A DNA stretch of 64,000 bases, taken from the IMG/VR virus record IMGVR_UViG_3300008262_000024, positions 28,843 to 92,842 of that record; one strand, given 5' to 3'. The DNA comes from a virus. Within the stretch, counting starts at the first letter, position 1. Each line of letters begins with the position of its first letter. Made by a program: the position numbers and the translations under genes. The notes below the pieces were generated by a model. That model searched no databases and was not told where the DNA came from. It saw nothing but the letters and a program-made list of their open reading frames with translations. Of this stretch, positions 1 through 64,000 are shown piece after piece.

Positions 1-3000
1 CAAAACCTCCTTTTTTAAAGCTTCCAGTAGATTTAATAATCATAGATTGATTAATCCTTTCTTCTTTTAAGAATTCTGAAATATAAGGATGCTTCATAAT
101 ATGAATAATATTCTCAATAGATATACCTCTTAATACCATGTAAGATATTGTATCAAGAGTTTGATTGACAATATTTAATATTTCAGCATAAGGATCTTTA
201 ACTAAGTCTACTTGTGATGTAAGTAGTGCAGATAGTACTATTGATACAGATTCACCTACTTCATCAAGATTATTACCTAAATCTAAATTAGAAGTAAATC
301 CTTCAATATTAATTTGAACTGCAGGATATTCAGGATTAAGTTTAACACCATATCTCTGAGCTAAGTCTGCAAGATTAATCCAAGTAGCTAATTGACCTAC
401 ACCAGCTTTACCAGATACAAATCTAATAGATGCTTTAACATTAAATGCTTCAGTAAACAATCTAGTCATTGGTATACCTTCTTTAGGTACATAGGTTGAT
501 TTACTTGATGCTAAAGGTGTATCTGCTACTGGTGAGTAAAGATTTTTAGCTTGAGAAGGATGTAATAACATTTGGATTTCAATATCCAAGAAATGATTTT
601 CTAAAGCCTTTTGACTATTAATTTCTTCAACAGGTGTAGCTTCAAACTCTTCTCTAAAAGCTTCTTTAATGTTTTTCTTTCTAGTTCTAATTGCTTTAAT
701 TGCAGATTTTCTTTTAGCTTCTAGATCTTTTTCTTCTTGAGTAGGAGCATAAAAATCATTTATTTGTCTTTGAATTAATTTATTTTGTCCTATTAAAGAC
801 TTTTGTTGTGCAACAAGATTATCAAAGTTTTCAAGAAATACTCCTTCTTCAACAGCTTGTTTTCTAGTTTTTCTACCAGATGCATCAAGTGTTTTTTGAA
901 TTTCATCAATTGTATTTTGATTATTTTGTTGCTGTTCTCTTAAATTAGATTTAGCTTCTTTAGATGTAGTAGCTTCTTTACCAGTAGTTTCATTGGCATA
1001 TTTTATAAACTCATTAATAGCTTCTTGACCTAATGCATTTAATGCTGCTTCAAGATTATCTAATCTAGATGCAAAACTTTTATAGTTAGGATCTGTCTTA
1101 ATGTCACCTTGCTTTTTAAATACACCTTTGTCTTCAAGAAACTTATCAAACAATTCATCAGTATGAGTTTCATAATATTTAATTCTATTACCATCTTTAT
1201 CTAAATGATAATAGTATAATGATATTTTATCAATATCAAAGTCACCACCTGTCTTAGCTACAAGCTCTGATGGAACTACAGCCATACCTTGCATCATTGG
1301 TAACAAGAACTTTTTAATCTTAAATACATCATTAGATGAAAACTGTTGATTAGGAATACGAAGACCTTTAGCTATAACCTCAAGGTCACCTTTAGCAATA
1401 TCAGAATTTAACTTTTGTACAGCTTCAAGAATATTTCTAGTGTTGTATTTAGTAAATGCTGCTTTTAATATTTCTGGTGTTACAGGAATAATAATTTCAG
1501 CAGGTGATATACTACCATCTTTATTTATTTCATAAAACTTAAGAACATCTGAATCAGATTTTAAAGTACCATCTTCATCATATTGTCTAGGTCCTGACTC
1601 AAACCCTGTAACAGCAGCTTGAGGAACCATGTCACCTAATCTCTTTTGAACAAGTACTCTATTAGTTACTAATGCATTAAGAATAGGTTCTATCTTATTA
1701 CTATTAGGAATAAGCTCTACATATTTAACATCTTCTAAAAACTTTTCAGCAGCTTCAATAACATTATCTGCAGAGTTTCTATCTTTAGCAGCTTCAACTA
1801 AAACATCTCTTAATTTTTTAACAGATATTTTAATTTCATCAGGATAAACTTGAGCATCAAGTTCTTCTAAAAGATTATCTATAGATCTATTAATAATTGT
1901 ATTTTGAACTTTTTCATATTTTCTAACTAGTGAATATACAGGAGAAGCTGATTCTTTTTGTTCTTCACTTAAAGAATCCCATTCTTCTTTAGTACCTGGA
2001 AAATCTGAAGGAACACCTTTATCAAAAAATCCTTCAAGTATATTTTTTCTAGCCTGAGTAGAACTTGTAATTTTATTTTTAGGAATGTTATTAATCTTAA
2101 CCTGATTCTTCATATACTTCCAAGGTAATCTACCAATTTGATCTTCTGTAATTTCTTGAAGATCCCAATTACCTTCTGTATATAATGGTCTCATTTGTTT
2201 AATACCAAACTTAGCAGCACCCTCCATATGTAATACATCAATAGAGTTAGCTATCATAAATTCATGTACTGCATTTAAAGCTACATCATATATAGCTGTA
2301 GGCATTAATGGAAGATAAGCTGTCTTTCTACCAGCTATAACATTTAAACCAACCTCATCAGTTGTTGTAAAGTCATTAGGACCTACATACTGTGGTTTTT
2401 TAATAGTTAATGGTGCATAGGTTTTAAATAACCATTCACCAATATCTTTAACATCATCTGGAATATTTAAATCATCTTTAATAGAATCTAAATCATATCC
2501 ACTGTTTATAAACTTAACTTGTAAATCAAAGTTTCTTTGTTTAGCATCATTCCACTCATCAGTTCTAAGTTCAAACTCTCTAGCCATGAACATGTTAATA
2601 TATGAGAAACCATCATTTTCTGTATATTCTTGATAAGCTTTAGCATATGATGTTGCATATTGTTCAGCTTTTTGTTCATCACCTTTAAAGTCTTTTAGAA
2701 GTTTATCTTTAATAGCTTGTTTAATATTATCATAGTAATATGATTTTACAGCTGGATCTGAAATAACTAACTCTCTTATAATGTTTACATCATAATCTTT
2801 TTTATAAGTATAAGTAGTATCTCCTATTTTAACTGGAGATTCAGAATTTAATTTTCTAACTTGATAATCAATTTCCTTTCCTATAAGACTTAATTTACCA
2901 GTAGATGATTGTGTGTTCAATCTTTTAGGTAAATCTTTAGATTCTTTATAAGCTGTAACATCACCTACAAATAATATAGATTGCTCATACTTCTGTAAGA

Positions 3001-6000
3001 AACTTTCTAATGCTGCATATGATACTGCTAATTCCCAATCATTATTAAACAAAGATTTAGATATTATTTCTTCAGATATACCAATAGCTGTTTGTTCATA
3101 AATTGTTTCAGCATACTCACCAAATCCTTCTACCTTTTTATAAGTTTTATTTAAACCATACTCTTTAAACATTTTAATGTCTTCAGAGATTACACTTTGT
3201 TTTAAATAATTTGTTATTTTATCTGCAATATACTTGTCAGTAGGTTGAAGTGTTCCTTTAACTAGGTCTTTAAAATCATTGTAAGGAATAATTTCTGAAA
3301 AGAATGATTTTACTTTATAGGTTTTTTCATCCTTCAAAGTTCTATCCATATATGAATAGTCACCTTTTGGTTTATTTAATTCATCTATCAAATAACCTGT
3401 AATAACATCCTTAGCTTGACTTACAACATTGTTAATGTTAGTTTCTGGTGTTAATATACTACTGTTTGTACCTATTTTATAAACAGGAAATAAACTTCTA
3501 TCTGAATGTTTTTGAGATGGTGATAGACCACTTAATGTCATATTAAGATTTAAAGAAAATAAGTCACCTTCTTTTAAATCTGAAACATGTGTTGCTTTAT
3601 CTAAGGTAACATCTTTTAAACCTTCAACAATAGCATACTCTACTTTTTCACCATTATAAATTTTTTGTATCCATCTAGAATTTTCACTTTGATTATTTTT
3701 AAATATATGTGGAAGAGCTTCTTTTAAATATTCTATTCTATAATCTCTTTTTTCTATTGGATCAATAGAATCATCATTATTAACTAAATCTATATAATAG
3801 TTAATAGTATCAGCAATTATGGTTTGATAAGTATTAAGGTTAATAAGATATACTGGTTTACCATCAATGTTCATAAACTGAAGTTCAGTATTTTCAGATT
3901 TTGATTCAGCAATAACATTTATTATTTTATTTAGTCTTACTGAATATTCACCATCATATATTTTAGAAACCTTATCTACTTTTACTAGATTTAAAATCTT
4001 ACTAACTTCATCTTTAATAATATTTAAACCTTCTTCACTAACATCAGATAATGATCCAAGTCCTAAGACTTCAAACTTTTCTTCTAAACTTACATTAGGA
4101 TCTTTTAACATTGCTAAAAAGTTAGCATCTTTATCACCTTTAAGTTTAAATCCTGTAAACTCTGAATAGTTCTTTTTAAATTTAACTTTAGCTTCATTTA
4201 ACAATGTGCTAATATAATTTTCTTTATTAGCAGGAATAAAAACCATGTTTCCATTCTTTAATAATCCTGTATAGAAATTATATTTAGTTAATGCAAACTC
4301 TGATACAAAAGATCTTCTTAAATCTAAGATTGTCTTTACATCATCAGTAATAGGTTGATTGTTATCAATTATATCATCAACATTAATATCATTTAAATAA
4401 TCTAATAAATCATTAAACTGAGGATATTTTTCAGATAACTCTTTAATCTTATCAATAAATATATTAATATCTGCAGGTAATGTAGCTAATGAATTCTTAA
4501 GAATGTTAACATTATTGTTCCAACTACCTGCTTGAACAATGTTAAGTACATTTGATCTCTTTAGACTATAGTCTTTATTTCTATCAGGTAATGCACTAAT
4601 TAAAAGCTTAATAGCTTTAGGCATGCTGTCTTTAGTATTAAACTCAATAGCTGGAATAATATCAAGATTAGATCTACCTATCTTATCACCTTCTTCTTTT
4701 AAATCCTCTGCAGTTCTATCTTCAGTAAGATTATCAGTTTCAGTTGATAGTTTATCTGGTTTAGTAATAATGTCTGAAGTCTTTTCTTCTAAAGTTTTTA
4801 TATTAAAAGAACTTAATCTACTTAAATGTTCTTTAATTAAACTAACAAATGCATTATCAGGATCTTCATTAAATGCTTCTAAAATTTCATTAGATTCAAT
4901 TTTATTAGATATTTCAAGATCATCTAATACTTGATTAATTACAACATCATATACATTTTTAATTTGATCAGAAGTATAATTGCTTTCAGCAATATCAAAT
5001 ATTCCATTTACAAACTCTCCATTAAATTCTTTAGTAAAATTCTTTATAACACTTGGAGTAAATAATATTTTAGCAAAATAATAATCCATTGCAAATAACA
5101 ACTCATGTTTTTCAGTAGCTGTTAATTCTCTACTGTTAATAGATATTGCTCTATTTTTTTCAACAGATGTATTCTCAACAAGCTTTTTAGCTTTAGAGTA
5201 TCTACCCTCATCAATAAGTTTATAAAGTTCTTTAATGTCTTTAGGTGAAGCTTTTAAAAGTTTATCAAAGAAATTAATTATATCCTGATATATCTTTTCA
5301 AATATGTTAGATGGCTTAGGTTTAGCTAAATTGTAATCTCTAAAATCTTCTGCAAAGTATTCTTCTATTAAATCATCTTCTGTAAGATCTGGATAACTCT
5401 TTGTAAGATATTGTATTTTAGATTTATAATCAGGATCTGATTTAAATTGATCTAACAATCTAGATCTTTCTTCAGGAGTTAAATAAAAATTCCATACTCT
5501 ATGAAATGCTTCATGATACTCAGTACCTTCTTCAAATGATTCTGACAAAAGTATTTTACCATCTTTAAGTATTTTACCAAAAGCATTACCATCAACTAAA
5601 CCTTGTACTCTAACAATTTCATTAGCTGACATACCAAGTTTTTCTCTTAAGTATTTTTCAGCTTTTGTAAAATCACCTTTTTTATATTCTAAAGGTTTTG
5701 ATAATTTATTTTTTATATTTGTTTGAAGAGTTAATAATGCATTTTTCCAGTCATTATATGTATTCATAGACTGAAAATTAATTTCTCTTTTATCTACAAA
5801 GTCTTTTACTTTTTCTTGAGCTGCTTTAGATATAAAAGGTTCATTTAATACTATAAATCCTTCTAAATCTTCTCCTATAACTTTTTGTTCTTCTCCATAC
5901 TTATTTATAAAATAAGATTCACCATCTTCTTTTTTATAATAATAATTTTCATCAGAAATACCTTCTAATTTTAAATATGCTTTAAAAGCTTTATAATGAT

Positions 6001-6880
6001 TTCTATGTTTATTATATAGTTGTTCAAAATTAGATGTATCTATATTTAAGTTTTTTGCAATTGCTATTAAAGCTAAAGAATTGTTTTTTAAATCATACCA
6101 CTTTGGAATTGTATTTAAAAAAACTTCTTCATTATTTTTATAATGAACAACTTCATCAGGATAATTAACATTTAAACTTTCAAGAGATTTTGTAACATCT
6201 TTTCTATATTCTGGTTTACTTAAACTTGCTTTTCTAGATTTACCTTGTGCAAACTTCTTAAATCCTTCTATATCTTGTTTAGAACCTAATATGTGAATTT
6301 GTTTTTTAGATTTTACTACATATTCATCTCCACCTTGAGCAATAACTATTGCTGAATCATTTGTTAAAAAAGTAGGATTAGCTTTATAAGCTAATTCTTT
6401 AGAATCAAAATCTGCTGAAAAATTTAAAATTACAGCATATTGTTGGTCACCATAATCTCTTGCTCTATCTCTATTTTTAAAAAAATAATTCCAAAGTCTA
6501 ATGTTTACTTCATTGTCTCTACCTACTGATCCATCATCTTCACTATCTCTAAAAAAATCATCCTTGTTTTCAATAAATGGAAGCCCGTGATAAAATATAT
6601 CTTTTTCTTTACTATTAGGAAATATAGTGTCAAGATATTGAGAGTATAGTTCTAATGTACCTATAGTAGCTAATTCAGGATTAGATTCAAATATTTCTGC
6701 CACTCCTAATTTAACAGATACTCTTTCTTCAACACCTAATTCTTTTAATGTAGGAAATCTATCAGTATTATTTTGCTGTTGCCATAAAGCAATCTTTGCA
6801 GCAAGTACATCTGAATTTACAGTAGCTTTTGATTCTAAGTCTTTAAACTCTTTAGATGAAGTAACTATACAGTATGTCAT
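1..6880 (-). CDS. Giant virion RNA polymerase, cut by window edge
   Basis: The reading frame is open from the ATG at 6880 to the left edge, so at least 2293 residues are present and the C terminus is missing. At residue 1880 it has GGDFDIDK, preceded by a GLRIPNQQ stretch and LLPMMQGMAVVPSEL. This is the arrangement of the DFDID metal-binding loop of the crAss-like single-chain RNA polymerase (YonO-like, two-barrel type), known in Cellulophaga phage phi14:2 as a virion enzyme ejected to transcribe early genes. A later SGKAGVGQLATWI segment also looks polymerase-like. At residues 456-460 lies HEAFH, with EEYFAED further on, the layout of a gluzincin metallopeptidase. Its ATG overlaps the upstream stop (ATGA). 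The polymerase call is strong; the peptidase call is inference. Confidence 0.85.
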   Translation of the reverse strand, partial: MTYCIVTSSKEFKDLESKATVNSDVLAAKIALWQQQNNTDRFPTLKELGVEERVSVKLGVAEIFESNPELATIGTLELYSQYLDTIFPNSKEKDIFYHGLPFIENKDDFFRDSEDDGSVGRDNEVNIRLWNYFFKNRDRARDYGDQQYAVILNFSADFDSKELAYKANPTFLTNDSAIVIAQGGDEYVVKSKKQIHILGSKQDIEGFKKFAQGKSRKASLSKPEYRKDVTKSLESLNVNYPDEVVHYKNNEEVFLNTIPKWYDLKNNSLALIAIAKNLNIDTSNFEQLYNKHRNHYKAFKAYLKLEGISDENYYYKKEDGESYFINKYGEEQKVIGEDLEGFIVLNEPFISKAAQEKVKDFVDKREINFQSMNTYNDWKNALLTLQTNIKNKLSKPLEYKKGDFTKAEKYLREKLGMSANEIVRVQGLVDGNAFGKILKDGKILLSESFEEGTEYHEAFHRVWNFYLTPEERSRLLDQFKSDPDYKSKIQYLTKSYPDLTEDDLIEEYFAEDFRDYNLAKPKPSNIFEKIYQDIINFFDKLLKASPKDIKELYKLIDEGRYSKAKKLVENTSVEKNRAISINSRELTATEKHELLFAMDYYFAKILFTPSVIKNFTKEFNGEFVNGIFDIAESNYTSDQIKNVYDVVINQVLDDLEISNKIESNEILEAFNEDPDNAFVSLIKEHLSRLSSFNIKTLEEKTSDIITKPDKLSTETDNLTEDRTAEDLKEEGDKIGRSNLDIIPAIEFNTKDSMPKAIKLLISALPDRNKDYSLKRSNVLNIVQAGSWNNNVNILKNSLATLPADINIFIDKIKELSEKYPQFNDLLDYLNDINVDDIIDNNQPITDDVKTILDLRRSFVSEFALTKYNFYTGLLKNGNMVFIPANKENYISTLLNEAKVKFKKNYSEFTGFKLKGDKDANFLAMLKDPNVSLEEKFEVLGLGSLSDVSEEGLNIIKDEVSKILNLVKVDKVSKIYDGEYSVRLNKIINVIAESKSENTELQFMNIDGKPVYLINLNTYQTIIADTINYYIDLVNNDDSIDPIEKRDYRIEYLKEALPHIFKNNQSENSRWIQKIYNGEKVEYAIVEGLKDVTLDKATHVSDLKEGDLFSLNLNMTLSGLSPSQKHSDRSLFPVYKIGTNSSILTPETNINNVVSQAKDVITGYLIDELNKPKGDYSYMDRTLKDEKTYKVKSFFSEIIPYNDFKDLVKGTLQPTDKYIADKITNYLKQSVISEDIKMFKEYGLNKTYKKVEGFGEYAETIYEQTAIGISEEIISKSLFNNDWELAVSYAALESFLQKYEQSILFVGDVTAYKESKDLPKRLNTQSSTGKLSLIGKEIDYQVRKLNSESPVKIGDTTYTYKKDYDVNIIRELVISDPAVKSYYYDNIKQAIKDKLLKDFKGDEQKAEQYATSYAKAYQEYTENDGFSYINMFMAREFELRTDEWNDAKQRNFDLQVKFINSGYDLDSIKDDLNIPDDVKDIGEWLFKTYAPLTIKKPQYVGPNDFTTTDEVGLNVIAGRKTAYLPLMPTAIYDVALNAVHEFMIANSIDVLHMEGAAKFGIKQMRPLYTEGNWDLQEITEDQIGRLPWKYMKNQVKINNIPKNKITSSTQARKNILEGFFDKGVPSDFPGTKEEWDSLSEEQKESASPVYSLVRKYEKVQNTIINRSIDNLLEELDAQVYPDEIKISVKKLRDVLVEAAKDRNSADNVIEAAEKFLEDVKYVELIPNSNKIEPILNALVTNRVLVQKRLGDMVPQAAVTGFESGPRQYDEDGTLKSDSDVLKFYEINKDGSISPAEIIIPVTPEILKAAFTKYNTRNILEAVQKLNSDIAKGDLEVIAKGLRIPNQQFSSNDVFKIKKFLLPMMQGMAVVPSELVAKTGGDFDIDKISLYYYHLDKDGNRIKYYETHTDELFDKFLEDKGVFKKQGDIKTDPNYKSFASRLDNLEAALNALGQEAINEFIKYANETTGKEATTSKEAKSNLREQQQNNQNTIDEIQKTLDASGRKTRKQAVEEGVFLENFDNLVAQQKSLIGQNKLIQRQINDFYAPTQEEKDLEAKRKSAIKAIRTRKKNIKEAFREEFEATPVEEINSQKALENHFLDIEIQMLLHPSQAKNLYSPVADTPLASSKSTYVPKEGIPMTRLFTEAFNVKASIRFVSGKAGVGQLATWINLADLAQRYGVKLNPEYPAVQINIEGFTSNLDLGNNLDEVGESVSIVLSALLTSQVDLVKDPYAEILNIVNQTLDTISYMVLRGISIENIIHIMKHPYISEFLKEERINQSMIIKSTGSFKKGGF

Positions 6881-9800
6881 TTTGTTTTACAGTTTTTAGC
6901 TTGTTGTTGCATCATTGCTTTTTCTGCTTTTGTACTTGGAGCAGACAAACCACTAACACCTCTTCTTCTAAACTTTTGTAACTTAGTTTCTCCTTCTTTA
7001 GTTTCAGTAGGTTTACCTTCTAAAGCAGCTAGTTCTGCGTTAATAAATTTAGAAAGAAGATATTTTGAAACAATATTAGCAACTTCTGTTTCAGACTTTG
7101 CTTTACTCAACTTGTCTTTTAAATCTTTCTCAAGTTCTGTTTGATTTAATGTATTTTGCCAAGATTCATATTTAGCTTCATCTAAAACATTGAATATATC
7201 ATCCATTTTAGATGTCAGATCATCAGTGGATGCTACTAGGTTTTTAATTTCATTAAGCTGTTTTTTTCTATCAGAAACAGTAGCTGTAGAATCACTTTCT
7301 ATTTCATCAGCTACTTCCTCTTCTTTAGAAACAGGAGTTTCTTCTGAAAGAGAAGCTTTAAGTTTAGCTTTAAGTTTTTCTTTTTGTGCTTTTAATTTAG
7401 CTTTAATTTTATCTTCATCAGATAAATTAAGTTCTGAGGTATCTGTTTCAGTTTTAGTTTCTTTCTTTTTAGAAACAACAACTTTCTTATTTTCAGGTTT
7501 ATCTGAAGGCTTTGTAAAGTTTTCATTAAGTTGAACTTTAATAGTATTACCTTCTGATACTCTTTTAAACACAATCATCTTGTTTGCAAATTTAGGAAAA
7601 TTATCTTTACTAGGTAATGATGTTCTTAATACACTATCAACTAAGAAACTTCTGTAACTTGGATAAGATTTGTAACTCATTTCATATTTACCATCAGCAG
7701 TTCTTTTAACTTGAGGATGGAAATATAAGTTTGGAGTATTTTCACCTAACAACTGTTTATTAACATTTAATCTTTTATCTGCAAGATAAGTTACTAAATC
7801 TCCAATTAAAGGATTTTGAAGTGGATCTGTTGAAGCAAGTGCTTTCTTTAGAGTTAATATATCCAAACTAGTTTGAATCCATTTACCATCTTCTAACTTC
7901 TTTTTAAAATGAATTTCACCATTATGATAAAATATTTCACTTACCTTATCAGATGCAATAGGAATTTCTTTTCCTTGTTGATCAATATAATTTTTATCTA
8001 ACTGTCTTCCCCAATACAATAAACTAGTAATAGCTGATACATTACTTTCACTATTAAATGGTAACATTAAATAAGAACCTATAGCCTGCATTTCATCAGA
8101 TGAACTAGACTTTTTAATTCTCATAAACTTCTTATCTCCAAAATCAGGTGCTTTAACATTACCTTCATCTGCAGTAGACATTATATATAGTGCAGTTAAT
8201 ATTTCATCAGGAGTAAGAGTTCTTTGAGTTAATGGTACAACTTCATTAGTTTTATCCATCTTTAAAATAACTTTACCAGGAGTATATGAAGTTTGTGTTG
8301 TATAATCTACAACTTCAATATCACCACCTTCTAATATACCTTTCTCAGTTACTTTAACAGGTAATGCTTTAGTTATCTTACGTTGAACAGGTTTGTTAAA
8401 CATTGGTTTACCATTTTCATCAGTTTCATATTGTATGATAGGAACACCACCTGTCACTAAAGAAATACCTGAATAAGCTTTCTTGTTTTCAGTTTCAACA
8501 TGATTAACTATTGTATTGATAACTTGTTCTTGATATAAACCTTTATCACCAGCTATAATTTCTTTAGCTTTAGCAATAAGTTCATCTATAGTTATTTCAC
8601 CATATAATTCATATACACCACTGTTTTCAATATTATTAGTCTTTTCACTATTAAGAACAATATTACTTTGATACTTTATTTTAGAGTTCATTAATAGACT
8701 TACTATTTTTTTACCAGCTTTAGACATAGCATAGTTACTACCATCTTTTAAATAGTCAGCAACAATCTCAGCATCACTTTCACTTATTTCTAATGCTGAT
8801 GTTCCAGCTATAAATGCATCATATCTAGTTTCAATAATAGCTTTACCATCTTTAATTGTAACAGTAACATCTACATCTTTACCATAATTTTTAGCAGCAA
8901 ATGTATAAACACCATCTTTCTCTTTAACTTCATAATTATTAATAAACTTAACATCTTTTCTAATATTAAATCCATTAGTAATTAAACTAACAGCTGCAGC
9001 ATTATTAATTCTAAGAGCACCAGATTTACTTGTAATTGATTTAGGAATAAAACCTACAACTAGTTTAGTTTGGTTAGCATATGTTTCAGTTGCAGGATTA
9101 CCTTTTTCATCTTCTAAATAAAATCCTATTGACAAATCACCTGGTTTTCTACCTTCTTCACCTTCTGGTATTGCTTTATATAAGTTTAATAACTCTGAAC
9201 TAGTTTGACCACCACCAAGAGACACAGTAACATTTCCATCTTGATCTGTTCTACCTATAAAGAATCTAACATTATATTTCTTAGCTAAGTCAGGATTATT
9301 TTTTATAAATGTACTTAACCTTCTATAGTTTTCATCATTCTCATTTAGTTCAGGCAGACCTTCATTATTATCAGGATATGATGTCTTTTTAGTTTTATCA
9401 TCATATGCTAAATCTAATGCAATAGATCTAAATATATAATTTGATAGAAACCCACTAAAGTCAGGTTTACCTCCTACTTCTTCTTCTTCATAAACTGTTG
9501 GAGCTTGTCCAGTAGGTGCTTGATTATTATAGTTAATAGGTTGACCAGGAGTTCTATTTAATTTATTTTTATATTGAATGAATAAATCATTCATTAAAGT
9601 TTTTAAATCATTTTCTTTTTGAGTAATTTCTAGAAGTCTTATTTCTCTAGGACCCATCTGTGCTATTTGCTGTTCAGATAAATCAAAGTAATATTTAGTT
9701 GCAGATTCTAATAACCTTTGTCTATGACTAACAATTTTATCAATCATTCTATCTGGATAGAAATAATGATTATCTACATAAAATTGTGTTTCAACACTTA

Positions 9801-12800
9801 AAGGTATTTGATTTGCGTTCTTAGCTGCAGATTTAATATCACTTGTTAATTGTGATAAACCTTCAACACCAAATCCTAAATACTGATCTGTTAATAAGTT
9901 ATTTGTTATTTGTATAATTTTAATATACTCTTCATCAGTAATAACATTATTTCTAAGTTTTTCAATAGAACTAAATATTAACTTAAGAGGTTTGTATCTA
10001 GCAGCTATTAATTTTAGTTTGTTAGGTGAACCATCTTTATTAGTATCAGATACAAAATCTGCTGTTAATAATGCTTGAATAATTTCATTAATATCTTTAA
10101 CTCTATTAAGGTCTTCAAGTATTATTTGAAGTTCTGTTCTTAGGTCAAGAGCATTATTTAATTCTTGTTCAGCTTTAGCTACAGCTTGTTCTGCTTTTTG
10201 AAGATTTTCATTTAACTGTCTTTCTTCTTCTATTAAAGATTCTAGCTCTTTATTTATTTCATTTAAAATTGATCTTGTAAATTCATCAAACAAAATGTTA
10301 TCTTGTTCAGTTTTAAACTTACCATCTTGTTTATTAATTTCAAAATCTTCTTTTATTCTATATAATAAATCTAACTGTTGAGTTAAACTATCATATATAC
10401 TATTTAAATCTGTTATTTGATTATCAATTTCTTCAAGTAATCCTTCTAATCTTTTAATTTCAGCTTGAAGTTGCTTCTTTTCTTGTGCTTTACCATTATT
10501 AGCTCTACCAAATTCATTAGTGATTTCTTTAATCCAGTTTTGATAAATTTCTATTTCATTTTTAATCTGAACTCTTTTATTTACAGCATCTTGTAGCATA
10601 CCTTTATTTTCAGATAAACTTGTCCACAGTTTATCATATACTACTTCAAATGCTCTAAGCTTAGCAACTTTACTTCTTCTTATTCTTTCAAGTTTTCTTT
10701 TTAAAAAAGCTTCCTGCTTGTTTATAATTCTAACACCTTTATTCTTTTTTAAAAAGTCAATAGTAAATTCTCCTTTAACTTCTTTAGTGAAAGAATCTCT
10801 ATATAATCTTTTTAATTTACCAGTTGTAACATCTCTTTCAGAATATGCTTCATACTCTTTACCATTAAGTTCAAAGTAAAAAAATCTATCATCACCTTTA
10901 AACTTTTGAAGTTCTTCAGGAGAAAGTTTAGCTTTAACTTCAGGATCTAGAGTATGTTCTATATCCATCTTATAACCAGCATCAGCTAAATCTTTAGCAA
11001 ATTTATCTGTTACTTGTTTATCAGTAATTTCAGATTCTTGTTTTGAAATTTCTTTATTTGTTTTATCAGCTAAGTATTTATTATATTCTTCTTGAATAGC
11101 TTCTTTACTATATAAAGCTTTCTCATCTTCTAAAAGATCTTTAAGTTGTTCTTTATATTGTTTTTCTTTACCATAAAGAAGTTCTAGTTCTTTTTTATCT
11201 GATTCAGATAATTCAACAGGAGTTGTAGGATCTTCTTTATCTACAAGATTTTTAGATACAATATTAAATATTTGTTGATTTAAACTATTAGTAACTTTTT
11301 TAAGTTCTGAATTTAAAACTACTTTTTCTAACTTTTTATTTCTAATTAACTGACTAAATGCAGCTCTATCACTTTTACTACCACCTTGTAAAGTTGGCAT
11401 ATCAAACTCATGTCTATTATCAACACTGTCATAAAGTTCATAATACTCATCAACTCTTTGTAATAAATTTGACATTCTTTGAGCTTGTGTTGTAGAACCT
11501 GTTAAACCAAGTAACTCTTCAACATCTTGTTTTTCTAATTCACTTTTAGAAAGCTCACTTGTAATATGATTTTTTAAAATTTGAATACCTTCTTGACCTT
11601 GCTCAAAGAAAGGTTGAAAGTAATTGTAATCTAATATTGATTGAATTAAACTATAATCTTCTTTATCTCCTGATAATGCTGCTATATCAGCAAGCTTATT
11701 TAACATTATTTTATTTTCAGGTTGACTTAACAACTGCTGAAACTTTTCTTGATTTATTTTAGGAGTACCTTTTTCAATTATAATTTTACCATTATCATCT
11801 TTTTCAAATATATCAGCAACACCTTTCATTCTGTCAATTAAATTGTTTTTTAATTGAGCATGTAGTATACTGCCATATTTACTTTGATACCTATCATCTT
11901 TAATTTGACCTACTATTGACATACCTCCACCAAGAATACCACCTAATGCAATAGCTTTTCGCATATCAGTAGTACCTAAATTTTCAACATATGAGTCTAT
12001 AAGCCCACCTAATTTTTGATAATAGGTTTTATCTTGTTCATCTTCAGATAACATTGCTTGATCTTTAAAATACTCAGCACCTGAAAATTGTAAACCTTCT
12101 TCAAAAAAACCTTCTTTACCTAAACCAACAGCAGCTTTACCTAAATAACCTAAATATTTTTGTTTTAATGTTTTAGCACTAAAGTCTTGAAGAACTCCTT
12201 GTTCATTAAACATTTTACTAAGTGCTGATTTTCTAGAACCAAATGCACCAAATAATGCTCTTTGGTCCATTAAGTTAGGAACAAGTAATATTGCCATATT
12301 GAATTTAAAGACATCAGCTGCTACTCCACCTGCTTGTTCTCTTAAACCCATCATAGTGTTTTCATCTATTTGAGAAGCATCTTCTATATTATTAGCTTCC
12401 ATGTAATTAGAAACTACAGCATCTAAAGTATTATCAAAAGATTCTTTAGCTTCAGCAGAAGCTTCTAATGTAGCATTAACTGTAGCTGCTGTAAAATCAT
12501 TAAAGTTTCTAGCAGCTCTCATTCCTAACTTTTCAGCTTGAGCTGCATATCTTAATGCTCCAGTTTTAGTAAGACCTTTAGATAAACCTTTAACTGTTCT
12601 TAAATAAGCATTACCTGCATTATAAAGATTAACACCTCTTTGTCCTAATTTTAAAAGTTTAAGTGCATTACCTGGTACTAACATTGATGCTAAAAATCCT
12701 ATACCATCAGCACCTTCTGTAGCCCAAAATGAAGCTGAAAATAAGTTATCCAATAAACCACCTTTTTTAACTGATTCAGGAATATATACTTTTAATAATT

Positions 12801-13233
12801 CTTCATTAGCATAATCTTCCCATTCTTGTACACTATTAACCCAAACATTATCTAATGACTCTCCTAATGATTCATTAGTAAATGCAGCCATAGTTAGACC
12901 ACCAACATATCCTGGCATTTTTGCAATCTCACTTACAAATTTATTTACAGTTCTTAAAGCACCTGCTCCAAGTTTTTCAGGAACACTTTGAAAATATTCT
13001 TGTTCAAATTCAACTTGTTCAGGTGTTCTAAAAAATACAGCTTCTTTATTATCAATATCAAAAGTAAAATCTTCTGAAAACCAAGATTTACCTGAATCAA
13101 CTATGTTTTGATAATCTTCAATAGAAACACCAGGAGCATTTCTTATTGGAATATAATTTTGTTGTTGTTCTTCTAAAACTGGTGCTTTAGGTGTATAAGA
13201 TTGTATTAACGACTTTATATCTTCTGTTGGCAT
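6877..13233 (-). CDS. Giant crAss-like cargo (ejection) protein, 2118 aa
   Basis: No enzyme motif is recognised. The N-terminal 450 residues are Ala/Gly-rich and helical, with hydrophobic stretches near residues 178 (GFLASMLVPG) and 428 (IALGGILGGGMSIVG) that could contact a membrane. Long charged coiled coils follow at about 680-735 and 870-1050, and a Lys/Glu-rich segment near 1905-1980. It lies between the polymerase gene (4-nt overlap) and the 694-aa gene (14-nt gap). Giant proteins in this position in crAss-like phages are packaged with the virion and leave through the tail. I infer the same here. It could also supply part of the polymerase holoenzyme; nothing in the sequence settles that. 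Confidence 0.7.
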   Translation of the reverse strand: MPTEDIKSLIQSYTPKAPVLEEQQQNYIPIRNAPGVSIEDYQNIVDSGKSWFSEDFTFDIDNKEAVFFRTPEQVEFEQEYFQSVPEKLGAGALRTVNKFVSEIAKMPGYVGGLTMAAFTNESLGESLDNVWVNSVQEWEDYANEELLKVYIPESVKKGGLLDNLFSASFWATEGADGIGFLASMLVPGNALKLLKLGQRGVNLYNAGNAYLRTVKGLSKGLTKTGALRYAAQAEKLGMRAARNFNDFTAATVNATLEASAEAKESFDNTLDAVVSNYMEANNIEDASQIDENTMMGLREQAGGVAADVFKFNMAILLVPNLMDQRALFGAFGSRKSALSKMFNEQGVLQDFSAKTLKQKYLGYLGKAAVGLGKEGFFEEGLQFSGAEYFKDQAMLSEDEQDKTYYQKLGGLIDSYVENLGTTDMRKAIALGGILGGGMSIVGQIKDDRYQSKYGSILHAQLKNNLIDRMKGVADIFEKDDNGKIIIEKGTPKINQEKFQQLLSQPENKIMLNKLADIAALSGDKEDYSLIQSILDYNYFQPFFEQGQEGIQILKNHITSELSKSELEKQDVEELLGLTGSTTQAQRMSNLLQRVDEYYELYDSVDNRHEFDMPTLQGGSKSDRAAFSQLIRNKKLEKVVLNSELKKVTNSLNQQIFNIVSKNLVDKEDPTTPVELSESDKKELELLYGKEKQYKEQLKDLLEDEKALYSKEAIQEEYNKYLADKTNKEISKQESEITDKQVTDKFAKDLADAGYKMDIEHTLDPEVKAKLSPEELQKFKGDDRFFYFELNGKEYEAYSERDVTTGKLKRLYRDSFTKEVKGEFTIDFLKKNKGVRIINKQEAFLKRKLERIRRSKVAKLRAFEVVYDKLWTSLSENKGMLQDAVNKRVQIKNEIEIYQNWIKEITNEFGRANNGKAQEKKQLQAEIKRLEGLLEEIDNQITDLNSIYDSLTQQLDLLYRIKEDFEINKQDGKFKTEQDNILFDEFTRSILNEINKELESLIEEERQLNENLQKAEQAVAKAEQELNNALDLRTELQIILEDLNRVKDINEIIQALLTADFVSDTNKDGSPNKLKLIAARYKPLKLIFSSIEKLRNNVITDEEYIKIIQITNNLLTDQYLGFGVEGLSQLTSDIKSAAKNANQIPLSVETQFYVDNHYFYPDRMIDKIVSHRQRLLESATKYYFDLSEQQIAQMGPREIRLLEITQKENDLKTLMNDLFIQYKNKLNRTPGQPINYNNQAPTGQAPTVYEEEEVGGKPDFSGFLSNYIFRSIALDLAYDDKTKKTSYPDNNEGLPELNENDENYRRLSTFIKNNPDLAKKYNVRFFIGRTDQDGNVTVSLGGGQTSSELLNLYKAIPEGEEGRKPGDLSIGFYLEDEKGNPATETYANQTKLVVGFIPKSITSKSGALRINNAAAVSLITNGFNIRKDVKFINNYEVKEKDGVYTFAAKNYGKDVDVTVTIKDGKAIIETRYDAFIAGTSALEISESDAEIVADYLKDGSNYAMSKAGKKIVSLLMNSKIKYQSNIVLNSEKTNNIENSGVYELYGEITIDELIAKAKEIIAGDKGLYQEQVINTIVNHVETENKKAYSGISLVTGGVPIIQYETDENGKPMFNKPVQRKITKALPVKVTEKGILEGGDIEVVDYTTQTSYTPGKVILKMDKTNEVVPLTQRTLTPDEILTALYIMSTADEGNVKAPDFGDKKFMRIKKSSSSDEMQAIGSYLMLPFNSESNVSAITSLLYWGRQLDKNYIDQQGKEIPIASDKVSEIFYHNGEIHFKKKLEDGKWIQTSLDILTLKKALASTDPLQNPLIGDLVTYLADKRLNVNKQLLGENTPNLYFHPQVKRTADGKYEMSYKSYPSYRSFLVDSVLRTSLPSKDNFPKFANKMIVFKRVSEGNTIKVQLNENFTKPSDKPENKKVVVSKKKETKTETDTSELNLSDEDKIKAKLKAQKEKLKAKLKASLSEETPVSKEEEVADEIESDSTATVSDRKKQLNEIKNLVASTDDLTSKMDDIFNVLDEAKYESWQNTLNQTELEKDLKDKLSKAKSETEVANIVSKYLLSKFINAELAALEGKPTETKEGETKLQKFRRRGVSGLSAPSTKAEKAMMQQQAKNCKTK

Positions 13234-13247
13234 TTTAATTAAATTTA

Positions 13248-15332
13248 TTATCTTGAATATAATCCTATACCTAATATATTTTCTACATCTCCATATGATA
13301 ATATATAAGTGCTTTTATCATTAGGATTAGGTTCAAATTTATCTGCTATAAATCCTATTTTACCATCGTCACCTGCATAACCTTGACCCATTACAAACAA
13401 ATCAGGTATTGGTTTACCTGTATTGTCTACTGCATTAGCAATATAATGATAACCTATCTTTATAGGTGTAGTTATAGCTTTACCTTCATTTGCAAAACCT
13501 CTAAGTCTTGTTAATCCTTCAGAGTATTCAATATTAGCAAGCATACTTGATTCATTTAAAAACTCTTCTGTATTTCCTTTATTAGCAGATTTTGTCATGT
13601 CATCTTTAATACTAGTTTTAGTCATTGTTTTTATTTCTCTACTAGTAGCATCATTAATATTAACTATATGAGTACTAATCTCTTTTCCTTTATCATCTTT
13701 TAATATAATTTGATAAGACATTTGATCAGTAATTGGATTTTTAACTAAAGTTATTGAAGATTGTTCTTTATTAGCTTCTGGATTATCTTTTAATATTTGA
13801 TCAAAACCAATATTATTACTTGTACGAGCATTTAATGTTCTATTAAATAATCCTTCTTTAACTGCTTTAGATGTTTGATTTAAATTTGATCCTGGATTAA
13901 TATCAACTATAGTTTGCATTTCTTGAGTAATTGTACCAGATTGTGCAAGTTCTCTTGCTTTAGGTTCATAATAACTATATTTTATTTTACCTAAAGAATG
14001 CATTTGAATGTTATTAACCATTTGTTTAGGATCTGTAGGTGAAATTACAGTTTTACCCCAAGGTGTATATCCTGTAATTTTCTTTTCATCTTTCATATAT
14101 TTAACAAATTCTGATTTAGATAATGGTTTTAAACCATTTTTACCAACAGCTTGTTGCATTTTAGGTAAATATAATGCATTGTTTGCAAGCATAGTGTTAA
14201 ATTCTTTTATATATTCTTGATAATATTTATCAATATATTCAGGCTTGTTTACTGCAGAATGAATTAAATCTATATTTGTTTGTAATGAATTTAAATTATT
14301 TCTTAATTGATCTATTTCTTGTTGTTTCTTTTGTATTTGATAACTATTAAGTTTACCTCTTGTTTCAGGATTTTCAAGTTCTTTTTGTAAAGCAGCTATT
14401 TGATTTTTTGTATTAATTATACTTTGTTTAGCAGAATCATAGTTAATATTAACAGGAGTAGTTTGACCAGTAAATGTTAACAATTGTGATTGTTCTTTTA
14501 ACCTTTGTTCTTGCTCTCTACCCCATTGTGGATTTTCTCTTAATGACTTTGAAGTTTGTGTAAATATTCTTTCATTAATAACTGATTCAACTAAATTATC
14601 AAATGTTGAATTTCTTTTATATCCCATTTTTTCATCCCAATCACCTAAATCATTTAAATAACCTGAATAACTAGAATAAATTGTTGGTAAAACTCTTCTA
14701 ATTAAAGGTTCTAGTTTTTCTCTTGTAATATATCTACCTTCACTATCTACATAAAACTGACCAGTTATACTAGTACTACCATGTGCATCTGCAACAACAT
14801 TATCAACAGCATTTTCAAAATCTGTTCTCATTTTTGTAGAAATTTCTCTAGCATCATATCCTGCACGTTGATTATATGGTCTAAGTGCTCCTGTAGTTGG
14901 ATCATATGTAGAATACATAGGATCTGCTTTTAAACCTAATTCAGGTGCTCCTTTTTCCATTAAAGATGTTAAACTTTTCATAACTTCTTTATGAGGTTCA
15001 ACAGCTGCTGTCATAGTTTGTATTCTTTTATCTTGAGCAATATTTCTAAGTACTTTAGAAAATTCTCTAGATGCAGTATTGAAGTCACCTGTTTGTCTTA
15101 TATAATCTGTAATTTGATATAATTGATCATTATATTCATTTTGAACATGTTTCTTACCTGGCATATCACCAGGATTAACTTCAAAGTTTAAAAGTTTATT
15201 AGCAGCATCACCTTGTGCTAAAGCTGCATCATAACCTTTTTGTTTTTGTTCAGCAACTCCTTGTAAGAATTCCCAAGGCATATCTACTTGAGTAGATACA
15301 TATTCTCTTAATCTAGGTTTATAAAATCTCAT
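13248..15332 (-). CDS. crAss-like cargo protein, 694 aa
   Basis: Unrecognised by motif. It is mostly helical, with a Gln/Asn-rich coiled coil at about residues 300-355 and a more globular C-terminal part. It sits in the cargo gene block between the 3014-aa and 2118-aa genes, with gaps of under 20 bases, so it is surely co-transcribed with them. Position, size and lack of a signal peptide fit a packaged internal virion or ejection protein of crAss-like phages. That role is inferred from gene order alone. Confidence 0.6.
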   Translation of the reverse strand: MRFYKPRLREYVSTQVDMPWEFLQGVAEQKQKGYDAALAQGDAANKLLNFEVNPGDMPGKKHVQNEYNDQLYQITDYIRQTGDFNTASREFSKVLRNIAQDKRIQTMTAAVEPHKEVMKSLTSLMEKGAPELGLKADPMYSTYDPTTGALRPYNQRAGYDAREISTKMRTDFENAVDNVVADAHGSTSITGQFYVDSEGRYITREKLEPLIRRVLPTIYSSYSGYLNDLGDWDEKMGYKRNSTFDNLVESVINERIFTQTSKSLRENPQWGREQEQRLKEQSQLLTFTGQTTPVNINYDSAKQSIINTKNQIAALQKELENPETRGKLNSYQIQKKQQEIDQLRNNLNSLQTNIDLIHSAVNKPEYIDKYYQEYIKEFNTMLANNALYLPKMQQAVGKNGLKPLSKSEFVKYMKDEKKITGYTPWGKTVISPTDPKQMVNNIQMHSLGKIKYSYYEPKARELAQSGTITQEMQTIVDINPGSNLNQTSKAVKEGLFNRTLNARTSNNIGFDQILKDNPEANKEQSSITLVKNPITDQMSYQIILKDDKGKEISTHIVNINDATSREIKTMTKTSIKDDMTKSANKGNTEEFLNESSMLANIEYSEGLTRLRGFANEGKAITTPIKIGYHYIANAVDNTGKPIPDLFVMGQGYAGDDGKIGFIADKFEPNPNDKSTYILSYGDVENILGIGLYSR

Positions 15333-15349
15333 ATCTTATTTTTATTTAA

Positions 15350-18300
15350 CTATTTATTCCACATATTTATTCTACCTTCTGAAGTATTTTTATAAACATC
15401 AGGAGTTCCTTTTCTTTTCCAATAATCAGAAAGTATATCTTGTTTAGCTTTATCTATTTTTTGTACAAAAGCAGGATCATTCATTAATGCTTTTATTTCA
15501 GCTTCTTTCTCTTTAAATAATTTTTCATCTGTTGCTTTAGTTTGTACATCATTTAAAGTAGTAAATCCTGCAGCTAAAAGTAAAACATCTTCTATGTTTC
15601 TTCCAGTATTATATTTATAATCAACTAATCTTTTTTGAACATCAACAGGATAATCTTTTACTTGTGGTAAATATTCTTTAGTTATAAATTCAGTAGCTTC
15701 ATCTTTATCAATTTTATTATCTTTCCACATTTCAGGATATTTCTTAGACCATTTTTCTTTTTTTATACCATAATTTTCAAGACCTGTACCACCTGCTGAT
15801 CCTTTAGTAGATTCATAATCTAAAATTTGATTTATCCATTCATTATTATTTACTTTATCAGCAGGAGTAACATTAGCAGATGGTACATTAGCATTAGCAG
15901 CTGGTGTATTAGCACCTGTATTTGCTGCAGGTGCATTTTGTTTATAAGGATCATTGTAAGGTGTTGGTGTAAAAGTACCTCCTTCAGTATTTGGTACAAA
16001 TTTAAAACCTCCTTGTCCATCTGGAACTAATTTAAAATTACCAGTACCAATATTATTAGCAATAGTTTTATTTACTTGATTAATTCTATAATCTCTAATC
16101 ATATTAGCAGTAGAAGAACCTACACCACTAAGACCTTCTGTTACATTAGTTCTAGCAGCATCTTTTTCTTGCTGTCTATCAATTTGCTCTTGCATTGCTA
16201 TTTGAGCATTTTGTGCATTAACTTGATTTTGCATTTGAGTATTAGCTACATCAGCTTCATACTGTATACCTGCAGTTTGAGCACCTCTTTGATTAGCTGC
16301 TTGTAATCCTAATCCTCTCATATTAGACATATAACTTCCTGATGTAGGAGCACTTTGTCTTAAATTATAACCAGCTAAATCTTGAGCTTGTCTAGATTGT
16401 TTATTAGCTAATATTATTGCTCTATAAGGATCTATTTTATCAGCTTTAATTCTTTCATAATTAACATCATCAGGTCCTTTTAATCCATAGTATAATTGAC
16501 TTAATGGACCTGCAGCTTGTGCTGCCATTGATGCATAATCTAATCCTGTAAGACCTTGATTAGGTTGATTAGGTTGATTAACTTTAGGAATAGATGCTCC
16601 TTCAGGTCTCCAACCTTCTTCATATTGACTAATCATATTTGGATTAATACTTACAGGATCACCATCTAAATTAACACCTTCATATCCCCAATCTAGCATA
16701 GAAGTTGAACCTGTTAAAGGTTGTCCAAGTTCTGAAGGTATATTTTTATTAACAGGTGCATCAATGTTTTCAGTAATAGGTTCTGCAGATGAATTATTTA
16801 TAATATTACCGCTTTTATCAAATTCAAAAGTTTCTAAATCTATAGATTCAGGACCTGCTTTTTTATTTGCACTTACCATAGGTGGTATAAATCCTGAAGT
16901 ATTAGAAGTATTAGAAGTATTAGATACACGTGATGGTGAATATGGTCCAGGTATTTGTTCTACTGGTCTTAAATGTTCTGGTAAAAATGGACTAGGTTGA
17001 TTAATAGGATTTATATTAGGCTGTTGGTTGTTAGTTGTACTTCTATTACCAATTCTAAATCCTCTTTGTTTTAAATAATCTCTAGCACTTAAATAACTTC
17101 TAATTGTATTTAAAAAATTATTCATTGGATTAGGATTTGTATTTTTTTGTCTATCTAAAATACTAGTTGCATTACCTTGAGCATCTATTACATTAGGTGT
17201 ATCCAAATTAGTTAAATAATTATTTATATTATTATATTCTGAAGCATCCATATCTGCCATTCCTGGTAAATCATATGGAGGTCCACCATTAGAATACATA
17301 TTACCACCTTGTGCCATCATCATTCCACCTCTGTTTTGTGCAGCTACTTGAAATGGTTGTGCAACATTAGATACCATTGGACCACCATGTGCATGTTTCC
17401 AACTAGCAGCATTTCTAGCAAAGTTAGCTTTCTTAACCATTGCTGAAGAATAATTTTCTTTATTAGCTAATACTTGTCTTGCAAACTCTTGTACAGATTT
17501 ACCATGTTTAGTGGCTGCTGCAGTAAATGTACCTCTTTTAGATTCTTTAATATGTATACCACCGCCTTCACCATATTGATTAACATAAGCATCAGCTTCT
17601 TGTGGTGACATGTGAGATTCAACTCTTGCTCTTAAAATTTCTTTAGGTAGTTTACCACCTTTGGAATATCCTGGCATATTAAGTCCTTTATATTTTTTAG
17701 GATTAATATATCCACCATAAGCGGCAGCATATTCTTCCTCAACTATTTTTGTAATATCTTTATTTAGTTTACCACCTGCAGCTGCATATTGTAAAGCACC
17801 ATTAACCATAGCTTGTCTTTGTTCTTCTTTAGCCTTAGCTTCAGCTCTAGCAAGTTCTGTTTCTTTAATAGCTCTCTGCTTAATTTGCTCAATAGTTTCT
17901 TCAACTAAAGGATCCATTGGTCTTCTAAGGTTATCTTTATATTTAGATAAATCTCTTAATGTATATTTATCTAATCTTTTTTTAAGATTTTCAGCCATAG
18001 TTCTACCAAACTCATCTGTTTGAGTATTTTGACCATTTACTTCATCTGAAACTACATAACTATCATCAAGAACATATTCTCCACCTTCTGCCATAGCATT
18101 AGGTCCAATAGGTACTCCACCATATGCATTTTCATGATGTAATCCTGATGATTTAGGAATAAGGTTTATTCCATATTTTTCTAAAGTAGTTCCACCTTTA
18201 GAATATCTTGTTCTGTAGTTTTTGTATTTATCTCTCATAGAGTTTTGCAAATTTAATGAATTATTATTTATATTACCACCAGTAGCTGCAAATGATAATC

Positions 18301-21300
18301 CTTGATTTAACATTTGATCAGGATACATTGCAGGATTTTGAAAATTATTTATACTTGAATCTACTGATGGTGTTGTACTTGGCATACCTTGTGAAGGATT
18401 TACAAATCTAGAACCTATTCCTACTAATTGTCCAGCAGCATTTAATTCTTTAGAACCAAATTCAGAACCTAAAGTTCCTAACACTTGACCTGCACCACTA
18501 ACAATTTGTTGAGGATTACCACTTATTATACCAGAAGTTAAATTACCTGCACTAGATGCTATTTGACCTGTTTTATTTGCCCACTTATCAGCACCTCTTT
18601 GATATTCTTGACTATGTCCTAAATTTTTAGTAACTCCTTGTATAGCACCTTTACCCATTCCATATGCAGGACCTAAAAATATTGAACCTGCAACATCAGT
18701 TCCTAAACCTGCAACTCCTTCCATTACAGCAGCTGCATTTGCAAATCCTTTATTATTATAATTAAAATTAACAAAGTTATTACCACTTATTTGTTCAAAT
18801 GGACTAGCTATAAAGTTTAACCCTAATTTACCAATATCTTCTAATACACCACCTCTCTTATATTGCATTGGTACACCTGCATAGTACATATATGGATTCA
18901 TATAACCTCCTTGTGATTGTTGTTCAGGTTGAAGGTTTTGTTTCATTGTTGTTCCTATTACAACACCTGTTGTTCCTGCAAATCCTATTTTATTTAATGA
19001 TTTTCTTATTTTAGATATATCAAAATCATTTACACTTTGAACATATGGATGTTTTTGATTTATTAAATATTGTAATGCATTTTTAATATCTTCATCATCT
19101 TTTGGATAATATACTCTACTACCATCTTTATCATTAAGTATCATTCTTAATTCATTTTGAACAGCTTCAGCTTCATAATGAGCTGCATCATGATTTTTAT
19201 AAACATATGTACCATCTTGGTTTTTTAAACCTTTAGACCAAGCATCATCAAGTATTTTTCTTTCATGAACTGTAGGTAAAGTAGATAGATCTCTTAGAGT
19301 TCTACTATGAGCTGTTTCATGTATTCCAGTAAGATAAGTATCTTCAGGACTTAAATGTGGATCAATTACTATAATATCATCCTTATCCCCAATGTCTCTA
19401 ATACCATATTTACCTTGTGATATATTTCCAGATTTATCTTCTAAATAAAGTCTAGGATTATCTGCAACTTGTTTAAATGGATCTGGTTCTTTTGCATTTT
19501 CAAAATCTCTAAATCTATTAAACGGTTCAACAAGTTCAGGATCATTTGCAAATCTTGCTTTTTGATTACTTAAATTAAATTCATTATTAGTTCTAAATAA
19601 TGAAAGTTTTTTTCTATTATATGGGGATTGTGAAAATGTAGCAGCGTCTTCATTAGCTTGCCATAAAGCAAAATTTCTTTTATCTGCTAATGAAGGTTTT
19701 TGTAATGGATTAATAGGAATATTTGGATTTACTGAAAAATTATTTTTAAAATAGTTTCTATATCCTGTTTTAGCAGTATTTAATCCCATACCTAAACCAC
19801 CAATTACTCCTGGTGATCCTGATAAAAATAAACCTGTTTCTAAACCTCTAGCAAGTTTTTCATCCCAAGGTGCATTAGAACTATAATATCCACTATTTAT
19901 ATCTGATCCTAACATATTTGCACCAGAAATTCCTCCTGTTAATCCTAATATATTATTTCCAGTTAACCACGGTATAGTTCTTCCACCTACTACTGCAGGT
20001 AGTTGTAATGTTGAAGCTACTGCAGGAACAGTTTTAGATGCTATAGCTCCAGCAACTGGTGCAAATAATGCAGCTTCAATTGGACCCATTGTAGGTTCTG
20101 CTCTACCTGATGCTGGTGGTTGATAATTAGGATTTTGTATCCAACCAGTTTCTGAAGGAATAAATCTTGGTGCAGTTGGACCAACAATATCTGGATTATA
20201 TAAACCAGTATCTTCAATATATTCAAGTTCAGGAAGTGTTCTTTGTAACATTTCATCACCTGGCATCATGTAGTATTCATTATTTTCACTACCTACATAA
20301 TTTATCATTTTATTTTGTTTAGGATCCCAAAATTTTTTACGATATAATGTTACAGAATTATTTTTATTACCATCTTTATTATTACCACCTGTTGGTCCAC
20401 CACCATCATACATATATCCACCTGTAGCTTTTTGATTATTTTTAATCCAACCTTTTTCAGTATCTGCACCAGGATACATATCTTTATACATATTATATTG
20501 ATTCCAATCAATTGCTCTCCAACCTTGACCATCATCCATGTATAATTCAGGTGTTCCTCTATCTACACCATCTATAGTACCTTTCTTTAAACTTGGAGAC
20601 ATTTCTCTAAGTAATACTTTAGATGGAAATTTAAGTTGAATAGGACTTAATTTTAAAGGTTCTTCTTTAGATTCAAATCCTTTAAATGGTATAGATTGTA
20701 AGTTTGGTATTTCATCTAAAGTTGCTAATTTAATAGCAGGTTCATCCCAATAAGGAATAGGATATGTATATTGATCTGGATCATTTACAATTGATTCTGG
20801 ATAATATTCACCTCTTTTAAGATGCCAGTTTATATCATGTTCTTTATCAATACCATATGTTTCTACATCAGTAATTTGTTCTATCCAATGATTAGTTTCA
20901 TCTTTTCTATTTGTTATATATGTAGGATGATTTCTTCTATGAGTAACCATATCTAACAATTCTTCTTTTGTTAAATTTGGATAATATTTTTGTAATTCTA
21001 TAAGATTAGTATCATCTTCTATTTCTTTTGTAAAATTTTTTTTCCAAGGAGCTTTAGGTAAATATGTAGTAGCATATGCATTATCTAAAGGTTCAGCTTC
21101 CCAAGAAGTTTGATTATGATATTTTGAAGGTTTATATTTTTTAAATAAATTATTATAATTCCATGGATTATCTAAATCATCATAACGATACTGTGACCAA
21201 TTACTTGTTTCTCCATAATGATGTTCTGGTATTTCTGTAGTATAACTATAAGTTACTGGTGATCCATATGCACCTGTTATTGGATCTTCTGTTAAATTTG

Positions 21301-24300
21301 GATAACTACCATCATCTAAAGGTGATGCATAATAATTAGGAACTTTAACATTGATTGAATTATTCCATTCATCATCTGATATAGTACCTAATTTATCTAC
21401 ATTTGAAAAAATATTGTAAAAATTTTCATCTGAATTTAATAAATATTCTTTTTGATAATATGGTAATTTACTAAATTGATTCAATCTTAATCTTACTAAA
21501 TAATCTTTATATTCAGGACTATCACGTTTATAGTATCTTTTAGGTGGATCATCATCACCACCAAGTAATCCACCATTAGCTGCATATAACATATCTTGAG
21601 ATTTTGTTTGATTACTTACAAAACTATCATTTAGAAATTTTAATTTTTCAGCATCACCTTTTATAAGTTCATATATATCTTTAATGTTAGAATCCAAATT
21701 TTCATCATCAAGATTTTTATTAATTATACTTCTTAATTCTTTAGGACTATAATCTTTAGTAGGATCAATATTATTTAATTGTCTCCATACACTTAATCTA
21801 GCCCTGATTTCTTCATCTTGAGTTAAAGCATCTTTACCACTTAACCATTTTTTATTATTTTTAAATTCTTCAGGAAAACCACTGCTTATATTTAAAAATT
21901 CTTGAGGTGCTTTATTACTTAACCAATGATCATTTTCATGTGTTATTAAAGTATTTATATCTCCATAATATCTATTGTTAAGATCAGTGTCACTATAATC
22001 AATAGTATTTTTAGAAGGAGTATATAATCCTTCAGTTGTCATTTGATTAGAAGGTAATATATTTACTTTAGGATATTGATTTGGAGAGTTTAATAAATTT
22101 AATCTACTATTAGCAACATCTGTAAACTTAGGATTTTTTGCTCTACCTTCATACCACTTTTTAAAATAATCATATGTAGTTTTAGACGATTTATCTTTAT
22201 CTCCACCATCTGAATAAATATAACCACCTGTAGCCTTTGGTTTATCATACAAGTTTCCTCCTGGATCTGGAGCTTCTAAATCTTTAAGAAGATATTGATC
22301 ACTTAATTTTTTAAATTCTAATTCAGGTACTATTTGCTGTTCTTGACCAGAAATCCATACTCTATACATAGGATCTTCATAAGGAGATCTTCTGTATTTC
22401 TCATATGTACCTTCAAAAAAGTTATCTAAATTTGGTTTTCCAAAATCAACATTAGGAGGAGTTGCAATAATACCTGGTCCAACTTCTTCACCTTTATAAG
22501 GTTTTGAAGGTAATAATTCTATTTCTGGTTTTCCTAATATTGGTTTAATTTCTGGTTTTTTAAATATAGGCATTACAGCAGCTCCTTTTACTTTACTAAA
22601 ATGATTACTATCATAAGCAATTTGAAAAGGTTTAATACCATTCTTACCATGCCAATACTCCATTAATGGATCATCTCCTCTAATCATTTCGGGAGCACCT
22701 TCATATTTTTCAAACTCAAACTCTTCTCCAAAATCTTTATATTCTTTTAATTTATTATTTGATACATTATATAAACTTAAACTATCATTATAAGCTCTTT
22801 CAGCTTTTTTAAATTCTGAAGGATTAGTGTATACTCTAGTTTTATTTTTATTTTTTTTATTTTTATCTTTATCACCATCTACATAACCACCTTGAGCAGC
22901 ATATTGCATAGGTGTTTGTGTTTGATTACTAGCAAGTGTATTTAAGTATTTAGATATTTCATCATCAGTATAATATTTAAATAAATGATTTTTATATCCT
23001 GATTCTTTAATTTGTTTTAATCTTTCTGGAGTAATTATTTCACCTGGTTGAAAATTATTATCAAATCTCATTTGCATTAAGAAAGGATACATTTCACCTC
23101 TATTAAAATCTTTATCTAATCTATCTTGAGAAGGTGTTAAAAATTTACCTTTAAATGTTCTATCAAAAGTTTCATTATCATATAAACCTGTTTTATGCAT
23201 TAACTCATGAACAGATACTGATTCTGGACCATATTGATCATTAGCTGCATTTGTAATTACAATTCTACCTTGTTCATCAGTAAATCCTTGAGGATTTTTA
23301 CTCATGGTTTTTTTAAAAAATTTATCATACTCAGGATCATTATAACTAGCTCTATATAAATCAAGTAATTGTGAATTATTTTCTGGATTTGTATTATATA
23401 AAAATTTAGTATCGTAGATATCACTTATAACACCAGGTATTGCTTTATTTATACTTTTTAAATTAGACTCAGCTGCTCTTTGTTTAGCTTCTTTATTTCC
23501 ATAAATTTTTTTACTTAATTTTGAAGCATGGTCTGGAAAATTTTTATTTAATCTATTAGCAAATTCAGGATCTTGAACCCAAGAACTTACCCAATCTTGA
23601 GCAGGTTTAGCAACAGTAACTCCTTGATTTAAAGTAGATTTAAAAGGATCATCTTTACCATCTGTTGGTCCACCTTGAGCTAATGAAACACCTTTATAAA
23701 AATTTGCAAGATCAAAATTTTGTCTATCATATTCTTGTCTACTAGGATAAGTTTGATAATATTCTTCAGGAGTCATTCCTTGATTATTTATAAAACCTTC
23801 TCTCCATCTCATGTAACTATCGTACTCAGAATCTAAAATATCTTTATTTACTCCTGGCATATAAGGATTATCAGTAGGATAAATAATATTATCATCTAAT
23901 AATACTGGAGGTTGTACTAATGATTTGGTAGGTCCACCATGAGCATAAGGAATTCCTGTAGCTTTTTTATATCCTATTGATGATATATAATCAGCATATT
24001 GATTAGGTACTTTTATTGCTTCATTACCAGGATTCATTATAGTAGGATACATATAAGCTTGTCCTGTTTCATCTTCTCCCCATGCCATTAAATGAGAATT
24101 TTTTTGTCCAAATTCATTAACATCTGGTTGTACAAACATATTTGATTCTGGATATTCACCAACAGCATAAGCTCTTTGCACAAAATCTTTATCTCTGTTT
24201 CTGTTCATAATAATTTTAGAAATTAAATCTCCTTCTAAAGTATTAACAGGTCCACCATCAGAATATTGCTTAGCTTTAATTTTCCTTTCTTGCCTAAGCA

Positions 24301-24394
24301 TTTCAGCAGTAGGCTTTTTAGGTTTAGCACCTGTCCTTCTGTTTTGTTCAGCTTTTTTCCTAATGTTTTTCCAGAGTGAGTTTTTTTCTGCCAT
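15350..24394 (-). CDS. Multi-domain cargo protein with three zincin-like modules and a C-terminal lysozyme-like domain
   Basis: A 3014-residue mosaic. HExxH motifs lie at residues 396-400 (HELMH), 819-823 (HENDH) and 1692-1696 (HETAH). Each is followed by an acidic helix that could give the third zinc ligand (GEMYPFLMQMR, DEEIRARLSVWR, EAEAVQNELR). From about 2852 a domain with DYE at 2859-2861, ENYGI and RLVDYKYNTG resembles GH108-type muramidases. A basic HIKESKRGTFTAAA segment with ANFARNAA is a short domain seen in other phages. Linkers of the form AAxGGx recur at least fifteen times between modules. An Ala/Gln-rich helical part precedes the lysozyme-like end. Position in the cargo block suggests ejection into the host, where it could open the cell wall and cut proteins; that is inference. 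Confidence 0.75.
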   Translation of the reverse strand: MAEKNSLWKNIRKKAEQNRRTGAKPKKPTAEMLRQERKIKAKQYSDGGPVNTLEGDLISKIIMNRNRDKDFVQRAYAVGEYPESNMFVQPDVNEFGQKNSHLMAWGEDETGQAYMYPTIMNPGNEAIKVPNQYADYISSIGYKKATGIPYAHGGPTKSLVQPPVLLDDNIIYPTDNPYMPGVNKDILDSEYDSYMRWREGFINNQGMTPEEYYQTYPSRQEYDRQNFDLANFYKGVSLAQGGPTDGKDDPFKSTLNQGVTVAKPAQDWVSSWVQDPEFANRLNKNFPDHASKLSKKIYGNKEAKQRAAESNLKSINKAIPGVISDIYDTKFLYNTNPENNSQLLDLYRASYNDPEYDKFFKKTMSKNPQGFTDEQGRIVITNAANDQYGPESVSVHELMHKTGLYDNETFDRTFKGKFLTPSQDRLDKDFNRGEMYPFLMQMRFDNNFQPGEIITPERLKQIKESGYKNHLFKYYTDDEISKYLNTLASNQTQTPMQYAAQGGYVDGDKDKNKKNKNKTRVYTNPSEFKKAERAYNDSLSLYNVSNNKLKEYKDFGEEFEFEKYEGAPEMIRGDDPLMEYWHGKNGIKPFQIAYDSNHFSKVKGAAVMPIFKKPEIKPILGKPEIELLPSKPYKGEEVGPGIIATPPNVDFGKPNLDNFFEGTYEKYRRSPYEDPMYRVWISGQEQQIVPELEFKKLSDQYLLKDLEAPDPGGNLYDKPKATGGYIYSDGGDKDKSSKTTYDYFKKWYEGRAKNPKFTDVANSRLNLLNSPNQYPKVNILPSNQMTTEGLYTPSKNTIDYSDTDLNNRYYGDINTLITHENDHWLSNKAPQEFLNISSGFPEEFKNNKKWLSGKDALTQDEEIRARLSVWRQLNNIDPTKDYSPKELRSIINKNLDDENLDSNIKDIYELIKGDAEKLKFLNDSFVSNQTKSQDMLYAANGGLLGGDDDPPKRYYKRDSPEYKDYLVRLRLNQFSKLPYYQKEYLLNSDENFYNIFSNVDKLGTISDDEWNNSINVKVPNYYASPLDDGSYPNLTEDPITGAYGSPVTYSYTTEIPEHHYGETSNWSQYRYDDLDNPWNYNNLFKKYKPSKYHNQTSWEAEPLDNAYATTYLPKAPWKKNFTKEIEDDTNLIELQKYYPNLTKEELLDMVTHRRNHPTYITNRKDETNHWIEQITDVETYGIDKEHDINWHLKRGEYYPESIVNDPDQYTYPIPYWDEPAIKLATLDEIPNLQSIPFKGFESKEEPLKLSPIQLKFPSKVLLREMSPSLKKGTIDGVDRGTPELYMDDGQGWRAIDWNQYNMYKDMYPGADTEKGWIKNNQKATGGYMYDGGGPTGGNNKDGNKNNSVTLYRKKFWDPKQNKMINYVGSENNEYYMMPGDEMLQRTLPELEYIEDTGLYNPDIVGPTAPRFIPSETGWIQNPNYQPPASGRAEPTMGPIEAALFAPVAGAIASKTVPAVASTLQLPAVVGGRTIPWLTGNNILGLTGGISGANMLGSDINSGYYSSNAPWDEKLARGLETGLFLSGSPGVIGGLGMGLNTAKTGYRNYFKNNFSVNPNIPINPLQKPSLADKRNFALWQANEDAATFSQSPYNRKKLSLFRTNNEFNLSNQKARFANDPELVEPFNRFRDFENAKEPDPFKQVADNPRLYLEDKSGNISQGKYGIRDIGDKDDIIVIDPHLSPEDTYLTGIHETAHSRTLRDLSTLPTVHERKILDDAWSKGLKNQDGTYVYKNHDAAHYEAEAVQNELRMILNDKDGSRVYYPKDDEDIKNALQYLINQKHPYVQSVNDFDISKIRKSLNKIGFAGTTGVVIGTTMKQNLQPEQQSQGGYMNPYMYYAGVPMQYKRGGVLEDIGKLGLNFIASPFEQISGNNFVNFNYNNKGFANAAAVMEGVAGLGTDVAGSIFLGPAYGMGKGAIQGVTKNLGHSQEYQRGADKWANKTGQIASSAGNLTSGIISGNPQQIVSGAGQVLGTLGSEFGSKELNAAGQLVGIGSRFVNPSQGMPSTTPSVDSSINNFQNPAMYPDQMLNQGLSFAATGGNINNNSLNLQNSMRDKYKNYRTRYSKGGTTLEKYGINLIPKSSGLHHENAYGGVPIGPNAMAEGGEYVLDDSYVVSDEVNGQNTQTDEFGRTMAENLKKRLDKYTLRDLSKYKDNLRRPMDPLVEETIEQIKQRAIKETELARAEAKAKEEQRQAMVNGALQYAAAGGKLNKDITKIVEEEYAAAYGGYINPKKYKGLNMPGYSKGGKLPKEILRARVESHMSPQEADAYVNQYGEGGGIHIKESKRGTFTAAATKHGKSVQEFARQVLANKENYSSAMVKKANFARNAASWKHAHGGPMVSNVAQPFQVAAQNRGGMMMAQGGNMYSNGGPPYDLPGMADMDASEYNNINNYLTNLDTPNVIDAQGNATSILDRQKNTNPNPMNNFLNTIRSYLSARDYLKQRGFRIGNRSTTNNQQPNINPINQPSPFLPEHLRPVEQIPGPYSPSRVSNTSNTSNTSGFIPPMVSANKKAGPESIDLETFEFDKSGNIINNSSAEPITENIDAPVNKNIPSELGQPLTGSTSMLDWGYEGVNLDGDPVSINPNMISQYEEGWRPEGASIPKVNQPNQPNQGLTGLDYASMAAQAAGPLSQLYYGLKGPDDVNYERIKADKIDPYRAIILANKQSRQAQDLAGYNLRQSAPTSGSYMSNMRGLGLQAANQRGAQTAGIQYEADVANTQMQNQVNAQNAQIAMQEQIDRQQEKDAARTNVTEGLSGVGSSTANMIRDYRINQVNKTIANNIGTGNFKLVPDGQGGFKFVPNTEGGTFTPTPYNDPYKQNAPAANTGANTPAANANVPSANVTPADKVNNNEWINQILDYESTKGSAGGTGLENYGIKKEKWSKKYPEMWKDNKIDKDEATEFITKEYLPQVKDYPVDVQKRLVDYKYNTGRNIEDVLLLAAGFTTLNDVQTKATDEKLFKEKEAEIKALMNDPAFVQKIDKAKQDILSDYWKRKGTPDVYKNTSEGRINMWNK

Positions 24395-24396
24395 AA

Positions 24397-27300
24397 TTAT
24401 CTAGGTAGTATTTTACTTCTTAATGAGTATTCAGTCATTACATCATGTAGTCTGAATATTTTATCTCCACCATTAATAGTATGTTTAAATAGTACATCAA
24501 TATATTTATCAGACATTCTTGGTTTTATAGTTAAGTTAGGATTAGTTTCATCTCTTGGGATTTGTAATCTCCAAGATCTAATCTTCTCAGTAAAGTTAGC
24601 AATTCTTTCATTAACTATTTGATAGTCATTAGATATACCATAACTAGTAATAGTTTCATTTAATTGTTGATCTGTTGCTACATCAATAACTTCAGTATTA
24701 ATAATAAAGTTATCAAATGTCTTTACAAAGTCTGAGTTTTCATTAACTCTAAATTTAATATATGATGGGAATGTAGTTTCATAAAAAGTATTTCTTAATC
24801 CTAGATTATGTGTATATACTTCAGATGTTTGTGAAGGATTAATTGACAAAAATCTTTTTCTCATATTAAGATATAATGATGGATAAAAGTCACAGAAAGA
24901 TTCAAAAGAATCTAATAGTTCATTATATGCAATAGTATAAGAAGTTTCAAATGGTCCATCTGGAACAAAGAATGTAAAATAAACTGTATTGTATTCTGAG
25001 TTGTATCCTGATACAATACCACATCTTTGTGGTGTACCTTGCTTAGTAGGTGGTAATAGAATTTTATCTTTAGTTTTTAATTCAGTATTAACAAATGCAG
25101 TTCTAAAGAATCCACTTAAACCATTAACATCAGTAAGTGGTGATACACCTGCACCATCTTTAGACATTGAATATTTAAACAACTTATTAATAAAAGCATC
25201 ATAGTGATATATAGCAGAACCTGTAGCTTTTACAGCAAATGAATGTTTAGCTCCTGTTTCAGTAGATATATAGTCAAATCTTTGAAGTAAAGTACCTGTA
25301 CCTAATTGAGTTTGTGTAGCATCACCTTCATTAGCAAGTACTCTCTCATTAACAGATGCAACACCAAATCCATCATTTTGATAATAGTATAGTTTATCTT
25401 TAAATTGAACTAGTCTATTGATCTCACCATAGTTACCATTAACAGTAAGTGCATTGTTAATTAAGAATGATCTCCAACTATCTATTCTTTCATTATCTAA
25501 CTTAGGTTCTGTACCATATATAGTATGTGGTTCACGAACTACATTAGTTTGATTTAAGCCTTTAGATATAAATAGGTTAGTTGTATTTTGTTGAGATAGT
25601 GCATCATTATAAACATAATAACTTGGAGTTATTGTATAACTACCTTCAACAGTATCTAATCTATTAGATGCATGTTGATTACTTATATTTAATTCTGTAT
25701 TAAATGATGATTCACAAGGAAAAAATAAACCTAATCCAAATGGAGGATTACTTCCTGGATTTGGACTTATATCCCATCCACTACCTTCTTTATAATTTAT
25801 ATTACTTCTTTGCCAATCAAAATAATTAACATAAGTATCTCCACCAAATACACCATTAGTTACTAATCCACTAGGATAATTATCTTCTGATGTATTTTTA
25901 TCCCAAGGTTGAAAGTGATTAGTAAGTATATAATCATTACCATATCTATCAGATCTTAACCATCCACCATATTGACTTGTTAAATATCTTTCATATGAAG
26001 TTAAATATAATGGTAATTTTAAAGTATTACTATTATATGCTCTAGAAGTATCAGGTCCAGGTTGAATAAATGTCATTAATTCACAAGCATTACCCCATTC
26101 CATATATTCATTATTTTCAGCTTCATTCATGTTAGAAGAAGCCATATTTATAAATGGAAAATCTAAACCTGTAATACTATTAACAGGTAAAGAGCCTCCA
26201 CCTGTTGGATAATTAACATATGTTCTACCTGCTATTTCAAATTTATTTTTAGATGTAGCTGTATAATCTGAAGTTGTACCTGTACTATCTGGTACTAAAG
26301 GATTAGTTGTTTCAAGTCCATAAGTATAATTAAAATCAGCAGATGCTATATAATATAATACTGTATTTGAAGGCCATGTTGCAGAATTAAATATTTTTTG
26401 AGAATAATATGATAATTGACTAAAATCATTAGTCCTACCTATCATTCTCATATAATCATTTGATATAAAAAAACCTGATTTTCTATTTAAAAAATTAGGT
26501 GAATAAAAAGTTTGTATTCTAGCTCTTGTTCTCCAATTAGGATTACCTTGTATTGTTGAATCAAATAACCATCTATCATTTGTAGGAAGTATATCACCAC
26601 TTCTTTCATAAGGTACTATATTATATTTACCTACTGAATCTGGAGCAAATTCTACATATACAGTTGGTAATAAAACACCTGTACCTAATCTAGTACTATT
26701 ATTAATATCTCTTCTAACTCTTACATAAGACCATCCAGATATTTGATCTTTAATAGCTTGAAACTGTGGTTTACTAATGTCTAATGTAAATTTAATACCT
26801 ATTTGTTTTGTATATAAGTCACCACTTACTTGAGAATAACCTGCAGGAAAAACTATTGCTGAAGTACTGTTTACAGTAGAACCACCAGGAAGAGCTTCAA
26901 TTATTAAACCAACAGCACCTAAACCTGCAGGAAATGAAAAATAAACTTGAGTTGAATTATAAACTGATGCAGTTATATCTAAAGCATTAGGTAAAAATGA
27001 AGTATTAAATGTATCAACATAATCTGTTATATCAGACACGCTACCACTAAATAATAAAGTATTATTAAATATAGTTTGACTAAGTGAATCAGAGTAATAT
27101 GAAGGGTCTATTGTTAGAATTGCAAAATCTCTATTACCTGCATTATTATCAGTTAAACCAAAATCTCCATTACTGTCATATGCAAATGGAAACTTAATAT
27201 CACCTATCCAATTAACATAAGATGGATAACCATATATATCATAGAATACAATACCAAATCTATACACTTCACCTCTAGAATATCCTGTAAATAAAGATTC

Positions 27301-29172
27301 TACATAAGGATTTTTCATAGAATCTAATGATGTATTGTTAGATAAATAATAAGTATATGTATCTGTGAATGGTTGTGTAAAATCATTAACACCATCCATA
27401 GCAGGTCTTATATAAGGTGTTGTATTTGGTAAACCTGCAAGTTTAGCTAATTTAGTATCAACAATAAATTCATAACTTATATTTAAACCTTCACCACCTA
27501 ATGTTATACCATCAGATTTATATTTGTATTGAGAATTAGCTCCCCAGTTACCAGCAGATAATGGATTTACAGATATATCAGGATTCTCATCATTAAATGG
27601 ATTTATAACATCAAAATTATCAGGTATTAATGAATAGTCAATAGGACCTGATATATTACCTTCAATAGATATTGTATTACTATTAGCATTTATTAAAACT
27701 GATGGAGTTGATATAGTATCACTTGCATTATATAGTTTAGATATTCTTGAAGAATTAAATCTATAAGCTCTTGCATCAAATGCAGGATCAAAGTATTTAG
27801 TAATTGCATTAGCTGCAAACAATCTATTTCTTACAACATCAAGAGTTTTAAATATTTCTGGTGGTCTATTAAGATTAGCAATCTCTGTAGAATCTACAGG
27901 AATGTCATTCTCATTACCATTGTGAACTATACTTATAAATCCATCATCAGGAATAAATCTTTCATCAAAAAAGAATGCTTCTGGAAAATCTGCAATCTGA
28001 TATACTATATAACCTATTCTAATAATATCATAGTTAGTATCTAAATTAGTTAATTGAATCTTAACTGACTTTTGTGAATTAACTCCTGGTTTACTACCTG
28101 TAACTACATATTTAGAAATATCACCTGAAAATAATGATATTAAACTACTTACAGGTGAGTATGTAGATTTGGCACCTTGATTAGAATATAGTTGATAGAA
28201 GTATTGATATTTACCTGCAGGTAATGTACCACCATCTATTATTTGTTCAATAATAGGTTTTTGTGGTAAGTGTAATGGTATATAAGAAAATAATTCTTCA
28301 GGTGTTGCCCATATTTGAGGGTCTTGTATATTACAAGTTCTTAAGTTATTATACCAATCTGTCCATACTACTCTTGTAATTTCAGTACTTTCAAATCTAC
28401 ATTTTAAATGTTCACTAATAGTATAGTTTCTAGATAGATTTAATCTACCTGCATATTTTAATGTGGTTAATGGTTTTAAAAACAAACCATCTAGTTGTGA
28501 AGTAATTATATTACCAGTAGCATTATTATAAGTTACATCCCATAAAAACCCTTCAGTATCTAAAGGATCTACTGAAGATTCTCCTCCACTACAACTTATA
28601 AGTACTACATTATCATTATATACACCCCATCCTAATATAGTATGGCCAGTAATTTTATCTGTTCTTTGTATATATTCTATATTACTTGTAGTAACAGTTA
28701 TACTAGAATTAATAATATCTGATTGTGGTTTAAAATCATATAGTACTACATTATTAGAATTAAAATAAAACTTTAAATTTTCTTTACCAGAAAATATAAA
28801 TGTAGGATCTGCAAGTATATTATTTAATTCAATACTTATAAACTCATATGATTTATCTTGTATGTTATTTATAGTAAAGAAATTTTGTTCAACATAAGAA
28901 AAACCTGTTGAAGGATCAAACACTGTTCTTTGTATAAATATAAATGCTGTACCTGAGTAATTATTAATCTTGGTAAATGAATGTGTAGCTTCAATTGGAG
29001 GTAACTTAAAGTCAAACTTATTACCTCTAATGTTTTCTATAGCAAATGTTGATGAACCCTCATCAGTAATTACCCTGATGTTTTTAGCATCAAGGTAACT
29101 ATCTGGTTGAGTTTTAAGTTTTGAAAAGTCTGAATTTAATCCTTTAATCCAAGTGTTCTTACTTACTGGCAT
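24397..29172 (-). CDS. Large tail stabilisation / muzzle protein (P22 gp10-like)
   Basis: A 1591-residue protein opening with MPVSKNTWIKGLNSDFSK and LDAKNIRV, the N terminus typical of the crAss-like homologue of the P22 gp10 tail stabilisation protein. That homologue forms the far end (muzzle) of the short tail. The body is rich in beta-strand, Asn, Thr and Tyr, with no signal peptide or membrane segment, as expected for an extended beta-propeller structural protein. It is directly downstream of the ring protein gene at 29184-30122 (11-base gap) and upstream of the cargo genes, matching conserved crAss-like order of ring, muzzle and cargo. Confidence 0.75.
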   Translation of the reverse strand: MPVSKNTWIKGLNSDFSKLKTQPDSYLDAKNIRVITDEGSSTFAIENIRGNKFDFKLPPIEATHSFTKINNYSGTAFIFIQRTVFDPSTGFSYVEQNFFTINNIQDKSYEFISIELNNILADPTFIFSGKENLKFYFNSNNVVLYDFKPQSDIINSSITVTTSNIEYIQRTDKITGHTILGWGVYNDNVVLISCSGGESSVDPLDTEGFLWDVTYNNATGNIITSQLDGLFLKPLTTLKYAGRLNLSRNYTISEHLKCRFESTEITRVVWTDWYNNLRTCNIQDPQIWATPEELFSYIPLHLPQKPIIEQIIDGGTLPAGKYQYFYQLYSNQGAKSTYSPVSSLISLFSGDISKYVVTGSKPGVNSQKSVKIQLTNLDTNYDIIRIGYIVYQIADFPEAFFFDERFIPDDGFISIVHNGNENDIPVDSTEIANLNRPPEIFKTLDVVRNRLFAANAITKYFDPAFDARAYRFNSSRISKLYNASDTISTPSVLINANSNTISIEGNISGPIDYSLIPDNFDVINPFNDENPDISVNPLSAGNWGANSQYKYKSDGITLGGEGLNISYEFIVDTKLAKLAGLPNTTPYIRPAMDGVNDFTQPFTDTYTYYLSNNTSLDSMKNPYVESLFTGYSRGEVYRFGIVFYDIYGYPSYVNWIGDIKFPFAYDSNGDFGLTDNNAGNRDFAILTIDPSYYSDSLSQTIFNNTLLFSGSVSDITDYVDTFNTSFLPNALDITASVYNSTQVYFSFPAGLGAVGLIIEALPGGSTVNSTSAIVFPAGYSQVSGDLYTKQIGIKFTLDISKPQFQAIKDQISGWSYVRVRRDINNSTRLGTGVLLPTVYVEFAPDSVGKYNIVPYERSGDILPTNDRWLFDSTIQGNPNWRTRARIQTFYSPNFLNRKSGFFISNDYMRMIGRTNDFSQLSYYSQKIFNSATWPSNTVLYYIASADFNYTYGLETTNPLVPDSTGTTSDYTATSKNKFEIAGRTYVNYPTGGGSLPVNSITGLDFPFINMASSNMNEAENNEYMEWGNACELMTFIQPGPDTSRAYNSNTLKLPLYLTSYERYLTSQYGGWLRSDRYGNDYILTNHFQPWDKNTSEDNYPSGLVTNGVFGGDTYVNYFDWQRSNINYKEGSGWDISPNPGSNPPFGLGLFFPCESSFNTELNISNQHASNRLDTVEGSYTITPSYYVYNDALSQQNTTNLFISKGLNQTNVVREPHTIYGTEPKLDNERIDSWRSFLINNALTVNGNYGEINRLVQFKDKLYYYQNDGFGVASVNERVLANEGDATQTQLGTGTLLQRFDYISTETGAKHSFAVKATGSAIYHYDAFINKLFKYSMSKDGAGVSPLTDVNGLSGFFRTAFVNTELKTKDKILLPPTKQGTPQRCGIVSGYNSEYNTVYFTFFVPDGPFETSYTIAYNELLDSFESFCDFYPSLYLNMRKRFLSINPSQTSEVYTHNLGLRNTFYETTFPSYIKFRVNENSDFVKTFDNFIINTEVIDVATDQQLNETITSYGISNDYQIVNERIANFTEKIRSWRLQIPRDETNPNLTIKPRMSDKYIDVLFKHTINGGDKIFRLHDVMTEYSLRSKILPR

Positions 29173-29183
29173 ATGTCTTCAAA

Positions 29184-30122
29184 TTAAAAATATCTATATG
29201 GGTGATTAAACATTTTTTCAGGTAACTGCATGTTTCTAAACATGTTGTTATGATTGTTATATTGAGGAATAAGTTTAAGCCACTGATTCTTGAATGATTC
29301 CATTTCATCAATAGAAGGTGTCTTAGTTTTATTAACTGCTTGAGCAACTTTCCAATCTCTTTCTCTCTCAATCATTTGGAATACTTTATCAGTAATATTA
29401 CCTTGTATAAATTGTTTAAATGCAATCTTGTAAGCAATCTCATATTGTACAGCTTGTCTCCACCACTCATCAGCAGGTATCATAGGAAATCCTTCTTCAT
29501 CAGTAGGAATTGCCAAGTATGACATTAACACTCTACCATTAGTAAAATTGGTAAATATATGATTACCACTTACTGTATAAGTATGATTAGACTTACAATA
29601 AAAGTCATAATCTGAACAATGTTGTTTAGTATGAAAAGTATCAGTAGCCCATCTCATAGGCTCTAATCTGTAATTAGGTTTAGCTAAAGAACCACCTGCA
29701 GATCTAATAATAGGTTTACCTGGATCACATCCTTCTGGTGTACACTCATCACAAGTAGTAAATGAATTACATCCACATAGTTTAAACTTTCTGTTAACTA
29801 TATCAATAGCAGATACTTCAACATATTCTGTACCTCTATCTAATGTAGATATTACCATTGATGTACAACCATCATTACCTGCCTCTACCATTCTAGCAGT
29901 TTGTACAATAGATTCTAAATCACAAGGCAATACACCTCTGGATTCTTCAATAGTTATTTCCTCAACCTTGTTTTGAAGACTAAGAGGAACTTTTAATAAA
30001 GCTAAAATACTACCTGCCCATTCAGCTGCTTCAGTAAATGATAGGCTGTAATTAAAGCCAAAATCCATGTAGACTCTTTCTACTATGGTTTTAAGACTAA
30101 CATGTTTTCCAGAGATTGCCAT
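29184..30122 (-). CDS. Tail ring protein (T7 gp11 / P22 gp4-like)
   Basis: A 312-residue protein with a helical N-terminal part, a Cys-rich insert (CGCNSFTTCDECTPEGC, about residues 112-128), and a long segment with NGRVLMSYLAIPTDEEGFPMI followed by an EWWRQAVQYEIAYKIA helix. This last segment is the hallmark of the tail-tube and ring proteins of short-tailed phages and their crAss-like relatives. These stack below the portal and join it to the tail. The gene directly precedes the large muzzle gene. The eight or so cysteines are unusual for this family and could bind metal. Confidence 0.7.
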   Translation of the reverse strand: MAISGKHVSLKTIVERVYMDFGFNYSLSFTEAAEWAGSILALLKVPLSLQNKVEEITIEESRGVLPCDLESIVQTARMVEAGNDGCTSMVISTLDRGTEYVEVSAIDIVNRKFKLCGCNSFTTCDECTPEGCDPGKPIIRSAGGSLAKPNYRLEPMRWATDTFHTKQHCSDYDFYCKSNHTYTVSGNHIFTNFTNGRVLMSYLAIPTDEEGFPMIPADEWWRQAVQYEIAYKIAFKQFIQGNITDKVFQMIERERDWKVAQAVNKTKTPSIDEMESFKNQWLKLIPQYNNHNNMFRNMQLPEKMFNHPYRYF

Positions 30123-30130
30123 AATTTATA

Positions 30131-30409
30131 TTAGAATGAAAGATTTTCTAAACCATCAAGAATCTTATCTTCATAAGACTCCTCTTCAGTTTTAGGTTGT
30201 TGACCTTCTAATGGATTTTTCTTAGAGATGTATTTCTTACATTCACTAACATATTTTTCATCTTCACCAGATGAACCATATTTTTCCATTGTAATTACAA
30301 AACCATTTTCTACTTGTTCAACACAAACTCTTTTTGTAATACCATTAGAAGTTTCAGATTTCTCCCAACGATTATGTTTTTTATCCATTGTTGTAGCTAT
30401 TAAATGCAT
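30131..30409 (-). CDS. Small conserved structural-block protein, 92 aa
   Basis: Unrecognised. It is hydrophilic, with a predicted beta hairpin (ITKRVCVEQVENGFVITM) and an acidic C terminus. It lies between two genes of the tail-assembly block (gaps of 8 and 2 bases). An alternative start at the second methionine (MDKKHNRW) would remove seven residues; I keep the first, which begins 2 bases after the upstream stop. A small virion or assembly protein is a guess from context. Confidence 0.5.
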   Translation of the reverse strand: MHLIATTMDKKHNRWEKSETSNGITKRVCVEQVENGFVITMEKYGSSGEDEKYVSECKKYISKKNPLEGQQPKTEEESYEDKILDGLENLSF

Positions 30410-30411
30410 TG

Positions 30412-30936
30412 TTAATATTCTTTATAATCTGTTTTATAAGGATCACTCTTTAAATGATTAGCAAGTTCTCTGCACCATTTTCTTGTAGGTATAAACATTA
30501 CTAATGATTTACCTTTATATTGTGCATCATTCTTGATATATTTAAATTTCATCCTGTATTTGTTTTTACAATATATTTTAGGTTTGTTAGTTATAGTCTT
30601 TAATTCTTCAGCAGATATATCACCATATACTTTCTTCCAGTATTCTTTAGTTGCCTTCCAATCTACCTTATAACAGATTCTGTTTACAGTACCATCTTTA
30701 CTGTAAACAATTTTCTGTTTTTTCTTCTGTATTTCTAATGTTCCAAACTTATGTGGAAACTTAAGACTATATCCATTCTTAATAACCATATCCATTAGTT
30801 CATCAAAAACCTGAGTGAATACAGTATTATATTTTTCTTTGCTAATATTAGATGATGTAGAATTCTTATAATGGTTATATATATCATCATAACCAATATT
30901 TATATCAAACTTATTTTTAGAATCTTTTCTTGTCAT
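30412..30936 (-). CDS. Possible HU/IHF-like protein, 174 aa
   Basis: The first 75 residues have two helices (YDDIYNHYKN and YNTVFTQVFDELMDMV), followed by the strand pair YSLKFPHKFGTLEIQKKK. This matches the helix-helix-beta core of HU/IHF histone-like proteins, whose signature is FGxFxV before the DNA-binding arms. The C-terminal 100 residues are Lys/Tyr-rich and unlike classic HU. crAss-like genomes commonly carry two IHF-like genes, one within the tail block. If the call is right it may bind packaged DNA. It overlaps the ring-like gene upstream by 4 bases. Confidence 0.45.
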   Translation of the reverse strand: MTRKDSKNKFDINIGYDDIYNHYKNSTSSNISKEKYNTVFTQVFDELMDMVIKNGYSLKFPHKFGTLEIQKKKQKIVYSKDGTVNRICYKVDWKATKEYWKKVYGDISAEELKTITNKPKIYCKNKYRMKFKYIKNDAQYKGKSLVMFIPTRKWCRELANHLKSDPYKTDYKEY

Positions 30937-31685
30937 TCTTGTTGTCTATTGCTACCAGGATCAGTACCAGCTTGTGTAAAATTAGCTGCTACTGTTGGTA
31001 TAGCATCATCTTTAGCATTGTTATTTTCATCTCTATAAAGAGTTCTCTTAGTTCTCAATTCATTAAGAACAGCAGGTTTAACAAGTGTTTGCCACATCCA
31101 TGCATTAATAGGATAACGAGAATCCCAAGTAAAACATGGTTTACCATCACAAGTTTGATAAGTACCTGCTTCTGTAGGGTCTTCAAATACTCCTTGAATA
31201 TTTAAAGTTTCAATAAGTTTGTTGTGATTACCTTTATTATAAACAATATATAGATAATTATTTTTAATAAATGCACCTAATGATTTGGTATTATACCTAC
31301 CATTGCCATAATAAATAGCATGATCATAATCCATAAAATAAATAGGGATAGACATGAAATCGACAGGAGCAATTCTTGTAATAATTTTTTCATGGTTTAA
31401 TTCTATTGCATTAGGTATTTTAGTTGATGATCTAAGTATTTTACAATCTATAAATACATCACAACAGTTATCAGATTGTCTATTAACTAATGACATAGGT
31501 ACACAACCTAAATCTTGTATAATATTATCATCAATACTTCTGTTCTTATTATGTTCTTTTCTTATCCAATTAGCTCTCTCTTGATTAATTAAATCTTTAA
31601 TTAAACGTTTATCTAATGAAGTATCATCAGATGAAATCTGAAGGTCTTCATATATCTGATAAATCATTTGGTTTAGAGTTATCAT
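30933..31685 (-). CDS. Probable tail ring / connector protein, 250 aa
   Basis: The N terminus (MITLNQMIYQIYEDLQISSDDTS) and a following RLIKDLINQERANWIRKE helix resemble the helical start of crAss-like ring proteins. The middle is beta-rich, with an NYLYIVYNKG strand. The C-terminal WMWQTLVKPAVLNELRTKRT helix recalls the family's terminal helix. It sits in the ring-HU-ring gene run ahead of the muzzle gene. I infer a place in the portal-tail stack; which ring it forms cannot be told. Confidence 0.55.
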   Translation of the reverse strand: MITLNQMIYQIYEDLQISSDDTSLDKRLIKDLINQERANWIRKEHNKNRSIDDNIIQDLGCVPMSLVNRQSDNCCDVFIDCKILRSSTKIPNAIELNHEKIITRIAPVDFMSIPIYFMDYDHAIYYGNGRYNTKSLGAFIKNNYLYIVYNKGNHNKLIETLNIQGVFEDPTEAGTYQTCDGKPCFTWDSRYPINAWMWQTLVKPAVLNELRTKRTLYRDENNNAKDDAIPTVAANFTQAGTDPGSNRQQE

Positions 31686-31687
31686 AA

Positions 31688-32275
31688 TTATCTATTTAAT
31701 TGGTATGAAAAACCTACTACTACTGTCCTAGATAGTGGTAGATAGTTCAGCTGGTAAAGATAACCTTTTTTGTGATAAAAAGATATACCCATACCTGCAT
31801 CAAAACCATATGCTGTTGGACTAGCTAATATTAAACCACCCATTGCTAATACATTCTTATTAACCTTAACTATATTAGTTACAGTATTAGTTATTGTATC
31901 TACTTGAGTAATGGTTCTATATATTTCTTTAGGTACCTTAAGTTTGTATTTAAAATCAGAGCTTACTAATACACCATCTACTTTACTAATAAATATAGCA
32001 TCTAAACTACTGTCACTATGCTCTTGAGTATATACACTTAATACAGTATCTTGAGGATCAGGAGTTGGTTTAGGTACTTTTAAAGTAACATACTTTGTAA
32101 TAGTATCCACTTTAACCTTAGTAATAGTATCTCTGTGAGTTTTAATAACTGTTTTAGTTACTTCCCAAGGTTCTTTAGGACATGCATTGTGACATTGTTG
32201 TAATAAGAATAACATAACTAATAATACAATTATTGTTATTCTTTCAATAGTAAACCAAGATTTATTTTTACTCAT
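31688..32275 (-). CDS. Membrane-anchored spanin-like protein
   Basis: Residues 9-26 (about ITIIVLLVMLFLLQQC) form a single N-terminal membrane helix. The DTITKVKVDTITKYV repeats that follow are typical of Bacteroidota-phage lysis-cassette proteins. The C-terminal third (GMGISFYHKKGYLYQLNYLPLSRTVVVGFSYQL) alternates like outer-membrane beta strands. Inner anchor, periplasmic stalk and outer-membrane-like end suit a spanin that joins the two membranes at lysis. It overlaps the M15 peptidase gene by ATGA, which supports a lysis role. No spanin signature is decisive, so the call is tentative. Confidence 0.45.
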   Translation of the reverse strand: MSKNKSWFTIERITIIVLLVMLFLLQQCHNACPKEPWEVTKTVIKTHRDTITKVKVDTITKYVTLKVPKPTPDPQDTVLSVYTQEHSDSSLDAIFISKVDGVLVSSDFKYKLKVPKEIYRTITQVDTITNTVTNIVKVNKNVLAMGGLILASPTAYGFDAGMGISFYHKKGYLYQLNYLPLSRTVVVGFSYQLNR

Positions 32276-32784
32276 AGTTTCCAGGGTTTGTATAAAGTTT
32301 TTTTACCAGATTTATATGCTCTTAATACTTGCATTCTATTGTTATCATTAGAATATGATATGTGAATCCATGAAGGATTCTCATCAGAACCAAATTCTAA
32401 TATACATTGATCAAATTTAAAATCAGGATCTGCACATAAATCTTTTATTACAGATACTAAAGAACCATTAAATTCTTTACCATCTTTAATAAAGTTAATA
32501 TCTGCTGCCTGACCATAACAGTGCTGTGAAGTTTGTACAGGTTTACCATTAATAATAGTATATGCACCACCTATTTTAGCATTAAGTCTAGGACATCTAT
32601 AACCTGAAGTTACAGTAATACTAGCTTTTAATGCATCTCTAATAGGTTGTAGTACTTTTGTACACAACAAAGTTAAATTGTTTATTACCTCATCAGGAGG
32701 ATTGAATTGCTCATCAAATCCCCATCTACTTGCTGTCTGAGATTTTAACATCTCATCTAAGCTAAAGTTTCTACTAAGTTTCAT
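32272..32784 (-). CDS. M15-family zinc peptidase endolysin
   Basis: A 170-residue peptidase M15 (D-Ala-D-Ala carboxypeptidase/L-Ala-D-Glu type) domain covers the whole protein. It has SGYRC at 60-64, SQHCYGQAAD with H88 and D95, and WIHIS with H141. These are the zinc ligands His, Asp and His, with the SxHxxGxAxD core. It should cut peptide links of peptidoglycan and so open the wall at lysis. Its start lies inside the end of the holin-like gene (11-base overlap), and its stop overlaps the spanin-like gene. This looks like a compact lysis cassette. Confidence 0.88.
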   Translation of the reverse strand: MKLSRNFSLDEMLKSQTASRWGFDEQFNPPDEVINNLTLLCTKVLQPIRDALKASITVTSGYRCPRLNAKIGGAYTIINGKPVQTSQHCYGQAADINFIKDGKEFNGSLVSVIKDLCADPDFKFDQCILEFGSDENPSWIHISYSNDNNRMQVLRAYKSGKKTLYKPWKL

Positions 32785-33034
32785 TTTCTGTCTGTTTTTC
32801 TATTTTTGTTTTTATTTTAGTCAAACCCATCCCTCCTAGTATAACAGATGTCATTGTTATTAATACTATTTCTACTAATTCTGAATTAGGTATTTGATTT
32901 TTTTTATAAAGTATAATTCCTGTTGTAATAAAGAATCCTATTACAAATGCAAATACAGTTAATCTTTTATGATCTATCTTACCATTGTTTCCTTTAAAAG
33001 ATTCAATGAAAGAGTTCTTAACTATTTTTGACAT
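32774..33034 (-). CDS. Holin-like two-helix membrane protein
   Basis: The protein of 86 residues (MSKIVKNSF start) has two hydrophobic helices (about LTVFAFVIGFFITTGIILY and LVEIVLITMTSVILGGMGL) and a charged C terminus. Size and topology fit a small holin that releases the endolysins. A longer form from 33070 would add twelve residues but overlap the upstream gene by 53 bases; the ATG at 33034 cuts this to 17 bases and is preferred. It sits directly upstream of the M15 endolysin. Confidence 0.6.
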   Translation of the reverse strand: MSKIVKNSFIESFKGNNGKIDHKRLTVFAFVIGFFITTGIILYKKNQIPNSELVEIVLITMTSVILGGMGLTKIKTKIEKQTENET

Positions 33035-33326
33035 ATTTCTCAAGTTCTGCTTTAAGTTGTTGAATTTCATTTGCTTGTCTTATATTTTCTTGTTCTAATT
33101 CTGCTATTCTTTTAACTAATTTTTCTTCTAATAGATATGCTTCATGTTCTCTTTGTTCAAGAATAGTAATCTTTTTTTCAAGTCTATCTATTTCACTATA
33201 TAGTTTATCTTGAATTTCAGCAAGCATATCTACTGTATCTTTCTTTTTACTAAATAATCTAGGTACAATTGTAGTTACTACAGCTGAACCTAGTGCAATT
33301 AAAGCTAAAAGAATTGGTTGATTCAT
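33018..33326 (-). CDS. Membrane-anchored coiled-coil lysis protein (i-spanin-like)
   Basis: 102 residues: an N-terminal membrane helix (about residues 4-24, ILLALIALGSAVVTTIVPRL) followed by an unbroken coiled coil rich in Glu, Lys and Leu to the end. That is the shape of an inner-membrane spanin subunit. It lies next to the holin-like and M15 genes. It could pair with the product of 31688-32275. An alternative is a second holin or an antiholin. Confidence 0.5.
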   Translation of the reverse strand: MNQPILLALIALGSAVVTTIVPRLFSKKKDTVDMLAEIQDKLYSEIDRLEKKITILEQREHEAYLLEEKLVKRIAELEQENIRQANEIQQLKAELEKYVKNS

Positions 33327-33334
33327 AAGTTAGG

Positions 33335-33886
33335 TTATTTAAAAAGTGTTACTCTACCAAATTTGGTGTATTGTTTATTGTTTACATCTTTATAACTAAG
33401 TTTATAGGTATAGACATCATCTTGGCAAATTTCACCTTTGTATGTACCATCCCATCTATTGTTTAAATCATTACTTACAAAAAGTAATTCTCCCCATCTA
33501 TTCCAGATAGTAAGTTTAAAATCTTTAATGTTAATTCCATAAGCACCAAATGTATCATTAACTCTATCATCATTAGGTGTAAATGAATTAGGTATCCATA
33601 AAAAACTTTCCTTACATTCAATGATTTGTAATACTAATAAGTCTTTAGTATAACAATAACCATTGCTAAAAGTAGCAGTAATTACATATGTACCCAAGTC
33701 ACTGATAGTTATTGTCATAACATCATCATTAACTTGGTAAGGTATTAAAGGGGAAACACTCCAGTTTATAGATTGTGCTGAAGTGTTTGCTCTTATTTCC
33801 TTCTGAATATATGAATCACATAATTCATATGTTGTTTGTGCCATGAGATTCATACTTATCAATAATGTAAGTAGTGTATATTTCAT
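33335..33886 (-). CDS. Secreted protein with T9SS type B sorting domain
   Basis: A signal peptide (MKYTLLTLLISMNLMAQ, cut after AQ) is followed by a small Ig-like part. The last 85-90 residues have WIPNSFTPNDDRVNDTF, LTIWNRWGELLF, WDGTYKG and DVYTYKLSYKD in the order of the type B sorting domain of the type IX secretion system (CHU_C / gliding-motility C-terminal domain). In Bacteroidota this domain takes proteins across the outer membrane. I infer that the phage protein is placed on the host surface or released. Its ATG overlaps the previous stop (TAATG), so it is translated with the 200-residue secreted protein. Such domains are normally at the end of far longer adhesins; this one is unusually short. 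Confidence 0.8.
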   Translation of the reverse strand: MKYTLLTLLISMNLMAQTTYELCDSYIQKEIRANTSAQSINWSVSPLIPYQVNDDVMTITISDLGTYVITATFSNGYCYTKDLLVLQIIECKESFLWIPNSFTPNDDRVNDTFGAYGINIKDFKLTIWNRWGELLFVSNDLNNRWDGTYKGEICQDDVYTYKLSYKDVNNKQYTKFGRVTLFK

Positions 33887-34446
33887 TAGTCAGTATATAT
33901 TATTCCAGTAGGTAAAGGTTCTACAGTTGCAGTACCTGCTCCAGTAATAGAACAGCCATTTGCAGTCTGAGAAACAACAGTTATATTATAAGTTCCAGGT
34001 GCTAATCCTGCAGGATTAAAAGTATTTCCTGATACTCCAGGTCCATTAAATATAGGATTAGTACCAAGATTTTGTCCTGTAATAGTTACATTACCACCAT
34101 CTTGACATAATACTATAGGGTCTATTGTAGCAATAACATTAGGTTGTACAGTTATATTAGCTACTGTTGTAAATTGACAACCTGCTGCATTAGTTTCTGT
34201 CATAGTCATAGTGTATACTCCAGGTGTTAACCAAGTAACTTGTATTTGTTGTCCAACAACAGTAAATGCTTGTGGAGGTAAAATGTTAAATGTATATGTT
34301 GAAGTAGGGTTAACTACTTGATCTCCATAGAAATGTACTGCATTAGGACATACTACTTGTCCATCAGCAATATTAGGTGTTGGTACCTGTCCAAATATTG
34401 TTATAGTTAACAATATAAAAAATAATGACAAAAACAAATTTTTCAT
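33886..34446 (-). CDS. Secreted PKD/Ig-like protein
   Basis: From the ATG at 34446 the protein (186 residues) starts with a clean signal peptide (MKNLFLSLFFILLTITIFGQ). Two Ig/PKD-like beta domains follow, with GVYTMTMTETNAAGC and GTYNITVVSQTANGC repeats as in Bacteroidota surface adhesins. It ends in PLPTGIIYTD, which looks like the first strand of a further repeat that is absent. A longer start at 34488 would put a poor extra segment before the signal peptide and overlap a promoter-like box, so 34446 is preferred. Function unknown; surface binding is a guess. Confidence 0.6.
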   Translation of the reverse strand: MKNLFLSLFFILLTITIFGQVPTPNIADGQVVCPNAVHFYGDQVVNPTSTYTFNILPPQAFTVVGQQIQVTWLTPGVYTMTMTETNAAGCQFTTVANITVQPNVIATIDPIVLCQDGGNVTITGQNLGTNPIFNGPGVSGNTFNPAGLAPGTYNITVVSQTANGCSITGAGTATVEPLPTGIIYTD

Positions 34447-34460
34447 AACAAATCTTTTAA

Positions 34461-34468
34461 CAAATATA
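34461..34468 (-). promoter_or_regulatory. -7-like box TATATTTG
   Basis: Exact TATATTTG on the minus strand, ending 14 bases before the preferred ATG at 34446 of the PKD-like secreted gene. It supports that start over the longer one. No -33 element is seen. Confidence 0.35.
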
Positions 34469-34494
34469 CTTAATATACAGATTACCATTTATAC

Positions 34495-34962
34495 CTAATA
34501 GTTTACATTATATTTGTTAAATAAATCCTTAAAATAAGATACATTATCTACATAGATATAATACTTATTTTCAGTAACTATATTGTATATTTTTAATCTA
34601 TATACTAAGTGAGATTTTAACCAATCAGACTCTTTTTCTGACAGGTTATACATTGCTAATATTTCACAAGAAAGTCTACTATAACTCTTGATAGTTAATG
34701 AATCAGAGTTAGAGTAAAATGTTAAATCAGTCTCATCAGAACAATAAGAATCTAAAGGAGGACCTTTTCTAAGTTCTATTCCATGAGGTAATTTATCTTT
34801 ATAATACAGTTTAATAGTCCTTATATACCAATACTTAGGACCTAGATCTTCATTCTCAATAATAGGTACAATTCTTACATCACCTTTTGTAAAAGGTTCT
34901 GGAGAACTTCCTACTGAAAACAGTAATATTGCAAAAAATGATATTAAAAATTTGTATTTCAT
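34495..34962 (-). CDS. Secreted protein of unknown function
   Basis: 155 residues with a signal peptide (MKYKFLISFFAILLFSVGSS) and no recognised domain. The mature part is mixed alpha-beta with two cysteines and many tyrosines. It belongs to the four-gene secreted cassette between the two lysins. Its start codon lies in the 3' arm of a perfect 12-bp hairpin, so translation may be controlled. A role at the host surface or in the periplasm is possible. Confidence 0.55.
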   Translation of the reverse strand: MKYKFLISFFAILLFSVGSSPEPFTKGDVRIVPIIENEDLGPKYWYIRTIKLYYKDKLPHGIELRKGPPLDSYCSDETDLTFYSNSDSLTIKSYSRLSCEILAMYNLSEKESDWLKSHLVYRLKIYNIVTENKYYIYVDNVSYFKDLFNKYNVNY

Positions 34963-34994
34963 AAGATAAATATTACATCGTATATCTTATGAAA
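34957..34994. promoter_or_regulatory. 12-bp hairpin covering a start codon
   Basis: TTTCATAAGATA at 34957-34968 is the exact reverse complement of 34983-34994, with a 14-base loop. On the minus-strand transcript the 3' arm contains the ATG of the secreted-protein gene (34960-34962). A -7-like box lies 15 bases upstream, so the hairpin would form the start of the mRNA. It could block ribosome access or be a protein-binding palindrome. Confidence 0.6.
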
Positions 34995-35009
34995 CACCTT
35001 ATTTCACTG

Positions 35010-35017
35010 CAAATATA
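35010..35017 (-). promoter_or_regulatory. -7-like box TATATTTG
   Basis: Reads TATATTTG on the minus strand and matches the Bacteroidota -7 consensus TAnnTTTG. It sits in the only sizeable gap of the secreted cassette, before the 155-residue gene. No clear -33 TTTG is present at 19-21 bases. Confidence 0.35.
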
Positions 35018-35043
35018 AGCAAAAATTATACTACTTATTCTAC

Positions 35044-36396
35044 CTAATTTGTGTATATAGCAGCAGTAGGATCTGGTACAACTACAATGGGTAACTGAAC
35101 TGTTCTAACACATCCATTAAATGATACTAAATTTAACTGATAATTTGTACTTACAGATGGTGTAACATTAATACTTTGTGTAGTTTGATTAGTAGGTAAC
35201 CATTGATAAGATTGATAACCATTAGGTGCAGTTAATGTTATAGTTTCTCCTACACATATAGTATCAGGATATGCATCTAAAAATGATTGTGAACATGCAG
35301 CATCTATGTAAGCATAACCATAGTGTGCACTTTGAGTACAATCTCCTGTAGTAAATTCTGCTGTAACTGCTTGTCCTATATAGTTATCTAGGTCTACATT
35401 TACTGTACTCCAAGGTTTATATCTAACTCCTGTACAAGTTGTTGAGTTAAAAAACCCAGGTAAATTACTAGCAGCAGATACTACAAACTCTGAACATGGT
35501 ATTACATTACCATTTTGATCTCTTAATAATGCTCTAAAAAAAGGTTGTTCATTAGATGTATGACCAGGATCTTCAAACACTACAGCATATCTATATGTAA
35601 AACTATTATTAGTATTAGTTACCATAAATGTTTGTGTTAATTGTTCTGCTTGTGAATTAACATTAGCATCACCTAATCTAACAGAATACGGTCCACCTAA
35701 TGGATCTACTCTTGGAAATCCTGCACAAGGATCATTACCACCTGTCATTATAGTATGTCTTCCATTAACTATACCTAATGCTGTTGCATCATAATTAGGT
35801 GTTGGTGCATCAATATAAGCTCTTGTAGATAAACCTGTTGTACCAAACCATCCTGTAAAATTGTTATTATTAAATCCAATATTAGTACAGGCAGGTTGAA
35901 CTGGTACAGGAGTAAATTGAATATTTAAATCAAATTGATAACAGTTTGAGAATATGTTTCCCCAAACATAAGTATCTACTAAAACAAAATAAGTTTGTCC
36001 TCCTTGTACATATTCAACTATAGATGCATTACTAGTTGCAGTATTGTAAAGTGAAAATCCCATACATGCTCCTGCAGTTCCAGGACATGCACTTGATAAT
36101 ACAAGTGTTGGATATGTATTTGTAGCTGGTTGTACATCATTAAGAACAATATTTATATAACCATCTTGAAGTGGAACAAAACTATATAACCAATCTTGTC
36201 CACCATAATAATTACCTGTAGCAGTAAATATACAGGGATTACTTCCTGTATAATCATTTAAATCACCACAAGTAGTTTGATTATTAGTAAAAAATGGTAG
36301 AGTTACAGGATTAGCTGCAGCACCTGTACAAGTATTAGAACCTTGTGAATATACTTTAGTATATATAAGTAGTATAATTAAAATATACCTAATCAT
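35044..36396 (-). CDS. Secreted adhesin-like protein, 450 aa
   Basis: A signal peptide (MIRYILIILLIYTKVYSQ) precedes a beta-rich protein that resembles Bacteroidota cell-surface proteins. A jelly-roll-like domain (about residues 50-160, with YFVLVDTYVWG) is followed by a long central domain with paired cysteines, then a PKD/Ig-like repeat (DTICVGETITLTAPNGYQSYQW). It ends in VPDPTAAIYTN, much like the tail of the 186-residue secreted protein. There is no sorting domain in the chain itself. It is the first gene of the secreted cassette, directly downstream of the GH24 lysozyme gene. Role unknown; binding host or environmental glycans is possible. Confidence 0.6.
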   Translation of the reverse strand: MIRYILIILLIYTKVYSQGSNTCTGAAANPVTLPFFTNNQTTCGDLNDYTGSNPCIFTATGNYYGGQDWLYSFVPLQDGYINIVLNDVQPATNTYPTLVLSSACPGTAGACMGFSLYNTATSNASIVEYVQGGQTYFVLVDTYVWGNIFSNCYQFDLNIQFTPVPVQPACTNIGFNNNNFTGWFGTTGLSTRAYIDAPTPNYDATALGIVNGRHTIMTGGNDPCAGFPRVDPLGGPYSVRLGDANVNSQAEQLTQTFMVTNTNNSFTYRYAVVFEDPGHTSNEQPFFRALLRDQNGNVIPCSEFVVSAASNLPGFFNSTTCTGVRYKPWSTVNVDLDNYIGQAVTAEFTTGDCTQSAHYGYAYIDAACSQSFLDAYPDTICVGETITLTAPNGYQSYQWLPTNQTTQSINVTPSVSTNYQLNLVSFNGCVRTVQLPIVVVPDPTAAIYTN

Positions 36397-36401
36397 ATAT
36401 A

Positions 36402-36409
36402 CAAATATA
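36402..36409 (-). promoter_or_regulatory. -7-like box TATATTTG, near-leaderless
   Basis: TATATTTG on the minus strand ends 5 bases before the ATG of the 450-residue secreted gene, between it and the lysozyme stop. If active it would give a nearly leaderless mRNA. No -33 TTTG lies at normal distance, so chance in AT-rich DNA is possible. Confidence 0.3.
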
Positions 36410-36868
36410 CTAACTAAAGTACAAACTTGCTTCTTCTTCTCTTCTTCTAACTAGACCTTTAAGAGTTTTACCACCTGCTTTTACCCACTTCATAAACTCA
36501 GTTTTTATAGTAGGATCATTTGGATTAGCATTTATTTTCTTTAATAATGTACTAGCTTTAAGATTAGCTGGACCCAGATTAAAGCAAAAAGATACTAATG
36601 CATCAAATTGATTTTGATTAAGTTTATCTGTACAATAACTATCTACATATTGCTCAAATTTTTCTAAATGTTTCTTTAGAATAACCTCAGCAACAGCTTC
36701 ATTTATTGGATCATCAGTTAATTTAACTTTAGTACCATCAGGATAGAATGTTGCACCAAAACCAATTGTAGCTACATTAGCAGGACAGAGGTATGGTTTA
36801 GATCTAAATCCTTCATACTTTTTAATAAGGTCTACACCCTTTTTACTTGTTTTAGTTATTTTAGTCAT
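36410..36868 (-). CDS. GH24 lysozyme (endolysin)
   Basis: 152 residues, the normal length for a phage GH24 muramidase, with the full domain. The catalytic region is KKYEGFRSKPYLCPANVATIGFG: Glu19, eight residues, Cys28, five residues, Thr34. This is the GH24 Glu-x8-Asp/Cys-x5-Thr triad in its cysteine form. The later LNQNQFDALVSFCFNLGP and LKGLVRRREEEASLY are standard. It cuts the glycan chain of peptidoglycan. There is no signal peptide, so release needs the holin. It is 3.3 kb away from the other lysis genes, separated by the secreted cassette. Confidence 0.92.
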   Translation of the reverse strand: MTKITKTSKKGVDLIKKYEGFRSKPYLCPANVATIGFGATFYPDGTKVKLTDDPINEAVAEVILKKHLEKFEQYVDSYCTDKLNQNQFDALVSFCFNLGPANLKASTLLKKINANPNDPTIKTEFMKWVKAGGKTLKGLVRRREEEASLYFS

Positions 36869-36874
36869 AGTTAA

Positions 36875-38596
36875 TTAATTTACAAAGGTATATCCAACAG
36901 TAGCAGCAGTTGAAGGTACAGGAGCTATACCCGTTCCCCAATTGAAGGTAGTTGTAACGGTTCCATTAAAAGTATAAATAGTCTGTTTTATTGGACTACC
37001 AACACCATTGTTACCTGATGAGTCTATGTTTGTTGGACTAACATATTCAACCTGCTGTTGAGCTGTATTTTCTAAATTAAATATTGCTTTAGTTGGAGCT
37101 GTTGATGCATTTAATAATATAGAACCAAAAGGACCTCCACCAAGCATAAGTAAATCATTCAATATGCTATAAGTTACTGCTGATTTTAATGTAATATTTC
37201 TTAAGGCACTTGATGTATTAATTGCTTGAAGTCTATCTACTGTAAATCCAAATGTTGTTGGAGATGTAAATGATGTAGTTGATGAAAGCGATAATCTAAG
37301 TAATGCACAGTTTAGTGTTGAACTTAAATTTAATGTTCCTGTATTTATTTCTAAATAAGAAAACTTAAAAGAAGGAACTGCACATGAATAGTTAAGTTGT
37401 GAAGTAACAGCATTTCCACTTATAAATATTACAGATGTACTGCTTTGAGTAACAGTACCAGATGTATGTGTCCATGAATATGTTGATCCTGATGGAATAA
37501 ACAATCTAAATGGATATAATGGATTAGCAGGATTAAAAACTACACTACCACCACCTGTTTTATTAATTGTCAAACTCTTAACTTGAATATTTGTAGTATT
37601 TGTCCAAGTTGTTACTGTACTTGTTGTTGTACCACTAAATTCTAATATATCTATTGTGCAGTTTGATGTACTTGAATGATTCCAATTTCCTTCCAATAAT
37701 AATCTTGAACCACCTGTTGATGTGATAACCATTGTACCATCAATTCTTATGAATGATTTAATAACAGTATCTGTTGCTAACGACAATGTTCCTTGCACAT
37801 AAGCTATGAAGTCTGAATTATTTGAAGCATTAAATCCTGATAGCGTTAATGTTCCTCCATTACTAAATGTATGTGTAGAAACAGCAGTAAATTGTCCACC
37901 AGATTCTACCGTAAAGAAATGATTTCCTGATGAAATGTTTCCACTTCCAGAAGTTGTATATGTACTGCCAGAAACAAATGAAACTCTTAAATTAGTAGCA
38001 ATACCACCTGTTGCAATAAATGTCTTTGAAGTACCATATCCTTTGATGGTAACATGGTCTGTTGCATTAGTAAGGACAGCTCTAATATCAATATTACCTC
38101 CTATCCTTAAATCAATTGTAGTTCCTGTAGCAGCTTTAAAATTATGCGTAGATGTGTTAGTTATTAAATTACCTTGAAAATCTGCATTTCCAGCAAAGGT
38201 TAATGTATTACCTCCACCCATATTACCAGTATTCAAATTTACTGGCAATATTTTCCCATTTGCTGTGAAAGTTAAATTAACATTTCTTGGCAAAAAACTA
38301 TAAGATGTGACTGTAGCATTTGTACTATAAGTAGTAGCTGCACCTAATGTTGTATTTCCACAAGTAAGGTTTGCTCCAAATGTAAATGTTCCTGTATAAC
38401 CTGTAAAATCTATGGTTAAAACATTAGCAGCTGCAGTAAGAGTTACTATGCCAGTACCAGAATTAGCATCAAAAAACACATCATCAGCTACTGTTGGAAC
38501 AGAAGCCCCTCCTGCACCACCAGATGTAGCAGACCATTTAGTACCTGCTGTTCCATCCCAATTAGCTGTTCCTCCTACCCAATACCTTAAAGCCAT
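36875..38596 (-). CDS. Tail fibre / appendage protein
   Basis: 573 residues starting MALRYWVGGTANWDGTAG and SGGAGGASVPTVADDVFFDANSG, an N-terminal module found in tail or appendage proteins of many marine and gut phages. The rest is a Thr/Ser/Asn-rich beta repeat region with solenoid character. It is the last of the fibre genes, overlapping the 81-residue gene by 1 base. A receptor-binding or fibre role is inferred. Confidence 0.65.
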   Translation of the reverse strand: MALRYWVGGTANWDGTAGTKWSATSGGAGGASVPTVADDVFFDANSGTGIVTLTAAANVLTIDFTGYTGTFTFGANLTCGNTTLGAATTYSTNATVTSYSFLPRNVNLTFTANGKILPVNLNTGNMGGGNTLTFAGNADFQGNLITNTSTHNFKAATGTTIDLRIGGNIDIRAVLTNATDHVTIKGYGTSKTFIATGGIATNLRVSFVSGSTYTTSGSGNISSGNHFFTVESGGQFTAVSTHTFSNGGTLTLSGFNASNNSDFIAYVQGTLSLATDTVIKSFIRIDGTMVITSTGGSRLLLEGNWNHSSTSNCTIDILEFSGTTTSTVTTWTNTTNIQVKSLTINKTGGGSVVFNPANPLYPFRLFIPSGSTYSWTHTSGTVTQSSTSVIFISGNAVTSQLNYSCAVPSFKFSYLEINTGTLNLSSTLNCALLRLSLSSTTSFTSPTTFGFTVDRLQAINTSSALRNITLKSAVTYSILNDLLMLGGGPFGSILLNASTAPTKAIFNLENTAQQQVEYVSPTNIDSSGNNGVGSPIKQTIYTFNGTVTTTFNWGTGIAPVPSTAATVGYTFVN

Positions 38597-38841
38597 TACT
38601 CAATAACTATTTCTTGATTTAATGGTAGTGAAGCAACTATATTAGGTAGATTAGCAATTGCCTCTCTTCTCCATTGCTCACTTTTTCCGTGATTTACAAT
38701 GCTTTCAGTTATTTGTTGTTCATTCAATGGAACAGGAATAGGAATCTCTGCTGTATAAATATCTCCATCAAATTTGTATTCAACAGTTGCAAATAAAACA
38801 CCATCAGGTGTTGTACGTGTAGATATAATTTTATATGTCAT
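38596..38841 (-). CDS. Small protein between fibre genes
   Basis: 81 residues, unrecognised. Two beta strands with VEYKFDGDIYTAEIPIPVP, then a helix. It overlaps both neighbours (4 bases with the 605-residue fibre gene, 1 base with the 573-residue one), so it is translated with the fibres. A fibre chaperone or joint protein is possible but not shown. Confidence 0.5.
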   Translation of the reverse strand: MTYKIISTRTTPDGVLFATVEYKFDGDIYTAEIPIPVPLNEQQITESIVNHGKSEQWRREAIANLPNIVASLPLNQEIVIE

Positions 38842-40655
38842 GTCTTTGTTATTTGTATTGTTAAGTTAGCCCAAGTAATAGTAGTAATAGCAGATATAGT
38901 AAACCCTATGTAATCACCTGCTGTTACTGTTGCTTGAGAACCAATATAAGTAGGAGTTAGGTTTTGATTTTTTTGTTGAGAAGATAGTGAAGGTGCTGTT
39001 ACATATACATCATCTGCTGTTGTTGTAGGTGGATAGTTAGCATATGTATCTTTAAAAACTGTTATAGTACAGCTACCTGATACATCTGCTACTAATGTCC
39101 AACTTGTTAGTGTTCCGTTATAAGGAACTTGAACATATGCAGTTTTAGTTTGTATAACTTGTCCTCCTCCATCAAATGTAACACCGCAAGAGCCTGTTTT
39201 AATGCTTGTATTAAGTAGTGTATTTACACTTGTTGTCTTCCATTGACCAGGAGAAACAGTGCTGTCATAATACAGAGTATCATTAAGACTTGGTGATTGT
39301 GCTTGTACATTATGCAGTTCATCAAGCTCATAGCCATTCTGAATATTTACATACATTCTACCTGCTGAACCATTACTCGCTGTAGTAACTATTCCAACAT
39401 AAACTAAGTGATTTGGAGCATATGGTTTTACTTTTGTAATAGACCCTGCTGTTGCCCCTAAGTATACAGGATCACCATCAGACCAAGTTGCTGTTGGAAG
39501 TATATTTAACCCATCCAACAATCCTTGCATCATTATAAGCCCTTTTTGATTTGCAGCTATTGATGTAGACAATACAACACCTACTGTTCTTGCTGATGTA
39601 GCATCAGATGTATTATTAGCTAACTTGACAGTCATTCTATCTCCTTGGCCACCAAAAGCATAAACAACTTGACCTTTTGTTATGGTTACAGAATCATCAT
39701 TAGTAACATAACCAAGAAGCGTATTAGGAGCTGTACCAATAGTCTGAAATCCATTTAACGTAGAATTATAAACACAAAGCATTTCTGCTCCTGATATTAT
39801 ATCTCCACCTATTAATGCACCATCATTGTTTCTGTAAAGTGTTCTTGCTCCTAATGAGTTTATGTTTAAAGTACATCCTGTAGTATTCCCATTAGTAAAC
39901 CTAATAAGATATGCATCTCCATCATTATAAGATGTAACACCGCTTATAGTTGTAGTATATGTGTCAGTACCTGATGCAGTTCCTTTAGGTATTCCACCAG
40001 TTACTGTAGAACTTATAGTAAAACTTGGATATGTTCCTGAAATACCAATACCTGTTCCTGCAGTTAATGATACAGTTTGGTCTGGCAAAGTGTTAGTAAT
40101 AGTAAAACTTGGATAAGTTCCAGAAGTGCTAATACCAGTTCCACTATTTAAAACTACAGTTTGGTCAGGAGCAGTATTAGTTATTGTAATATTAGGTGTA
40201 GTTGTAGGATTAGTAACTGATGCAGATATACCTGTACTTGCAGTAACACCAACAGAAGTTACAGTTCCTGAACCTCCACCACCAGTTGCATCAAAAGTAA
40301 TGTTACCTAAACCATCATCAGTTATAGTCATATTAGTACCTGCAACAAGATTTAATAGTGTTTGATCACCATTAGGTGTACCATTAGTTTCTAATGCTAA
40401 TCCTGAAGAAGATATAGTTTGTAAAGTAACTCCTGTTATTCTACCCCATTGATCTATTTGTAAAACAGGAACTTGAGTACTGCTACCATAAGTTCCTGCT
40501 ATAACACCTGTTAAGGTTAGGTTTGCTGTTAGATTTAAATTACTTAAAGTAAAATCAATATTAGCACTATCTGTTACAAAGAAAGGAGTAGCATTAACCT
40601 GCTGTGTAGGAGGTTGAATACTAAAGTCTTTTCTTTTGTTTCCAAAAAATGGCAT
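38838..40655 (-). CDS. Tail fibre with repeated beta motifs
   Basis: 605 residues. Residues about 140-215 contain repeats of PDQTVxLxxGTGIxxSGTYPSFTI, two near-identical copies and a degenerate third. A Gly-rich hinge (TGGGGSGTVTSVG) is followed by a more globular head domain with NGYELDELHNVQAQ, a motif common at the end of phage fibre shafts, and a C-terminal beta sandwich. Repeated strands with a terminal head suggest a trimeric fibre that binds host surface. Confidence 0.7.
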   Translation of the reverse strand: MPFFGNKRKDFSIQPPTQQVNATPFFVTDSANIDFTLSNLNLTANLTLTGVIAGTYGSSTQVPVLQIDQWGRITGVTLQTISSSGLALETNGTPNGDQTLLNLVAGTNMTITDDGLGNITFDATGGGGSGTVTSVGVTASTGISASVTNPTTTPNITITNTAPDQTVVLNSGTGISTSGTYPSFTITNTLPDQTVSLTAGTGIGISGTYPSFTISSTVTGGIPKGTASGTDTYTTTISGVTSYNDGDAYLIRFTNGNTTGCTLNINSLGARTLYRNNDGALIGGDIISGAEMLCVYNSTLNGFQTIGTAPNTLLGYVTNDDSVTITKGQVVYAFGGQGDRMTVKLANNTSDATSARTVGVVLSTSIAANQKGLIMMQGLLDGLNILPTATWSDGDPVYLGATAGSITKVKPYAPNHLVYVGIVTTASNGSAGRMYVNIQNGYELDELHNVQAQSPSLNDTLYYDSTVSPGQWKTTSVNTLLNTSIKTGSCGVTFDGGGQVIQTKTAYVQVPYNGTLTSWTLVADVSGSCTITVFKDTYANYPPTTTADDVYVTAPSLSSQQKNQNLTPTYIGSQATVTAGDYIGFTISAITTITWANLTIQITKT

Positions 40656-40656
40656 A

Positions 40657-43600
40657 TTATCTTACTATTTTATCTATATGCTTAATAATACTAATTATAT
40701 CATTGTTAGATAAACATTCTTGTTCTACAACTACAGGTTCACAAGGATTATCTGTTACAAATGTACCAATATCACCTGATTGAAATTCACCTTCATATGG
40801 AGTTAATACAGGATCTACACCACCACTAAATGTTGTAGTTACATCTACATAATCTGCATATTGACCACCTATAGATTGTGAAGATACATATTCATAAGAA
40901 TATCTAAATACGTGAGTATTAAAATAATCAAAACTAGTAGGTGGTGATTGTATAGTACAAACAGAACTTGATGGATTAAGTAAATTAATTTGAAAGTTAT
41001 TTGGAAATGAATTTGTATTATTAAATATATTAACTAACAATTGTCTACTTAAATAGTTTTGAGGAGTTGAATCAGTATATAAGTTTGAAATTAAGGGAGG
41101 TGGTAAAGGATTTAAACCTGAAGTTAAAACTTCTACTTTAAGTTTTCCTACAGTAGGATCTATACCACCTGAATAAACACCATTAAATACATAATCTCCA
41201 AAATTATAATTATATGATAAAAATTGAGAATTATATGCCCAATTACCTGTTCCATATTGTGGAGAAGTTGTTGGTTGTAATGGTGATCTAAATCTAACTT
41301 TTGAGGTAGTTATTTGATTTACTCCACCTGTAAATGGTATTTGTTTAATTAACGTAGGTGGAAAACTTTGTCCTCCTGCAAAAATAGCACCAGTAATAGG
41401 AGAATCAGCCCAATTAGCAGTTGTTAGATATGTAGTACTATTTATTACAACACTACCTGCATTATATGGTGGAGTATTAATTGTAGTTATTCTAATAGGA
41501 ACACCGTTAAACGATCCTCCTGTAAATGGAGGAGCAGTTACTGTTACTACACTACCAACTTTTGTTGCAGTTAATCCTGTTCCAGAATTATTAATATTAA
41601 GAGCAACAATTGTTGCAAGTATTGAAGGTGTTATAGCACTGTTTATTTGAACATCAGCTATAGTTCCTAAACCTGATATAGATAATTGAAAATGAGTAAA
41701 TGTTGCCACATTTCCAAATGTTAATATATTTGTTGCAGAAACATATGTATGCTTTTGTATTTTAAATAATTTATTATTATAAGCAACTTCTTGACCTGTA
41801 GGAGAAACTAATGTAATTGTTGTTGGATTTATAGTAGGTGAAGAACTTATTGATGATAATCCTAAAGGATTAAGTGATGCAATATCATTTTTAAGATTTA
41901 ATATCATTTGATTATAAGAAGGTAAAACTCCACTAGCAGGTGCTTGATATTTTCCTATATATGTATTATCTATATATGCTCTTATTTCTTCACCATTAGA
42001 AATAGTTGCAGTAGTTAATTCAGTAATAAAATTATTAGATGAAATTGATGGTTGTGGTGGAATAATTGCACCAGGTCCTATATATTGTGCAGTATAATTA
42101 AAAGGGTTATTGGCATTAAAATCTGGTACAAGACCATTTTGTATTTCTGAACCATTTGGATAATTATAACTATCTAAAGGTTTTAAAAATATAGTACCAA
42201 CTGCACTATCACTTATTTCAAACTGTTTTGAATTAGCATCAATACCTCCAGTCATAACTGCAGAAGGACTAAACCAATCTGAATAATCATTACTTTGATA
42301 ACCTATATATAATTGAAAAGTATAATTATTATATGTACTACAAACTAATGATTCTGGTAATGTAAATGGTGAAGGATATACTATTAACATTTGATTATTT
42401 GAAACAGATACATTAAATCCAAAAGGTGGATTAACATTTATAGGATTAGAATTAATATCAGCTGCTATATCAGCAAACGATGAATAATTTGTATAAACTC
42501 CATTAGTTATACTTAATGGAGGATTTACATTATCTGTTATAAATAATGTATAAAAACAAGTTGTATCATCAATACCACCTGAATATGTATCACTTGTAGA
42601 ATAAGTAGGTCCTGTTGTAGAGTAAGTTAATGTAGTTCCATTAAATGCAGATCCTGTTGTTGAAGGTGCTTCTATTCTTATTAATGTATTAGTAATTGGT
42701 GCAAGTATAATTGAAGCTGAATAACCAAAAGCGTTGGTATTATTAAAATCAGTAACAAAATCTTGCACAGAATTAAATGGTGGAGATGTTATATTATATA
42801 TAACACCATTTGTTGTATCAGTTACAGTTACATCTACTGGTTTTGGTAATACACCTCCTGAAAATATACCAACTTCATTAATATAAGGAGGTGTTGCTCC
42901 AGTGTAAATTATAGTAATATGATTTCCATTATAATCTTGAGTGTTTAAAGGACTTTCTATTTCAAATAAAGAATATCCAACATTAGTTGATGGTCCTACA
43001 TAAGTCATTACAAAACCATTACCGTTGTTATTATTAAAATCAGTAACTAATGCTGCAGGATTAGCATATGGTCCTACATGAGTAAACATTGTAACAGCAT
43101 TAACTGGTACACAATTTAAACAACTATACCAAAAAGATTTATTTGATGGATTTAATGTACCAAACATTGCTTCATCTTCTACTTCAATAGTCATAGAAGC
43201 TTTTACATGATTAGTACTAAAACTATTACTTGGAATTAATATATCTACATGAGCAGGTGTATTACTTGTAATAAATGGTTGTGGTGGTCCAGAAGTTATT
43301 AAAGCTTGTGCTTGTTTACCACCTATAAATGTATTAGCTATATCAACATCTATACTAGCTCTTGTACCTGTAGGTACAAAATTCTGAGGAATGAATGTTG
43401 TATTAATTGTAGAATCAACTCCACCTTCATACTGATTAAATTCAACTACATATCCACTATAATTAGTTCCATCAAAAGGAGTTATCATTGTATACTGAGT
43501 ACCATCATAAAACAATATCCAATCTGTAGGACCATTAGTATTCCAATGATTAACTATAGCTTCAGGATCATCTATAATAGCTACAGGTATTGTTAATGTA

Positions 43601-44187
43601 TGTAACATTGTTGAAGCAGGAGGAGGTGTGTATACTGTAATATTACCATCCCAAGTACCATAAAAATTATCTATTGTTACAGGAATACCTGTTACTTCTT
43701 CAACAAGTGCTTCTTCAATAGGTGATATAGTACCAGGTGTAAAACTACAATCTGATGTAAAATTAACATCATCTAATGTTAAAACATAAGGTAATGTTGT
43801 ACTTGGATCTATAAGTGTTGAAAATTTAATTACAATCTTTTTATTATTACTATCATAATAATAAGTAAAAGGATAATTAATACTATTAAAATACATACCA
43901 CCAGTATCATCACAATTAAACTGAATTTTAGCTTCAGTTAATTCTGATAAATCATTTAACAATACAGTATATTCTCCTTCAACACAACAACTACAAGTAA
44001 TTGTAGAACCCACTATATTAAAGTTTTTTAGTATTTCTACATACTTTCTAAGTAGTCTTGCTTGTTTTAAAAGACATTCATTGTTTATACCTATTGCTAA
44101 ACCTCCGTAATACTTAATTGTTTTTAAAGCTAAATTATAATAAGCTTTAATAATAGCAGTCTGTATTTTTAATGGTGTTAGTATCAT
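40657..44187 (-). CDS. Giant fibre protein with seven GG(I/V) repeat units
   Basis: 1176 residues. A helical N-terminal anchor (about residues 1-60, with a CSCC motif at 65-68) is followed by repeat units. Each unit ends in a (F/Y)xGG(I/V)-type signature: YEGGVD, FSGGVL, YSGGID, MTGGID, FTGGVN, YSGGID and FSGGVD. Units carry conserved FNNTNxFGY-type turns. The N-terminal anchor probably joins the virion and the repeats form a long shaft. No enzymatic domain is seen. It is translated after the collagen-like gene (ATGA overlap). Confidence 0.65.
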   Translation of the reverse strand: MILTPLKIQTAIIKAYYNLALKTIKYYGGLAIGINNECLLKQARLLRKYVEILKNFNIVGSTITCSCCVEGEYTVLLNDLSELTEAKIQFNCDDTGGMYFNSINYPFTYYYDSNNKKIVIKFSTLIDPSTTLPYVLTLDDVNFTSDCSFTPGTISPIEEALVEEVTGIPVTIDNFYGTWDGNITVYTPPPASTMLHTLTIPVAIIDDPEAIVNHWNTNGPTDWILFYDGTQYTMITPFDGTNYSGYVVEFNQYEGGVDSTINTTFIPQNFVPTGTRASIDVDIANTFIGGKQAQALITSGPPQPFITSNTPAHVDILIPSNSFSTNHVKASMTIEVEDEAMFGTLNPSNKSFWYSCLNCVPVNAVTMFTHVGPYANPAALVTDFNNNNGNGFVMTYVGPSTNVGYSLFEIESPLNTQDYNGNHITIIYTGATPPYINEVGIFSGGVLPKPVDVTVTDTTNGVIYNITSPPFNSVQDFVTDFNNTNAFGYSASIILAPITNTLIRIEAPSTTGSAFNGTTLTYSTTGPTYSTSDTYSGGIDDTTCFYTLFITDNVNPPLSITNGVYTNYSSFADIAADINSNPINVNPPFGFNVSVSNNQMLIVYPSPFTLPESLVCSTYNNYTFQLYIGYQSNDYSDWFSPSAVMTGGIDANSKQFEISDSAVGTIFLKPLDSYNYPNGSEIQNGLVPDFNANNPFNYTAQYIGPGAIIPPQPSISSNNFITELTTATISNGEEIRAYIDNTYIGKYQAPASGVLPSYNQMILNLKNDIASLNPLGLSSISSSPTINPTTITLVSPTGQEVAYNNKLFKIQKHTYVSATNILTFGNVATFTHFQLSISGLGTIADVQINSAITPSILATIVALNINNSGTGLTATKVGSVVTVTAPPFTGGSFNGVPIRITTINTPPYNAGSVVINSTTYLTTANWADSPITGAIFAGGQSFPPTLIKQIPFTGGVNQITTSKVRFRSPLQPTTSPQYGTGNWAYNSQFLSYNYNFGDYVFNGVYSGGIDPTVGKLKVEVLTSGLNPLPPPLISNLYTDSTPQNYLSRQLLVNIFNNTNSFPNNFQINLLNPSSSVCTIQSPPTSFDYFNTHVFRYSYEYVSSQSIGGQYADYVDVTTTFSGGVDPVLTPYEGEFQSGDIGTFVTDNPCEPVVVEQECLSNNDIISIIKHIDKIVR

Positions 44188-44774
44188 ATTGTATATTGAA
44201 TCATTAAATTATATGTAAAAGTATCTGAATTTATTGCAGCTGTTTCAAAATATACATAAGCATTAAATCCTCCAGGTTGACTTTCTGCAGACATTTTTAT
44301 TGGTGTTTGAGTACCACTATAATTTAACAAACCACCAACTCCACATAATTGTAAATTATCATTAAATACTGAAGGAGGAGGTATTGGTAAACTTAAATTA
44401 TAACTTAAAGAACTAATTCCTGAAAAAATAATTTGAATTCTACAAGTACATGTGACAACGTTACCAACTACACTGTATCTACCTGTATTAGGTATAAATG
44501 TTGCACCACTAGGTCCTGTAATAGTACCTGTCCATGAACCAGATAATCCACCAATTAAATCCCATACTGCAGCATTTAATGTATTATCTGAACATATATA
44601 AAAGTTACTTGTAGTTTCATCAAACCAAGTAGAACCTACTACATATCCTTCAGATACATCATTAGTTGTTGTTGGTGCAGCTTGTTGTACATTAATTGTA
44701 CTTATTCCTGAAGGACCAGGAGGCCCTTGTGGTCCTGGAGGACCTATTGGTAATTCTGAATTATAACATGCCAT
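44184..44774 (-). CDS. Collagen-like fibre protein, 196 aa
   Basis: The N terminus has a short collagen-type Gly-x-y tract (IGPPGPQGPPGPSG). A WFDETTSNFYICSDN motif follows, seen in phage fibre linkers, and then a beta-sandwich C-terminal domain of about 110 residues. Such tracts form triple helices and join trimeric fibre parts. It lies within the fibre cluster, with an ATGA overlap to the giant fibre gene. Confidence 0.65.
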   Translation of the reverse strand: MACYNSELPIGPPGPQGPPGPSGISTINVQQAAPTTTNDVSEGYVVGSTWFDETTSNFYICSDNTLNAAVWDLIGGLSGSWTGTITGPSGATFIPNTGRYSVVGNVVTCTCRIQIIFSGISSLSYNLSLPIPPPSVFNDNLQLCGVGGLLNYSGTQTPIKMSAESQPGGFNAYVYFETAAINSDTFTYNLMIQYTI

Positions 44775-44778
44775 AGTT

Positions 44779-45975
44779 TTATATATTAAGTGTTATTGAA
44801 TAAGTGTATACAATTAAATCTCCATCTCCTGCAAGAGGATCACCTGTTCTTGTAGAAAGTTGAAGAGAATAATTAGGAGTAATTCTAACATGAGGAGTAC
44901 CTACAGATGCAGGTGGAAGAAAATCAATACCTGTTACAGTAAATCCTAAACAGTTTTTTGATGCAACTAATTCTGTTGCAGCAGGTCCAGTATATTCAAT
45001 ATCAATTGTAGTATTTGTAGTATATGCTGTTGAACCATACTTATATCTTAATACAAACATTATAGGAACTTCAACTTCTGTTAATGAACCTGATGCAGGA
45101 AGTAATGTAATTGGAGTTGTATTAGAAGTTAATAATTGTCCTGAAGTAATGTAAGTTTCAGTAAAATTTATTCCTTTAAAATTAACTCCAAAATTATTTA
45201 ATGATAAATATGATGCTACAAACTCCTTTATAGAATTATCATATGTAACAACTTTACCATCATCACCAGATCCTAAACCTGTAGTATCTAATTTTTCTAA
45301 TGGTACATTTTTATTAATATAAGTTGATACATATGATGATGTAGTAGCATTATATTCAGCGTATACTTCTACTCCACCATTTAAACAATCATAAGCTGAT
45401 ATACTATGTCCAAATACAGTAAATGTATTTGAGCCTATTGTAATACCACCTGATATAACTACTCTTATTGATGAACCATCAGTAACACTTAATGGTGGTG
45501 TACCTGTTGTTGTAGAACCACTAACTGTATAATTAGATGATAAAGTAACAGCTGGACTTGCAGTTAACACATATGTTCTTTTATCTTCACCTGGACTTAT
45601 TACAAGTGTACCACCAATTGAAGGTACATTAACTGTAGTTACTCCAAAAACTTCTTGTGGTCTTTCACTAAAATCAGGAAAATATTGTAATGTATATCCT
45701 GAACCATCATACATTAATTCAAATGTTCCAGGTTGATTTATTTGATCTTGAGGTAATTGTATACCACCAATAGTTACTGTAAATCCATTTAATAATACAT
45801 TAGCTTGCCATCTAATTGTTGTTTTTACAAAAGGAAATAATGGTACTATTGGTACTATAGAAAATGATGATGTTAAAGCTATTGTTGTAGAACTATTTAC
45901 TAAAATAAAACTACCAGTTCCAACATTTAAAGTTCCTCCTGATGTTGTTATATTATATAATATATATTTTTCCAT
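44779..45975 (-). CDS. Tail fibre-region structural protein, 398 aa
   Basis: Unrecognised beta-rich protein without signal peptide. Two repeats of a strand pattern around GTLNVGTGSFILVNSS and GTLVISPGEDKRTYVL suggest duplicated domains. LEKLDTTGLGSGDDGKVVTYD in the middle resembles the shaft-end motif of phage fibres. The C-terminal 140 residues are a separate beta domain. Placed between two collagen-like genes, it is inferred to be a fibre component. Confidence 0.55.
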   Translation of the reverse strand: MEKYILYNITTSGGTLNVGTGSFILVNSSTTIALTSSFSIVPIVPLFPFVKTTIRWQANVLLNGFTVTIGGIQLPQDQINQPGTFELMYDGSGYTLQYFPDFSERPQEVFGVTTVNVPSIGGTLVISPGEDKRTYVLTASPAVTLSSNYTVSGSTTTGTPPLSVTDGSSIRVVISGGITIGSNTFTVFGHSISAYDCLNGGVEVYAEYNATTSSYVSTYINKNVPLEKLDTTGLGSGDDGKVVTYDNSIKEFVASYLSLNNFGVNFKGINFTETYITSGQLLTSNTTPITLLPASGSLTEVEVPIMFVLRYKYGSTAYTTNTTIDIEYTGPAATELVASKNCLGFTVTGIDFLPPASVGTPHVRITPNYSLQLSTRTGDPLAGDGDLIVYTYSITLNI

Positions 45976-45980
45976 TTGAT

Positions 45981-46877
45981 TTAATTTTTTAATTTTTCAA
46001 TATAAAACATTTTACCTTGAGTAAAAACATTTGCTGCAGGAGAATTTTGAGTCAAAAATACTTTTAATTTTATAGTAACTGTTGTTGTAAAATCAATTGT
46101 TATAGTATTTGTAGGTTCATAAACAACTGTAGTTGGTACATTTGAACCATTACCAATACATTTTACTATATAATTTGCAGATGTACTTGTTAATCTAATA
46201 ATATCTAATTGTAAATTAGCATATGACCTAGAATTAGCAGTTTCATCAATTTCTATAATTGGTTGTTGTAAATAAACTCCTTGTGTATTAGCAACATCAA
46301 CTCCATTTATTTCAAATATAAATTTAGCTGTTGAAGAAACTCCAAGTCCAGCAAGTGATGTATTATTTGTTTGATAAGCTAAAACACTTGATGTAACTTT
46401 ACCAATATCTAAATTATTTTCACATAAATCAGAACCATTTATTGTAGCAGTATACAAAGTTACCCAAAATCCAGTAGTAGTTGTAGGTGCAGAGTTTCCA
46501 GTAGAATAAACTAAAAAAGTACCATTTAAACCTGCAGGTCCTGTTAAATTTCCAATAAAAACCCAAGCACCTGATTGTTGTTCATAATAATCACCATTAG
46601 AAGTATTTAAATAATAATCACCATCATTATATAATGTAGTTGGTGCAACTGCACCATTATACCATACAGAACCAGGATCTCCTTGTGGTATTATAAAATC
46701 AAATATTGCAGCATTTTGAGTACCTGAATTAGTTACTGCTGCAGGTGAACCAGTATTTACATTTCCTATTGATATAGTAGCAGCAGTTCCACTATCTCCT
46801 TGTGGTCCTGGAACTCCTTGAGGTCCTCTTGGTATTGTTGCTGAGTTGCAATTACAATTGCCTGAACATGAACACAT
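45981..46877 (-). CDS. Collagen-like fibre protein with Cys-rich start
   Basis: 298 residues. The N terminus MCSCSGNCNCNSATIP has five cysteines, followed by RGPQGVPGPQGDSG, a collagen-like tract. IPQGDPGSVWYNGAVAPT and a DGDYYLNTSNGDYYEQQ motif are common in phage fibre and head-fibre proteins. A C-terminal beta domain of about 170 residues ends the chain. It is likely a trimeric virion fibre; head or tail location cannot be told. Confidence 0.65.
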   Translation of the reverse strand: MCSCSGNCNCNSATIPRGPQGVPGPQGDSGTAATISIGNVNTGSPAAVTNSGTQNAAIFDFIIPQGDPGSVWYNGAVAPTTLYNDGDYYLNTSNGDYYEQQSGAWVFIGNLTGPAGLNGTFLVYSTGNSAPTTTTGFWVTLYTATINGSDLCENNLDIGKVTSSVLAYQTNNTSLAGLGVSSTAKFIFEINGVDVANTQGVYLQQPIIEIDETANSRSYANLQLDIIRLTSTSANYIVKCIGNGSNVPTTVVYEPTNTITIDFTTTVTIKLKVFLTQNSPAANVFTQGKMFYIEKLKN

Positions 46878-46891
46878 ATTATTTTAGTTTT

Positions 46892-47500
46892 TTAATTGCA
46901 ACCACAACCACAGTCACCTGTAGTTTGATTACATAGTCTTTGAAGTTTTGTTAATAGTTTAGTAAATTCAGCAGTTCCTTTAGATTCTGCTACAGCTTTT
47001 AATGCTTGCAATATACCATCAGCAATTAAAAAATCATCATAAGCTTGAGAATCACAATCATTACATAATAATTCTTGAGCTACTTTAGCTGCAAGTTTAG
47101 ATACACAACATGCTACATTACAATAGACCATAAATTGTGTTTCAGTTTGATAAACATTATCATTATTATCTGTAATACTGTAAACTATATTATAATATCC
47201 ATCTTGAAGAGCATAAGTACCTGCTGAAGTAAGAGGTAAATACTCATATAAATCAAAAGATGGAAAAACTGCAGATTGTATATTTCCCAATACAGAAGTA
47301 GTAACTACAGGTTGATCATTAAATGATATAGATATAGTTGCATCAGTTACATATGGTGAACCTGCATTAGTTCTCCATAATGTACTATTATCATTCCAAC
47401 CATAAGGATTTGTAGTAGAGTTATAAAAACTAGTAGTATCTGTAATGACGATTTTAGTACAATCTACAAGACATGCTGATATTGTTGGTATAAATGCCAT
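46892..47500 (-). CDS. Virion appendage protein with Cys-rich tail
   Basis: 202 residues. An Ig-like N-terminal domain (KIVITDTTSFYNSTTNPYGW) of a type common in Bacteroidota phage appendages is followed by a helical part (KLAAKVAQELLCNDCDSQAYDDFLIADGIL) and a CGCGCN end. Cys-rich N and C termini recur in this and neighbouring genes, which suggests that they contact each other. It follows the terminator at 47529-47568 and a -7-like box. Confidence 0.5.
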   Translation of the reverse strand: MAFIPTISACLVDCTKIVITDTTSFYNSTTNPYGWNDNSTLWRTNAGSPYVTDATISISFNDQPVVTTSVLGNIQSAVFPSFDLYEYLPLTSAGTYALQDGYYNIVYSITDNNDNVYQTETQFMVYCNVACCVSKLAAKVAQELLCNDCDSQAYDDFLIADGILQALKAVAESKGTAEFTKLLTKLQRLCNQTTGDCGCGCN

Positions 47501-47523
47501 TTGTATATAAAATTTTATTTAAA

Positions 47524-47531
47524 CAAAAATA
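47524..47531 (-). promoter_or_regulatory. -7-like box TATTTTTG
   Basis: TATTTTTG on the minus strand, immediately after the terminator hairpin and 23 bases before the ATG at 47500. It matches TAnnTTTG but has no -33 TTTG. It could restart transcription into the fibre genes. Confidence 0.3.
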
Positions 47532-47568
47532 GTGAAAAACCAAGTTCTAAAACTAGGTCCTTCACTAT
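47529..47568 (-). terminator. Hairpin terminator after the 425-residue gene
   Basis: On the minus strand ATAGTGAA (47561-47568) pairs with TTCACTAT (47529-47536). An inner imperfect stem lies between them, and the sequence goes straight into a run of T. It lies 23 bases past the stop at 47592. Confidence 0.7.
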
Positions 47569-47591
47569 CTCTGTTTAGGTTGTTAATTGGA

Positions 47592-48869
47592 TTAACCGCA
47601 ATCGCAAGTACCTGAAACTGGTTTAAATCCTGCACCAGCTACCCAAGTATCAAGAGTAGTTAAAATATCTGCACCTTGATTATTACAAGAATCTTCAATG
47701 TAGAAAATTGCAGAACCCTTGTTTTCACCAGCACCAATGAGTGAAGGAAGCTTGTTTAACCATCCTAATATAGCTACATCATATGTACCATTAGGATCAG
47801 CATCTTGCTCACGGAACAATGGTGGAACTTGGTCTACAAATACCTGACCTTCATCACCCCAAGAAATGTATTCATCATTAGCAGCTTGCTCATAAACACC
47901 TACACCATCAAATGCAGCAGTAGTTGTAACAGGAGTTGTTACAGTACCACTTACAAATGCATCATTAATAAACGGATTAAATCTAACTTTGTCATACTGT
48001 CTCCAACGATTAACATCATACTTTTGTTTGATACCTTCAATCTTAATACCCCAATTATTAGTAGTAGGAGTAACACTAAATACTTGTGTATCAAGATAAG
48101 TTGCACTTTCTCCTTGAAAAGCATAATCTAAAATAATAGTATATGTACCTGCAACACCAGAAAATCCAGTAACTACTTTATAAATAGAAGTATTAGTTGC
48201 AGATGATCCAAATCTAAGATATGTTCCTGAAGTAATAGCAGCAGGACCAGTAGTTGTTATTGTAACAGCTTTTGAATATTTAGTTACTTTTAAATCTACA
48301 ATGTCAGTATCAATTGCAGCAGTACTTGTACTACCATTTACTGTTGATGAAAATACTCTCCAATCAGTAGTTCTATTTGGTTTAAAGTTTTGAATTAAAG
48401 ATTTTACAAGACCTGTAGCAATTTCTTCTTCAGTAGCAGATCCATCTGATTTATAAGTACCATACTTGTAGTTAGCAGGACGCTTACCATAAGCAAATGA
48501 GTTAGGTACATGCTCAAGTTTAATTTCATAGAAAGTATCATTGTTAGTAGCAATTGAACCTGTAGTACCATTGTAACCAATAAAAGATGTTTGTTCAGTA
48601 GCAGCTTGGTAACAAGCAGCAGAATATGCAATTATATCAGCAATGTTTAATCTTACTTGTTGAAGTGGAAGATTAGCACCACGATCTTTTACAATCTTAA
48701 TTGTAGAGTAATCATTAACATTACTAGAATTAAGTACATTGTTACTAACATCTGTTACTACTACAGTTCCAGTAGCAGCTGCACCAGGAGTCATTTTTGT
48801 AGCTGTGGTCACTGCCAAATCAGGTACAATAAATACACTCTTGATATTATTTTTTGAATCTAAAGCCAT
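47592..48869 (-). CDS. Abundant virion protein (head auxiliary or tail), 425 aa
   Basis: Unrecognised by strict motif. It has a beta-rich Thr/Ala-rich body, the crAss-like stretch GIKIEGIKQKYDVNRWRQYDKVRF (about residues 275-298), and a CDCG end. It has its own -7-like box upstream and a strong terminator downstream. Such separate transcription is common for highly made virion proteins such as capsid decoration proteins. The name is inferred from context. Confidence 0.5.
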   Translation of the reverse strand: MALDSKNNIKSVFIVPDLAVTTATKMTPGAAATGTVVVTDVSNNVLNSSNVNDYSTIKIVKDRGANLPLQQVRLNIADIIAYSAACYQAATEQTSFIGYNGTTGSIATNNDTFYEIKLEHVPNSFAYGKRPANYKYGTYKSDGSATEEEIATGLVKSLIQNFKPNRTTDWRVFSSTVNGSTSTAAIDTDIVDLKVTKYSKAVTITTTGPAAITSGTYLRFGSSATNTSIYKVVTGFSGVAGTYTIILDYAFQGESATYLDTQVFSVTPTTNNWGIKIEGIKQKYDVNRWRQYDKVRFNPFINDAFVSGTVTTPVTTTAAFDGVGVYEQAANDEYISWGDEGQVFVDQVPPLFREQDADPNGTYDVAILGWLNKLPSLIGAGENKGSAIFYIEDSCNNQGADILTTLDTWVAGAGFKPVSGTCDCG

Positions 48870-48907
48870 TTTTTTAAAATGTTAAATTGTTGTTAATTTT
48901 TGTTTTA

Positions 48908-48915
48908 CAAATATA
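48908..48915 (-). promoter_or_regulatory. -7-like box TATATTTG
   Basis: TATATTTG on the minus strand, 38 bases before the ATG at 48869, in the AT-rich 55-base gap. TTTG occurs upstream at 15 bases, shorter than the usual 19-21. Confidence 0.4.
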
Positions 48916-48924
48916 TTATTTTTT

Positions 48925-49677
48925 TTATTCCAAAACATCTGCTGTGAGTTGGTTAATTGGTATTTGTTCTCTTACTGCAGCAGACAGTAATTTTACAGCA
49001 ATATCACAAATTCCTTGATGAGTTAGAGGATCTAATTCACAATTAACTTGTGATGATGGTGTATTTAAGTTTACTACTATATCACTTGGGTATTTTAAAT
49101 ATCTCAAATAATATTGAGTTACATTAAATACTCCATCAGTAATAATTCCATGTATTTTTCTCTCAACATTGTTGACAGTTTTTTTACCATGTTCTAGTCT
49201 CCACACAATACCTTCATCACCATTACAATATGGTTTTTTATAAGGATTAGCATAACCTAAATTATACTCATCATGTGTAATTGGAACAATCATTATTCTG
49301 TCATACATATTAGTAGTTCCACACATAGGAATATTTGTAGTACAAGATTCATATATAGGAAGCATAAAATCAGTAGGCAATGCCCAGAGAGTTTCTCCAG
49401 GCAATGCACCTACTTGATTGACACCATTAGTTGTGGGAGGAGTAGTAGACTCTTGAGAGTCCTTTACTAAAGCTGATAAACCTTGGATTCTTATTTCAGT
49501 TTCTTCAAACCCTTCCATATTTCTGTTACTCTTAGGGTTCAACCTTTGAAGAATATAGTACCATTGTGCTTTAGTTAAAAGTATACTAGCTTCAGGATCA
49601 ACAAACCCAGGTGCACTTTGTGAATAAAGTGCATCATAAGTCACTAGTACATTTTCCCACATTTGGTTAGCTGTCAT
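48925..49677 (-). CDS. Head-tail connector / ring-like protein, 250 aa
   Basis: A helical N terminus (TANQMWENVLVTYDALYSQ) leads into LTKAQWYYILQRLNP, then a beta middle. The end, LRYLKYPSDIVVNL, CELDPLTHQGICDIAVKLLSAAVRE, is the C-terminal pattern of crAss-like connector proteins of the gp11/gp4 type. Placed just after the capsid genes, it probably links portal and tail. It overlaps the 320-residue gene by 11 bases. Confidence 0.6.
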   Translation of the reverse strand: MTANQMWENVLVTYDALYSQSAPGFVDPEASILLTKAQWYYILQRLNPKSNRNMEGFEETEIRIQGLSALVKDSQESTTPPTTNGVNQVGALPGETLWALPTDFMLPIYESCTTNIPMCGTTNMYDRIMIVPITHDEYNLGYANPYKKPYCNGDEGIVWRLEHGKKTVNNVERKIHGIITDGVFNVTQYYLRYLKYPSDIVVNLNTPSSQVNCELDPLTHQGICDIAVKLLSAAVREQIPINQLTADVLE

Positions 49678-50629
49678 ATCCTGATTGCTCTTTTAGTCTT
49701 TCTACAATAGCAAAGTTTTCAGGATCTTCAATCCACTTAATAGCTTGTAATTGAGGACCAATATCTTTACCATCTAAGAATTGATATGTTTTTTCTTTAC
49801 TAACAACTAGTGCACCTGCTTTAACTGCTCTCATTAAAAGTAGTTTAGAATCTTTATGAGTATCTTGAACTAGTTTAAGGAAGTTTGTAGGTGAATCATT
49901 AACAATCTTACCCACATAAGCAAACACATAATCATAGTTTGTAGTGTTAGTAATTCTTGAATCATATAACCACATTACTTCTTTAAGTTGTTCAATATCT
50001 GCTTTAATTCTAGCAAACCAAGAGAATGCTTCTAGTTTTGTATTTAGTTCTTGTTTTTCTTGAACTTCAGCTACTTCTTGATCTACAATCATAAATCTGT
50101 AAGTACGCTTTTTGTTCTTTTCAGTAGGAGATGGAGCTACAACATTTTTATTAAGCATTAGAACTTTATACTTAATCATATCCATTGGATTAGATAAATC
50201 CAATACATTAGCTTCATTCTTTAGTTTCACAGTTCCAAGTTTTTGCCAGAAAGTATCAGGGTAAGTATTACCTTTTTCATCTGTTCTTTTCTTGTTAGTG
50301 TCAAGTTCACCTTTATTTAAACCTAACATTCTTTCAAAGAATTCTTGTTCTGTAATTTCTTCATCAGGAAACTGAATAGTTTTTACCTTTTTAATATTGT
50401 CAAGTGGTCTAATAATAAGACCATTCCTTTTACTAATGGGAACTGATAAATATGTGATAGCAGTATTAAACTGATAAGCACCATTGGTTTTATCTTTACC
50501 ATCCTCAGTAATTTGGTATTTATAAGACCAACTATTAGGTCTTACAATAGGTACTACTTTTACTACTTTATCTATTAGAAAGTTTTCCAACTGTTCTGTT
50601 TCTACTTGTTCAATTGTCTTTTTAGCCAT
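49667..50629 (-). CDS. crAss-like conserved head protein, 320 aa
   Basis: Unrecognised outside its crAss-like context directly downstream of the major capsid gene. It is hydrophilic, mixed alpha-beta, without membrane segments. The frame is open further up to a TTG at 50647, but the ATG at 50629 (MAKKTIEQVETEQL) is the natural start. TAACTTTG, a -7-like box, lies just upstream. A minor head or completion protein is inferred. Confidence 0.5.
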   Translation of the reverse strand: MAKKTIEQVETEQLENFLIDKVVKVVPIVRPNSWSYKYQITEDGKDKTNGAYQFNTAITYLSVPISKRNGLIIRPLDNIKKVKTIQFPDEEITEQEFFERMLGLNKGELDTNKKRTDEKGNTYPDTFWQKLGTVKLKNEANVLDLSNPMDMIKYKVLMLNKNVVAPSPTEKNKKRTYRFMIVDQEVAEVQEKQELNTKLEAFSWFARIKADIEQLKEVMWLYDSRITNTTNYDYVFAYVGKIVNDSPTNFLKLVQDTHKDSKLLLMRAVKAGALVVSKEKTYQFLDGKDIGPQLQAIKWIEDPENFAIVERLKEQSGYDS

Positions 50630-50660
50630 AATTCTTATTTTTTGCAAAGTTATAAATAAT

Positions 50661-50682
50661 GGGGGAGATATTTCACTCCCCC
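50661..50682 (-). terminator. Terminator after the major capsid gene
   Basis: GGGGGAG pairs with CTCCCCC around an 8-base loop, starting 13 bases past the capsid stop and followed by ATTATTTATAA. It is the most GC-rich stem in the late block. The poor T run means it may act partly or protect the 3' end. Confidence 0.7.
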
Positions 50683-50695
50683 TTTATTTGGTTTA

Positions 50696-52201
50696 TTATA
50701 CTAGATTATAACGGAAATCTACTACTTTAGTTGGGTCAGTAATCATCATTCCACCCCACATCATTCTGTGGATTTCATATCCATCTGATCTAGATACAGC
50801 AAGTGATGGAGAACCTTTTCCTGCAGGAGTGAAAGGATCACGCATACCTGGGATATAACGGAATACTGAAGGTTGACCTTTTACAGATACTCTCTTGATA
50901 CCTGATTCACCACCAAAATCCATAGCAACAAATCTGCGAGATTCAGTAGTACCACCAAGTGGGTGAACTTCAGGGAACAATACTTTATCATCAAACATTG
51001 GACAGTACATTAATTCAAATGTAATACCATTGATTGAGTAGTATTTAGTAAACTGGAATCCTGCAGATAATGACTTAGGAATACCTGTAAGATGTTTAGC
51101 ACCTTCTTTGAATACAGTAGTATCCACAGAACGTCCAGGACCACCAGCACCGATTAGAAGTTCAGTACCACCTTTAGCAAGTACAGCTGCGTGGAAATCA
51201 CGAAGACCATATTCACCAGTACACAAAGTAACAACCCTGTTACCCATGTCAATTCTACCAATTGAAAGATCCAAGAATACTTCAGTTAAGAAGTCAAGAT
51301 CTAGAGTTGAGTAGTAATGAATGTTAGAAGGAGCAATTTGTTCAAACAAACCTGCACCTGATTCCAAAGGATATTTTCCTGAAGCATCTTTGTTCAAGAA
51401 AAGATCTTTGTCAGTGAAGTTATGTAGACCATAGAAGTGCATAACTACGTTAGCAACTTCTGCTTGGTACATAGCTACCATATCAAGATAGTTAATCCAA
51501 ACACGCTCTTGCTTACCATCTACACCTGGGAAAGTGAATTCCAAAGGATAGTTTTTACCTTCGTTAATCATGTTACCTGGAACTTCATATTCAAAACGCT
51601 GCATTGTAATGCGGTTTCTCATTCTGAAAGGTGAAGTAAAGTTAGGCTTCTGACCTCTGTTAGAAAGAGTTGAAGGAGCTACGTTGAAAAACTTAGCCCA
51701 ACGTGAACCAGCTTCAAGTTCTTCTGCAGGTACAGAAAGTGATGGATCTGAAGTAAGAAGTTCTACTTCATATTCAAAGTTAGTACCTTTAGGTTTAACA
51801 GAAAGAACTCTTAAAAGGTATTCTGCTTTGTTACCTTTAAGAATGTTATCTGGCTCAAAATACTCTTCACCATATACCATAAAGAAAGAAGCAATACCTG
51901 CACCTAGTTCACCTGCATCTGCAGCAGATGTACCATTAGCATCATAAGCTTCTAGCAAAGGAATATTTTTTTCATGTTGACCTTGGAGCATCCACTCATA
52001 GAAGTTATTTTCTTCAACTTCTACAGTAGGGAACTGATTGAGGAAATCAAACATCGCATTCTTCAAGTTAGTTCTGAAGATTTGATGAATGGTGTTAGTT
52101 ACAAGCTGAGGACGCTTCATATAGAGAGCACCCAAGTTATTTGCAGTCACAAGACCATTGTAGTCTTTGGCTGCGTATTTTTGTAGTTGAAATAATTGCA
52201 T
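50696..52201 (-). CDS. Major capsid protein
   Basis: 501 residues, the usual size for crAss-like HK97-fold capsid proteins. Signs are the gene order (portal, scaffold, capsid), the long N-terminal helix (LQKYAAKDYNGLVTANNLGALYMKRPQ) and family-like stretches such as VNTIHQIFRTNLKNAMFDFLNQFPTV shape, FTFPGVDGKQERVW and GGMMITDP. Codon use is GC-richer than in its neighbours, as in strongly expressed genes. It has its own downstream terminator. No separate protease gene is seen nearby. Confidence 0.85.
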   Translation of the reverse strand: MQLFQLQKYAAKDYNGLVTANNLGALYMKRPQLVTNTIHQIFRTNLKNAMFDFLNQFPTVEVEENNFYEWMLQGQHEKNIPLLEAYDANGTSAADAGELGAGIASFFMVYGEEYFEPDNILKGNKAEYLLRVLSVKPKGTNFEYEVELLTSDPSLSVPAEELEAGSRWAKFFNVAPSTLSNRGQKPNFTSPFRMRNRITMQRFEYEVPGNMINEGKNYPLEFTFPGVDGKQERVWINYLDMVAMYQAEVANVVMHFYGLHNFTDKDLFLNKDASGKYPLESGAGLFEQIAPSNIHYYSTLDLDFLTEVFLDLSIGRIDMGNRVVTLCTGEYGLRDFHAAVLAKGGTELLIGAGGPGRSVDTTVFKEGAKHLTGIPKSLSAGFQFTKYYSINGITFELMYCPMFDDKVLFPEVHPLGGTTESRRFVAMDFGGESGIKRVSVKGQPSVFRYIPGMRDPFTPAGKGSPSLAVSRSDGYEIHRMMWGGMMITDPTKVVDFRYNLV

Positions 52202-52207
52202 AATTTA

Positions 52208-53398
52208 TTATTTATTTTTAAGGAAATTCTCAAGATTTGTTAATACATCAACCTCTTTATCATTAAGTGTATTACTTAAGTTAGAGCCTGATTTAAATGC
52301 TGCTTTTTTAAGTCTATCTTCAATTGATCTAGAAACTTTAGTTTCCGCTAGACGCATAATTTTAGTCAAGTCAGGTTTTAAGTTTCCTTTTTCATCTGTA
52401 TTAAATAAACCTAGTTCTGTCAAATAATGCAGTTGCATTCTAAATGCCTCTGGATTTTTTCTTGACAAAGCAGCTACTTTATTTAATGGTTGTTTATTTT
52501 CATCATAAGCTACTGTTTCTGTCATGGACTTATACAGTTGCTCTTTCATTTTATCAGTAAGTGGAACTCCTTTAAAAATTTCAGGAGTTTGATTAATAGT
52601 ATATTTTAAAGCTTGAAGTCTTTTTTGAGCTTCATGTTGTCTTTGTTGTGCAATATACTGTTCTTCTTGTTTTTTATACTGAATTTGTTTTTGAACTTCT
52701 TGATTTAAAATTTGTGCAGCTTCATATCCTTCTTCTGATAACTCATCAAGGTCTTTAGCTCTCTCAACATATTTGTTAATTTTTTCTTGAGAAAAACCTT
52801 TAGTTCTAAGAAGTTCTCTATAAAGTTGTTCTGCTTTTTGAGGATTAGAATCTAAATCATCTTTAGTTACTGAAGCATAATCAATAACTTTACTTCCAAT
52901 TTCTAGTGAAGAATCTTCATCTAGACCATCCATAAACAGTTGAAACTGCTTACGCATTTTATTTGGCATTTCTGATACAATGTCTTCAAAGATTTTTACA
53001 CCTCTTTTGAAGTCACGTCTTTCCATTAATGCTTTAAAACTATCAGGAGTACCATCAAATTTAAAATCATCATCCTCTTCAAAATCTTCTTCATCAAATA
53101 ATCCTTCAGTTTTTAGCTGTTCAGCTAACACTTTGTATAACGGCTCATCATCATTAGAAGTAGTATCTGGTGTTTCACTAGTAGGTGGAGTAAAGTCTTT
53201 TGCTGCTTTCTCTGGACTAGTATCAACATCTTCATCTGATGAATCATTAATTAGATTTGATAATTCTGAATCAAAGTCAAAGTCATTTGTTTCTGCTGTT
53301 TCTTTTACCAGATTTTTGTCTGAAGAGTTATCTATAACTTCCATACCATCTCCTTCAGGAGTTCCAAAATCTGGACTGTAAAATTTACTTGTTTTCAT
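52208..53398 (-). CDS. Capsid scaffold protein
   Basis: 396 residues, highly charged, directly upstream of the capsid gene. The first 130 residues are acidic and disordered (SDEDVDTSPEKAAKD, FDEEDFEEDDDFKF). The middle is a long coiled coil (QILNQEVQKQIQYKKQEEQ), and the C-terminal part is helical and basic. Acidic start, coiled coil and basic end next to the capsid gene fit a scaffold that is lost on maturation. No sequence motif proves it. Confidence 0.7.
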   Translation of the reverse strand: MKTSKFYSPDFGTPEGDGMEVIDNSSDKNLVKETAETNDFDFDSELSNLINDSSDEDVDTSPEKAAKDFTPPTSETPDTTSNDDEPLYKVLAEQLKTEGLFDEEDFEEDDDFKFDGTPDSFKALMERRDFKRGVKIFEDIVSEMPNKMRKQFQLFMDGLDEDSSLEIGSKVIDYASVTKDDLDSNPQKAEQLYRELLRTKGFSQEKINKYVERAKDLDELSEEGYEAAQILNQEVQKQIQYKKQEEQYIAQQRQHEAQKRLQALKYTINQTPEIFKGVPLTDKMKEQLYKSMTETVAYDENKQPLNKVAALSRKNPEAFRMQLHYLTELGLFNTDEKGNLKPDLTKIMRLAETKVSRSIEDRLKKAAFKSGSNLSNTLNDKEVDVLTNLENFLKNK

Positions 53399-53408
53399 AT
53401 TATTCTTA

Positions 53409-53442
53409 CAAAATTATTATTAATAATTGTTTATTAACCAAA
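53409..53442 (-). promoter_or_regulatory. Candidate promoter before the scaffold gene
   Basis: On the minus strand TTTG (53439-53442), 22 bases, then TAATTTTG (53409-53416), 10 bases before the ATG. It is close to the TTTG-N19-21-TAnnTTTG form but slightly long in spacing. Confidence 0.4.
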
Positions 53443-53469
53443 TAAGCCATCATTTCATTATAGCTTATT
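53441..53469. repeat. Inverted repeat at the portal gene end
   Basis: AATAAGC and GCTTATT flank a 15-base loop over the portal stop codon. It is followed by T on the plus strand, not on the minus strand. It may protect the portal mRNA end or stop antisense transcription. Confidence 0.4.
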
Positions 53470-55999
53470 TTTTATCATATTTATTCTTATTTTCTTTTGC
53501 AACTTTTAATGCAGTTTCAGATTTCATTTTTTCAATCTCTTTCTTAGCTTCTATTTCTTTCTCTTTTAAAGAGATTTTTTCTTTCTCAATTTGAACTTTT
53601 CTTTGCTCAAGTTGATCCTTCATTCTAATTTCTTTTTCTTTCTGAATTTGCTGATAAGTTGCTTTTTGTTGTTCTAATGCAAGTTTACTTTGTTCTAATA
53701 CATCAGGAACCATATTCTGATTAACATCTTGATCTTGAGCATAACTCATAGCTCTAATAGTTTCCAATTGAATCTTGTTTTCTCTATCTAATTGTCTATT
53801 AATATCTTCTCTATTAAGTTTCTCCATTTCAAGTTGTAGTTCTTGAGCTTTAAGTTCAACTGCTTGAGCTGCCATTCTCTCTTGAGATTCTTGTTGCATT
53901 TGCTGCATTTGTTGTTGCTCTTGAGTAATCTTATCTTGAGCTTCTTCTAAATATCTAGCAAGTGCAGATATACTATCTTTCTTGTAAATCTCAATAAGAT
54001 CTCTAAACTTAATCTGACCAGTCTGCATACCTGCATGTGCAAGTTGATTAAGTGCTTGCATAAGTTCTTGTGTGTTTGGTCCATCATCTATATGAATATC
54101 ATATTCTGATTCTGAAAACTCATCATAATAACTTACAATTTCAGCACCCATATCATCTAATACAAACTGTGCTTTATGTGGATTTTGTTTCCATACATAT
54201 TTAGCAACTTCTAATAATCTTTGCATACAATCTCTTTTAAATGAGTTATGTAATGCAAAATACTTTTCAGTCATTGAGTTAGATGCTGTCCATCCCATAT
54301 TAGATGTACCTACATTAGCATCACCTTTAACATCACCTTGTCTGTATTCATTAACACCTGAAATCAAATCAAGTTGTTGTTTAACAAATGATAGTAACTG
54401 TACATGCTGATTAATATAGTTACCCATTTCAAGATTAATACCTGTTGCAGCTAACTGATTGTATGTACCTGCTGATTTACCTTGAAGTGGTCCTTTAAGT
54501 ACTTCATTAGTAGGATCCATAAACATTACATTGGTGGCTTCAGCATACTGTAACCATTTGAGAGGATCCCACTCTGAAGGAATCATGCTGGTATTAATTG
54601 CCAACATTGGACCTTTATACTTAGATATAGCTAGGTTTAATCTATGGAAGAATATATCATACAAATAATCCATAGGTTTCATAACATCCATGAATGACAT
54701 TACTCTTGAATTATTAGTATTACAATATACACCTACATAAGGTGGTTTACTTTCAGACAAGTTACTCATGCTTCTTGACTGATAAGGAATAGGTCTAATC
54801 TTTACATAAATATCATTAGCAATTTTAGTACCTTCCCACCATTCATTAATCCATAGCCAATCTACAGTTTCACCTGCATCTTTATCAATCTTGTAATATT
54901 CATCTACAATCTTTTCTTGTGGACTACCATACTCATCATAATAACTTACTTTACCAATCTTTCTTCTAGATCTCCAACAAACTCTCATTACCCTAACATT
55001 ACCTCTTTGGTCATAAGCACCACCAAAATAATGTGTAGCAATTTGGTTAGGTACAAACAACTCTCCTGCTGTATATCCAAATCTTTCTTCAACAGTAATA
55101 TCTCTGTTGTAAGCCATTTGAATACCACCAGTTCTCATTGCATTGTACTCTTTACTTTGTTCAAGATTTGAAATTTGTTCTTTAGTTAGTTCTAAATGAA
55201 ACATATCCACAACTTGACCTACAGACATCATTGTATATTCTACAATCCAGTCTGCATCTTCAATTTTATAAGTTTCAGGTGATTGAATAGTAAATAGATA
55301 TAAAGGGTTTACTTTTCTAAATACAATATCATTTCCAAGTTCTTCAATACATACAATTTCCTCACCTGATATTAAAAAATCTTCCCAACTTCTTAAGAAA
55401 ACATCAGCAACTTTTAACCTTTTATACTCATATTTAAGTATTTTGTTAGCTGTTATTTCTTTAAGATCTTGAAAGTTATATTTTAAATATTTATCAAACT
55501 TACTTAACTCTTTCTGCATTTCTTCTTCCATTACTTGAGGATCAACTTCTTGACCTTGAAATGCAGCTTGCATTTTAGCTTGTGCTATTGATACCAGTTT
55601 CTGATACCATTGATCTCTAATTGCTTCTTCTTTAGAAGAAATACCCATTTGATCTGCTGATGATATATAAGCTTTAAAAGGATATCTTGTTAATCTTTTA
55701 GCTTCTTCACCAACAAGGGTGTTTATTTTTGAATTACCTAAACCTATATGTTGAATACTTTTGGGAAATGATGAAAACTCAATACCATATGGTTCACATA
55801 TAGCTTGAATATCTTTATCTGTTAACATATTGTTTCTCAATCTGTAGTTAACCTTCTTATTATAAAAGGTTTGTCTAGTAACAGATGAGTCAAACATTAA
55901 TACATTTTCCCCAGCATCTATACATTTTTTAGCCCACTCTAAATTCTTTTGTGAATCTGATAGAGCTTGTTGTGGTACTTGTATTACTAAATTATTCAT
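53465..55999 (-). CDS. Portal protein
   Basis: 844 residues between terminase and scaffold, as in other crAss-like phages. The core (about residues 60-640) shows portal features: GLGNSKINTLVGEEAKRL near the start, a beta wing with VVDMFHLELTKEQ, FFHRLNLAISKYKGPM and QLDLISGVNEYRQGD. The last 180 residues are Gln/Glu/Lys-rich coiled coil, a long C-terminal barrel-like extension typical of this group. Twelve copies would form the DNA entry ring. A -7-like box TAAATTTG is in the 15-base gap upstream. Confidence 0.88.
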   Translation of the reverse strand: MNNLVIQVPQQALSDSQKNLEWAKKCIDAGENVLMFDSSVTRQTFYNKKVNYRLRNNMLTDKDIQAICEPYGIEFSSFPKSIQHIGLGNSKINTLVGEEAKRLTRYPFKAYISSADQMGISSKEEAIRDQWYQKLVSIAQAKMQAAFQGQEVDPQVMEEEMQKELSKFDKYLKYNFQDLKEITANKILKYEYKRLKVADVFLRSWEDFLISGEEIVCIEELGNDIVFRKVNPLYLFTIQSPETYKIEDADWIVEYTMMSVGQVVDMFHLELTKEQISNLEQSKEYNAMRTGGIQMAYNRDITVEERFGYTAGELFVPNQIATHYFGGAYDQRGNVRVMRVCWRSRRKIGKVSYYDEYGSPQEKIVDEYYKIDKDAGETVDWLWINEWWEGTKIANDIYVKIRPIPYQSRSMSNLSESKPPYVGVYCNTNNSRVMSFMDVMKPMDYLYDIFFHRLNLAISKYKGPMLAINTSMIPSEWDPLKWLQYAEATNVMFMDPTNEVLKGPLQGKSAGTYNQLAATGINLEMGNYINQHVQLLSFVKQQLDLISGVNEYRQGDVKGDANVGTSNMGWTASNSMTEKYFALHNSFKRDCMQRLLEVAKYVWKQNPHKAQFVLDDMGAEIVSYYDEFSESEYDIHIDDGPNTQELMQALNQLAHAGMQTGQIKFRDLIEIYKKDSISALARYLEEAQDKITQEQQQMQQMQQESQERMAAQAVELKAQELQLEMEKLNREDINRQLDRENKIQLETIRAMSYAQDQDVNQNMVPDVLEQSKLALEQQKATYQQIQKEKEIRMKDQLEQRKVQIEKEKISLKEKEIEAKKEIEKMKSETALKVAKENKNKYDKK

Positions 56000-56005
56000 T
56001 TTTTA

Positions 56006-56013
56006 CAAATTTA
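56006..56013 (-). promoter_or_regulatory. -7-like box TAAATTTG
   Basis: TAAATTTG on the minus strand in the gap between terminase stop and portal ATG. It fits TAnnTTTG without a -33 TTTG at the right distance. Confidence 0.25.
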
Positions 56014-56014
56014 A

Positions 56015-58057
56015 TTATCTACCAAACATATTGTTAAAAAACAGTCCATTATCTTTATAGCTGTTAAACTCTTCTAAAGGGTCATAACTGTCTTTTAGAA
56101 ATCCTTTTTCTTTGAAGAAATCAGACTCCAGAAAACTTTTAGCTTTTTTAGAATCAGCCTTTATAATTTCCTTATTCAAAGTTACATCTAAAATCAATAC
56201 GGCAATCATGGCTGAAACCCTATCAAAGTTTCCATCTTTATTCCACTTAATTAACTCCTGTATTAAGCCAGTAGACCTTAATCTATTAACATTTAACACT
56301 TCAGAATTAGCCTCTATTGGTTCTAATAACCATTCTCTAATCAATTCTCTACCCCATGTATTTGTTCTTTCAGTAGCCTTATACCCATAACTTGTATTTA
56401 AATTTGGTTTCCACTCAATTTTATCTCTAAGTTGTACAGGAGTTTCAGATAACATATGCAAAGACTTCTTATGCTCCATATATGTAACAAAACCTAACTT
56501 GTTAATCTCTGGAAATCCTAATGCATTGTAGTAAATAATTAATTTTCTACAAGTTTCATAGAAATCTTTAGCTAATTGTGGTCTACCTGTGTATTCAGCT
56601 ACAACTCTTCTTGTAAACCTGTCAAATACAAATGCACATCCTACAGAATCTGTAGTTGCATGATCATCATCATAGGGGTCAATACCAACAATATACCTTC
56701 TTGGAAAAACTTTACCATCATTATCCTTTTGAGGCTGTTCATAAATCTCTACACACCCTACAATATTATCATCAGGTCTTCTTTTAATAGGATAATCTCT
56801 TAATGGCTGTGCATTATCAAAAGTTTGGAACCTTAATTCACCTTCTTCTGACATTACAAAGCTACCAATCCAGTTACTTTCTACATACTTCTGTACATTA
56901 ACCTTAATATCAGCTAATCTTTCATTCAATAACATAGTAGGAAACATATTTCCTGATGTTACTAAGAATGCTTCTGATGGTGTTAATGGATATTGTGTAA
57001 CTGCATCTCTATATGCTTGAGGATTACCCTTTTTAGTTTCTCTATAAGCTAATATAGATTTCATTGCAGCATTCTCATTAGAATTACCATCATCATCTAC
57101 TAGCTTTTCAGTAATTTTAGTTTCTTTATCAGTATATATACCAAATCTCTGTCTAGTTGATGGTAAAAACCACCCACAAGTTTGATTACCTTTATCAGCT
57201 TCCCATTCATTAGGAAATGCAAGTAGGTTAAATCTTTCAGGATCATAGTACATTTCAGAGAATGCAGCAGTACCTCCACCCATGTCACCACCTGTACCAT
57301 ATATCACAGGTAAACCTATCATATCATCACCATCTTTCCAGCATGGTTCAGAGATATTATAAGACTCTATAATATTACTAAATATACCAGCTTCCTCAAA
57401 CAGGAATATAGAGCTAGATAAACCAGCAGATGCAAATGGATTATCCTTAAATGTAATCTTTTTAATTTCAGACTGATAACCTACCCATACATCTCTACCA
57501 TCTTCCATCTTTTTAAGATGTCTTGCTTTGACAAAATCTTGTGTATTAGGATTTCTAGGTTTATACCATACAGTAGCTTGATCTAGAAAGTTTAAGTTAT
57601 TAAGAGTCATTGCCATAGTATTATCAGAATACTTATTTTCATAAGCTGAGATAATACATTTAGCATTCTTATAGAAGTTATACTCATGTGTAACCAATGC
57701 TGCATTCTTATATGAAAAACCAGTTCTTCGTGGTTTAACCATTATAAACCCTTTCTTTTCCTGTCTAGCTCTTTCTATTAAAGAAAAGAACTCTAAATCC
57801 ACATCTGTAAACCTTGGAAACCCTTCAGTCTTTCTACCTGTCTTTTCATCCTTTAAAAGCATTCTTGTATAATTCAAATAGAAGTAATAAGTACCTGGTA
57901 TTGTGGTATTTCCAATAGTAACACCTTCAATACACCTTCTTTTCTCTTCTTTCCAAAACTCATTATATTGATAAGTTCCAGGTAATGCTTTTGTATAATT
58001 ACCTGTATTTTCAAACACAAGTCTTGCTTCTAAAAATGCTTTTGTATTAGTTAACAT
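56015..58057 (-). CDS. terL: Large terminase subunit
   Basis: 680 residues with ATPase and nuclease halves. The Walker A region is the variant VKPRRTGFSYKNA (107-119). Walker B is IFLFEEA (217-223), with the catalytic Glu. YPLTPSEAF (356-364) is typical. The nuclease half starts with YIVGIDPYDDD (455-465) and its acidic cluster, followed by SVGCAFVFDR. It powers DNA packaging and cuts the concatemer. Length and order before the portal gene match crAss-like phages. Confidence 0.95.
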   Translation of the reverse strand: MLTNTKAFLEARLVFENTGNYTKALPGTYQYNEFWKEEKRRCIEGVTIGNTTIPGTYYFYLNYTRMLLKDEKTGRKTEGFPRFTDVDLEFFSLIERARQEKKGFIMVKPRRTGFSYKNAALVTHEYNFYKNAKCIISAYENKYSDNTMAMTLNNLNFLDQATVWYKPRNPNTQDFVKARHLKKMEDGRDVWVGYQSEIKKITFKDNPFASAGLSSSIFLFEEAGIFSNIIESYNISEPCWKDGDDMIGLPVIYGTGGDMGGGTAAFSEMYYDPERFNLLAFPNEWEADKGNQTCGWFLPSTRQRFGIYTDKETKITEKLVDDDGNSNENAAMKSILAYRETKKGNPQAYRDAVTQYPLTPSEAFLVTSGNMFPTMLLNERLADIKVNVQKYVESNWIGSFVMSEEGELRFQTFDNAQPLRDYPIKRRPDDNIVGCVEIYEQPQKDNDGKVFPRRYIVGIDPYDDDHATTDSVGCAFVFDRFTRRVVAEYTGRPQLAKDFYETCRKLIIYYNALGFPEINKLGFVTYMEHKKSLHMLSETPVQLRDKIEWKPNLNTSYGYKATERTNTWGRELIREWLLEPIEANSEVLNVNRLRSTGLIQELIKWNKDGNFDRVSAMIAVLILDVTLNKEIIKADSKKAKSFLESDFFKEKGFLKDSYDPLEEFNSYKDNGLFFNNMFGR

Positions 58058-58578
58058 TACTCGTTAAATTCACTATTTACTTGTTTATCACCTCTAATCT
58101 TAACAGCAGTATCTTGTTTTTCAGCCTTAACTGCAGCCTCTAAACTCTTATACTGTGATACAACCTTACTCATAGAATCAATAATCTTTAAACTAGCTGC
58201 AGTACTATCTGCATCTATTTCACTTTCATCAAGAAACCTAGAAAATTCAAATATCTTATTCTTAACACTATTAAGTAAAACCTCTAAAGGACTCTGTTTT
58301 AACCTTTTATATATTTCGCAGGCTTGTTTAACCTTGTCTGATGGTTCATAGTCCTTTTGTCCGAGTACTTCTTCCTTAATGGCTTCTGTTCTTTTTTCTT
58401 CTGAATAGTTGTTATAAGGAGAATTGAAATCACATAAATGATAGATAAACTTAAAATCTGTATATGCATTAATTTTTGTTTTAGATTTATCTTCTTTCCA
58501 TATCTCACTAAATATATCTATAGTGAGTATCTCAGGTGAGATAACTACCTCATTATCTTTTAAGTCAAATACTTTCAT
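58057..58578 (-). CDS. Possible small terminase subunit
   Basis: 173 residues, unrecognised, overlapping the terminase gene by 1 base. It is helical, with a C-terminal coiled segment (LKIIDSMSKVVSQYKSLEAAVKAEKQD). The place directly before the large terminase is where small terminase subunits lie, and helical oligomerising proteins of this size fit. No DNA-binding motif is clear, so this is a guess from context. Confidence 0.4.
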   Translation of the reverse strand: MKVFDLKDNEVVISPEILTIDIFSEIWKEDKSKTKINAYTDFKFIYHLCDFNSPYNNYSEEKRTEAIKEEVLGQKDYEPSDKVKQACEIYKRLKQSPLEVLLNSVKNKIFEFSRFLDESEIDADSTAASLKIIDSMSKVVSQYKSLEAAVKAEKQDTAVKIRGDKQVNSEFNE

Positions 58579-58973
58579 TACTTAAGAAACTTCAACTTAT
58601 AGATAGTAGAGTATGTAAGACTAGCTAATTCATCAATTTGATTCTTAAGGTAATCTTCCTTAAACACTTCTCTTGATGCCTCAACATACTTAGCAAACTC
58701 TTGAATATATTCCATAAAATCCAATGGCTTAACAGACTTAATTTCAAAGTTTACAATACCATATTTACCTTGATAACTTTCTACAAAGCCATCTGCTAAA
58801 TCAAGTAGTCCATCATAAAATCCACCAATAGCTGTGTGTGCTGCATAAGCACCTGGACCTTTTACTCTAAGATGTTCAATATGTGCAACATCTCTTGCTT
58901 CAAACAATCTACCAATAAACTTACTTGGTGAGTTCATTGGATTGCTCATTAATTTTTCTTTTAAAGAGTTCAT
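58578..58973 (-). CDS. DUF5856-like phage protein
   Basis: 131 residues. The stretch SKFIGRLFEARDVAHIEHLR, then YAAHTAIGGFYDGLLDLADGFVESYQGK, matches my memory of DUF5856, an all-helical, ferritin/Dps-like phage family. Its His, Glu and Asp placings could bind metal or DNA; no function is known. The long start overlaps the upstream gene by 53 bases. Methionines at residues 9 and 13 would cut this to 29 or 17 bases and cannot be excluded. Confidence 0.6.
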   Translation of the reverse strand: MNSLKEKLMSNPMNSPSKFIGRLFEARDVAHIEHLRVKGPGAYAAHTAIGGFYDGLLDLADGFVESYQGKYGIVNFEIKSVKPLDFMEYIQEFAKYVEASREVFKEDYLKNQIDELASLTYSTIYKLKFLK

Positions 58974-59193
58974 ATCTTTTTAACTTATTTTTATTTATTA
59001 CAAATTTACCAAAATTTTTGATAATAACATTCTTATTCCATGTATTAGGATCACTATCACTTATTTCTGAAAATTGTGAAATTAGAAATTCAAACAGTCC
59101 TGAATATATTCCTTTAACTTCTGTATAGGAAACATTATTTCTTTTTGCTATATCTGTTAATCTCCTTATAACTTCGTCCTGTAGTCTTACCAT
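58921..59193 (-). CDS. HU/IHF-like DNA-binding protein, armless
   Basis: 90 residues. DEVIRRLTDIAKRNNVSYTEVKGI and LFEFLISQF fit HU helices 1 and 2, and NVIIKNFGKFVINKNKLKRY fits the HU strand with the FGxF turn. The DNA-binding beta arm is not visible and the tail is basic. crAss-like phages commonly carry IHF-like pairs; the partner may be the 174-residue protein at 30412. The start is the only ATG, so the 59-base overlap with the upstream gene is real if both are genes. Confidence 0.55.
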   Translation of the reverse strand: MVRLQDEVIRRLTDIAKRNNVSYTEVKGIYSGLFEFLISQFSEISDSDPNTWNKNVIIKNFGKFVINKNKLKRYELFKRKINEQSNELTK

Positions 59194-59473
59194 AAAATCC
59201 TTTTATAACTATTCTTGAAGGTATATCCTTCATCTTACTTAATTCATCAAATGAATGATTAACTATAATCCACTGATCCATACATCTTAACATACACCTT
59301 TTCTTATAAGGTTTTTTAGTTTTTTGATTTATAACTTCAGCAAACTCTGTAATTTCATTAATCTCCATCCTTTTAGAAACAATTTTACCAGGAACTTCAG
59401 TAGGAACCTTTTCACCATTTTCATCTTCAATGGTAATAGTCTTATAAACTGGTTCCAATACTTTAATAATCAT
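59135..59473 (-). CDS. Hypothetical protein, 112 aa
   Basis: Unrecognised. Basic, beta-rich N-terminal half, three cysteines or more (KKRCMLRCMDQWIIVNHSFDEL), Lys-rich end. It overlaps its upstream neighbour by 4 bases and its downstream neighbour by 59 bases. It is part of the small-gene run between the late promoter and the packaging genes. Confidence 0.5.
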   Translation of the reverse strand: MIIKVLEPVYKTITIEDENGEKVPTEVPGKIVSKRMEINEITEFAEVINQKTKKPYKKRCMLRCMDQWIIVNHSFDELSKMKDIPSRIVIKGFYGKTTGRSYKEINRYSKKK

Positions 59474-59760
59474 CCTGTTATCTCATTATTTAATTGATTA
59501 ACCCAAAGTTCTTTTTTACTTTTTTCAACAATCCTATTATATTCTTTAATAGATTCATGATTAGATGGTAATACCTTAAACACTAAACACCATTTATCAT
59601 CAGGTAGTTTTTCAACATGCTTAATATATTGATATCTTTTATGTTTCTTAATAAACTTTTTAGCTAGTTCAACATAGGTATTCATTTTCTGAATAACAAC
59701 ATCAAATTCTTTGTGTACAAAAACTACAGTATTTGTTCCACAAATAGGATCAGGTAACAT
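59470..59760 (-). CDS. Hypothetical protein, 96 aa
   Basis: Unrecognised, basic, helical. The frame is open upstream to a TTG, but the ATG at 59760 (MLPDPICGTN) is the natural start. TAATTTTG, a -7-like box, lies about 21 bases before this ATG. It ends in a 4-base overlap with the 112-residue gene. Confidence 0.45.
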   Translation of the reverse strand: MLPDPICGTNTVVFVHKEFDVVIQKMNTYVELAKKFIKKHKRYQYIKHVEKLPDDKWCLVFKVLPSNHESIKEYNRIVEKSKKELWVNQLNNEITG

Positions 59761-59786
59761 AATTATTTTTTTACTAAAATACAAAA

Positions 59787-59996
59787 TTAATCTTCATCAT
59801 ATACCACGCTAATAGGAGTAATTACTACCCATGAGCCTTTTCTACCCATATTCCTATCATGTATAAATCTGATAATATTACCATTATGTTCTATATCAGC
59901 ATCCATATGCTCAGTTAATTTACCTACCTTATATAAGTGATTAACTGTGTTATACAACATATTCAAATCAGTTGCTTTAACTTCTATTCTTTTCAT
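59787..59996 (-). CDS. Hypothetical protein, 69 aa
   Basis: Unrecognised small acidic-basic protein with one helix (DLNMLYNTVNHLYKVGKL) and a beta C-terminal half. It overlaps the upstream 69-residue gene by 20 bases. Context gives no function. Confidence 0.45.
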   Translation of the reverse strand: MKRIEVKATDLNMLYNTVNHLYKVGKLTEHMDADIEHNGNIIRFIHDRNMGRKGSWVVITPISVVYDED

Positions 59997-60186
59997 ATCT
60001 TCCTAATGTTTTATTTACACAACCTCTAACCTTAGTATTATCAAAAGTCCATACTTCACCATTATCCATTAATATAGTAAAATAAATATAACTTTCTGGA
60101 CCATAATCATTAACTAAGAATGCCCATCCTTCCATGTCAAATTCAGGAACATAAAAAGGAATTGGAGGATTTAACTGTGTTATCAT
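59977..60186 (-). CDS. Hypothetical protein, 69 aa
   Basis: Unrecognised. Starts MITQLNPPIPFYVPEFDMEGW; beta-rich with aromatic residues, an SH3-like small barrel by feel (YIYFTILMDNGEVWTFDN). Overlaps the upstream gene by 4 bases and the downstream one by 20. Confidence 0.45.
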   Translation of the reverse strand: MITQLNPPIPFYVPEFDMEGWAFLVNDYGPESYIYFTILMDNGEVWTFDNTKVRGCVNKTLGRYEKNRS

Positions 60187-60389
60187 TGTTTACCATTAAT
60201 ATAACTTACAATTAAATCTCTTTCTTGAGGAGTTAAATCTTTCATCAACTTATCTTGACCTATCTCTCTGACAATAGATTGTAGCTGATAGAAGTTAATC
60301 TTACCTTGAGCAAGGTATATATTCAATTGTTGTTTAATAGTATTAGTATTCATTTGCTGCTGTAGGTTACCTTCCAATGTTATATTCAT
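60183..60389 (-). CDS. Hypothetical helical protein, 68 aa
   Basis: Unrecognised, Gln-rich and helical (NLQQQMNTNTIKQQLNIYLAQGK). LTPQERDLIVSYINGK at the end resembles a short helix-loop-helix. Overlaps the GroES-like gene by 4 bases, so it is translated directly after it. Confidence 0.45.
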   Translation of the reverse strand: MNITLEGNLQQQMNTNTIKQQLNIYLAQGKINFYQLQSIVREIGQDKLMKDLTPQERDLIVSYINGKQ

Positions 60390-60679
60390 AACAACACTTT
60401 ACATGCAACATCAGCTTCTCTAAACAGCTGATACTTTTGTTTACCTCCATCATGAGTTTTACCTTCAAAACTTGTAGGCATTGAATGTGGAAAAAACATT
60501 ACTCTATCTCCTACTTTGTAAAGCTCAACTTGGCTTCCTACTGCAACAACAACATCACCATTATATTCTTCTACATCAGAAGTTTGTGTACCATTAGGTA
60601 AGTATACTCCAGTAGATGTTTGTTCTAGTTCTTTGTACTCAATTAAAATACCTTTAGGGTGTGGTTCATACATAATCAT
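60386..60679 (-). CDS. GroES-like co-chaperonin
   Basis: 97 residues, normal for the Cpn10 family. Near the start PKGILIEYKELEQTSTGVYLP matches the GroES pattern (P..RV.V...E....GI.LP). GDVVVAVGSQVELYKVGDRVMFFPHSM is the conserved barrel (G.VvaVG...  vkvGD.Vlf). The YQLFREADVACKVL end matches the final strand. Part of the mobile loop region is different (GVYLPNGTQTSDVEEY). Phage co-chaperonins such as T4 gp31 work with host GroEL to fold the capsid protein; the same role is inferred because it is the first gene of the late block. Confidence 0.85.
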   Translation of the reverse strand: MIMYEPHPKGILIEYKELEQTSTGVYLPNGTQTSDVEEYNGDVVVAVGSQVELYKVGDRVMFFPHSMPTSFEGKTHDGGKQKYQLFREADVACKVLL

Positions 60680-60697
60680 ATCTTATAAATTTTAAAA

Positions 60698-60729
60698 CAA
60701 AAGTAAAGTTATAGTTTGACTTTAACAAA
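60698..60729 (-). promoter_or_regulatory. Late-block promoter (Bacteroidota type)
   Basis: On the minus strand TTTG (60726-60729), exactly 20 bases, then TACTTTTG (60698-60705), a full match to TTTG-N20-TAnnTTTG. The start point would be near 60690, about 10 bases before the GroES-like ATG. It is the best promoter in the window and stands at the head of the late block. Confidence 0.75.
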
Positions 60730-60746
60730 TAAAAAGTAAAGTTATA
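60699..60746. repeat. Two 15-bp direct repeats at the late promoter
   Basis: AAAAGTAAAGTTATA occurs at 60699-60713 and 60732-60746, 33 bases (about three helix turns) apart. The first copy overlaps the -7 box of the late promoter. A regulator or phage RNA polymerase site is possible. Confidence 0.6.
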
Positions 60747-60759
60747 ACTTAACTAACTG

Positions 60760-61015
60760 TTGCTGAGTAGATATAATTTTCCCCTGAGAGTTTTAAACTT
60801 AATTTTGGATTTCCTGCAGTTGGTTTTTAGCCCCTAGTCTACTCTTCCCCTTACACGCTGGTGGTAGCCCTGCAATTATACCAAAACCTTTTTTGCAACT
60901 ATCGGAGAAAGTTATCTTCCTATTTAGAAGATTCTGATCCAACTTCTAACCCACTTTTACTTATGGGTGATCCAGAGGTTAAGAGGGTAAGACCTTAACT
61001 TGGGTTGCAGTGCAA
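60760..61015. ncRNA. Folded, GC-richer non-coding region in the divergent control region
   Basis: No gene is seen in 60680-61140. Of 230 bases from 60781 on, 95 are G or C (41%), well above the surrounding DNA. Inverted repeats are dense: GAGTAGA/TCTACTC (60765/60838), TTAGAAG/CTTCTAA (60924/60943), ATCTTC/GAAGAT (60914/60927), ACCCA/TGGGT (60949/60964) and GTTAAG/CTTAAC (60978/60994). I cannot tell which strand is transcribed. It may be a structured RNA, a replication origin or a regulatory site. It fits no tRNA or other RNA family known to me. Confidence 0.4.
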
Positions 61016-61064
61016 ATATATAAAAAATTTTTTTTAAAAAAATAAAATGTTTTGTGTTTATGTA

Positions 61065-61078
61065 AGTGGGTACCTACT
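61065..61078. promoter_or_regulatory. Near-palindrome, possible early operator
   Basis: AGTGGGTACCTACT is a 14-base palindrome with one mismatch pair, between a TTTG (61051-61054) and the first early gene. TTTG plus 20 bases reaches TACTCAAC, a poor -7 box. The site could bind a repressor or activator of the early block. TTGCAGTGCAA at 61005-61015 is a second perfect palindrome nearby. Confidence 0.35.
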
Positions 61079-61140
61079 CAACAAAACCACCCCTCCTAAT
61101 CTTTAGGGCGACGTTGCCCCACACTAAAACCTCTAGAAAA

Positions 61141-61377
61141 ATGAGCAAGCTCACAAATTTATTAAAAAGCAATCTTGAAAGTAGTGCAGAACAACTAGTT
61201 GACATTACTAAGGATAACGTTGCTAGTGTAATCTTGAAGGATAAAATCTTCGCAATTCTTTGCGAGAACTTTGATGTTGAACCAACATTTACCGAGATTA
61301 CAACAAGTAAGGGTAAAACCCTTATTGTTGTTAGCAATTCAACAGTTCAGGAATTGAAGAAAGCGTTGCTTTCTTAA
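61141..61377 (+). CDS. First early gene, hypothetical 78 aa
   Basis: Unrecognised. MSKLTNLLKSNLESSAEQLVDITKDNV start, then a helix-strand end (EITTSKGKTLIVVSNSTVQELKKALLS). The frame is open to a GTG at 61066, but that extension runs over the palindromic control site; the ATG at 61141 is preferred. It is followed by a strong terminator, so it may form its own short transcript. Its place as the first early gene suggests host takeover or regulation. Confidence 0.6.
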   Translation: MSKLTNLLKSNLESSAEQLVDITKDNVASVILKDKIFAILCENFDVEPTFTEITTSKGKTLIVVSNSTVQELKKALLS

Positions 61378-61387
61378 TTCCTTCACA

Positions 61388-61419
61388 GAAGAGAAAGGGC
61401 TTCGCCCTTTCCTTCTTTT
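61388..61419 (+). terminator. Strong intrinsic terminator
   Basis: GAAGAGAAAGGGC and GCCCTTTCCTTC form a 12-bp stem with one mismatch and a TTC loop, followed by TTTT. It begins 10 bases after the stop at 61377. Confidence 0.85.
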
Positions 61420-61547
61420 GATTATATATCGTTAAACCTGCATACAAGACAATTACCAACAATGTGCTTCTTTTGGCTAATTATTAAATATATAGCACAA
61501 AATACTGATCAAAGTTCTAGACTTAGATCACAAGGGTTTGGCAACTG

Positions 61548-61555
61548 TACCTTTG
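61548..61555 (+). promoter_or_regulatory. -7-like box TACCTTTG
   Basis: Exact TAnnTTTG on the plus strand with no -33 TTTG. A start near 61562 would give an RNA opening with the four-way junction and leading into the gene at 61742. Confidence 0.35.
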
Positions 61556-61589
61556 TATAAAATAACAAACAGTTGTTGATTTTACTTAT

Positions 61590-61665
61590 AGCTTTGATAA
61601 AATAGTTTAATAAACTAATTACTATTTATAGTAAGTTTAATTGCCTGAGAAGCAATATCAAAGTT
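61590..61665 (+). ncRNA. Cloverleaf-like four-way RNA junction
   Basis: An outer stem CTTTGATA/TATCAAAG (61592-61599/61656-61663) can extend to ten pairs with a G-U. It encloses three hairpins: TAGTTT/AAACTA (61603-61617), TTACTA/TAGTAA (61619-61634) and TTGC/GCAA with a 7-base loop (61641-61655). It has a tRNA-like outline, but the last loop is CTGAGAA, not the T-loop, and the middle loop cannot hold an anticodon. It is therefore not a working tRNA. Confidence 0.5.
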
Positions 61666-61687
61666 TTAGGTGTAAATTAAAAACTAA

Positions 61688-61727
61688 TGCTCCTAGGTTC
61701 CTACATATTGTAGGTTTAGTAAGAGCA
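61688..61727 (+). promoter_or_regulatory. Leader hairpin before the 77-aa gene
   Basis: TGCTC/GAGCA encloses CCTACA/TGTAGG with a 3-base loop, ending 14 bases before the ATG at 61742. It could shape ribosome access. Confidence 0.5.
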
Positions 61728-61741
61728 CAACAAATAAAACA

Positions 61742-61975
61742 ATGGCACAAGCACTCTTTAATACTTTTCATAGTGATGTAACTCCTAAGTATTTACAACA
61801 ATACATAGATAGATTAGCCATAATAAATGGTCTTAAATTTACTGGTGATAAAATAACTGGTGAAGATAAAGCAACTGTTTTTATTAGTAATCTTTCTCAC
61901 GGCATCTGTTCTTGGACTATTTATAAGTCTGATGGAGATGTAGAACTTGGAATGTTTATTCTTGAAAAAAATTAA
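61742..61975 (+). CDS. Hypothetical early protein, 77 aa
   Basis: Unrecognised. MAQALFNTFHSDVTPKYLQQYIDRLAIINGL is helical; GDKATVFISNL, CSWTIYKSDGDVELGMFIL are strands. No membrane segment or signal peptide. Standing alone between two structured RNA stretches, it may be regulated by RNA structure. Function unknown. Confidence 0.55.
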   Translation: MAQALFNTFHSDVTPKYLQQYIDRLAIINGLKFTGDKITGEDKATVFISNLSHGICSWTIYKSDGDVELGMFILEKN

Positions 61976-61983
61976 AACACAGC

Positions 61984-62029
61984 ACAGGTTGCAGGACATC
62001 CACTATTCAGTGGCTCTGTCCTCACCTGT
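61984..62029 (+). repeat. Strong nested hairpin
   Basis: ACAGGT/ACCTGT, AGGACA/TGTCCT and CCACT/AGTGG stack to 17 pairs with a 4-base loop. It begins 9 bases after the stop at 61975. There is no T run, so it is not a classic terminator; an RNA stability or processing element is more likely. Confidence 0.65.
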
Positions 62030-62044
62030 AAAGAATTTGCACAA

Positions 62045-62121
62045 AGTTGTAATATTTCAAGACTCCTTTCTTAATGAAATAGTTTAAGAATAGGGAAAAT
62101 GGAAGGTCTGTTATTACAACT
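62045..62121 (+). repeat. Long-range stem enclosing a hairpin
   Basis: AGTTGTAATA (62045-62054) and TATTACAACT (62112-62121) form a 10-bp stem. Inside lie AGAC/GTCT and TTCTTAA/TTAAGAA. The stem closes exactly at the first base of the TGA stop that opens the following start-less frame. Confidence 0.5.
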
Positions 62122-62123
62122 GA

Positions 62124-62354
62124 CTATTTCTTATTCTAGTATGGCTAATATGTTTAGCCAATGGATTTTTCTTTGCTGATATTCTAATAAATTTCTTTTT
62201 AGGATATACAGAATCAGCAATCAGTGGTGCTACTACTAAAGAAAGTCAAGCATATTTTAGTGTTGTAATGCTTGTCTTGATTACACTAACACTATATTTA
62301 TACACAAAATGTTTAACCTTTAAAAAATTCAATTCAAAAAACGAGCTATGGTAA
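62124..62354 (+). pseudogene. Two-helix membrane protein frame without start codon
   Basis: The frame is open from a TGA at 62121 to a TAA at 62354. It reads LFLILVWLICLANGFFFADILINFF, then GYTESAISGATTKESQAYF, then SVVMLVLITLTLYLYTKCL and a basic end: two membrane helices with a short loop. There is no ATG, GTG or TTG at its start; only an internal ATG. Its TAA overlaps the next gene's ATG, as in a real coupled pair. It could start at ATT, be reached by a +1 shift from the short frame starting at 62099, or be a gene broken by mutation or a sequence error. Confidence 0.45.
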
Positions 62355-62722
62355 CATTACCCAAAAATTGTAAGGTAGTTTATGGAAGCACAGGTGTTTT
62401 CGTAAAAATGATCTATGCCACTTGTTTACCTGTTGGTGAACATGATGGTATTACTGTATTTAAATCACCAAAAAGTGGTAAAAATTACTTTGAGTTAAAC
62501 TTTCATGTGGATTATCAAAAAGATATGCCTATGAAAGTAAGTAAAGCCTATTTTGAACACAAGAAAAAAGCTATGTTGTTCAACAGGCTTAAAAAACAGG
62601 AAATTATTAAAAAAGAGATAGAAATTATCTCTAACAGTGATTTTCCAGGTACATGGGATATATGGCATTTGAAACAAAATAATCAATTGCCTAATCCACC
62701 GCTACAATTAAGTATTTTTTAA
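62348..62722 (+). CDS. Hypothetical early protein, 124 aa
   Basis: Unrecognised, basic. The first 60 residues are beta-rich (CKVVYGSTGVFVKMIYAT, YFELNFHVDY). A Lys-rich helix (KKKAMLFNRLKKQEIIKKEIEII) follows and a proline-rich end. The ATG lies within the last codons of the start-less membrane frame. A nucleic-acid-binding role is possible from the charge. Confidence 0.55.
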   Translation: MVTLPKNCKVVYGSTGVFVKMIYATCLPVGEHDGITVFKSPKSGKNYFELNFHVDYQKDMPMKVSKAYFEHKKKAMLFNRLKKQEIIKKEIEIISNSDFPGTWDIWHLKQNNQLPNPPLQLSIF

Positions 62723-62728
62723 CTAACC

Positions 62729-62778
62729 AACAGAGAGGCATATGGTGTAGTGGATTAAGTTTCCAAGCACACTCTGTT
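62729..62778 (+). promoter_or_regulatory. Leader hairpin before the lipoprotein gene
   Basis: AACAGAG/CTCTGTT encloses GTG/CAC and TGGA/TCCA stems. It ends 14 bases before the lipoprotein ATG. The inside contains TGGTGTAGTGG, like a tRNA D-arm, but is too short to be a tRNA. Confidence 0.45.
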
Positions 62779-62792
62779 TAATTTAACTAACA

Positions 62793-62930
62793 ATGAAGCA
62801 AACAGTACAAATTTTCATTTTAATGTGCATAGTAGCTGCAATGACTAGCTGTGCATCAAAAAAGAACAAATATCGCTGCAAGGGATTATCGGCTCACCCT
62901 GATTTCAAAAAGAGCTGGACTAAAAATTAA
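62793..62930 (+). CDS. Tiny phage lipoprotein, 45 aa
   Basis: Starts MKQTVQIFILMCIVAAMTSC with a basic start, hydrophobic core and lipobox ending at Cys20, then a short basic mature part with Lys-rich ASKKNKYRCK. It should be exported, lipid-modified and held in the inner or outer membrane. Small early phage lipoproteins in other systems block superinfection; here this is a guess. The gap of 5 bases to the next gene supports a true gene. Confidence 0.7.
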   Translation: MKQTVQIFILMCIVAAMTSCASKKNKYRCKGLSAHPDFKKSWTKN

Positions 62931-62935
62931 TACAC

Positions 62936-63169
62936 ATGTATTTAGGAGAATTACATGACATTGATGGTAATATTATGGTATACCTTCCATCAGTACCAAC
63001 AAAACAAAAATGGTATCCATTAAGTAAATTCAACAATGTAATAGTTGTTGACAAATTGGAATCCAAAATTGTGGAAGTAGAATTAATTCCCAATGAAGGA
63101 GAACTGGATGAGCAGCCAGAATATACTGCTCGTATTGTTAAACCATTAATTAACTTTTATGACAACTAA
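62936..63169 (+). CDS. Hypothetical early protein, 77 aa
   Basis: Unrecognised, beta-rich small barrel-like protein (MYLGELHDIDGNIMVYLPS, NNVIVVDKLESKIVEVELIP). Acidic. Overlaps the Myb-like gene by 11 bases, so the two are probably translated together. Confidence 0.55.
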   Translation: MYLGELHDIDGNIMVYLPSVPTKQKWYPLSKFNNVIVVDKLESKIVEVELIPNEGELDEQPEYTARIVKPLINFYDN

Positions 63170-63425
63170 CAGAAATTCATGGAGTCCAAAAGAACAGGAA
63201 GTTCTTTTAAAAATCCTTGAGAAAAACAAGGAATTTGTATTAAGTTATAGTTTTGAATTAGCAGCTAAAAAGCTTAACAGAAGTTTATCAGCTGTTAGTC
63301 AGTACTATTATTATCACAAGAATAAGATTGAAAAACAATCTTTAAACAAGCAGTTTAAAACTCTTGTTAGAAGTGGTAAATACAAATTAACAAAGAAAGG
63401 TAATCTTTTTATTGTGGAAATATGA
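63159..63425 (+). CDS. Myb/SANT-like DNA-binding protein
   Basis: 88 residues. Residues 8-55 follow the Myb/SANT three-helix pattern: WSPKEQEVLLKILEKN, then LSYSFELAAKKLNRS, then LSAVSQYYYYHKNK, with Trp8 in the core, a Leu/Ala-rich middle and the R-S-x-x-A-V recognition helix. The basic C-terminal part has a small strand end (GNLFIVEI). Early place and size suggest a transcription regulator of phage or host genes. It overlaps both neighbours. Confidence 0.65.
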   Translation: MTTNRNSWSPKEQEVLLKILEKNKEFVLSYSFELAAKKLNRSLSAVSQYYYYHKNKIEKQSLNKQFKTLVRSGKYKLTKKGNLFIVEI

Positions 63426-63520
63426 GAGCTATAATGAAAAGATTTGATCCAGAACATTATGTTCTTATGTTTTACATCATTTTAATGGTATGCATATGGA
63501 TTTATCACTATGGGATATGA
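63422..63520 (+). CDS. 32-residue membrane microprotein
   Basis: MRAIMKRFDPEHYVLMFYII then LMVCIWIYHYGI: a charged start and one membrane helix. ATGA overlaps join it to the Myb-like gene before it and to the ATG at 63517 after it. This double coupling makes it credible in spite of its length. Function unknown; membrane microproteins of early phage regions often modulate host envelope proteins. Confidence 0.6.
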   Translation: MRAIMKRFDPEHYVLMFYIILMVCIWIYHYGI

Positions 63521-63678
63521 TGAGATTAAAAGTAAGCTCTCTGGTTAAACCTAACAAGCCAGAGAGCACTTTTATCTCTACCAAACCAAAACTAAAAAAA
63601 GTTGTAGCCTATGATGATGTGCTAGACTACAACTCACAAGCAAAGCACATCTTTACACAAATTAATAAAGACAAATGA
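63517..63678 (+). CDS. Hypothetical early protein, 53 aa
   Basis: Unrecognised basic protein starting MMRLKVSSLVKPNKPESTF. The frame is open up to 63490, but the ATG at 63517 overlaps the microprotein stop by ATGA, the usual pattern in this operon. It ends in an ATGA overlap with the next gene. Confidence 0.5.
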   Translation: MMRLKVSSLVKPNKPESTFISTKPKLKKVVAYDDVLDYNSQAKHIFTQINKDK

Positions 63679-63920
63679 ATACAAATTTTGTAATGCCTAT
63701 TAGATGGAATGAAGAAGATATGACACAAATGGATATTCTGCATAAAAACTTGCAGATGAACTTTATGTGGTCAGATTTCTTCATCAATAAAGGTGATATC
63801 ATCATGTTCAACAAATGTCAAAATGATATTAACAATATCAGATTGGCAATTAAAGAAATAAAACAACAACAACAATCTAAGTACAACAACAAAAATCAAA
63901 AACAATTTAACAAAAATTAA
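63675..63920 (+). CDS. Hypothetical early protein, 81 aa
   Basis: Unrecognised. MNTNFVMPIRWNEEDMTQMDILHKN start, a helix with NDINNIRLAIKEIKQQQQ, and an Asn/Gln/Lys-rich end (low complexity, CAACAACAAC repeats). ATGA overlap with the previous gene. Confidence 0.5.
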   Translation: MNTNFVMPIRWNEEDMTQMDILHKNLQMNFMWSDFFINKGDIIMFNKCQNDINNIRLAIKEIKQQQQSKYNNKNQKQFNKN

Positions 63921-63932
63921 AATTTAGAAATC

Positions 63933-64000
63933 ATGAGTAACATCGTAATTAAAGTAGCACAGTCAGAAATTAAAAATGACAAAAATCAGCGTCCTTACAA
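63933..64000 (+). CDS. Early gene cut by the right edge
   Basis: Starts MSNIVIKVAQSEIKNDKNQR and runs off the window. Only 22 residues are visible, with a strand then basic-polar residues. Spacing of 12 bases from the last stop fits the operon. Not identifiable. Confidence 0.5.
   Translation, partial: MSNIVIKVAQSEIKNDKNQRPY

Follow-up and report, generated by a model that had tools for sequence, protein, structure and literature searches.

A conserved cloverleaf RNA in a hypervariable island of a freshwater phage, a candidate exchangeable domain of modular early-transcript RNAs

In T4-type phages, conserved intergenic elements named PeSLs, which combine a promoter with a stem-loop, mediate gene shuffling among related phages, according to the passages on them in PMC4503421 (Arbiol 2010; Comeau 2014). 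Phages also encode the elaborate RNAs GOLLD and ROOL, which have no known function; GOLLD is often longer than 800 nt and varies in its 5' part while its 3' part is conserved, and both are in Rfam and often lie near tRNA islands (PMC12286853). Here we describe a four-way junction RNA, CLV, and two RNA scaffolds, S1 and S2, that carry exchangeable tips. Like PeSL cassettes, they are conserved intergenic modules at sites of shuffling between related phages; they differ from the cassettes, as those passages present them, in comprising a number of different RNAs that form multiloops and pseudoknots, in that the RNA tips themselves are swapped, and in belonging to an unrelated phage group. GOLLD and ROOL are large and in Rfam, whereas CLV and the scaffolds measure ~75–200 nt and fall outside it.

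Flaviviral-type exonuclease-resistant RNAs are three-way junctions in which a hairpin loop pairs with the tail 3' of the closing stem. S1, but not CLV, resembles them in having a three-way junction with loop-tail pairing just 3' of the closing stem; its sequence and the hairpin involved are different, and the likeness is one of predicted topology only. With tRNA (RF00005) and viral tRNA-like structures CLV shares the cloverleaf outline and acceptor/T-arm-like dimensions, but it lacks their sequence signatures and is missed by tRNA models. The Hatchet ribozyme (RF02678) resembles CLV in neither sequence nor structure and is absent from the DNA analyzed, but in relatives it occupies the CLV slot downstream of a pseudoknot, PK. 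A search of the open-access literature, with subscription literature outside its scope, found no description of CLV, S1 or S2. In our assessment the structured RNA CLV is new, and scaffolds with exchangeable tips are a new form of shuffled phage regulatory modules; the arrangement could be more than a variant of such modules.

The source is a 92.8-kb freshwater virus record of IMG/VR, of which one stretch of 64,000 nt (the window) was analyzed. Its genome carries the crAss-like markers phrog_6681 terminase and phrog_6547 portal, and its best record matches were gut crAss-like phages at ~32% identity; judged by these homologous genes, it is a crAss-like phage (Crassvirales). A terminase search of GTDB genomes found no bacterial host, and no copies of the region were found in named phages and plasmids. 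CLV is a noncoding cloverleaf domain of 78 nt (61589–61666, + strand) with the following parts.

61592–61598/61657–61663, + strand: P1, the outer stem, CUUUGAU paired with AUCAAAG, 7 bp, up to 9 with flanks
61603–61617, + strand: P2 hairpin (61603–61608/61612–61617), 6 bp, loop AAU
61619–61634, + strand: P3 hairpin (61619–61624/61629–61634), 6 bp, 4-nt loop
61635–61639, + strand: J34, GUUUA, unpaired and the same in all three CLV sequences
61640–61656, + strand: P4 hairpin (61640–61644/61652–61656), 5 bp, 7-nt loop CUGAGAA, abutting P1

The first-pass annotation had described an outer stem of 8–10 pairs around three inner hairpins with no wasted bases. The minimum free energy fold of 61590–61665 (+ strand, −14.2 kcal/mol) indeed places three hairpins within an outer stem, and the homologs show the same; the last point was inexact, as 4 nt in J12 and 5 nt in J34 are unpaired. 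P1/P4 and P2/P3 can stack in the fashion of the tRNA outline. An alternative pairing, P2*, was calculated to be ~1 kcal/mol worse in all three CLV sequences, and in this energy model J34 could take the 3' strand of P2 from its partner, giving a P2/P2* switch.

The annotation had also held that the outline by itself makes chance unlikely, which our data contradict. Across the window, a sliding scan found 58 distinct sites at which the best fold contains a multiloop of at least three branches, and the energy of CLV is unexceptional among them. In the shuffling test that the annotation had proposed, CLV outperformed most dinucleotide shuffles (4 of 200 were as good; z = −2.36), but energy alone is weak evidence in an AT-rich window where folds with three branches are frequent. 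Folding energy was thus rejected as proof of CLV, since many window sites fold as well.

Comparison with other phages was more informative. A terminase-based search yielded 54 related loci, and two of them contain a CLV homolog (L015:3949–4026(−) and L030:1383–1460(−)) at 80–81% identity to the window copy; the three genomes come from three different metagenomes. A covariance model, R1, of the kind proposed beforehand, scored CLV at 98–101.5 bits. The structure had been predicted from the window sequence before these homologs came into view, and each homolog folds alone into it. All 24 pairs are retained in the three sequences (72 of 72 pair cells with standard pairs), and six show compensatory changes, one in P1, one in P2 and four in P3; this number was matched by 1 of 500 shuffles, and slid controls all gave 0. 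P1, present in all three, has a single C-G/A-U exchange; P2 is invariant except for a U-A/A-U exchange at its basal pair; P3 has both-sided exchanges in 4 of 6 pairs and loop variants UUUA/UUCG; and P4 has an invariant stem under loops CUGAGAA/CUGAAAA/CUAAGAA. One of the P3 exchanges, U-A to G-U in L015 and L030, favours the + strand as the RNA. On sequence comparison, and not on energy, CLV is confirmed as a genuine structured RNA with the four-way cloverleaf junction first proposed for it. That it is a chance fold in AT-rich noncoding DNA would agree with its ordinary energy, but six compensatory and no broken pairs across three metagenomes make this extremely improbable.

The comparison set is three sequences from incomplete metagenomic contigs. 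No CLV beyond these was found by the covariance model in 43 related virus records, by three different pattern scans of IMG/VR, or in GTDB genomes. A second model match, at 4959–5003, was discarded as chance, since it lies inside a 2293-aa ORF and is without P2 and P3.

Given the outline, we compared CLV with tRNA. Its dimensions are tRNA-like, as the annotation had noted: P1 has 7 bp, its first and last bases span 72 nt, P2 and P3 are 1 nt apart, J34 corresponds to a 5-nt variable region, and P4 is a 5-bp/7-nt arm stacked on P1 with 0 nt between, as in an acceptor/T-arm. The same annotation was right that T-loop and anticodon are missing. The T-loop motif UUCRANY and the D-loop GG are absent, the loops being CURARAA and AAU; the P3 loop has 4 nt in place of a 7-nt anticodon loop; and no 3' CCA is encoded, the next bases being UUU or ACA. 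ARAGORN detected no tRNA at CLV, its relaxed modes gave inconsistent calls that were off register, and RF00005 had no match at E<=10 in the window or in the L015 and L030 CLV. These findings rule out that CLV is a tRNA.

CLV might instead mimic tRNA, as had been suggested, with the 12-bp P1/P4 stack and the 7-nt loop read by RNase P, the CCA enzyme or a tRNA-cutting defence nuclease. The geometry is consistent with this, and the tips of two other loci that carry S2 parts, L118 and L031, are unrelated to CLV in sequence and have a similar outline with a last hairpin of 5 bp and 7 nt near the clamp. Against it stand the missing elbow-forming loops and other tRNA signatures, the negative ARAGORN and Rfam searches, and a P1 that exceeds 7 bp in the window and in L015. 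We consider such a decoy of tRNA enzymes quite unlikely, and rank it third, behind a tip that contacts a host factor and an element of leader processing.

The surroundings of CLV bear on these two readings. Genes run leftward left of ~60.7 kb and rightward right of 61.1 kb, and CLV lies in noncoding sequence 215 nt downstream of the first rightward gene. The modules and ORFs near it are as follows.

61141–61377, + strand: first rightward small ORF, 78 aa, function not assigned
61393–61419, + strand: terminator-like hairpin past this gene, read off the sequence, with equivalents in L015 and L030
61455–61499, + strand: PK, an H-type pseudoknot, GUGCU..AGCAC with a covarying second stem and an AU-rich third loop
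61683–61735, + strand: module D, a 5'-UTR hairpin ending just ahead of a start codon
61742–61975, + strand: ORF of 77 aa, unrelated to the ORF at the same place in L002
61980–62030, + strand: module E, a hairpin immediately past the stop codon

A near-twin genome, L002, matches the window at 98.6% over 12.8 kb up to 61063; past this point nearly everything is exchanged, and a hypervariable island begins in which small ORFs are mixed with structured noncoding modules (the pseudoknot and UTR-like hairpins). L002 has no CLV, module G sits between its PK and D, and a different ORF lies between the same D and E. Stem-loop modules thus stand at recombination boundaries as in PeSLs, near-identical phages sharing the modules and differing in cargo. 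Two genes by the divergent region, for a DUF5856/phrog_858 protein and a GroES-like co-chaperonin, lie at 58578–58973 and 60386–60679, the second of them being a stable anchor by which the CLV site can be located.

The modules are themselves conserved. Each of the 15 relatives with sequence at this site has a single PK. Of 13 distinct PK sequences, 11 show a clear second stem, the window has a weak one and L010 has none; the stem's own partners outpair all 5000 permutations. Compensatory changes affect 7 of 15 pairs in module D (12 sequences) and 3 pairs in module E (11 sequences). Module H (L030:1150–1386(−) and an equivalent in L023) is a noncoding stretch of ~210–230 nt, 90% identical between the two, with a 17-bp closing stem that starts ACUUUGAUAACAUUA; it lies just upstream of unrelated small membrane-protein-like ORFs.

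The window, L015 and L030 have in common the order small first gene, terminator-like hairpin, PK and CLV. Past CLV the window continues with D, L015 with G and L030 with H, and every one of these modules is also found in phages that lack CLV. With a different 3' neighbour in each genome, CLV has no constant gene to regulate, which disfavours the one-gene version of the regulatory junction that had been proposed. Between L015 and L030, 93.5% conservation starts exactly at P1 and stops 5 nt past it, and the sequences on either side are unrelated.

The slot after PK may point to a different role. Three relatives carry Hatchet ribozymes there, ~100–160 nt on (L011:1107–1241(−), L025:1089–1244(−) and L031:3954–4085(−)). 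The Hatchet model had no match in the window or in the L015 and L030 CLV regions, and no genome in view has both elements (3 vs 3). Because the ribozyme shares the slot, the main rival to a host-factor tip is that CLV acts in cis on the leader, defining or protecting the early mRNA end as a nuclease stop, as a site of nuclease processing or as a self-cleaving RNA of a kind not yet described. Modules D and E, which hug start and stop codons, fit such a role. However, the numbers are small, the CLV helices are uninterrupted, whereas catalytic cores typically have internal loops, and L002 has no CLV despite its 98.6% identity. Leader processing is possible but, in our judgment, unlikely. Further Hatchet ribozymes of early islands are at L124:46–208, L160:3088–3239(−) and L172:8591–8727.

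CLV as a tip that contacts a host factor draws on the scaffolds. A CLV-model match in L160 (25 bits, on the strand opposite to the genes) was rejected as a homolog; a common clamp explains the match, which led to S2. This scaffold consists of AACUUAAUAACUUCCCAAGUUGUUGAGGGCACCAGUUUC, a clamp, a tip, the clamp again and GUUUUAGGUGUAAAACAC, and it occurs in 12 loci besides the window, mostly with unrelated tips (L021, L118, L127, L129, L138, L160, L173, L176, L189, L198, L209 and L210); in L210 a 6-nt loop stands in for the tip, and L031 has clamp and tail only. Its hairpin-loop pseudoknot covaries (CCC/GGG, UCC/GGA, CCU/AGG). The corresponding parts of the window are these.

61563–61591, + strand: diverged S2 5' half, AATAAC..AGTTGTTGA, with the 12-nt spacing to the CTTTGAT clamp seen in other phages
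61583–61588/61667–61672, + strand: S2 lower stem
61664–61676, + strand: S2 3' half, TTTTAGGTGTAAA, its clamp identical to the S2 of L118, L160, L176, L189, L209 and L210

In the window, the clamp and the 3' flank AUCAAAGUUUUAGGUGUAAA match S2 letter for letter, and AGUUGUUGA is found equally far 5' of the clamp, so that CLV is here most simply read, at the level of sequence, as the tip of a diverged S2. The CLV of L015 and L030 are not on S2 and have other surroundings.

A second scaffold, S1, was reached starting from module G. It is a predicted three-way junction with a loop-tail pseudoknot and a hypervariable tip, laid out as UGCAC, a 5-bp hairpin with loop UUCCC, CAGUUGUAAUA, the tip, UAUUACAACUG, GUGCA and a GGG tail. 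One pattern scan of IMG/VR gave 108 stretches, and the strict set has tips of 36–121 nt. Homologs of window proteins are carried by 30 or more of the 108 loci, 23 of these having the terminase. Only 1 of 82 scaffold-like matches lies inside an ORF of at least 80 aa. Among 46 distinct canonical scaffolds, P2 of S1 is paired in 230 of 230 cells with 53 double changes (0 of 500 shuffles), the loop-tail pseudoknot has 10 double changes (0 of 500), and the closing stem has 5, reached by no shuffle. The 11-bp clamp is nearly invariant, and covariation is uninformative on it because its sequence hardly varies. The tips of 82 distinct elements fall into 67 families by sequence, with a mean folding z of −1.5 against mononucleotide shuffles, and several families are found on different scaffold variants. 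S1 copies lie at L002:4419–4506(−), L015:3773–3877(−) and L048:640–717(−) and in L116–L223; L048 is a distant crAss-like relative whose terminase is 26% identical. None were found in named phages and plasmids. The window has this trace of S1.

62046–62121, + strand: S1 clamp copy GUUGUAAUA../..UAUUACAACU with its own tip, outer stem lost

Rfam 15 gave zero matches in the window at gathering score and none to S1 or S2 elements in 10 loci. The near-invariant S1 clamp, and module edges that coincide with swap points, would also suit inverted repeats acting as a recombination or replication site in single-stranded DNA, with the RNA incidental. But covariation in PK and in the loop-tail pairing requires one strand to act as RNA, and the P3 exchange with other G-U pairs fits RNA from the + strand; we regard a DNA-level site as very unlikely.

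The structure and modularity of CLV are well supported, and from the fold, covariation, sharp module boundaries and swapping that we observed we infer a function. We propose, with confidence evenly balanced, that early transcripts carry a modular RNA of which CLV is one exchangeable apical domain, a tip that a stem scaffold holds up, probably to contact a host factor. CLV would be transcribed with the rightward early genes as a noncoding structured RNA and would fold independently into its four-way junction, the scaffold merely stabilizing and displaying it. Recombination in the conserved modules on either side, within the island beside the divergent promoter, would swap each tip as a unit. 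The working surface would be the conserved unpaired AAA, AAU, GUUUA and CURARAA, which may bind a host RNA-binding protein or nuclease in trans, for takeover or counter-defence.

Several observations favour the apical-domain reading: CLV is always the next module after PK, with D, G or H following; G replaces it between the same PK and D anchors in L002; S2 and S1 carry many other tips; and its six compensatory pairs accompany sharp L015/L030 conservation edges at P1. Counting against it, there are three CLV sequences, two of them off S2, and the S2 5' half in the window has diverged. Ribozymes, too, have variable peripheral arms, and an arm need not be the working part.

Phage early regions have been mined for small anti-host proteins, and structured RNAs there have been largely overlooked. 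Covariation shows that IMG/VR phages have two or more RNA scaffolds not described before, together with many tip domains, one of them a cloverleaf. More tentatively, crAss-like and related aquatic phages may possess a modular RNA arsenal, in which conserved pseudoknotted scaffolds show interchangeable, independently evolving domains such as CLV against varying host factors. If tips act on host factors, phages exchange RNA domains as they do anti-defence genes; even if they serve leader processing only, they are new RNA families and clear recombination anchors in one of the most abundant phage groups.

In a phage contig of the same group, a tmRNA gene match adjoins a tRNA-Arg (L019:657–1038(−)).
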